Virus record (IMG/VR): IMGVR_UViG_3300025872_002603
Location: 1 to 26,652 of that record
Strand: one strand, 5' to 3'
Length of the DNA: 26,652 nt
Origin: a virus
Below are positions 1 through 26,652 of this stretch, in pieces. The translations under genes were made by a program, and so were the position numbers. The notes under the pieces are model-generated. The model was not told where the DNA came from and made no database searches. It saw only the letters and a program-made list of their open reading frames with translations. Numbering within the stretch: the first letter of the stretch is position 1; every line of letters starts with the position of its first letter.

Positions 1-59
1 AGAGAGAAAAACCGCTTTGCTGTCTCAAAACTGATAGCTTTCGTATGGCGGGGTCTCAT
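1..59 (-). CDS. Start of a phage gene cut by the left edge
   Basis: Only the first 19 codons are inside the window, reading MRPRHTKAISFETAKRFFS. The ATG overlaps the TGA of the upstream gene in an ATGA, the junction used by most genes here, which is why I accept such a short piece. The product cannot be identified. It continues leftwards and might belong to the packaging genes missing from this window, but that is a guess. Confidence 0.5.
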   Translation of the reverse strand, partial: MRPRHTKAISFETAKRFFS

Positions 60-466
60 TCATGCGACTTTTGGTCATTTTCGGTCACATTTGCGACAGA
101 ATAGGACTTTTCGCAATTTGCTGCGCCTTTCTCAACTTTGGATTGTATCGATTCGGCAATCGTTGCAGTGCCTTTCCAGTCCCCCATTAAAACCCTCTTA
201 GCCTCGTCTGTATTGCCAAGCTCAATCAGCGCAATCGCCTTGGTAACGTCAGCGGCCAACTCATCATACTTCTCCGCCAGCCATGACGCGCTGCCGGTCT
301 TCATTGGCCTTCCTCGCTTCCCCGGCTGTGGCTCATCGCCTGCCAATACCGCTTCCCAACTTGCGCCCGATTCGACGCAGAGCTTAGCTCGAGCATAGTG
401 CTTCGCGCACACTCCACGGCTTGCTGACTTGTTCTCGCACCATTTGCACCTTTGTTCGTTCGTCAT
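56..466 (-). CDS. Small phage protein with an N-terminal Cys/His zinc-binding motif
   Basis: A 136-residue protein of unknown function. Near its start it has CKWC followed about 12 residues later by CAKHY, a likely zinc-binding knuckle. A stretch with GKRGRP and TGSASWLAEKYDEL follows, and the C-terminal half is predicted helical. I chose the ATG at 466 (MTNEQRCKWC) over an in-frame TTG at 484 because the ATG has an A-rich leader (AGAAAGAAAAGATTT) like other genes here. Its stop overlaps the next start as ATGA. Position at the end of the minus-strand genes might suggest a packaging or regulatory role, but nothing in the sequence proves it. Confidence 0.6.
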   Translation of the reverse strand: MTNEQRCKWCENKSASRGVCAKHYARAKLCVESGASWEAVLAGDEPQPGKRGRPMKTGSASWLAEKYDELAADVTKAIALIELGNTDEAKRVLMGDWKGTATIAESIQSKVEKGAANCEKSYSVANVTENDQKSHE

Positions 467-484
467 AAATCTTTTCTTTCTCAA

Positions 485-631
485 TTCCTCAATCCACGCA
501 AGACTTTTCTGGAAAAGGTTAAAGCGTTACGTTTCCTCGGCAATCCGAGTTTGTTGTGTATGGTTTGTTATTCCGCTACTCCGCCCTTGCCCGCGAATAA
601 AAACGCGATGGCGGGCTTTGTAGGGTGTTAA
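485..631 (-). other. Non-coding spacer with a GC-rich hairpin
   Basis: This 147-bp gap separates two minus-strand genes. It holds an inverted repeat, GCCCGC (589-594) with GCGGGC (611-616), and an inner alternative pairing CGCG (592-595) with CGCG (604-607). On the minus strand no U-run follows, so it is not a textbook intrinsic terminator. It could be a processing site or an attenuator in the 5' leader of the gene starting at 466. No ORF with coding character was seen. Confidence 0.35.
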
Positions 632-817
632 TTAGCGGTTGATGTAAAATGGCGTGATGTAAGAACACGGAATTGATTCCATGATGGATGCTGCATCGCG
701 GTATGAGGCTGCGACAGCAACAATCCCAGAGCCATTACACACAGCCCACGGTCCGCGCTTGATTTTAACACCCTTGGCCTTGATGTATCCGGATTGATTT
801 ACGAATGCGTATTTCAT
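632..817 (-). CDS. Small hypothetical phage protein
   Basis: A 61-residue protein beginning MKYAFVNQSGYIKAKGVK and containing KIKRGPWAVCNGSGIVAVAASYRDAA. It looks like a compact beta-rich fold; no family is recognised. The frame is open up to 973, but that extension runs antiparallel in register through the upstream gene (822-1064). The ATG at 817, four bases beyond the upstream stop, gives a tight operon junction, so I place the start there. Together with the upstream gene it forms the first pair transcribed leftwards out of the divergent control region. Confidence 0.6.
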   Translation of the reverse strand: MKYAFVNQSGYIKAKGVKIKRGPWAVCNGSGIVAVAASYRDAASIMESIPCSYITPFYINR

Positions 818-821
818 AGAA

Positions 822-1064
822 TTAAGCGGTTGCGAGTTCTCCAAAAAAAGCGTGTGCTTCGTATTCGTCGCTGGCCTCTTTAGCCTTCTTTTCTGCCAGC
901 CATGCCGGAAGCTCAACCGAATCATCGGTGAAAAAGCACTGGCTTTTTGGAAGCCAAACGCTGACTGAATCAATATTGCTGTCGGAAGAGCATTTTAGCT
1001 GCACAAATACTGCCTTATCGCTTTCTTTTTTTACTTTGATTACTGGAATTGTGACTGTGTTCAT
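822..1064 (-). CDS. Small phage protein of the DKAVFVQL / WLPKSQ type
   Basis: An 80-residue protein starting MNTVTIPV. It carries a pattern I have seen in many short phage proteins of unknown function: a lysine/threonine-rich first strand, then DKAVFVQL, a W(L/I)PKSQ motif, and a C-terminal PAWLAEKKA helix. No catalytic motif is visible. It is the first gene leftward from the divergent region 1065-1644. Its leader is CAAAACAGAAAAACAGAACA immediately before ATG, with no Shine-Dalgarno sequence. Being promoter-proximal, it may be an early gene, but its function is unknown. Confidence 0.7.
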   Translation of the reverse strand: MNTVTIPVIKVKKESDKAVFVQLKCSSDSNIDSVSVWLPKSQCFFTDDSVELPAWLAEKKAKEASDEYEAHAFFGELATA

Positions 1065-1128
1065 TGTTCTGTTTTTCTGTTTTGTTTTCGTCTCCGGTCC
1101 CGTCGTAGTCCCGTTTGACGTTCTCTGT

Positions 1129-1157
1129 TTTAAACTTTTCCGCTAAAATGTCCACAA
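1129..1157 (-). promoter_or_regulatory. Weak sigma-70-like promoter candidate for the leftward genes
   Basis: On the minus strand TTGTGG (1157-1152) is followed after 17 bases by TTTAAA (1134-1129), about 65 bases before the ATG at 1064. The spacing is right, but neither hexamer is strong and the region is A-rich, so this is tentative. Confidence 0.22.
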
Positions 1158-1258
1158 CTATTTTCAATTATTTTTGCTTTTGTTCTGGAATCAAGCATTG
1201 GTGCGGGCTTCCGAGCCATCGCTTTTTTCTTTTTCGCGGAATTTTTTCTTTTTTCTCA

Positions 1259-1284
1259 TTGTACAATGTACGGTAGGGGTACAA
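1259..1284. promoter_or_regulatory. Operator-like palindrome TTGTAC-N14-GTACAA
   Basis: TTGTAC at 1259-1264 and GTACAA at 1279-1284 form inverted half-sites, with a third TGTAC half-site at 1267-1271 between them. ATTGTACAAT at 1258-1267 is itself a perfect 10-bp palindrome. Clustered inverted half-sites in a divergent intergenic region are typical repressor binding sites. The cognate protein is not known; the HTH and ribbon-helix-helix proteins in this window are candidates only. Confidence 0.4.
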
Positions 1285-1350
1285 AAGCAGAATTGTAATC
1301 GGTTTTAGAGTTAGTCGGATCGTTGTCTTACTTACTCGGTTATCGTAGGG

Positions 1351-1436
1351 CGTCGCTTGCGCTCCTTATATATTATATTTCTCAGTTGATGAATAAAAAG
1401 AGAAAGAAAAAATATATATGAGGAGCGATAGCGACG
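1351..1436. repeat. Long imperfect inverted repeat with an AT-rich core
   Basis: The left arm (1351-1374) and right arm (1411-1436) are imperfect inverted copies. Read outward from the core, both contain GGAGCG-NN-AGCGACG (copies at 1365-1351 on minus and 1422-1436 on plus, 13 of 15 bases identical). Inside these lie TATATATT-type sequence and a 36-base loop very rich in A and T. GC-rich inverted boxes flanking an easily melted core fit an origin of replication or a large cruciform/RNA hairpin. A degenerate third box may lie near 1472-1486. Confidence 0.5.
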
Positions 1437-1680
1437 ATAAGAACGGTGGAAAGATAGACCGATGAGCCTCCGCACCCTGCGCTCCACCCCCTGATTGTAA
1501 CGAAACAAAAAATTTTCGTCAAGCTGCAAAAACGGAAAAAGTAAAAAAAGTTGATTCCGGGCCATTCGTTGCAATTTGCGCCACCCTCAAATCAAGCATC
1601 CATGCGCCTTTCCAGACTATTTAGAAAAAAGATGAAAAAAGGCTTTGACGAATGAGCGGAGTTCTGGCTTACTCGGGATT

Positions 1681-1875
1681 GTGAACACGAAAACAGAACA
1701 GAAATTCAAGCAAGCAATCGTAGTAACAAAACACGGACTTGTGGTCGATGGATTTGAAGTCCAGACTCGCAACCGATGGGAAGCAAAAGTAGAAGCATCT
1801 CGGTTATCCGCAGAGCGCGGCATTCCGTGGTATTCGCTCAAGTCTAACGGCAAGTTGGTTGCCGCTACTAAGTAA
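1681..1875 (+). CDS. Small hypothetical protein, first plus-strand gene
   Basis: A 64-residue protein (MNTKTEQKFKQAIVVTK…) with a short beta-hairpin-like segment, GLVVDGFEVQTR, and then a helical region KVEASRLSAERG. No family is recognised. The frame is open upstream to a TTG at 1645. I prefer the GTG at 1681 because the resulting start (MNT-K-T-E-Q) resembles other genes here, such as MNTVT, MNTEQ and MNTETYEQ. The TTG cannot be excluded: an AAAAAAGG lies just before it. It heads the short rightward operon that ends with the SSB-like gene. Confidence 0.5.
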   Translation: MNTKTEQKFKQAIVVTKHGLVVDGFEVQTRNRWEAKVEASRLSAERGIPWYSLKSNGKLVAATK

Positions 1876-1878
1876 GCC

Positions 1879-2058
1879 ATGCCCGGATTTTACGCCAAAG
1901 AATACGCCAGAAACCGCTGGCATGTAATTGCGCCGAGTGGATTGCCTGTCCACGATGATGCGCGGAACGGAGATGACAAGCCGCTCGTCTTTACCGACGA
2001 GGATGCTGCGCTAGACTTTGTTGAAAGGTGCAATCAGAACGAGGAGGATGAGCCATGA
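1879..2058 (+). CDS. Small hypothetical protein (59 aa)
   Basis: This 59-residue frame begins MPGFYAKEYARNRWHVIAPSG just 3 bases after the preceding stop and ends with TGA inside an ATGA shared with the next gene. It has an aromatic N-terminal half and an acidic C-terminus (NQNEEDEP). The opening YAKEYARNRWHVIAPSGLPV resembles a small beta-sheet protein. Tight spacing on both sides is the main argument that it is real. Function unknown. Confidence 0.6.
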   Translation: MPGFYAKEYARNRWHVIAPSGLPVHDDARNGDDKPLVFTDEDAALDFVERCNQNEEDEP

Positions 2059-2249
2059 CCGAGAAGGAAAAACTAGACCGTGCGGCTTGCGACTCAGCTT
2101 GGCACATAGTCTGGCTCGTCGAGAACGGCCACTTAAACGACCGCACAAGCCTCAAGGTCGCGTTTGATTATCTTTCCGCATACGCCGACCGCTACGAAGA
2201 CGAGAATTGCAGATTCCGCGCTCAAAAACTCAAAAATCAAACCAACTAA
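2055..2249 (+). CDS. Small helical hypothetical protein
   Basis: A 64-residue, mostly charged protein: MTEKEKLDRAACDSAWHIVW…, ending RAQKLKNQTN. It is predicted all-helical, with no transmembrane segment or catalytic motif. Its ATG overlaps the TGA of the previous gene (ATGA), so translation is probably coupled. It precedes the SSB-like gene by 6 bases, which suggests a shared early role in DNA metabolism, but only by position. Confidence 0.6.
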   Translation: MTEKEKLDRAACDSAWHIVWLVENGHLNDRTSLKVAFDYLSAYADRYEDENCRFRAQKLKNQTN

Positions 2250-2255
2250 AAACCA

Positions 2256-2552
2256 ATGCAAAAGCTGAAAATCAATGTCAATCTAATCGACAAAACGCAC
2301 CTTTTTAAAGGCGCAAAAGGAACCTACCTAGACGTAACGCTAATGGAGAACAAAGGCGGAACAGACGAATACGGCAACGATGGGTTCATTGTTCAAGATA
2401 TCGGTAAAGAAGCCCGAGAAGCAGGCGGGAAAGGGCCGATCATCGGCAACTGGCGTCATCTTCAAAAGCGGACTACCGAGAAGCCTGAGCCGGTCGCTAA
2501 AAAGGCTGTGCCGAAGAATGATGACGTTGCGCCGGATGATATTCCATTCTGA
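2256..2552 (+). CDS. Short SSB-like protein with DDIPF C-terminal tip
   Basis: A 98-residue protein. The first 65 residues form a beta-rich domain (KINVNLIDKTHLFKGAKG…TYLDVTLMEN…YGNDGFIVQDI…GPIIGNW). A Pro/Lys/Ala linker follows, then the tip DDVAPDDIPF. Bacterial SSB ends in an acidic DDDIPF tip that recruits replication and repair proteins, so the last residues are strong evidence for a role with single-stranded DNA or for tapping host SSB partners. The body is about 40 residues shorter than an E. coli SSB OB-fold, so I call it SSB-like rather than Ssb. It is the last gene before the terminator at 2571-2608. Confidence 0.6.
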   Translation: MQKLKINVNLIDKTHLFKGAKGTYLDVTLMENKGGTDEYGNDGFIVQDIGKEAREAGGKGPIIGNWRHLQKRTTEKPEPVAKKAVPKNDDVAPDDIPF

Positions 2553-2570
2553 GCCAATCACAACTCCACG

Positions 2571-2608
2571 AAAAACCCCGCTCTTTAATCGGAGCGGGGT
2601 TTTGTTTT
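2571..2608 (+). terminator. Rho-independent terminator between convergent genes
   Basis: CCCCGCTC (2576-2583) pairs with GAGCGGGG (2592-2599) around an 8-base loop. The stem is extended by AAAA/TTTT, and TTTTGTTTT follows on the plus strand. The A-run on the left means it can also work for minus-strand transcripts arriving from 2607. It sits exactly between the convergent SSB-like gene and the Cys-rich gene at 2607. Confidence 0.85.
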
Positions 2609-2882
2609 ATTCGTCAGACTGCTTCTTGCACTTCCGACACCGGAAAAAGCAAGTGCCATCCGGTGCGTAGCCGTAGAAAACGAACTGATGCTCGCATTCG
2701 TATGGTTCTGGTTCAATTAAGTATTCGCACTCGAAAGCAATTATTGCTGGCGGTTCCATCATCACAACTCTTTTCGGCCTCGGTGCGGTGCGTCTAAGGC
2801 AAGTCTCGCATCCTTCTCGCCAGTATTGCACTCCGTCTTCAATGCTTCCAACTCCATTGCAGCGGGCTGTGTCGGATGTCAT
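2607..2882 (-). CDS. Cys-rich small phage protein, two probable zinc sites
   Basis: A 91-residue protein with two clusters. The first is RCNGVG…GCETCLRR near the N-terminus. The second, CEHQFVFYGYAPDGTCFFRCRKC near the C-terminus, looks like a treble-clef or zinc-ribbon site (CxH, CxxxRCRKC). Such proteins are common in phage early regions, usually with no known function. It is the last gene of the long minus-strand operon, overlaps the RuvC-like gene by ATGA, and stops right at the bidirectional terminator. Confidence 0.7.
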   Translation of the reverse strand: MTSDTARCNGVGSIEDGVQYWREGCETCLRRTAPRPKRVVMMEPPAIIAFECEYLIEPEPYECEHQFVFYGYAPDGTCFFRCRKCKKQSDE

Positions 2883-3379
2883 AGCTTTTTAATCCTCGCA
2901 TATTCCGCTAAAAGTGCCGCGTCAACAATATTGTGATTGGGAACCTTGCTGCGTTCTGTCGCCAGAAAAGTCTCATCCGGCCAGAGTCGTTTTGCAAGCT
3001 CCAAAGCGCGTGGCTTTGTGTCTCCCGAGTTGCATCCCGGCATCATTTCGCGTTGCCATTTCTGCGGCGTGATTCTATGCCAGCGAATGCCGGCGAGCGT
3101 TAGCACGGTTCTAAGCGCGTGGAAGCTCCCTGCCATGCTTGTAGCTGCTTTGGCCGATTTGCTGCCTCCCGGTTCTTCTAAAATTGCACAATGGACGTTA
3201 TGAAAGCCTGCGGACACGTTCTTAATCCATCGCTCAACTTCTATCACGTCAATTTCATTCCCCTTCCGAGCCTTTTGAACCGGCATCAAGATTGCTTCGA
3301 TGAATGCGCCGTTGTGTGATGAGATTGCGGCTAGTGCGCCGCTGACGCCATTATCGCACCCAATGATGACGTTACTCAT
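2879..3379 (-). CDS. RuvC-like Holliday junction resolvase
   Basis: This 166-residue protein has the RNase H-like fold of phage RuvC relatives. It begins with the first strand IIGCDNGVSGALA (Asp9), then CAILEEPGG (Glu68/69), then PQKWQREMMPG, and ends with NHNIVDAALLAEYA (Asp153, with His149 four residues earlier). These acidic residues match the metal-binding positions of the family. The enzyme would cut four-way junctions made by recombination or replication, clearing branched DNA before packaging. It is shorter than cellular RuvC at the C-terminus, as usual for phages. It is ATGA-coupled on both sides. Confidence 0.82.
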   Translation of the reverse strand: MSNVIIGCDNGVSGALAAISSHNGAFIEAILMPVQKARKGNEIDVIEVERWIKNVSAGFHNVHCAILEEPGGSKSAKAATSMAGSFHALRTVLTLAGIRWHRITPQKWQREMMPGCNSGDTKPRALELAKRLWPDETFLATERSKVPNHNIVDAALLAEYARIKKL

Positions 3380-3891
3380 TCGGCTCCTTTTATGGCTGCA
3401 AGCTCTGCCTTCAGTCGCTCAAGCTCTGCGTTCAACTCCCTGCAAACGCTGCTGAGTCGCCAGTTAGTCGCCTTCAGCAGTGCTTCGAAGTCGTCGAGAT
3501 ACCACTCCGCCGCCATTTTCGCCCAAGTCACGAGTGCGCGGGTGTGTTGCCTATCCTCGCTGTCGGACATCACCCCGCCAAGAAGGTGGCAGCGGTCGTC
3601 GCGGCCCTCCACGAGATTGAGGATGAACAGCGTGCGGTCGGGATGTCCACGAAGCCGCCCCAGCCACCGCCGCGACTCTGCTTCGAAAGTCCACTCAAGG
3701 CGACTAACCACGCGCTGCAGCGAACGCGCCTCCTGTTCGTCCGGCGCTTTAGCCGATTCATCCGCAGCCTCCCGCCTACCGCACTGGGTGCATTCGTAGG
3801 CGAGCACCATATTGCACGCGGCATATCCATCGCCGCATTCACACGGCCCGCCAAGGACCGCAGGCTGCTTTGGTTTCCGTTCGTTCGTCAT
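3376..3891 (-). CDS. Hypothetical protein: N-terminal zinc ribbon, C-terminal coiled coil
   Basis: A 171-residue protein. The N-terminus has CECGDGYAACN…YECTQCGRRE, a four-Cys ribbon. The middle contains WYLDDFEALLKATNWRL. The C-terminus, RELNAELERLKAELAAIKG, is a clear heptad coiled coil, probably for dimerisation. No enzyme motif is visible. The coding DNA is noticeably GC-rich compared with neighbouring genes and leaves long open frames on the opposite strand; those are shadows. It is ATGA-coupled to both neighbours. Confidence 0.65.
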   Translation of the reverse strand: MTNERKPKQPAVLGGPCECGDGYAACNMVLAYECTQCGRREAADESAKAPDEQEARSLQRVVSRLEWTFEAESRRWLGRLRGHPDRTLFILNLVEGRDDRCHLLGGVMSDSEDRQHTRALVTWAKMAAEWYLDDFEALLKATNWRLSSVCRELNAELERLKAELAAIKGAE

Positions 3892-4271
3892 ATTGTCTCC
3901 CGCGTCGCTGAGCTTGGGTCGTTATCACGTTCTGCTTTCAGCCGCTCGAGCTCTGCGCGGAGTTCGTCGCGCTCGGTAATAAGCGCAAACCAATAAATTT
4001 TGTTGACGCGGCAGTAATCTCCGTCAGCGGAAGCAGACTCAAGTTCACAAATAATGGCACGCATTCTGTCTTCGGTGCTGTTTGCAATATCCGTTCTTTC
4101 TTCGAGAATAATCTTCAACATATCGCGCTCGCGTTCAAGTTTGCGGGCGAAGTCGGCGGAAACGCAATCGCCTTGTTGGCATGATTGTTTTTCTGCTGTT
4201 GTGCTCCCGCCCATTTCAAAGCGTTGAATGCACTCGTATGCGTTATTGTCCGTCTCCGGTGTATCGATCAT
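3888..4271 (-). CDS. Hypothetical coiled-coil protein with DTPETD…FARKLERERD motif
   Basis: A 127-residue protein that opens MIDTPETDN and continues to VSADFARKLERERDMLK, a combination found in many short phage proteins of unknown function. The rest is charged helix, ending ERDELRAELERLKAERD, so it is probably a coiled-coil dimer. The gene at 10753 has the same pair of motifs (DTPRTDAA…FAQKLEREI), so the phage has two copies of the module. ATGA junctions lie on both sides. Confidence 0.65.
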   Translation of the reverse strand: MIDTPETDNNAYECIQRFEMGGSTTAEKQSCQQGDCVSADFARKLERERDMLKIILEERTDIANSTEDRMRAIICELESASADGDYCRVNKIYWFALITERDELRAELERLKAERDNDPSSATRETI

Positions 4272-4459
4272 AATCCTTTCCTTTCCAGTTCAATTTCAAT
4301 CGCCTGCTGCGCCATGCGAAAGGCAAATGCCGTGTCGATTCCGAAGAATGCGGCAACCTCGCGCCACTTCAGCCCTTCGCGCTTTTTGGCGAGGACTGCA
4401 AACCATCGCTTCTCCGCTTTTTTGCGCTTCCGTTTGTAGTATGCTTCGTGACTTGTCAT
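4268..4459 (-). CDS. Small HTH-like protein, paralogue of its upstream neighbour
   Basis: A 63-residue basic protein: MTSHEAYYKRKRKKAEKRWFAVLAKKREGLK… A helix-turn-helix-like segment, GLKWREVAAFFGIDTAFAFRMAQQA, suggests DNA binding. The segment RWFAVLA…GLKWRE(V/I)A…RMA…GL also occurs in the protein encoded immediately upstream (4456-4932), so the two arose by tandem duplication. The frame extends upstream to 4519, but the ATG at 4459 forms the usual ATGA with the upstream stop, so I start there. Confidence 0.65.
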   Translation of the reverse strand: MTSHEAYYKRKRKKAEKRWFAVLAKKREGLKWREVAAFFGIDTAFAFRMAQQAIEIELERKGL

Positions 4460-4932
4460 AGGGTGATTTGGCGAGCGTAACGTGTGTCGATTACTACCCA
4501 GTCCGCAAACTTGCTGCACAATGACGGCTTGTCATGGCTGCGCGTGTCGCCAACTGCTAGGGCTGTCCGGCACTTAGCGCGTAGCTCTTTTAGTTCCTTT
4601 CCGCGTTCTGAATCAATCGGGAATTGTTCACATCCGCACTCGCATTCCATCCGGCTTTTCCCGTCCCAATATACTTTATCAAGGCAGTAGAACCGCTTAT
4701 TTTCGCAAATAACAAAGGTCCGAGTTTTTAGCGGATTGATAGCAGGCAATCCGTTTTCCTGCCGCTCGATGTTCTCAGCCTTTTTCGCCATGCGTGGAAG
4801 GGAATCTGAGTTGCATTGAAAATGCACCGCGATTTCTCGCCATTTAAGTCCTTGTCGCCGCATTGCTAAGACGGCAAACCATCGTTCAATCTCTTGTTCT
4901 CGTTTTGTTTTTTGTTCTGTTGTGCTGTTCAT
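4456..4932 (-). CDS. HTH-like protein with C-terminal Cys-rich domain
   Basis: A 158-residue protein. Residues 1-55 carry the HTH-like module shared with the next gene (RWFAVLAMRRQGLKWREIAVHF). The remainder holds FVICENKRFYCLDKVYWDGK and MECECGCEQF, a plausible zinc-binding domain, and then a short region rich in charged residues. The combination suggests a DNA-binding protein, perhaps a regulator of early genes, but no characterised homologue is recognised. It begins in an ATGA with the dnaB stop. The start MNSTTEQKTKREQE is preceded by no Shine-Dalgarno sequence. Confidence 0.65.
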   Translation of the reverse strand: MNSTTEQKTKREQEIERWFAVLAMRRQGLKWREIAVHFQCNSDSLPRMAKKAENIERQENGLPAINPLKTRTFVICENKRFYCLDKVYWDGKSRMECECGCEQFPIDSERGKELKELRAKCRTALAVGDTRSHDKPSLCSKFADWVVIDTRYARQITL

Positions 4933-6302
4933 AAGTTCTCAAATCGTGCGTATTCTTTAACGTAACGCAGTTCCACGGTTTCCTGTGCAGGTCCGTTGCG
5001 TTGCTTGGCAATATCAATGTCGGCTTTTCCGGCAAGGTTCGTTCGCTCCGGGTCATCCGGATCGCAATCCATTTCTGGTCGAATGATAAAAGCAACATTG
5101 TCCGCATCCTGTTCGATGCTCCCCGATTCTCGCAGGTCACTCATGCGCGGGCGACGTTTTTCTTTCACCGACGCGCGATTTATTTGTGCCAGCGTCACAA
5201 CCGGTATGCGTAGCTCTTTCGACATTAGCTTAAGGCCGCGTGAAACCTCAGCAACCTCTTGCTCCCGATTCCCTGCTTTCTTGCCGTCGCTCGTCATCAA
5301 CTGAAGGTAATCCCCAATAAAGACAACCTGCTCGTGTCCGTTCTTTCGCAGTTCTCTTACCTTTGCGCGAGTCTTAGACCGAATCTTTTGGATGCTGCCT
5401 CCTGTCTCTCCGGTGTCAATAATGGTCACAAGCGAAGTCGCGAGTTGTTGCGCTGCCGCTGTCAGTGCTGGCCAATCTCGTTCCGTCATATGCCCGTCTC
5501 TGACTCGCTGCTGATTAAGTCGGGCGAGCGAATAGACAAGCCGTGCCATTAGCTGCTTCGGACTCATTTCCAATGATACAAAGATTACAGGAATCCCGAG
5601 GCGAAGAATAACGTGTTCTGTTATGGCAAGGGCAAAGGCTGTTTTCCCGACGCTAGGGCGAGCGGCAAACACGGTCATTTCCTCCGGATGTAGTCCGTTT
5701 GTCAGTTGGTCATAGCCGTGAAATCCGGTTTCGATTCCAGTTATGCGCCCTTTGTTTTCATACAAGGTTTTCACGTCCTGAATGACTTCCGTTACAAGCT
5801 GCTTATTGCTTTGCTCCGCACGTCCCGCCTTGCCTTCCGATAGCGTCAATACTTTTGACTCAAACTCTGACGCTAGCTCATCCGGCTGATGCTGCTCATC
5901 GTAAGCACGCGATGCAAACTCGGTGCCGAGTGCGATGATTTTCCTAAGTCTCAACTTCGCGCCTGCTACGTCGATGTAGTATTGCAAGTTGCTTGCGGTA
6001 GGCACAAATGTCCATAGCTCGCTAATGTATCCCGCGCCGCCTACGCCGTCCAGCTTGTTCCGGTCCCGCAAATATGTTGTCAGGCTGATAAACGTCAGTT
6101 GCGAGTTCGGAACGTCGAGAAGCTCGCGGATAGCTCGCCAGATTTCAGCATTTGCCGGGATGTGAAACCACTCGCTATCAACTCCGGCATCGTCACAAAT
6201 CGCAATGCACTCGTAAGGAGCAAGAATGATGCTCGCAAGAATGCCTTTTTCGGCGTCTTGGTTCTGCGGGAGTAGTCGGTGAATGTCGGGTAGGTATGTC
6301 AT
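4929..6302 (-). CDS. dnaB: Replicative DNA helicase, DnaB family
   Basis: A 457-residue DnaB-type hexameric helicase that unwinds the phage fork. The N-terminal domain (about 1-110) opens PQNQDAEKGILASIIL, typical for the family. The RecA-like domain has Walker A ARPSVGKT (214-221), SLEMS (243-247, catalytic Glu), Walker B VVFIGDYLQLM (Asp331), LAQINR, the RESGSIEQDAD motif and KQRNGP (arginine-finger region). The frame is open to 6404, but MTYLPDIHRL at 6302 forms an ATGA with the upstream stop, and the added residues have no family similarity. No DnaG primase or clear loader was seen; the upstream 189-residue protein could be a partner. Confidence 0.93.
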   Translation of the reverse strand: MTYLPDIHRLLPQNQDAEKGILASIILAPYECIAICDDAGVDSEWFHIPANAEIWRAIRELLDVPNSQLTFISLTTYLRDRNKLDGVGGAGYISELWTFVPTASNLQYYIDVAGAKLRLRKIIALGTEFASRAYDEQHQPDELASEFESKVLTLSEGKAGRAEQSNKQLVTEVIQDVKTLYENKGRITGIETGFHGYDQLTNGLHPEEMTVFAARPSVGKTAFALAITEHVILRLGIPVIFVSLEMSPKQLMARLVYSLARLNQQRVRDGHMTERDWPALTAAAQQLATSLVTIIDTGETGGSIQKIRSKTRAKVRELRKNGHEQVVFIGDYLQLMTSDGKKAGNREQEVAEVSRGLKLMSKELRIPVVTLAQINRASVKEKRRPRMSDLRESGSIEQDADNVAFIIRPEMDCDPDDPERTNLAGKADIDIAKQRNGPAQETVELRYVKEYARFENL

Positions 6303-6493
6303 TTGTCCCAGAAGCTGAACCCATTTTCGTCCTGTAGATAAGTGATTTGCTCGTCTCCCGTGATGTCCTCTGTAATTAGCTGAAGCCTCGCACCGCATTC
6401 GCACACGATGAACTTCATCCGCATACGATTTGTTTCGTGCTCAATTCCGCAACGTGGGCATTCCCTCGGTTCGATTAGGTTTTTCTTGTTCAT
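6299..6493 (-). CDS. Small zinc-ribbon protein
   Basis: A 64-residue protein: MNKKNLIEPRECPRCGIEHE…, with CPRC paired to CECG 22 residues later, a classic four-Cys ribbon, and an acidic tail ending GFSFWDK. The frame runs back to 6595. That extension is best explained as the shadow of a different gene in another frame (6441-6605), so I start at the ATG at 6493, which has an A-rich leader (GAGAAACAAAATTGAAC). It therefore overlaps the upstream gene by 53 bases. It is ATGA-coupled to dnaB and might assist it, but that is only positional. Confidence 0.6.
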   Translation of the reverse strand: MNKKNLIEPRECPRCGIEHETNRMRMKFIVCECGARLQLITEDITGDEQITYLQDENGFSFWDK

Positions 6494-6605
6494 GTTCAAT
6501 TTTGTTTCTCCACTCGTCGGCCTCAATCCTAGCCTGCTTTTCGGTTCTGCCCAGAGACAAGGCTTCGTTGTATCGGTATTGCCACTCGCGCTCAATGTCG
6601 TTCAC
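6441..6605 (-). CDS. Small hypothetical protein (54 aa), GTG start, overlaps its downstream neighbour
   Basis: This short frame encodes (M)NDIEREWQYRYNEALSLGRT…, with helix-type charge periodicity, ending GMPTLRN. It starts at a GTG that overlaps the upstream TGA as GTGA, equivalent to the ATGA junctions used elsewhere. The residue pattern (WQYRYNEALSLGRTEKQARIEADEW) looks like real protein: it resembles short helical phage proteins with an A-x-x-A-x-x-E-W pattern. Its last 17 codons overlap the zinc-ribbon gene in a different frame. Function unknown. Confidence 0.6.
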   Translation of the reverse strand: MNDIEREWQYRYNEALSLGRTEKQARIEADEWRNKIEHEQEKPNRTEGMPTLRN

Positions 6606-6823
6606 AGTGCCTCCATTTCAGCCGCCTTTAGCTCCTCTTCCGCGTCCTGTAACTTATGCGCTGCCTCCCCAATCTCCCATTTCACGCTAGCGGTCTGCCG
6701 GTCGTAGTTCTCGCGTGCGTCACGCAATGAGTCGTAATGCTCCTGCGCTTTTTCAACGGCGATTCTAGCGGATCGTAAGCGGTTCGGTTTGCTCTCTGGT
6801 ATTTCGGTGAATAGTTCGTTCAT
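6602..6823 (-). CDS. Small coiled-coil protein
   Basis: A 73-residue protein, almost entirely helical: RSARIAVEKAQEHYDSLRDAREN…, then KLQDAEEELKAAEMEAL. It probably forms a coiled-coil dimer or a partner subunit. No enzymatic motif is present. The start MNELFTEIPESKPNRL is preceded by an A-rich leader (ACAAAAACAGAACCAAA) and overlaps the upstream stop as ATGA. Function unknown. Confidence 0.65.
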   Translation of the reverse strand: MNELFTEIPESKPNRLRSARIAVEKAQEHYDSLRDARENYDRQTASVKWEIGEAAHKLQDAEEELKAAEMEAL

Positions 6824-7389
6824 TTTGGTTCTGTTTTTGTTGTGTTGTCGTTACTGTTTAACTGTCGCTGTTTCTGAAACTCCTCCTTCATGTAGCCTCT
6901 GGCCTTTGAGTATTCCGCGTAGGGATACGCCTTTGACTCCATCCATTCTCGCCAGCCTTCTGGATCTCCTGACTGAGCCTGCTTTGCTTTCGGCAGCTTG
7001 GCCTTCGCGTTGTCCACTTCCCCGAGAAAGTTGTTCAAGAAAGTAAGCAAGCTCGTCCGCTTGAACTGATACCCGCTCGCGTAGAGCTTTTCGACAAGCG
7101 CGAGGTCCGCAAGGTCTATCTGTCCGCAGTTTCGGAACGCTCTGATTTCCCGCTCGCTCCATTCTGTTGTGAGCTTTCGGCCAAACATCGTGGCAATCCT
7201 CTTCGCCGCTTCCGTTGTTGGGATTCGCGTTGATTTCTGCCGTTCTTTATGGCGGGCTTGATGCTCTCCGCAAAAGTGCCCCTTCAGCACCTTCGGCCAC
7301 GTATGGTCATGCACTGGCGGGTAACGCTTGCAGAACGCATTAAAATCACTCTCAAAGTAGTGAATGCAGGTTTCGCAGGTGCGGGTCAT
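6820..7389 (-). CDS. Hypothetical phage protein with N-terminal Cys/His cluster
   Basis: A 189-residue protein. Residues 1-42 hold TCETCIHYFESDFNAFCKRYPP…HFCGEHQ, a compact Cys/His site common in phage proteins. Downstream comes a helical region with TEWSEREIRAFRNCGQID, where DLALVEKLYASG resembles small winged-helix or replication-accessory proteins. The C-terminus, WREWMESKAYPYAEYSKARGYMKEEFQKQ, is also helical. A role as helicase loader or replication accessory is possible because the gene lies close upstream of dnaB, but no loader motif is seen. The start at 7389 rather than 7569 is fixed by the ATGA with the methyltransferase stop. Confidence 0.6.
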   Translation of the reverse strand: MTRTCETCIHYFESDFNAFCKRYPPVHDHTWPKVLKGHFCGEHQARHKERQKSTRIPTTEAAKRIATMFGRKLTTEWSEREIRAFRNCGQIDLADLALVEKLYASGYQFKRTSLLTFLNNFLGEVDNAKAKLPKAKQAQSGDPEGWREWMESKAYPYAEYSKARGYMKEEFQKQRQLNSNDNTTKTEPK

Positions 7390-8315
7390 ACCGGAATCAA
7401 TTCCTGTTCCCGATGGTTTTCGACTTCTGCCAAGTTGCGAACGGCTTGATTGTAGTATGCTGTTTTTAGTTCCGCCCCGATACCCTTTCGACCGTTCAAC
7501 ACCGCACCATAGACTTCGCTTCCGACACCCATGAACGGAGTGAATACCACTTCGCCGGGATTGCTCCAAAGGACCAGTGCGCGTTCGATAACGTCAAGTT
7601 GCAACGGGCAAAGATGCTTCTCGTCGTCCGCTTCACGCGCCGACTTTGCATTCAGCGTATTGGTTTGCCGAATGTCCATCCAGACGGGTGACGCATACGC
7701 ACGCCAGATATTATGAGACCGTTTAATTCCGTCTGCGCGTGGCATCGCATCGCTTCCGGCGTAGCTTTCAAGTCCATCCGGATGCGTGATCGGAGTTTCG
7801 TTGGTTCCTGAGTTCCGGAAGCAAAGTAGATAGTCGGGCAATCCTGCGCGACTCATGATGCTGTCCTTTTGAAGTTGCTTGTGCATCAGCCCAAGTGCCT
7901 TTGTGCGAGTCGCTTCAATCAGCGGGTCTTTCCAAACCGTATGGCGGGAGTGATAGATAAATCCGTGCTTTTGAAACAGCCGAATAATATCGCCAGAGAA
8001 GTCTTTAATCCCGATGAATCCATCCCGCTCTTTCATGGCGGGAATGTCCATGCAATGCACCGCGACGTTACGCCCGGATTTAACGATGCGAGCCAGTTGC
8101 TCGACAACGAATCCGAAGTGGACGAAAAACTCATCATAGCTCTTACAGTTCCCGAGGTCCATCGGGCTGTCGGAATAGCAGTAAAGGTCCGCGAACGGTG
8201 GAGAAAATACGGAGAAGTGAACCGATTTATCCGGCAGTCCGCGCATCACTTCGATGCAGTCTCCGTTGTAAAGTGCGTAGTTTGGTTTGATGGTTTGGCT
8301 GATGATGTTGCTCAT
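7386..8315 (-). CDS. DNA (N4-cytosine or N6-adenine) methyltransferase
   Basis: A 309-residue S-adenosylmethionine-dependent MTase with beta-class motif order. The substrate motif IV SPPFADLY is near the N-terminus (38-45). The cofactor motif PFMGVGSEVYGAVLNGRKGIGAEL is near the C-terminus (FMGVGS at 261-266). The start has LYNGDCIEVMRGLPDKSVHFSVFSPP, the usual lead-in. SPPF fits both m4C and m6A enzymes, so base specificity is open. No cognate nuclease is adjacent, so it is probably an orphan enzyme protecting phage DNA or marking it for regulation. The longer frame to 8453 is ignored because the ATG at 8315 forms an ATGA with the upstream stop. Confidence 0.88.
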   Translation of the reverse strand: MSNIISQTIKPNYALYNGDCIEVMRGLPDKSVHFSVFSPPFADLYCYSDSPMDLGNCKSYDEFFVHFGFVVEQLARIVKSGRNVAVHCMDIPAMKERDGFIGIKDFSGDIIRLFQKHGFIYHSRHTVWKDPLIEATRTKALGLMHKQLQKDSIMSRAGLPDYLLCFRNSGTNETPITHPDGLESYAGSDAMPRADGIKRSHNIWRAYASPVWMDIRQTNTLNAKSAREADDEKHLCPLQLDVIERALVLWSNPGEVVFTPFMGVGSEVYGAVLNGRKGIGAELKTAYYNQAVRNLAEVENHREQELIPV

Positions 8316-8563
8316 TTTGTGCTTCTGTTTTGTGTTTGTTGGTTGGTTGATATTTCTTCTGCCATCCGAATCAGGACGGCAGCAAGGTCGAGACATTCGC
8401 TTTCGACTCTGTGTAGGTCGTTTGATTTTACAGCTTCCCGCAGTTCGTCCCATTCCTCCAATGCTACCCCGAGTCCTTCGTGAGTCGATGCAAGCGGTCC
8501 GTATCGCGCATTTGCACGCGCAATCAGTTTCTCGATGTGTTCAAATGATTCATTTAAAGCCAT
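8312..8563 (-). CDS. MazG-like nucleotide pyrophosphohydrolase-type protein
   Basis: An 83-residue all-alpha protein with YGPLASTHEGLGVALEEWDELREAV, then ECLDLAAVLIRMAEEI. The EExxE (EEWDE) and ExxD (ECLD) motifs are the metal-binding signature of MazG-type NTP pyrophosphatases, and the length matches the single-domain phage forms. It may hydrolyse non-canonical or excess nucleoside triphosphates, or lower the alarmone response during infection. It lies between the SF2 helicase and the methyltransferase and overlaps the first by 10 bases and the second by ATGA. Confidence 0.68.
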   Translation of the reverse strand: MALNESFEHIEKLIARANARYGPLASTHEGLGVALEEWDELREAVKSNDLHRVESECLDLAAVLIRMAEEISTNQQTQNRSTK

Positions 8564-9903
8564 GATGGTGGATTCAGTTTCGCCGTGTGCGGCTTGTGTT
8601 TCTCGATTGCGAGTTCGTGGTTCAATAGCTCAACCATTTTGGCAAACATGGAGTCCGCTTGTTCGGCCTTTCGCTTCATGTTGTTGAGAACGCCAGACTC
8701 TCCAGTGCTGGAAATCACGTCTATCTTTACCGGATTCTTTTGCCCGAAACGCCACGAACGGCGGATCGATTGATACCACTGCTCAAACGAATGAGACGGG
8801 AAAAACGTCTGATGGGCGCAATGCTGGAAGTTCAATCCCATTCCTGCAATGCTTGGCTTCGTGACGATAACGCGGACATCGCCACGGCAAAACGCTTCAA
8901 ACGATTCCTCTTTGTATTCGTCTGAGTCCGATCCGCAAATCTCGATTGAGTCCGGAATCAGCTTTGAAATCAGATTCCCCTCGTCATTGAGGTGACACCA
9001 AGAGAGCGCGGGCTTTCCGGTTCCGGCAACTAATGAAGCTGCCATTTCGCATCGTTCGTTTAGTGTCCGCTTTCGCTCCTTCCTCTGTTCATCCAGCCCC
9101 ACGGCAGGCATGTCGAAAAGGAAGTCTGGATTGGGCGTTGATGCGGAAACAATATGCTCAACCGTGACAAGTGGCGGAAGAATGTAATCCGTTCCGTCAA
9201 ACCCAAGATCATCCGGCCTGCGAACGGCCCGCGCCCATGAGCAAATCCACTGCCAGAATGCGCCCTTCGCCGCGTGCTTTTTGAGTCTCCATTTTGATGT
9301 ATCCCCGCCGTCGTGGTTGAAGAAGTGCGCCATCATTTCCACGCGGCGCAAATACCCCAACGCCTCGCTCGATGTGCCAAGCTCAATGTAATCGTTCGGG
9401 GCGGCAGTCGCCGTGCAAAGCAACCGATACGGAAGTTTCCGCATGAAGTCCGTCACCTGAGATTTGATTGCCCCGTCGAAGTTTTTCAGGATGGACGACT
9501 CATCGCAAACGACTCCGGCGAATTGCTGCCAGTCGAACTTGTGAAGCTGTTGATAGTTTGTCACCGTGATTTTCGCCGCAACGGTTCCATCCCTCGATTG
9601 CTTCGCTTCGATGCCAAACTTCTCCGCCTCGCGGACGGTCTGCGCCCCAACGCTCAATGGCGTCAGAACGAGGACCGGCTTGTTTGTTTTCTCGACGACG
9701 TTCTGCGCCCAAACAAGCTGCATTGGAGTTTTCCCAAGCCCGCAGTCTGCGAAGATTGCCGCTCGCCCTTTGTTGATAGACCATTCCAATAAAGCCCGTT
9801 GGAATGGGAAAAGGAAATCCGGCAAAAATGACGGGCTGAATCCAAACTCCCCTCCGAGTTGAGATTTTTGGTGTAAGAACTGCTCGTATGTTTCTGTATT
9901 CAT
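8554..9903 (-). CDS. SF2 (SNF2-like) DNA helicase
   Basis: A 449-residue superfamily 2 ATPase. The N-terminal domain has FPFQRALLEW (Q-like motif), Walker A DCGLGKT (53-59), motif II DESS (134-137) and motif III TATAAP (164-169). The C-terminal domain has KPSIAGMGLNFQ and motif VI SIRRSWRFGQ (379-388). These SNF2-like helicases are frequent in phages and probably remodel DNA-protein complexes or stalled forks. It is the first gene after a 128-base gap and begins MNTETYEQF after the leader CTAAAACAGAAAAC, without a Shine-Dalgarno sequence. It probably heads the transcript carrying the MazG-like, methyltransferase and dnaB genes. Confidence 0.88.
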   Translation of the reverse strand: MNTETYEQFLHQKSQLGGEFGFSPSFLPDFLFPFQRALLEWSINKGRAAIFADCGLGKTPMQLVWAQNVVEKTNKPVLVLTPLSVGAQTVREAEKFGIEAKQSRDGTVAAKITVTNYQQLHKFDWQQFAGVVCDESSILKNFDGAIKSQVTDFMRKLPYRLLCTATAAPNDYIELGTSSEALGYLRRVEMMAHFFNHDGGDTSKWRLKKHAAKGAFWQWICSWARAVRRPDDLGFDGTDYILPPLVTVEHIVSASTPNPDFLFDMPAVGLDEQRKERKRTLNERCEMAASLVAGTGKPALSWCHLNDEGNLISKLIPDSIEICGSDSDEYKEESFEAFCRGDVRVIVTKPSIAGMGLNFQHCAHQTFFPSHSFEQWYQSIRRSWRFGQKNPVKIDVISSTGESGVLNNMKRKAEQADSMFAKMVELLNHELAIEKHKPHTAKLNPPSWL

Positions 9904-10031
9904 GTTTTCTGTTTTAGAGTATCACCGTCCCTCGCCGTAGGTTCGGGAATCGTCGCAAGTCTCTTTCAAACCCTAGCAGATAAATCTACTTTGTTTGCAT
10001 GCGCGACTGGCGTTGTGCCACGGTAAATTTG
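9904..10031 (-). other. Non-coding leader between operon segments
   Basis: This 128-bp gap precedes the SF2 helicase gene. It ends with the A-rich leader before ATG. I see no convincing ORF, tRNA cloverleaf or terminator. A short AGAT-AA-ATCT inverted repeat and GGTT…AACC pairing are too weak to call. A promoter may lie here, but no good -10/-35 pair was found. Confidence 0.3.
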
Positions 10032-10316
10032 TTATTTCGTCCGCATTGAAAGGTGCGGTTCAGCCGGTTTGTAAACCGTATCCCCGTCCGCAAAGAGCGC
10101 GTATTGCTCCGTATCTTGGTCCTGCGGGAGTTCAATGCCTTTTACGATAGCGCAATAGGTTGAGTGCTCCGTGATTGCCTGCGCTACTTTGTTAGCCTGC
10201 TTTTCGTCGCCAGTCCTCCAAGGTGTTCCGGCTGAACTTGTGTGCATCGTCCACGTGAACGAACCCGGTGGACGAACGAAAATGAAGTAGTGAATTGGTG
10301 TTGGTTTCATAGTCAT
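10032..10316 (-). CDS. Hypothetical protein
   Basis: A 94-residue protein: MTMKPTPIHYFIFVRPPGSFTWTMHTSS… The first half reads as a beta-hairpin, with KQANKVAQAITEHSTYCAIVKGIELP resembling a helix-strand unit. Small phage proteins with a similar IHYFIFVRPPGSFTW pattern are of unknown function. Its ATG overlaps the upstream TGA as ATGA; a second in-frame ATG two codons in is possible. It ends the recombination operon before the 128-base gap. Confidence 0.6.
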   Translation of the reverse strand: MTMKPTPIHYFIFVRPPGSFTWTMHTSSAGTPWRTGDEKQANKVAQAITEHSTYCAIVKGIELPQDQDTEQYALFADGDTVYKPAEPHLSMRTK

Positions 10317-10756
10317 ATTTTTTCAAACCAAAGTTCACGCGGCGCCGTTGCCCAAAGTCCGCGCTCGATTGATTGCAAAGCATCCCTCGCGATTGGCGCA
10401 TCGTCGTATTGTTCCAGAGCATCTACGGCAATGCGAAGCATCGCCACAAGGCAAGGCGCATCCACCGTGCGAGTTTCCTCCATTTTGTCCAGCATCTCGC
10501 GAATTGTCGGCGGGTCGTGGAAGTGACGCTTCGTCCATCCTTTTTCAATATCCTCGATACTTTCGCCGGCGGGAAGATTGAAGTCAACTTGGTAGTCTGT
10601 TGGATGGCTCATATTGTTTTTCGGTTTCGGTTTCTGGTCGCTTGTATTTGTGCATCCGCTTTCGATTGCTGCCGCCATTGCGGAAGTGACGAATAGCTTT
10701 GCGCTTATGGCGTCGTATTGCGCCCTTGTCTTTTCGGACTCCAAGTCTCGTTTCAT
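10313..10756 (-). CDS. Hypothetical protein, paralogue of the gene at 11391, possible fusion
   Basis: A 147-residue frame. Residues from about 73 (KRHFHDPPTIREMLDKMEET…) to the C-terminus (LQSIERGLWATAPRELW) are clearly related to the 88-residue protein at 11391-11657. The first 48 residues (MKRDLESEKTRAQYDAISAK…SDQKPKPKNN) are unrelated. They end at an internal ATG (10612, MSHPTDYQ) preceded by an A-rich leader (CCGAAACCGAAAAACAAT). This may be a fusion of a small upstream gene with the paralogue after loss of a stop, or the true start may be 10612. The ATGA overlap at 10756 favours the long form. Function unknown. Confidence 0.6.
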   Translation of the reverse strand: MKRDLESEKTRAQYDAISAKLFVTSAMAAAIESGCTNTSDQKPKPKNNMSHPTDYQVDFNLPAGESIEDIEKGWTKRHFHDPPTIREMLDKMEETRTVDAPCLVAMLRIAVDALEQYDDAPIARDALQSIERGLWATAPRELWFEKI

Positions 10757-11394
10757 TTCAACGCCTCCTTTGCCGATTCAATCGCAACGTCGAGGTCGTA
10801 ACGGTCGGATACGCTGATAATTAAATCCACGTTTCGCTCTGCGGTGTAAAGTAGCGCGGAGAATGCATCGCGGAGGCGTTGATTTTCTTCACGCAATTTG
10901 TCCCTATATTGGCATGATTTAGACCAAAACATCCGGCATTCGCGCCATTTCTGAATCAGCCATTCAACAGTCGGAACGATGTTTTTAAACTCGTCCATTG
11001 CGGGACATTCCTCGTTCACTATCGCAAGTGCTTTGTCGATTTGGTTTGCCAGTTTAACGGCTTGCTCCTGCGCGGCGTTGGATTCCGCGATGGACCCCAT
11101 AGCCGCGAGCGCAACGCGGATCTCTGCTATTTCACGCTCCAATTTCTGCGCGAATGTCTTTTCTACCAATGGAACGGTTGCGCCACTTCCGTAAATAGTT
11201 GCCGCATCGGTGCGCGGAGTGTCAGATGGATTGCATGATTCTTTTAGCTCCTCGGATATGGCGTCTGTGCATCTGGAAATCATCGCTTCAAAGCATTCAC
11301 GAGCTTCATCCTGATTATATCTTGGCAATCCACAATTAGAGCATTGCCCGTTGTCGTCAATCGTCACGGAATGTCCGCAATAATTACAGTTCAT
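10753..11394 (-). CDS. Zinc-ribbon and coiled-coil protein with DTPRTDAA motif
   Basis: A 213-residue protein with three parts. The N-terminal zinc ribbon is CNYCGHSVTIDDNGQCSNCG. The middle module, SDTPRTDAATIYGSG…KTFAQKLEREI, is a motif pair shared with the gene at 3888. The rest is long charged helix (REENQRLRDAFSALLYTAERNVDL). It is flanked on both sides by the duplicated paralogue pair and ATGA-coupled to both, so the trio behaves as a unit. A DNA-associated or structural scaffolding role is conceivable; no catalytic motif was seen. Confidence 0.65.
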   Translation of the reverse strand: MNCNYCGHSVTIDDNGQCSNCGLPRYNQDEARECFEAMISRCTDAISEELKESCNPSDTPRTDAATIYGSGATVPLVEKTFAQKLEREIAEIRVALAAMGSIAESNAAQEQAVKLANQIDKALAIVNEECPAMDEFKNIVPTVEWLIQKWRECRMFWSKSCQYRDKLREENQRLRDAFSALLYTAERNVDLIISVSDRYDLDVAIESAKEALK

Positions 11395-11657
11395 TTTGCC
11401 TCCTTTTGCTCATACCAAAGTTCTTTCGCCGCCGTAGCCCAAAGTCCGCGCTCGATGCTCTGGAGCGTTCCGGTTGCAAGGTCGCCGTTGTCATCTAGTC
11501 GCGTCTCCGGCCCTTGTCCGTTAGCATACCAGTTTAGCGTGTTCACGGCTATGCGAAGCATTGCCACAAGGCACGGCGCGTCACAAGTCCGAGTTTCTTC
11601 CATGTGGTCGAGCATCTCACGTATTGTCGGAGGGTCGTTAAAGTGTCGCTTTTCCAT
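11391..11657 (-). CDS. Hypothetical protein, duplicate of the gene at 10313
   Basis: An 88-residue protein: MEKRHFNDPPTIREMLDHMEETR…, then DAPCLVAMLRIAVNTLNWY, and finally TLQSIERGLWATAAKELWYEQ. About 60 residues match the C-terminal part of the protein at 10313-10756. The DNA is also clearly similar (roughly 80 percent by eye in the best stretch), so the duplication is fairly recent. This copy has an extra loop (NGQGPETRLDDNGDLATG) absent in the other. It starts one base after the nuclease stop (TAATATG). Confidence 0.65.
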   Translation of the reverse strand: MEKRHFNDPPTIREMLDHMEETRTCDAPCLVAMLRIAVNTLNWYANGQGPETRLDDNGDLATGTLQSIERGLWATAAKELWYEQKEAK

Positions 11658-11658
11658 A

Positions 11659-12786
11659 TTATTTGATTCGCTGAACCGGCTGTTGATGTTCTGTTGTGTC
11701 GATTAGTTCCGAGAATAGCTCTTCAAAATGGTCGAACGCCTGATTGCCTTTTAGGTCTGATAGCTTGGCGTGTAGTTCCTGCAACTTCGGGACTGATATC
11801 TTGCAGCATCTGGCAAGCTCAACAGTCTCGAAACAATCAAAATGCGCCGCGAGCGTTGCGCCGATGAGCGGAATCTTATCCGGTGAAATCTCGCGGGTTT
11901 TCTTCGCCTTGCCAAGTCCCCATCCTTCCGCCCATCCGTCTCCGTTTTTGCGAATGCCGTCTTTCAATTCTGCAATGCTCTTTTCTGCTATCTTTGCTAT
12001 CATCTGGAGTTTGTCGAGCCAATCCGCACGTTCTTCCGGTGAAGCGGTTTCAATGTCGAATTGCGCCGTGCCGAGTGTGACTAGTGCCTTTTGACTTTCT
12101 GGGCATCGTGCCGTTCCCGCGGCCTTGCAAAACTTACATTGCTTCGGGCCGACGATGCGCTTTGCGTTAGGGTCGTTTGACGCAAGAACTCGTTCGCACA
12201 TTTCGCGGTAAGCTCGCATCAAATCCTTTTCGGAATAGCGGACGAGTTTCACATCCTCGATGCGCCAAGCTACGTTCGGCTGATTGATATATGCCGTAAC
12301 CGATTGCACGCCGTAATTGCAGTAAATCAAAGCGGCAAGGTCGCGAAGCTGCTCGTTCTCGTCCGCGTCGTCGTGGTCACCGTAAAGCGATTTGAGGTCT
12401 TCCAGAAGCGCGTGCTTGCCGTTCTCCGCGTCAACTATCCAAAACGCATCTGCCTGCCCGCTGTGCGTCTCCACGTAGTCCCACATGCGCTTTTCGCGAT
12501 GGCATTCTGCCGGTGCTTTCACGTCGATTCCGCAAAGCCAGTTGCCGAGGATGATGCTTTCAATTTCTTTTGCTCGCCGCAGCGTTTTCGCGCTCTCACT
12601 ATCCAAAACGCTTTCCGGCTTCTCGCCAGCAAATACCGCGTGAATCAGCGTCCCTTGGCTTGCCTCTGCGCTTTCTTTTTCTGCTAGTCCTCGCTGCGCC
12701 AAATGCCTGCCGGGGCAAAGCCGGTCCGCTGCTGCGTTGCTTGCGCTTGTGTGTCCGCGTCGTTCGTCTTTCTGTTCTGTGTTCAT
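11659..12786 (-). CDS. Cas4/RecB-like PD-(D/E)XK nuclease with Fe-S cysteines (phage recombination exonuclease)
   Basis: A 375-residue nuclease, probably the exonuclease partner of RecT. The order fits the Cas4/AddB-like PD-(D/E)XK family: Cys24 in RLCPG, His49 in SQGTLIHA, Asp113 in GQADAFW, Asp130-x-Lys132 in LLEDLKS, Gln146 in EQLRDLAAL, then Cys217-xx-Cys220-x7-Cys228 in KQCKFCKAAGTARCPE. One N-terminal and three C-terminal cysteines are the arrangement that binds a 4Fe-4S cluster in this family. It resembles DUF2800-type phage proteins. Start chosen: ATG 12786 with leader ACTTTCAACAGAAAACAC; an upstream GTG (12828) is less likely. Confidence 0.78.
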   Translation of the reverse strand: MNTEQKDERRGHTSASNAAADRLCPGRHLAQRGLAEKESAEASQGTLIHAVFAGEKPESVLDSESAKTLRRAKEIESIILGNWLCGIDVKAPAECHREKRMWDYVETHSGQADAFWIVDAENGKHALLEDLKSLYGDHDDADENEQLRDLAALIYCNYGVQSVTAYINQPNVAWRIEDVKLVRYSEKDLMRAYREMCERVLASNDPNAKRIVGPKQCKFCKAAGTARCPESQKALVTLGTAQFDIETASPEERADWLDKLQMIAKIAEKSIAELKDGIRKNGDGWAEGWGLGKAKKTREISPDKIPLIGATLAAHFDCFETVELARCCKISVPKLQELHAKLSDLKGNQAFDHFEELFSELIDTTEHQQPVQRIK

Positions 12787-13004
12787 GTGTTTTCTGTTGA
12801 AAGTTGTGCAGTTCTCTCCTGCTGTCACGCCCTTTGCTTACGGTTGCGACCCGTTATGGCTGGATGACGTTCCCAATGTGTATTGCAGCCGAGCAAGTTG
12901 CCGGAACTTTCCAGCGTTCGCGCCTGCTCGTTTCGTGCCGTCTCACCCATGAAAGGTCATAGACTGTCCGGCATTATTCCCGCGATGGAACTGCAAAAGT
13001 GTTT
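12787..13004 (-). other. Non-coding gap between RecT and nuclease genes
   Basis: These 218 bp contain no recognised gene. A 41-codon frame (12825-12950, minus, MGETARNEQ…) ends in a GTGA with the optional GTG start of the nuclease, but its composition is not convincing. The gap ends with the A-rich leader of the nuclease gene. It may allow separate regulation of exonuclease and RecT levels. Confidence 0.3.
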
Positions 13005-13808
13005 TCACCAAGTCTCATCCTTGGTCGCAAGTTCCGGCTCCGGTTCTTTCGGTGATTCGGTTGCCTCAATCGCTGGCTGTTCTCCGAAGATTGAGCTTGC
13101 AATTTGCTTTTCAGTGAACTTCGGCGCGAATACCTGCGTCAGTGAGTATTCCTCTTTCGCCTCAGTATCAAGTGCCGCGCTTTGCTCTGGCGACAATGGC
13201 CAGCGTTTGCTCATTCTTCGAAGAACGGTCTTTTTACCCATCTCCGCGTAATCCGTTACCCAAGGTCCTGAACCGCTAGCCTTGCTGCGTTTGCGGATCG
13301 CGTCAACTTCTGCCTTTGTCATAACCTCAACATCCGTGTTGCCATCGCGAATGCAGGTAGCTGCGAATGCGACAAGCTCGCCTCGGTCGCCAAGGAAGTT
13401 CGGTTGCCACTTAAAGGTTACGTTTGCGCCGTCCATTCCGTATTCAAAAACATCGTTCTTGTGAACTGCTATTGCCCGAATGTTTTGCACGCCGTTCCGC
13501 TCTGCAATTTGAACAAGCCCCTTGTAATCAAAGATGACTTGAACCGTCGAGCCGTAAGGAATCAAATGCGCGTTCCGTCCGTCTGGAAGCAATCCAGCCT
13601 GCGCGCACAACATGAGAGCGTTTAAGAGGCTCGCTGGCGTGCAATCCGCTAGCTTCGGGACTCTGGCAATCGTTCCGACCATTACGCGGGTCATCTGTTC
13701 TGCGGTGAGATACTTTGGCAATACCTCCGCAATTTTACCGCGCATCTCGTCGCTTGTGATAAGCGAGCGGATATCCTGCTTCGGTGCTTTTTCTAGTTCG
13801 TTGCTCAT
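13005..13808 (-). CDS. recT: RecT-family single-strand annealing protein
   Basis: A 267-residue annealing protein for homologous recombination. The conserved core includes CTPASLLNALMLCAQAGLLPDG (56-77), HLIPYGSTVQVIFDYKGLVQIAERNG (81-106), and GPWVTDYAEMGKKTVLRRMSKRWPLS (181-206). The C-terminus is an acidic, Pro-rich tail. It would bind single strands produced by the Cas4-like nuclease encoded downstream and pair them with complementary DNA. The frame is open to 13868, but MSNELEKAPK at 13808 makes an ATGA with the ribbon-helix-helix gene, so that start is used. Confidence 0.92.
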   Translation of the reverse strand: MSNELEKAPKQDIRSLITSDEMRGKIAEVLPKYLTAEQMTRVMVGTIARVPKLADCTPASLLNALMLCAQAGLLPDGRNAHLIPYGSTVQVIFDYKGLVQIAERNGVQNIRAIAVHKNDVFEYGMDGANVTFKWQPNFLGDRGELVAFAATCIRDGNTDVEVMTKAEVDAIRKRSKASGSGPWVTDYAEMGKKTVLRRMSKRWPLSPEQSAALDTEAKEEYSLTQVFAPKFTEKQIASSIFGEQPAIEATESPKEPEPELATKDETW

Positions 13809-13957
13809 TGTTTCTCTTTTCGGTCCCTGAGTGTAATGAAGATATGAGCCGATAAAGACCTGCCACACGATTCGGCTTCTTGTTTTAGTTCTGCTTTTAG
13901 TTTCAACGGAAGATGAACCGCAGTCATCTCTCGCTTTTCTTTTTTTGGTGTTGTCAT
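13805..13957 (-). CDS. Ribbon-helix-helix (Arc/CopG-like) protein
   Basis: A 50-residue basic protein: MTTPKKEKREMTAVHLPLKLKAEL… The segment MTAVHLPLKLKAELKQEAES followed by CGRSLSAHIFITL has the beta-strand plus two-helix pattern of Arc/CopG DNA-binding proteins, with residues around TAVHLP forming the DNA-contacting strand of the dimer. It could repress its own operon or another phage promoter. It starts with leader CACCAATTTAACAAC and is ATGA-coupled to recT. It is the clearest candidate regulator in the window. Confidence 0.7.
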   Translation of the reverse strand: MTTPKKEKREMTAVHLPLKLKAELKQEAESCGRSLSAHIFITLRDRKEKQ

Positions 13958-14085
13958 GTTGTTAAATTGGTGAGCGCGGCAAGTTGGCACTTGCTCCGGG
14001 TTTGACGCGGGCCGATTGTATCGCCGTCATCTGACCGCACCTTACATTAGGGATGCTTGGCCGTTGCATTTTCGCGCTCAAATTG
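13958..14085 (-). other. Non-coding leader with a perfect short hairpin
   Basis: This 128-bp region upstream of the ribbon-helix-helix gene has a perfect hairpin, GCAAGT-TGGC-ACTTGC (13979-13994), and longer-range GAGCGCG/CGCGCTC pairing across most of the gap. That could form a structured 5' leader in the RHH-recT transcript or an operator for the RHH protein. A 35-codon frame here (MQRPSIPNV…) is not convincing. Confidence 0.35.
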
Positions 14086-14307
14086 TTAAAGTTCTCCGAG
14101 TGCCTTAGCGATGCAGTAAATCGCATACCAGATTGCGGCGTTGAGAATTAAGATGCAAACGCATCCAATTCCGCGAGCCTGCCATTGCTCTTTCAATTCG
14201 CGCTCGTTTTCCTCATCGCGACGTTTCAATACGTCTAGATAGGCAAGTGCTTTCTTGTTCCGTTCGTGACGCTCGTTCGCGGAGCTATCGTGGATTGAGT
14301 CGTTCAT
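14086..14307 (-). CDS. Small membrane protein with C-terminal TM segment
   Basis: A 73-residue protein. The first 45 residues are highly charged helix (NERHERNKKALAYLDVLKRRDEENERELKEQW). The rest contains one hydrophobic stretch, CVCILILNAAIWYAIYCIA (about 49-67), likely a tail-anchored transmembrane helix with the charged part in the cytoplasm. Possible roles are a superinfection-exclusion or lysis accessory protein. It is not beside the lysis genes and no family was recognised. Confidence 0.6.
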   Translation of the reverse strand: MNDSIHDSSANERHERNKKALAYLDVLKRRDEENERELKEQWQARGIGCVCILILNAAIWYAIYCIAKALGEL

Positions 14308-14318
14308 GTGGTATGATA

Positions 14319-14504
14319 TTAGAGTGCACCAAAATCGTCATAAAACGCCGTGCAATCGTCGTCTTCGGTGTCGCCGCGCTCTGGGAAATAAACTCCAACG
14401 CGGTCGCTTCCGATAAAACTGATGCGTCCTTTTTCTCCAACGTTCCAATTGCTATTCTCCGATGTCATCCGGACCCATGTTCCAACTTCAATTTTTGTTT
14501 TCAT
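14319..14504 (-). CDS. Small beta-barrel-like hypothetical protein
   Basis: A 61-residue protein: MKTKIEVGTWVRMTSENSNW…, with NVGEKGRISFIGSDRVGVYFPE and an acidic tail (DTEDDDCTAFYDDFGAL). The pattern of short strands with G-E-K-G-R looks like an SH3/KOW-type barrel. The ATG at 14504 has the conserved leader ACAGAATCACAAAAC and is preferred to the longer frame starting at 14576, whose N-terminus (MRACFYLHRQHDAGEQ) is only the leader translated. Function unknown. Confidence 0.6.
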   Translation of the reverse strand: MKTKIEVGTWVRMTSENSNWNVGEKGRISFIGSDRVGVYFPERGDTEDDDCTAFYDDFGAL

Positions 14505-14589
14505 GTTTTGTGATTCTGTTTTGTTTTTCTGTTCGCCAGCGTCGTGCTGACGGTGGAGATAAAAGCACGCCCGCAAAAAAGACGCAATA

Positions 14590-14635
14590 ACTTTTTTAAA
14601 CTTTTTTCAAAGTGACGAAAAAAGAGTAAAAAAGT
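14590..14635 (-). repeat. AT-only 19-bp inverted repeat, possible terminator of the late operon
   Basis: ACTTTTTTAAACTTTTTTC (14590-14608) is an inverted copy, with two mismatches, of 14617-14635, around an 8-base loop. On the minus strand it lies about 33 bases after the endolysin stop and ends with a T-rich arm. It could stop late transcription before the early genes, though the stem lacks G:C pairs and may instead be a melting or protein-binding site. Confidence 0.45.
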
Positions 14636-14668
14636 GGATTGACTTTCCGGATGGAAAATATCAGCGCG

Positions 14669-15166
14669 TCAAACCATGAACCGGATGCGAGAGCGTATTT
14701 TACTGACGTGCCGCAGCTTTTTAAATACGCCGCCGCCCTCTCTGCTTCCCATCATATCAGTATTACCCTCACACGTTTGAACGTCTCCGTTTTCGTCCGG
14801 CGAGGAAAGCGCGATGCCAATATGCGAGAACGTGAAAACAACAATGTCGCCCGCTTCAATGTCGTCGCCGTGCGGTTTCTTCGTTTGCGTGCTGTTGTCT
14901 TGCGCCAAGCTCCAATTTTCAAAACCCCATGCGCTAGCCGTAGTCGGTCGTTTGAATGTCGCAGTCTCGCGGACTCTCGCGGACTTCATCGCCTCGCGGA
15001 CTACCCAACAGACAAAAGCAGCACACCACGGCCACGATTGCTTCGGGTCGAGATTCGTTGCGCCTTTGTATTCATTCACTCGCGGGCCGCAGTTTGTTCC
15101 GTCGATTTCCTCAACTCCAATTTCGTTTTTTGCGATGCGGCAGATTTCTTCGCGTAGTTTTGTCAT
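14669..15166 (-). CDS. CHAP-domain endolysin
   Basis: A 165-residue cysteine peptidase/amidase that cuts peptidoglycan at lysis. The CHAP/NlpC-like motifs are WPWCAAFVCW (catalytic Cys48), FSHIGIAL (His115) and CEGNTD (Glu133/Asn135 region), preceded by the NEIGVEEIDGTNCGPRVNEY lead-in found in many phage CHAP lysins. No signal peptide or cell-wall-binding domain is present, so export depends on a holin. It is ATGA-coupled to the small lipoprotein upstream and ends the late operon. Confidence 0.85.
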   Translation of the reverse strand: MTKLREEICRIAKNEIGVEEIDGTNCGPRVNEYKGATNLDPKQSWPWCAAFVCWVVREAMKSARVRETATFKRPTTASAWGFENWSLAQDNSTQTKKPHGDDIEAGDIVVFTFSHIGIALSSPDENGDVQTCEGNTDMMGSREGGGVFKKLRHVSKIRSRIRFMV

Positions 15167-15291
15167 GGCAGCGGTGTAGCTTTAATCTCCACGCTTGGCG
15201 AGACGGTGACAATGCAGGTTTTTGCGTGAATGGTTGCGCTTGTCACGCAACTGGAAAGCATTGCGGCGAATAAAACGAAGATGAGCTTCAT
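15163..15291 (-). CDS. Small lipoprotein, Rz1-like outer-membrane spanin candidate
   Basis: A 42-residue frame: MKLIFVLFAAMLSSCVTSAT… It has a short basic-hydrophobic signal followed by a lipobox, LSSC, with Cys15 as the lipidated residue. The mature peptide of about 28 residues includes VTVSPSVEIK. It begins in an ATGA with the receiver-domain gene and ends in an ATGA with the endolysin, so it is almost certainly translated. Its size and position match Rz1-type spanins that join inner and outer membranes at lysis. A second cysteine in the mature part could form dimers. The inner partner is probably the protein at 15704. Confidence 0.72.
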   Translation of the reverse strand: MKLIFVLFAAMLSSCVTSATIHAKTCIVTVSPSVEIKATPLP

Positions 15292-15707
15292 ACAAAAGCG
15301 AGTAAAGCCCGTGTCATCCTCTCGGTTTCTCCGGTCGCGTCAGAGTATCGCGTCTGCGCTAGTTGTGCGTTTGCTAATGCCTCGCGAATATGTCCGGAGT
15401 GGAACGGCTTTTTTAGAACTGAGTCCACCGCGTATTTCGCGTTGCCAATATCTGAGGAATGTCCGGTCATTAGAACGAATGCAGCATCGCCTGCGAGCCT
15501 TCGCAGCATTGGCATCATTTCAAAAGTCTTTTCAGCCGTGGAGTCCGGCAATTTCAAGTCGAGAAAAACAACGTCAAACTCGTGATCTTGCAACGCCTTG
15601 ATTGCTGCCTTCATCGAATGCACGCATTTTTTCGCGTAGCCGATTAGAACCGTTGAGACTGACGCCGTTGTTTCCTCGTCATCGTCAATAATGAGTGCGG
15701 ACTTCAT
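15288..15707 (-). CDS. Stand-alone response-regulator receiver (REC) domain
   Basis: A 139-residue protein with a complete CheY-like receiver domain. It has the acidic pair in ALIIDDDEE (Asp8/Asp9), the phosphoacceptor Asp50 in VVFLDLKLPD, the signalling Thr81 in VLMTGHSS and the invariant Lys100 in VLKKPF. There is no output domain: after residue 110 only a short helix follows (REALANAQLAQTRYSD…). All residues needed for phosphorylation are present, so it is probably functional. A two-component receiver inside a phage lysis operon, coupled by ATGA to a holin/spanin-like gene and a lipoprotein, is unusual. It might sense or sequester a host phosphosignal that times lysis; that is inference. 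Confidence 0.9.
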   Translation of the reverse strand: MKSALIIDDDEETTASVSTVLIGYAKKCVHSMKAAIKALQDHEFDVVFLDLKLPDSTAEKTFEMMPMLRRLAGDAAFVLMTGHSSDIGNAKYAVDSVLKKPFHSGHIREALANAQLAQTRYSDATGETERMTRALLAFV

Positions 15708-16006
15708 TGCGATGCGACTCGTTCCGCTGTCCGGATTGCCTCAATTCTTTTGCTCGCGAGATCCGCCATCACGCGGGCGGCATCCTCGTTGTTGATGTTT
15801 TTATACACCAACGCAATGATTGCATCGGCCAAGCACCCTAGCATCTGCTGCGACGCCTGCTGTTCTTTCATGCGTTCATCATGGAAACGCTTATCTTGTT
15901 CCAATTTCAAGCTGCAATACCATTTCCCAAACGCAAGAGCAGCAACAAGGAAAACAAGGGGCCAGCCGCCTTTCTCCCATGCTTGGTAAAGCTGAGTCGG
16001 TTCCAT
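15704..16006 (-). CDS. Holin- or inner-spanin-like membrane protein
   Basis: A 100-residue protein with a short N-terminus, one transmembrane helix (GWPLVFLVAALAFGKWYCSL, about 14-33) and a charged coiled-coil C-terminal part (KLEQDKRFHDERMKEQQASQQ). One TM plus coiled coil fits either a type-III/BhlA-like holin or an inner-membrane i-spanin of the Rz type. The small lipoprotein two genes downstream favours a spanin, but then the holin is missing. It begins MEPTQLYQAWEKG and is ATGA-coupled to the receiver-domain gene. Both roles remain open. Confidence 0.6.
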   Translation of the reverse strand: MEPTQLYQAWEKGGWPLVFLVAALAFGKWYCSLKLEQDKRFHDERMKEQQASQQMLGCLADAIIALVYKNINNEDAARVMADLASKRIEAIRTAERVASQ

Positions 16007-16009
16007 TTG

Positions 16010-16942
16010 TTACCTTGAAACGGTTGCGCGAAGTTTTACCGCGTCAAGGATGAATGACTTTGCCGCTGCCGTCGCGTCGTTTCCGATGATTCCGCAAATG
16101 TAGCGCGTAATTCCGCCGACGCTGTTTGTGTTTGTGACAGTTACTTCGTTTCCGAACGCACCGCCGTTTGTGTTCATGCTCATCTTGTATTCGAGATTGG
16201 TGCCTGTGTTTCTGATTCTAAGCGTATGCCAGTTTGTATCCGCTGCAACTCCGAGGCTTGATGCTGTCTCTGCCCCTCCATCTTTTACTACGGCCATGAA
16301 GTTCGTATCGCCGCTGCTTGTATCGTAACGTAGATACTCTCCGCGGCCCGGTGATACAGCCGAGTAGTCATTCATCACTCCAATTCGGAAACGAGTTACC
16401 GTTGTCTGGTTTAGTTTGAACGTAATTCGCACCTCGAACTGAATCGGCGTAGAAGCGTCAACAAAAACAAAAGGCGAAAGCGCGCTGCCGCCAACATACA
16501 ACGAAGAGGCATTCCCCGATGCCGCCGCGCATGCGGTTTGATACTGCCCCGGATTGTTTAGCGTTCCGGCGATGTAAGCGTAGGAGCCGCTTCCGCTGAT
16601 TGTCCCCTGACGCCATCCAAGCATTCCGATTTGTCCGTCAGCATTAGTGCCGCCGATGAAATCCTCTTCAAGGACAACGATATTTTGAGCAACAAAAAGG
16701 TCCGTCACGGACGCGATAAGGTTCGCTGATGTTGGCGTTGCGAGAAGCGTGCTGACGCCAGTGCCAAGTCCTGAAACTCCCGTCGCGATTGGTAATCCCG
16801 TGCAGTTTGTCAGCGTGCCGCTTGTCGGTGTTCCTATTGCGCCAAGTGTTTTTGTGACGTTGGTAAGGTTAATCGTTCCGCCGCTAGGCGTCCCGTCAAG
16901 CGTTCCCTGAATCAGTCCGTTTTTAATTGGAAATTGAGCCAT
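16010..16942 (-). CDS. Tail fibre / receptor-binding protein with lectin-like C-terminus
   Basis: A 310-residue protein. The N-terminal third has the phage tail-protein motif NCTGLPIATGVSGLGTGVST…LLATPTSANLIASVTD, found in many tail fibres and tail-associated proteins. From about residue 90 the sequence is beta-rich and resembles a concanavalin-like jelly roll (PIQFEVRITFKL, TNWHTLRIRNTGTNLEYKM), suggesting glycan binding. It would attach virions to the host surface. No endopeptidase or chaperone motif is seen. It follows the 371-residue structural gene by one base (TAATATG) and lies just before the lysis genes. Confidence 0.75.
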   Translation of the reverse strand: MAQFPIKNGLIQGTLDGTPSGGTINLTNVTKTLGAIGTPTSGTLTNCTGLPIATGVSGLGTGVSTLLATPTSANLIASVTDLFVAQNIVVLEEDFIGGTNADGQIGMLGWRQGTISGSGSYAYIAGTLNNPGQYQTACAAASGNASSLYVGGSALSPFVFVDASTPIQFEVRITFKLNQTTVTRFRIGVMNDYSAVSPGRGEYLRYDTSSGDTNFMAVVKDGGAETASSLGVAADTNWHTLRIRNTGTNLEYKMSMNTNGGAFGNEVTVTNTNSVGGITRYICGIIGNDATAAAKSFILDAVKLRATVSR

Positions 16943-16943
16943 A

Positions 16944-18059
16944 TTAAAGCGTTACTTTGTAGTCGAGGCGGTAATCAGTTGTCGCGTCTCCATTAAGGTA
17001 TACCGTGAATCCGGTTGTCGCCTTGTCGTCGATTGTCTGTGGCGACAATTTCAGTCCCGGCGAGCCTGCTCCGGTATAGATGACTTCCAAACTGATAATG
17101 TCATACGTCGAAGCCGAAAGCGCGGTGGAAAACGTAACCGTTGCCGAGTCCGTTGTTGAAAGCGTTACGCTCCCTTCGCGGTAATTGCTGCTCGCTGTTC
17201 CAGACGGGAATGTCTGCCCGTCACGGTAAAGGCTATTGACTATTTCGAGCGTGAACAGCGGCGAGATTTGCGGTGCCGTTCCATCGAGGTAAACAAGCTG
17301 CCCGTTGTATCCTACGCTCGCAATGTCTGTGTCTGTTTCCGGAACGCTTCCCGCCGTCACCAATATTACGGTAAAGCCTGTCCCGTGAGGTGCGTGATTC
17401 CCTTTCAAGCCCCATTCCGAAAAGGTCACGGTCACGGTATCGGTTGCTACGGAATAACTAGAATTAAATGCAGTATCTATCGCGTCCCCTAGCGCAGTTG
17501 CTACCGTGCTGGCTGTCGCATTGTTCGCAACATTGATCTTGTGAAGCGTTCCTCCGCCTGACGATGGCGGCGTCACCGTGGTTCCAGTAGTCTCAAACCA
17601 GAATCGCGTGAAGTCCGTAGCGGTATAGTAAATGTCTATATACTGCCCGTCCAAACGCATGAGCGTATTGGCTAAACACTGGATTGTAATCTGTTCCTGT
17701 GCGAATCCTACGTTTGCGGCAAGTGCCTTCAAAAACACCGGGGCCGCGAAGTCAATGCTGCCTTCGTAATAATAGTCCCCGAGGTCATCTACCGTCGTGC
17801 GAGTGAATACGGGGGATGCAACAACGGGCGCAACGTCAAAGCGATTGTTTCCAGTAGACGGTTTAACAATAAGCTCAATGGACGGATCAGCGCCTAAGTC
17901 GAGATACCGCCGCGTATCTCCGCTTGCGCCACGATAGAAGCCAATCCGGAACGTCTGTTGAGACGGCACGGGAACCGTCAACTTGTCCTGCAAAGCCGTG
18001 TCGAGTCCGGACAAGTCCAGAATGTTATTGTCAATATCCCATGTGATTAGATTCGGCAT
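16944..18059 (-). CDS. Distal tail / baseplate-type structural protein
   Basis: A 371-residue, beta-rich protein starting MPNLITWDIDNNILDLSGLD. The middle contains a Ser/Gly/Pro linker (TPPSSGGGTLHKINV). The C-terminal domain (FSTALSASTYDIISLEVIYTG…GLKLSPQTIDDKATTGFTVYLNG…YRLDYKV) resembles the small beta-sandwich H-type tail domains found in distal tail and fibre proteins. Position between tape measure and fibre supports a tail-tip role. Exact function is unknown. Confidence 0.6.
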   Translation of the reverse strand: MPNLITWDIDNNILDLSGLDTALQDKLTVPVPSQQTFRIGFYRGASGDTRRYLDLGADPSIELIVKPSTGNNRFDVAPVVASPVFTRTTVDDLGDYYYEGSIDFAAPVFLKALAANVGFAQEQITIQCLANTLMRLDGQYIDIYYTATDFTRFWFETTGTTVTPPSSGGGTLHKINVANNATASTVATALGDAIDTAFNSSYSVATDTVTVTFSEWGLKGNHAPHGTGFTVILVTAGSVPETDTDIASVGYNGQLVYLDGTAPQISPLFTLEIVNSLYRDGQTFPSGTASSNYREGSVTLSTTDSATVTFSTALSASTYDIISLEVIYTGAGSPGLKLSPQTIDDKATTGFTVYLNGDATTDYRLDYKVTL

Positions 18060-18077
18060 CCTTCTAGAGTGTTTTCG

Positions 18078-18893
18078 TCAAATTGGTTCCCCTGTGATAA
18101 CGCTGCGGAGTTGTGCGCCGGTTGCGGCGTCGTAAATCGGGTGAGTTCCGTCGGCGAGCGCGTATGGCCACCATGTCTTCGGCGTGAGGTAGATTTCGAT
18201 GTCACCGATTGCCGTTCCGCCTGTTCCCCAACGGATCGGAATCACTTCGCCATCGATGGACATGGTCAAATCTCCATACGTTCCCGCCGCCGTGCTGTCG
18301 TAGGTCTGCCCGTCCATAAATCCGGGCGGTGATCCGGATTTCGTCCAAGCGACATTGATGAAGAAACCTATCTGCGGAATCATTTCCGCGTCGTCAATCG
18401 GCGGCTGCGTCGCCGTCATCTTATACTGCGGCGGATAGACTCCGTATGCACCGAACAGGTAAAGCGTCGGCGTGATTTGCAGCGTATCACCGCTGATGTC
18501 TATTTCGACTTGGTTCCCGAAAGCGTTCGATGTGATGATGTGCCCGTAAGGTGCCCGATCGTATCCGTCGCACAAGTCGCGTTCGTCGGCGATGTATGCG
18601 GTATCCGTGTCTGGTCGTAGCGTGTCCGCGATGAAGAGTTCGATATTCTGCTCCGGGAAACCGTCTGATGGGTCGGTGCCGGTGATTTGCATGTTCCACG
18701 TCCTAACTCGCCAATACCACCGCACGCATTTCTGCACGCTGACAACTTTCGGCCATCGTGTGAGTCCCGTTGCTGCGTCAAGCGTCGGCTGATATTCTCC
18801 CCGAAACGGGAAGAGTAACGCCATCGGGTCGGGCGGCTGAATTGTCGAAACAGCCTGCGCCGGGTCGGTAGGTAAAAAGTGAGGAACTCTCAT
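18078..18893 (-). CDS. Hypothetical structural protein of the tail-tip module
   Basis: A 271-residue beta-rich protein (MRVPHFLPTDPAQAVSTIQ…), with many aromatic residues (WYWRVRTWNMQITG) and Asp/Gly loops. No known domain was recognised. It lies between the tape measure and the distal tail genes and overlaps the next gene by ATGA, so a virion component is likely. The absence of a signal peptide fits. Confidence 0.55.
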   Translation of the reverse strand: MRVPHFLPTDPAQAVSTIQPPDPMALLFPFRGEYQPTLDAATGLTRWPKVVSVQKCVRWYWRVRTWNMQITGTDPSDGFPEQNIELFIADTLRPDTDTAYIADERDLCDGYDRAPYGHIITSNAFGNQVEIDISGDTLQITPTLYLFGAYGVYPPQYKMTATQPPIDDAEMIPQIGFFINVAWTKSGSPPGFMDGQTYDSTAAGTYGDLTMSIDGEVIPIRWGTGGTAIGDIEIYLTPKTWWPYALADGTHPIYDAATGAQLRSVITGEPI

Positions 18894-19144
18894 GCTGGCG
18901 GGTCGGGTTCAACCGTGATTAAGATGGGAATCATCGCTGGCACAACTGCGCCGTTTGCGATGATGTAACAAAGCCGCTGAGACGAAAGCCCGATGGAAAC
19001 GCTGCCGTCGGGGTTCTCTATGACTTCGGTTTGCCCTTGCAAATCTTTCACGTCAGTCGAACGGCGCAACAAGTCTTTCAACCTAGCGCCGCTTAGCACG
19101 TATGTCTTTTTAACGTCGATATCCTGCCAGTGCGGTTTTTCCAT
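18890..19144 (-). CDS. Small hypothetical protein of the tail module
   Basis: An 84-residue protein: MEKPHWQDIDVKKTYVLSGARLKDLLRR…, with VIENPDGSVSIGLSSQRLCYIIANG and a Pro-rich tail. It resembles small phage tail-module proteins of unknown function. It starts one base after the preceding stop (TAATATG) and ends in an ATGA with the next gene, fitting a tightly coupled tail operon. Confidence 0.6.
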   Translation of the reverse strand: MEKPHWQDIDVKKTYVLSGARLKDLLRRSTDVKDLQGQTEVIENPDGSVSIGLSSQRLCYIIANGAVVPAMIPILITVEPDPPA

Positions 19145-19145
19145 A

Positions 19146-19829
19146 TTACTCCAAGGCTGGCACTACAATCCATTGCAGGCTTGTGGTTACTTCATAAACG
19201 TGCCCTTCCGCAATATCGCCGGGGCATCGGATGTTCAAATCTGTCCGAACCCATCCTTGAAAGAGCGGAGTTAATGCAGGATAAAAGCCGTTAAAAGCCG
19301 TCTCAATCGCTGCGTTCTCCACGGCTTGCGTGCCGAGCGGGTTGAGCACTTCTTCGCCTGATTGCGCGAGCGATGGACGTTGCCCGATGAGGCAAAATAC
19401 GTAGCTCAACGTGGGCTTCGGCTCGTTGATGATGCTTACGTAGTTCGTGCCCGGTTTGATGACGGCCTTCTGCTGGTAAGTCGTCGAGCGGATGCACGTC
19501 GGTTCTTTTGGCTTCGTGCCGAGCAAGCCGAGAAAGTTCGCCGTGATATGCGCCGTGCTTCCGTCGTCATACGTAATGTCGGCGGTGTCGAGGCACATAT
19601 ACCTGAAGACCTCCGACGGCCTGCCGTGCGACGTGTTGATGAGTCCGGCGATGAGTGCAATGTCGCGGTCGCTTCGCCCCGGCGTGAATAGCTTTTCGAG
19701 GTAGGTGCGAGCGTTCGAGCTTGCCACCTTGTAAACGCGTTGCCCTTGGTCGAATCCGCCGCCTTTCGTCCGCGTGAACGAAGGGCGGGCTTGCGGGAGA
19801 ATTGTGAGTGTGCCGTGTTGAATGTCCAT
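19146..19829 (-). CDS. Hypothetical tail-module protein
   Basis: A 227-residue mixed alpha/beta protein with FTPGRSDRDIALIAGLINTSHGRPS and CLDTADITYDDGSTAHITANF segments and a C-terminal beta region (TDLNIRCPGDIAEGHVYEVTTSLQW). No family is recognised. By order it follows the tape measure, the usual place for distal tail or baseplate proteins. The opposite strand holds long open frames, but this one fits the operon spacing (four bases from the tape measure). Confidence 0.55.
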   Translation of the reverse strand: MDIQHGTLTILPQARPSFTRTKGGGFDQGQRVYKVASSNARTYLEKLFTPGRSDRDIALIAGLINTSHGRPSEVFRYMCLDTADITYDDGSTAHITANFLGLLGTKPKEPTCIRSTTYQQKAVIKPGTNYVSIINEPKPTLSYVFCLIGQRPSLAQSGEEVLNPLGTQAVENAAIETAFNGFYPALTPLFQGWVRTDLNIRCPGDIAEGHVYEVTTSLQWIVVPALE

Positions 19830-19832
19830 ACT

Positions 19833-21278
19833 TTAGGCAACGGTCAATTTGTTGTTGAGCTTCACCATCTCCTTTTCGATTTTGTCGAGAAGCGTGACGG
19901 GTCGGTCGTCTTTCTTTTCGGGCGCGGCGATGTTCATTGCCGCGTCACCTTTGAGCGGCTTTGCGCCACGGTTTTCCGCGTCTTGCTTTTTGATTTTTTC
20001 CCGTGCGTCGAGGATGCGTTCTGCGCGTCGCCGGTCGCGCACTGCTTTGCGCTCTGCGCGAGCTTCGGCATTTGCGGCTGTCGAGCCTTTCATAATGCGC
20101 TGAATCTTCGCTTCGCGTGCTTCTGCGAGTCCGCCTTGCGCCTCGGTAAGGTCTGCGCGTGCTTCGTGCGCTGCTGCTGAATCCTTCCCGAAAAGTCTTT
20201 CGGCGACTGAGAATCGCGATTGCGCGTCAGAGACTCGCTTCTTTGCGATTGCGAGCTTTTCGTCTACGGTCATCAAGTCCTCTTTTGCGTCGGCCTGCTT
20301 TTGCAATGCCTTCGTTTCACGTTCCGATGCCGCCGTTGTCCGCTTCTCCTCATCGATGGATTTTTTGCGGTCTGCGATTTCCTGAAAAGCCTGTTGCCGC
20401 GCTTTTTCAGCGGCCTTGATTTCCTCGTCGCTCGCTTTCTTTGCTTCGGCTGCTTTTTCTTTCACTGCCTCGCTGAGGTCGCCAAGGTTTCTGACAACGG
20501 TTTCCGGGTTTGTCGCCTGCTCTTGTTCGGCCTTGTATTTGCTCCATCCCTTTTTTGCGCCGGCAATAATGCCGCCGATTTTGTCGAGCACGGTGTCTTT
20601 CAACTGACTGCTTTTTGCCTCTGCCGCGTCAACTGCGTCGTCGAGAGCTTTGGCGTTCTCTGTCTTGATTGCGCCGGTAGCTGCCGCCATGCCTTCGCGA
20701 ATTGATGCGCCGCCCTCCTTTAGCCCGCCGATGAGTTTCGCATTCTTCGTGCCGAAAATGTCCATGACGGCGGATGCCGCTTTGCCTTGGTCGGTGATTC
20801 CACGAATGCCGTCTGCGATTTTCAGAAAGAGCGTGAGCGTGTCCGCGTTCGCCGCTTCGTCTGCGCTGATTCCGAATTGCGCCATTTTCTTCGCGGCATC
20901 CTCGCTGCCGTTGCGAACTTCATCCTGCGTGATGATGAGCTTCAGCATTCCCTTCCGCAAATCTTCGCCGCTGACTCCGCTGCCTTGGAATACACGCTCG
21001 AGCTTGCTGAGGTTCTCCGCAGACACTCCAAGCTGGTCTTGCGCGTCGATGAGTTGCCCGGCACCGTCAACAGCGTTGAGGATTGCGCGGCCTGCCCGCG
21101 TTGCTCCCTGTGCAACGAGGTTTCCGCCGAGGACTGCGCCAAACATGCCGCCCTTGCCTCCGACGTTGAATGCTTTTTCTGTGTCACGACGGAATCTTTC
21201 AACTGACTGCCGGGCATTTTGAAGCCCTTTGTCCATCTTCGTTCCGTCTGCTTTGAGTGTGTAGGTTAATCCCGGCAT
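19833..21278 (-). CDS. Tail tape-measure protein
   Basis: A 481-residue helical protein. The N-terminal part (ADGTKMDKGLQNARQSVERFRRDTEKAF…) and the Gly/Ala-rich hydrophobic stretch (MFGAVLGGNLVAQGATRAGRAILN) are typical of tape measures. Next comes TDQGKAASAVMDIFGTKNAKLIGGLKEGG, also seen in tape measures. Long Ala/Lys/Glu coiled coils fill the C-terminal half. It sets tail length, and its modest size predicts a short tail (roughly 70 nm if about 0.15 nm per residue). It starts after TAAAATG and is followed by distal tail genes. Confidence 0.82.
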   Translation of the reverse strand: MPGLTYTLKADGTKMDKGLQNARQSVERFRRDTEKAFNVGGKGGMFGAVLGGNLVAQGATRAGRAILNAVDGAGQLIDAQDQLGVSAENLSKLERVFQGSGVSGEDLRKGMLKLIITQDEVRNGSEDAAKKMAQFGISADEAANADTLTLFLKIADGIRGITDQGKAASAVMDIFGTKNAKLIGGLKEGGASIREGMAAATGAIKTENAKALDDAVDAAEAKSSQLKDTVLDKIGGIIAGAKKGWSKYKAEQEQATNPETVVRNLGDLSEAVKEKAAEAKKASDEEIKAAEKARQQAFQEIADRKKSIDEEKRTTAASERETKALQKQADAKEDLMTVDEKLAIAKKRVSDAQSRFSVAERLFGKDSAAAHEARADLTEAQGGLAEAREAKIQRIMKGSTAANAEARAERKAVRDRRRAERILDAREKIKKQDAENRGAKPLKGDAAMNIAAPEKKDDRPVTLLDKIEKEMVKLNNKLTVA

Positions 21279-21279
21279 T

Positions 21280-22095
21280 TTATTGTTTCCGCTGTTGCTT
21301 CTGCGCGATGTAGTCGAGTGCCTTCGTGAGAGACTGCCTCATGCTTTGGTCGAATGCTTCCATTGCTCGCCTGTCGTCAATTTTCTGAGACACCCACGGA
21401 ACGCCGCTTGTAAGTTTCGACTCTGCGCTTGTTAGTGTTTTGATGAATTGCCCGTTTGCCGGTGCATCCGTGTGTCGAGTTATCCACTTTCCGACTCGTC
21501 CGGTTTTTCCGGATACTTGCTTTCCGGCGTTAATCCACGCGGCTTTTGTCCATCCGACTAGCTTCCGCTTTTTCGTGATGTATGCCTGCAATTCTTTTGG
21601 ATTCAAAACCACGTCAGGCTTATTGCCTTTTGTCACGCGCCCGTTCCGCTTTGCGGCTTCGTGCTTTTTGCCGTCGTCGAAAAGCATCACTTCCAGCCCT
21701 GCAAATTTACTTGTGCGCCTGAGTATCTGTTGAGCCTGTGGAACGTCTCCAACTTTCGCTGCTTTTGTAAATGCACGCGCCATGCTTTCGCCGGTCTTGG
21801 CATTGTGCATTTGCTTTAGACTGTTGATGATTTTCCGTGAGTCGAGATAAACACGGTTGATGTCACGAAGCACGGCGGATTCTCCAAGTCGTTTCGCTTC
21901 GATGCTTCCGCCGTCCGGCTCGCCGGTATTGATTCCGGCAACCGGCATCGTCCAACTTGCAAGGTAACGCGCCATCATTGGTGCTTTGTCTTGGATGATT
22001 TGAGCGGCTGATTTGTTCGTAAGTCTGCCGAGTTCGTTCAAGCTCCGCTTCATGTCCTCCGCGTAAACGTCGCCTCTGATTTCGAGATTGCTCAT
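21280..22095 (-). CDS. Tail-module protein upstream of the tape measure
   Basis: A 271-residue basic protein: MSNLEIRGDVYAEDMKRSLNELGRL…, with APMMARYLASWTMPVAG and SRKIINSLKQMHNAKTGESMARA. The C-terminal half is Lys-rich (KKRKLVGWTKAAWINAGKQVSGKTGRVGKWI) and may bind nucleic acid or capsid. The position between the chaperone-like gene and the tape measure is usual for a tail completion or tail-assembly protein. No definite family. It ends one base before the tape-measure start and overlaps the upstream gene by ATGA. Confidence 0.55.
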   Translation of the reverse strand: MSNLEIRGDVYAEDMKRSLNELGRLTNKSAAQIIQDKAPMMARYLASWTMPVAGINTGEPDGGSIEAKRLGESAVLRDINRVYLDSRKIINSLKQMHNAKTGESMARAFTKAAKVGDVPQAQQILRRTSKFAGLEVMLFDDGKKHEAAKRNGRVTKGNKPDVVLNPKELQAYITKKRKLVGWTKAAWINAGKQVSGKTGRVGKWITRHTDAPANGQFIKTLTSAESKLTSGVPWVSQKIDDRRAMEAFDQSMRQSLTKALDYIAQKQQRKQ

Positions 22096-22847
22096 TCCGG
22101 CACCTCCGCTAATTCCCCGGCTTCGATACGCCGCACAATGTCCGATGTTTCTTTTTGGATCTCCGCGAGCATTGCCGGGTCAACGATGCCAGCGGCTTTC
22201 TTTTCACGTCGAAGCATTGCCTTCGCCACGAGTGCGCGAGTCTTTTCCTCCGCGTCGATTTCCTCCTGCGTGCGTTCAACCGGCTCGTCAGTCAGCGCAA
22301 TATGGCTTTGCTCGTCGCGAAGTTCGCGCAAACTCCAATACAGCCACATGACTTTTCCAACGGGCCAACGGTAAAGCAAATCATCGAACGTCACGCCTGT
22401 CGTGCAGGTCGTGAGGATTTGCGAGATTACAATGTGCGCGTAGGTCGAGCGGAGTTCCTTTGTGGGTCCTCCGTTGTCCAGAAACTTCACGAGGCGCGGG
22501 CCTGAGCCTCCGCACGCTCTCACGTATTCGCCGAATCGCGTGCTCTCCGTGTCCACGTCGAGCTTGGCGCATCGCGCTTCAAACTCTGCCATTTCAATTT
22601 CCGTTTCCGGCACGCCTATGTCGAGCGATGGGTATTGCTGACTGCAAATCTTCGTTACCACTTCAAGCAAAGCGAAGTCGCCGAGGTCTTCGAGCATCAC
22701 GATTTCGTCGCCAAGCGTTTCCTCCAATAGCTCCCGATGAAAAAGCGATAGCGGGCGAAGTAACCGCCCCATGCAAACAAACTCGCCAGCGTCTGCCCGG
22801 GCTTCAGCGGTGTGTGCGTTTGCGTATCTGGTGAACTTGGTGAGCAT
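22092..22847 (-). CDS. Tail assembly chaperone-like protein
   Basis: A 251-residue, mainly helical protein with LLRPLSLFHRELLEETLGDE…, a middle domain (LRSTYAHIVISQILTTCTTGVTFDDLLYRWPVGK) and a C-terminal charged helix (EEIDAEEKTRALVAKAMLRREKK). Between tail tube and tape measure, phages usually encode tail assembly chaperones, often through a frameshift. No obvious slippery site was found, so that is inference. Its ATG follows immediately after the U-tract of the terminator hairpin at 22850-22890. Confidence 0.5.
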   Translation of the reverse strand: MLTKFTRYANAHTAEARADAGEFVCMGRLLRPLSLFHRELLEETLGDEIVMLEDLGDFALLEVVTKICSQQYPSLDIGVPETEIEMAEFEARCAKLDVDTESTRFGEYVRACGGSGPRLVKFLDNGGPTKELRSTYAHIVISQILTTCTTGVTFDDLLYRWPVGKVMWLYWSLRELRDEQSHIALTDEPVERTQEEIDAEEKTRALVAKAMLRREKKAAGIVDPAMLAEIQKETSDIVRRIEAGELAEVPE

Positions 22848-22849
22848 CT

Positions 22850-22890
22850 AAAAAAGTGGGCGGCACCGGAAACAGAAACCGATGCCGCCC
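22850..22890 (-). terminator. Rho-independent terminator after the tail tube gene
   Basis: On the minus strand GGGCGGCATCGG (22890-22879) pairs with CCGGTGCCGCCC (22869-22858) around a short A/T loop, followed by ACTTTTTTAG. It lies between the tail tube gene and the chaperone-like gene and ends about 10 bases before the latter's ATG, so only read-through transcripts express the downstream tail genes. Confidence 0.75.
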
Positions 22891-22941
22891 TGAACAGAAC
22901 GCGGAGAACATGAAAACCCCGCGCCCAACACGAGAAGATGA

Positions 22942-23370
22942 TTAGCTAGGATTCTGCGCGGAGAGCGTCATGCCTGCGTTCCGGCGAAGCGTGAGCGGAA
23001 ACATCGTCGCGTCGTCGTTGACGTATTCGCGCCCAGCTTCGTCGATTTGCCAAACGCCATCGAGCTTCGCGTCGTCCGAGGTTGCAATCGTCACGATTGC
23101 GCCCTTCACGAGTCTTGCGCGGTCTGTGAATCCTGTCGGAAGTTTGAGCGAAAAAGAAAGCGTTTCCACGAGGTCAAAACTGCGCTCGCCGACTAGCACG
23201 CCGGACTCGTTTTCGTCCTCGTTCTTTTTGCGATAGTCAGGCTTGTAACTGACTGGCCCGACGATGCGGCACGTCGAGCCGATTGCCGCGCCTTCGCTAT
23301 CAAGCGTTACGTCGGCTCCCGTGATTGGAAGCCCTTTTAGAAATGCCCATCCGTGTGTAGTATCAGCCAT
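22942..23370 (-). CDS. Major tail tube protein candidate
   Basis: A 142-residue beta-rich protein: MADTTHGWAFLKGLPITGADVTLDSEGAAIGST… followed by LVETLSFSLKLPTGF and DGVWQIDEAGREYVNDDATMFPLTLRR. Length, beta content and place between head-tail joining genes and tape measure fit a tail tube subunit. The strong terminator just after it suggests high, independent expression, as expected for a major virion protein. Family similarity was not verified. Confidence 0.6.
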   Translation of the reverse strand: MADTTHGWAFLKGLPITGADVTLDSEGAAIGSTCRIVGPVSYKPDYRKKNEDENESGVLVGERSFDLVETLSFSLKLPTGFTDRARLVKGAIVTIATSDDAKLDGVWQIDEAGREYVNDDATMFPLTLRRNAGMTLSAQNPS

Positions 23371-23397
23371 AGGTTTGATTATTTCACGTTGTCAAAA

Positions 23398-24102
23398 TCA
23401 AGTGAGGTTCGGCGAGTTTACGCCGTCGATTTCGAATTCGAAGTCTTGTGTGCGGAGGTCGCCCGACACGTTTGCCGACTCGCTCACGAATGCGATGCGC
23501 CACACGCTGATTGTGCCAAGGTCGTTGAGGTAGTCGATGAGGTCTGCGAAGTCGGCTGTCTGCCTGCGGTCGGCTGTCTCCATGAAGACGGGTGTACCTG
23601 CCGTGAATGTCGCCGTCGTCGTGAGCGTGATGTCGTATTGTGAGATCGCAGGCAGTGGAACTATTGCGACGCTAGCGATGGTGTATTCGTTCCCGTTGAT
23701 GCGTAGCAGATCGCCGGGCTGCGGTGCAGGGTCATCGAGCAACAAATAAGTGAGCCGGAAAACTGCGCTTGCGGTCGTGTTGTTCACGATGGTTCCGATG
23801 CGGAGGCTTTGTGAAATGATATCCACAAACTCGCCGCAATACTGGTCGATTGCCGTGCCTTTCATGTGCTCCGCGATGGTCACACGAAGCGTTGTCCGCA
23901 TTGGTCCGCGAATCTCTCCGCGTCGGTCGCCGTCGCTCCACGGCACGGATGAGCCCGAGTAAATTGCAAGCCACGGCGCGTTCGCTGCACCTGCCCGCTT
24001 CGGCGTGATGATGTCCACGCCGGAAAGCATGTTTGCCTTTGTCGCGGTGATGTAAGCGGCAATGCCGTCTTCGAGTCTCCTGCCGAGTCGCTGGAATGCC
24101 AT
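23398..24102 (-). CDS. Head-tail connector / tail completion protein candidate
   Basis: A 234-residue protein: MAFQRLGRRLEDGIAAYITATKAN…, then GAANAPWLAIYSGSSVPWSDGDRRGEIR, then beta-rich strands (YDITLTTTATFTAGTPVFME). The order (head genes upstream, tail tube downstream) fits a tail terminator, completion or neck protein. No diagnostic motif. It is separated from the upstream head gene by three bases. Confidence 0.5.
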   Translation of the reverse strand: MAFQRLGRRLEDGIAAYITATKANMLSGVDIITPKRAGAANAPWLAIYSGSSVPWSDGDRRGEIRGPMRTTLRVTIAEHMKGTAIDQYCGEFVDIISQSLRIGTIVNNTTASAVFRLTYLLLDDPAPQPGDLLRINGNEYTIASVAIVPLPAISQYDITLTTTATFTAGTPVFMETADRRQTADFADLIDYLNDLGTISVWRIAFVSESANVSGDLRTQDFEFEIDGVNSPNLT

Positions 24103-24105
24103 AGG

Positions 24106-24429
24106 TTACGAGTTCCGTGTGTCGAGGTTGATTTGATGCGTGTCGCCGTCGGTCTGAGTCTGGCCGATGACACGAAAAACTTTTCCGTCGCTCACTCGCG
24201 TAATCAGTGCGCCGTGCGTAGGTGCGGTTGCGAGGTCTGCCACGGCGACTTCGATGGTCGCGGTGATGCTTTCCATCACGCCGTGAACTTCAAGCTCCTG
24301 TGTGTAGCCGAGGGAGTTGAAATCGCACGGCACGTTTCCACCAACGCCCGGAAAGGTGAAATTGACGGTGCCGAAAACTTCCGTCGTGGTATCCCAGCTA
24401 CGGGTCATAAAGTCGTCGAATCGTGCCAT
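24106..24429 (-). CDS. Head-tail joining (stopper-like) protein candidate
   Basis: A 107-residue beta-barrel-like protein: MARFDDFMTRSWDTTTEVFGTVNF…, then ESITATIEVAVADLATAPTHGALITRVSDGKVFRVIGQTQTDG. The HGALI…DGKVFRV pattern is seen in small head-tail joining proteins. Place: after the capsid genes and before the tail tube. The coding region starts just after the terminator at 24449-24484. Confidence 0.55.
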   Translation of the reverse strand: MARFDDFMTRSWDTTTEVFGTVNFTFPGVGGNVPCDFNSLGYTQELEVHGVMESITATIEVAVADLATAPTHGALITRVSDGKVFRVIGQTQTDGDTHQINLDTRNS

Positions 24430-24448
24430 TGTAAAAGCGCGGAGTAGT

Positions 24449-24484
24449 CAAAAAGAAAGAGGCTCGCCGTTTCCAGCGAGCCTC
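24449..24484 (-). terminator. Rho-independent terminator after the capsid block
   Basis: On the minus strand GAGGCTCGC (24484-24476) pairs with GCGAGCCTC (24467-24459) around TGGAAACG, followed by TTTCTTTTT. This strong hairpin stands downstream of the major capsid and small capsid genes and reduces transcription into the connector genes. Confidence 0.82.
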
Positions 24485-24511
24485 CCCTGATGTTTCCCCC
24501 AAACCTGAACT

Positions 24512-24742
24512 TTATTCCTTTGCCGCCTTTTTCTTCGGCGTCTCCGGTTCGCCGTCCGTTGCTGGAGTGGATCCGGTTGCTGCCAAGACTGGCGTGAGAG
24601 AGAAGCACGCCACGCGCTCGCCAGCCTTCACGCTTCCGCGTGCGTCGATGACGGTCTTGCGGTGAATTGCGCCGGGCTTGTCCGGACCAACTAGGATGTC
24701 GGATTCGCCGCGTGCGTTTGTCTTGAGCGTGATGAACTTCAT
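24512..24742 (-). CDS. Small protein of the head module, possible decoration or connector protein
   Basis: A 76-residue protein: MKFITLKTNARGESDILVGPDKPGAIHRK…, with VIDARGSVKAGERVACFSLTP and a Pro/Lys tail (ETPKKKAAKE). It lies between major capsid and connector genes, immediately before a terminator, so it is probably co-expressed with the capsid at high level. Similar small genes in this place are decoration or head-fibre proteins, but no family was recognised. Confidence 0.55.
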   Translation of the reverse strand: MKFITLKTNARGESDILVGPDKPGAIHRKTVIDARGSVKAGERVACFSLTPVLAATGSTPATDGEPETPKKKAAKE

Positions 24743-24745
24743 GGA

Positions 24746-25582
24746 TTAGGCTGACTTGATGATTTTCAGACGGGTGGCGTCGCCGGCGGCTGCGCCAAAC
24801 ATGACGTTGAACGAAGCCCATGCTGCGCGGGTCGAGGTGCTGCCCCACGTGGAGAAGCGAACGGACAAGCCGAGCGACGGGATTGTGATGATTTCGTTCG
24901 TTCCCATCTGCGCTGCCACTGTCGGGTCGAGGACCGGAAGGCCTGCGGCTGCGGCGATTGCCTGAGGGTCGCAAAGGAATCCGGTGACGTTTGCCTGTGC
25001 GCCGTCCCATCGGTTATTTTCGATGATGCGGTCAAAGCCGTATGCGCCCGATTCGCCGAGCTGGAACGAGTTCCGGTCAGTCGGCAGGATGCGTGCGATG
25101 TAAGAGCCGTCGAGCACAAGGTGCTTCATGTCGAGGTTCTTTCCAGCGGCATACATGGTGATGAGGTCGTCCGTTCCCCAGTCGGCTGCGGCCACGGTTG
25201 CGGTCGCCGAGCCGGTGACGGGAGCGAGCGCAATGTCGGCGATTTTGTAAGCGAGCTGACGCAGATTGATGTCGAAAATCTGCTGGAGCTTGAATCCCTG
25301 CTGGAGCTGCGCCGAGGTCAGATGGAACGAAGCGGAATACTCCGAGGGAGTCACCGCGATGTTCGCGAGCGTGCTGTCGCCGCTTTCGTAGTTGCTCGGG
25401 TCCGTTTGAACCGTTGCGCCTGCGGTAGCTTTCGGGACTTGGACGACTTTCTTCGGCGCGAGTTCATCGGTCGAGAAGTCGGTGGAGTATGCGTTGAGGA
25501 AGGCGAGCTTGCTGCCGAGGACGGTGAGAACCCGGTCGCGAGCGACGTCAACCACGAGGTCAGATGCGAGTGTATTTGCCAT
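24746..25582 (-). CDS. Major capsid protein (HK97-fold)
   Basis: A 278-residue protein that fits a phage major capsid protein: MANTLASDLVVDVARDRVLTVLGSKLAFLN…, GATVQTDPSNYESGDSTLANIAVTPSEYSASFHLTSAQLQQG (P-domain-like) and GAYGFDRIIENNRWDGAQANVTGFLCDPQAIAAAAG. It has the usual position after protease and scaffold. Length is in the short range for HK97-fold coats. The leader CAACAACAACCAATAACC is A/C-rich without a Shine-Dalgarno sequence, although this protein is probably the most abundant. No cleaved N-terminal delta domain is evident; the separate coiled-coil gene upstream may serve as scaffold. Confidence 0.8.
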   Translation of the reverse strand: MANTLASDLVVDVARDRVLTVLGSKLAFLNAYSTDFSTDELAPKKVVQVPKATAGATVQTDPSNYESGDSTLANIAVTPSEYSASFHLTSAQLQQGFKLQQIFDINLRQLAYKIADIALAPVTGSATATVAAADWGTDDLITMYAAGKNLDMKHLVLDGSYIARILPTDRNSFQLGESGAYGFDRIIENNRWDGAQANVTGFLCDPQAIAAAAGLPVLDPTVAAQMGTNEIITIPSLGLSVRFSTWGSTSTRAAWASFNVMFGAAAGDATRLKIIKSA

Positions 25583-25631
25583 ATCTTATTTTGGTTATTG
25601 GTTGTTGTTGTTTTTGGTTCTGCGTCCCTTT

Positions 25632-26066
25632 TTAGGAGAGCAAAGTGTTTTTGTGCTTCTGGAAAAATGCGAAGCGGTCTTCGCCTTCCAGTGTCGCATA
25701 GTGCGCCTTGATTTGCGTCGGCGTATTGAGTTCGGTCGCGCCGGTGGAGTCCTGTTTGATTGGTGCTTTCGCGCCAAAGCGTGCGCCGGTTTCGCGGGCC
25801 TTTGCCGCTTCGAGCTTCGCGTCGTCGCGTGCTTTTTCAGCTTCGAGCTTCGCGGCTTCGGCGGCTTCGAGCTTCGCGGTTAGGTCAGCGTTTGCAGCTT
25901 CGGCAGTTGCGAGCTTTGCGGTTGCTTCGTTCGTCGCGGTGTTCGCGGCTTCGATGTCTTTCTGCGTCCCGGCGATGATAGCCTTTGCAGCGTCGAGTTC
26001 ATTTGTCAGGCTCACGATTTGCGCGGCCTTTGCGTCAATGTCAGAAGCGAGTTCGGAAATGCTCAT
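25632..26066 (-). CDS. Coiled-coil scaffold protein candidate
   Basis: A 144-residue protein, mostly Ala/Lys/Glu/Asp-rich coiled coil (SLTNELDAAKAIIAGTQKD, then repeated EAAKARETGA-type heptads), with a C-terminal domain (TPTQIKAHYATLEGEDRFAFFQKHKNTLL). It is placed between the prohead protease and the major capsid gene, exactly where scaffolds lie, and is probably removed by the protease during maturation. The start MSISELASD at 26066 is set by the ATGA overlap; the frame is open upstream to 26279 but that part lies over the protease gene. Confidence 0.7.
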   Translation of the reverse strand: MSISELASDIDAKAAQIVSLTNELDAAKAIIAGTQKDIEAANTATNEATAKLATAEAANADLTAKLEAAEAAKLEAEKARDDAKLEAAKARETGARFGAKAPIKQDSTGATELNTPTQIKAHYATLEGEDRFAFFQKHKNTLLS

Positions 26067-26652
26067 TTGCTTTTTCGCGTTGTCAAATAGTTCGCCATTT
26101 CCTTCGCAACTTCGCGGGCCATGCTCATGCTGCCGATGTAGTCTGCGAGTCCCGCTTCGATGCTTTGATAGCCGGTGACGACTTGTCCGCGCATCGCGGA
26201 GTCTTTCACTTGCGGGCGATTCTCTTTCACGAAGCCGGTGAACGCTGCGTTGATGGACTCGATGTGCTCCTGAAACCATGCCGTTTCCGCTGGCGTAGGT
26301 GAGCGTAATTCATTTCCCGCCGCTTTCAAGTCGGATTGCGCCGGCGTGAAAATGTGAGGCGTGATTCCCATCGCGGAAAGTGCTCCAGCGAAGTCGAGGA
26401 ATTGAATGCGCGTGCCGATGCTGCCAATCATGCCGCTGCCTTGCGTCACGATAGCCGATGCACCTGCCGCGATGTAATACGCTGCGCTCGCTCCGACTTC
26501 GCCAACGTGCGCCACGACGGGCTTGATGTTGCGAGCCTCTTTCACAGCCTGCGCTGCTTCCGGTGCTCCGATTGCGCTGCCGCCGGGCGAGTTGATTTCG
26601 AGCACGACGGCGGAAACATTTGGGTCGGACATTGCGCGGCCAATCTCTTCCG
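26063..26652 (-). CDS. S49 (SppA-like) prohead protease, start beyond the window
   Basis: A serine protease of the ClpP/crotonase superfamily, of the S49 type used as capsid protease in phages like lambda. It has VVLEINSPGGSAIG, KPVVAHVGEVGASAAYYIAAGA (catalytic Ser in GASAAY) and GSGMIGSIGTRIQFL. An ATG is possible at 26632, but the codons before it (EEIGRA) continue the usual family sequence ahead of MSDPNVSAVVLEI, so the true start is outside the window. The C-terminus ends NYLTTRKSK. It would cleave the scaffold and the coat N-terminus. Confidence 0.85.
   Translation of the reverse strand, partial: EEIGRAMSDPNVSAVVLEINSPGGSAIGAPEAAQAVKEARNIKPVVAHVGEVGASAAYYIAAGASAIVTQGSGMIGSIGTRIQFLDFAGALSAMGITPHIFTPAQSDLKAAGNELRSPTPAETAWFQEHIESINAAFTGFVKENRPQVKDSAMRGQVVTGYQSIEAGLADYIGSMSMAREVAKEMANYLTTRKSK

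Follow-up and report, generated by a model that had tools for sequence, protein, structure and literature searches.

Lysis timing is known in detail for few phages (lambda, T4 and phi21), where the clock is either phage-intrinsic or set by superinfection. Among the closest described systems, the gp62/gp63 lysis regulator and pinholin of phage N4 (PMC12642591) are similar to the locus reported here in that a small cytoplasm-facing regulator adjoins a membrane lysis protein and is linked to timing. The N4 'Receiver domain' (PMC12642591) is a segment of the pinholin, unlike the CheY-like receiver domain (REC) of our locus. CtrA-dependent lytic deferment is similar in another respect, as host two-component signalling has been proposed as the timer of the lytic programme (PMC9437464). 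There the host's own regulator acts on phage promoters, whereas the phage examined here carries a REC without a DNA-binding domain in its lysis operon. The cyclic-phosphate processing receiver (cREC) of jumbo phages (PMC7824862; PF20274) is likewise a receiver-like phage domain, but it neighbours NAD-processing genes rather than lysis genes, and our REC falls below the cut-off of the cREC profile PF20274 (15.3 vs 27 bits). Single-domain response regulators such as CheY and Myxococcus EpsW (NCBIfam NF041866) consist, like our REC, of the receiver alone with a full active site, and action by protein contact is presumed for them as for our REC. A precedent for direct action is EpsW, which activates the membrane enzyme EpsZ (PMC12802240). 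Our REC differs from CheY and EpsW in being encoded by a phage within a lysis operon, in having no kinase in cis, and in carrying three inserted residues behind the phospho-Asp together with a shortened alpha-4. The open-licence literature searched holds no description of a CheY-like receiver within a phage lysis cassette, which is not proof of absence.

The window, the whole stretch of DNA analysed, is a 26,652-base IMG/VR virus contig. On its minus strand the 5' to 3' order is tail/fibre-like gene, membrane/coiled-coil protein, REC, lipoprotein and CHAP endolysin:

16010..16942, minus strand: tail/fibre-like protein, ending 3 bases before the membrane gene; it marks the same position in relatives
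15704..16006, minus strand: 100-aa membrane-anchored coiled-coil protein, the proposed REC partner (charge pattern, dN/dS, co-occurrence)
15704-15707, minus strand: ATGA stop/start overlap of membrane protein and REC
15288..15707, minus strand: stand-alone receiver domain (REC), 139 aa (Pfam, AlphaFold2, PDB fold matches, conserved residues)
15288-15291, minus strand: ATGA stop/start overlap of REC and lipoprotein
15163..15291, minus strand: 42-aa lipoprotein with lipobox LSSC at Cys15, a candidate outer-membrane lysis component
15163-15166, minus strand: ATGA stop/start overlap of lipoprotein and endolysin
14669..15166, minus strand: CHAP endolysin, 165 aa (Pfam 4.9e-7; PHROG lysis family 8.5e-13)

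Four window genes are thus chained by three consecutive ATGA overlaps, and the relatives have overlaps or near-overlaps. The preliminary description had placed a 139-residue receiver at 15288-15707, joined by ATGA overlaps to a transmembrane/coiled-coil protein on one side and to a lipoprotein on the other, with an endolysin following. All of this was confirmed; the gene reads on the minus strand, the third overlap joins the lipoprotein to the endolysin, and both the Pfam and the PHROG match identify the latter. By its position REC belongs to the lysis cassette, being co-operonic with the endolysin and retained across relatives (the ATGA chain, six phages and the Alteromonas parallels described below). 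Compared with an Rz/Rz1 spanin pair, in which an inner-membrane protein with a periplasmic coil goes with a small lipoprotein, the lipoprotein is present, the charge pattern places the window coil in the cytoplasm, and no spanin family was matched. The 42-aa lipoprotein may serve as an o-spanin.

REC begins with a start codon at 15705-15707 and ends with a stop at 15288-15290. Residues 5-111 match Pfam Response_reg (PF00072) with E = 1.9e-10 and 41.4 bits (cut-off 30.2). Modelling with AlphaFold2 depended on depth: five sequences gave a pLDDT of 57, and 29 sequences gave a mean of 85.9, with block means of 90-97 for residues 1-80 and 101-110. The top PDB fold matches to the model are all response regulators, with query-based TM-scores of up to 0.77, and the predicted structure is a (beta/alpha)5 receiver fold. 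The active-site set is present, consisting of the acidic pair Asp8/Asp9, the phospho-acceptor Asp50, Thr81 and Lys100; the acidic pair (D/E-D), D50, T81 and K100 are retained in 5/5 distinct homologues. Residues 5-111 are followed by a helical tail of about 28 residues alone. REC is therefore a single-domain response regulator, with no output domain in the same protein. The earlier claims of a complete CheY-like receiver and of a missing output domain both hold. No histidine-kinase ATPase domain (HATPase_c) turned up in the window or in seven related records, which may be fragments, and by this search of eight records the locus does not qualify as a two-component system with its cognate kinase nearby.

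The REC gene was found in seven IMG/VR contigs, two identical to the window over part of its length and the remainder representing five phages. The six distinct REC phages are the window, 3300016265_001126, 3300024358_000053, 3300033571_009498, 3300032290_000772 and 3300020044_006524. The two contigs with 100% identity to the window, along a 9.6-kb stretch (9291-18940), are 3300006641_002391 and 3300025848_001900; they represent the same phage in several samples. Two groups can be distinguished. Group A (window, L004, L009) has the order membrane protein, REC, lipoprotein, endolysin. In group B (L012, L013, L022) REC and lipoprotein are separated by a further membrane protein of 64 aa. This protein (L012:13800-13994) has one transmembrane segment and is a holin candidate; group A has no separate holin candidate apart from the 100-aa protein. 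Both REC groups share the 3-residue insertion after the phospho-Asp and the shortened alpha-4. The best NCBIfam match of the group B REC is EpsW (6.8e-7, far below the cut-off).

The endolysin slot holds a CHAP enzyme in the window and an unrelated peptidoglycan-binding/M15 type in all other REC phages. The swap (window 14669-15166 vs L004:6542-7105) lies behind a membrane protein-REC-lipoprotein block that is about 89% identical. Lipoprotein, M15 endolysin and 227-aa tail protein keep 83-94% identity from group A to group B (39% for the L009 lipoprotein), whereas the membrane protein and REC are only about 30% identical, suggesting that this pair moves or diverges together as one exchangeable unit. 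The window lipoprotein is 83-95% identical in relatives, L009 excepted. When the 227-aa tail protein was used to find contigs, REC was present in all that extend as far as the cassette; L008 and L010 end earlier. The motif LDLKL(P/Q)DSxxExT occurs, by exact scan, in exactly seven contigs in all of IMG/VR, every one with a REC cassette, and in 0/388 Verrucomicrobiota genomes. A further 59 loci sharing the M15 endolysin have no REC within 5 kb; they carry membrane-coil protein, holin and lipoprotein in varied order. As the PF00072 search over viral records missed the group B RECs, absence was called by scanning the ORFs within 5 kb with a broader HMM.

REC is under strong purifying selection, even across endolysin replacement. 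Its dN/dS is 0.07 for window-L004, 0.14 for window-L009 and 0.02 for L012-L022, and that of the membrane protein is 0.01-0.02 in close pairs (0.01 for window vs L004). The five distinct REC homologues form one clade on a long stem with support 99/97 in a 43-sequence tree and 99/93 in another. The preliminary description had named two results that would count against it: that relatives lack the linkage to lysis genes, and that REC is a recent single insertion from a host chromosome. The linkage was present in every relative that carries the cassette. Recent insertion was rejected on the single clade (99/97) with its long stem, the shared indels, the dN/dS of 0.02-0.14 and the specificity of the motif.

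Cultivated Alteromonas phages of five or six types, comprising podo-, sipho- and myoviruses, show the same architecture. In these a stand-alone REC comes after a membrane-anchored coiled-coil gene of 93-125 aa, amid holin, spanin or endolysin genes. In R8W and H4/4 the order is holin, coil, REC, membrane protein. R8W gp48 is a 153-aa REC (Pfam 1.5e-21) that overlaps by ATGA a 98-aa membrane-coil gene preceded by a class II holin; the R8W endolysin is encoded about 10 kb away from this cluster. R9Y1-3 have the order coil, REC, GH108 lysozyme; in R9Y1, 4-base overlaps join a membrane-coil gene of 121 aa to a REC of 150 aa, and the REC to the lysozyme. XX1924 and PB15 carry a coil protein of the PHROG 'hemolysin' type, REC, a DUF5675 protein or M15 endolysin, and a 3-TM holin. 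PT15-A5 (Schitoviridae) and PT11-V22 (Myoalterovirus) have an Rz-like spanin and a small two-helix membrane protein behind the membrane coil and REC, after which PT15-A5 has its annotated endolysin. PT11-V19 and R22Y carry, directly behind the membrane-coil gene, a receiver-like gene that has lost the phospho-Asp and Lys. These degenerate receivers lie at L255:3998-4450 and L260:5001-5465, and that of R22Y is convergent with lysis-like neighbours, one DUF5675-like gene and one membrane gene. Homologues of the R8W and V22 coil proteins occur solely beside REC among 50,697 phage records (6/6 and 3/3, respectively). Many INPHARED hits (OR84-85, MT83-84, CAKLQ and AFYI/AGRM records) were set aside because they look like bacterial DNA.

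The Alteromonas RECs share with the window the membrane coil to REC order and the lysis-gene neighbours; they differ in host phylum, in the lysis genes themselves and in forming a separate clade in the best tree. Searching cultivated phages by tblastn with the window and L022 RECs gave no hits, and the L009 REC gave weak hits. The tree separates Alteromonas RECs and the window type into two clades (SH-aLRT 96 each), and a single origin of the two is not rejected (AU p = 0.16), so the independent recurrences may be two, or one. A search for other phages with REC among their lysis genes had been proposed, and these phages, with coil and REC beside holin, spanin or endolysin genes, answer it. The earlier statement that two-component proteins are not a normal part of phage lysis operons fits the literature searched but is too strong, as the arrangement recurs in Alteromonas phages. 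The fold is ordinary; its genomic place is unusual and recurrent. Because Alteromonas phages show the same membrane-coil/REC pairing beside lysis genes, the case for REC in lysis control is strengthened.

Alteromonas phage RECs have been labelled PhoB, CheY-like, hybrid/sensor kinase "auxiliary metabolic genes", or hypothetical. R8W gp48 was annotated as 'putative DNA-binding response regulator' and interpreted by its authors as PhoB in low-phosphate adaptation (PMC8228385), and the V22 REC is listed as a class II signalling AMG (PMC7289586). RECs are common host genes, and with these published annotations one could take REC for a passenger or auxiliary metabolic gene with no role in lysis, as the R8W and V22 authors assumed. 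We consider this very improbable in view of the strong purifying selection, the slot kept despite the endolysin swap, the translational coupling and the recurrence; moreover, gp48 has no DNA-binding domain in Pfam. The alternative offered in the preliminary description, a passenger gene taken from the host, is likewise disfavoured by purifying selection and a fixed slot in six phages.

What could REC act upon? The 100-aa window protein upstream has a hydrophobic stretch at residues 17-35 with one Lys/Arg before it and four after, and is predicted to be N-out/C-in. A coil after an N-terminal hydrophobic stretch, with more Lys/Arg behind than ahead, is found in the window, group B, R8W, R9Y1, V19 and V22 proteins, and charge counts predict a cytoplasmic coil in each. 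In the XX1924 and PB15 partners the coil comes first and the membrane anchor is C-terminal, which likewise leaves the coil inside. The corresponding segments in L009 and A5 are weakly hydrophobic. The window protein matched no Pfam family and did not match the XhlA-type 'hemolysin' PHROG 937, the family matched by the XX1924 and PB15 partners (1e-12 and 2e-16). At the search sensitivity used, its homologues in IMG/VR occur only beside REC. The match between group A and group B membrane proteins is weak (hhalign probability 7%, E 0.005) and no more than suggestive of homology. Coiled-coil membrane proteins are also present in related cassettes without REC, indicating that REC is not essential to such a lysis design. 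Reversed topology was considered as a mark of REC phages and dropped, since REC-less relatives such as L031 share the charge pattern.

We lean towards the view that REC and the upstream membrane-anchored coiled-coil protein constitute a two-gene lysis-regulator module. The gene linkage is firm and a role in lysis likely; the pair probably acts on lysis timing, and its two proteins would bind each other. The membrane protein would hold its coiled coil on the cytoplasmic face of the inner membrane, where REC would dock on it. Once a host histidine kinase or acetyl phosphate had phosphorylated Asp50, the output face of REC would change and with it the grip on the coil, and the changed grip would advance or delay holin action and endolysin release. 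The phage records yielded no kinase, so host kinases or acetyl phosphate would have to supply the input. Such control by the host is plausible. For the window type, phosphorylation as the input is nearly an even call, leaning slightly against. It cannot be required in every lineage, as the V19 and R22Y RECs are without phospho-Asp and Lys.

In V19 and R22Y the receiver-like gene still follows the membrane-coil gene though both residues are gone, as would be expected if REC were a structural partner of the coil, antiholin-like or a scaffold, with phosphorylation irrelevant and the active site an inherited part of the fold. Yet window-type and most Alteromonas RECs retain the acidic pair, phospho-Asp, Thr/Ser and Lys at 30-47% overall identity, a pattern that suggests selected catalysis and makes a purely structural role unlikely. 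REC might instead act late in infection as a phosphate sink or decoy, draining a host histidine kinase or blocking some host pathway, with the lysis operon used merely for late expression. REC is indeed stand-alone with no phage kinase found, the phage protein PIT4 binds host kinases (PMC10714779) and the host response regulator CtrA controls phage genes (PMC9437464). A sink would leave unexplained both the fixed upstream membrane-coil partner in unrelated phages and the retention of REC without phospho-Asp, and we judge it decidedly unlikely.

Our preferred reading, a receiver and membrane-coil module acting on lysis, suggests that some phages let the host signalling state help time lysis. 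In its broadest form it holds that unrelated phages of at least two bacterial phyla recruited a stand-alone receiver and coupled it to a membrane coil near the holin, letting the phosphorylation state of host kinases directly decide lysis time; this form is put forward tentatively, as somewhat less likely than not. If the module is real, host signalling would reach the lysis machinery directly through it, and several response regulators now classed as 'auxiliary metabolic' would move into the lysis system. The module is testable now, as the cultivated Alteromonas phages R8W, R9Y1 and V22 carry the same pairing.

The host of the window phage is probably a member of the Verrucomicrobiota. A Verrucomicrobiota genome encodes an M15 endolysin 58% identical to that of L004, adjoining lipoprotein and holin-like genes, and many weaker homologues of the L004 enzyme occur in the phylum. 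Similarity of REC to a Verrucomicrobiota HTH-REC protein may be a further host clue, a weak lead. This highly conserved protein of 183-190 aa has an N-terminal excisionase-type HTH (LTVKETAxYLRIPLPTVYYLVQRGQLPAIQIGGRWRIK) and a C-terminal receiver (L098:7824-8375 and about 60 other loci), and is apparently a phylum-wide regulator.

In the Verrucomicrobiota genomes first examined, this family ranked first or close to first among the hits for both REC types, raising the idea that REC is a dominant-negative copy captured without the HTH. Those genomes had been chosen by sequence pattern; in 57 evenly drawn genomes the family stands out only in two that had been pre-chosen. The tree does not place phage RECs beside HTH-REC with support, and a common clade is not rejected (AU p = 0.35). 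An origin from this family was therefore set aside, and the dominant-negative reading is extremely improbable.

Two further features of the window lie outside the lysis cassette. Small genes at 10313-10756 and 11391-11657 share a duplicated stretch (10425-10531 and 11545-11651; 82% identical DNA), and the duplicated protein contains FHDPPTIREMLDKMEETRT... A 33-base tandem repeat (1.9 copies) at 25792-25854 lies within a coding stretch for an Ala/Glu/Lys-rich coiled coil.
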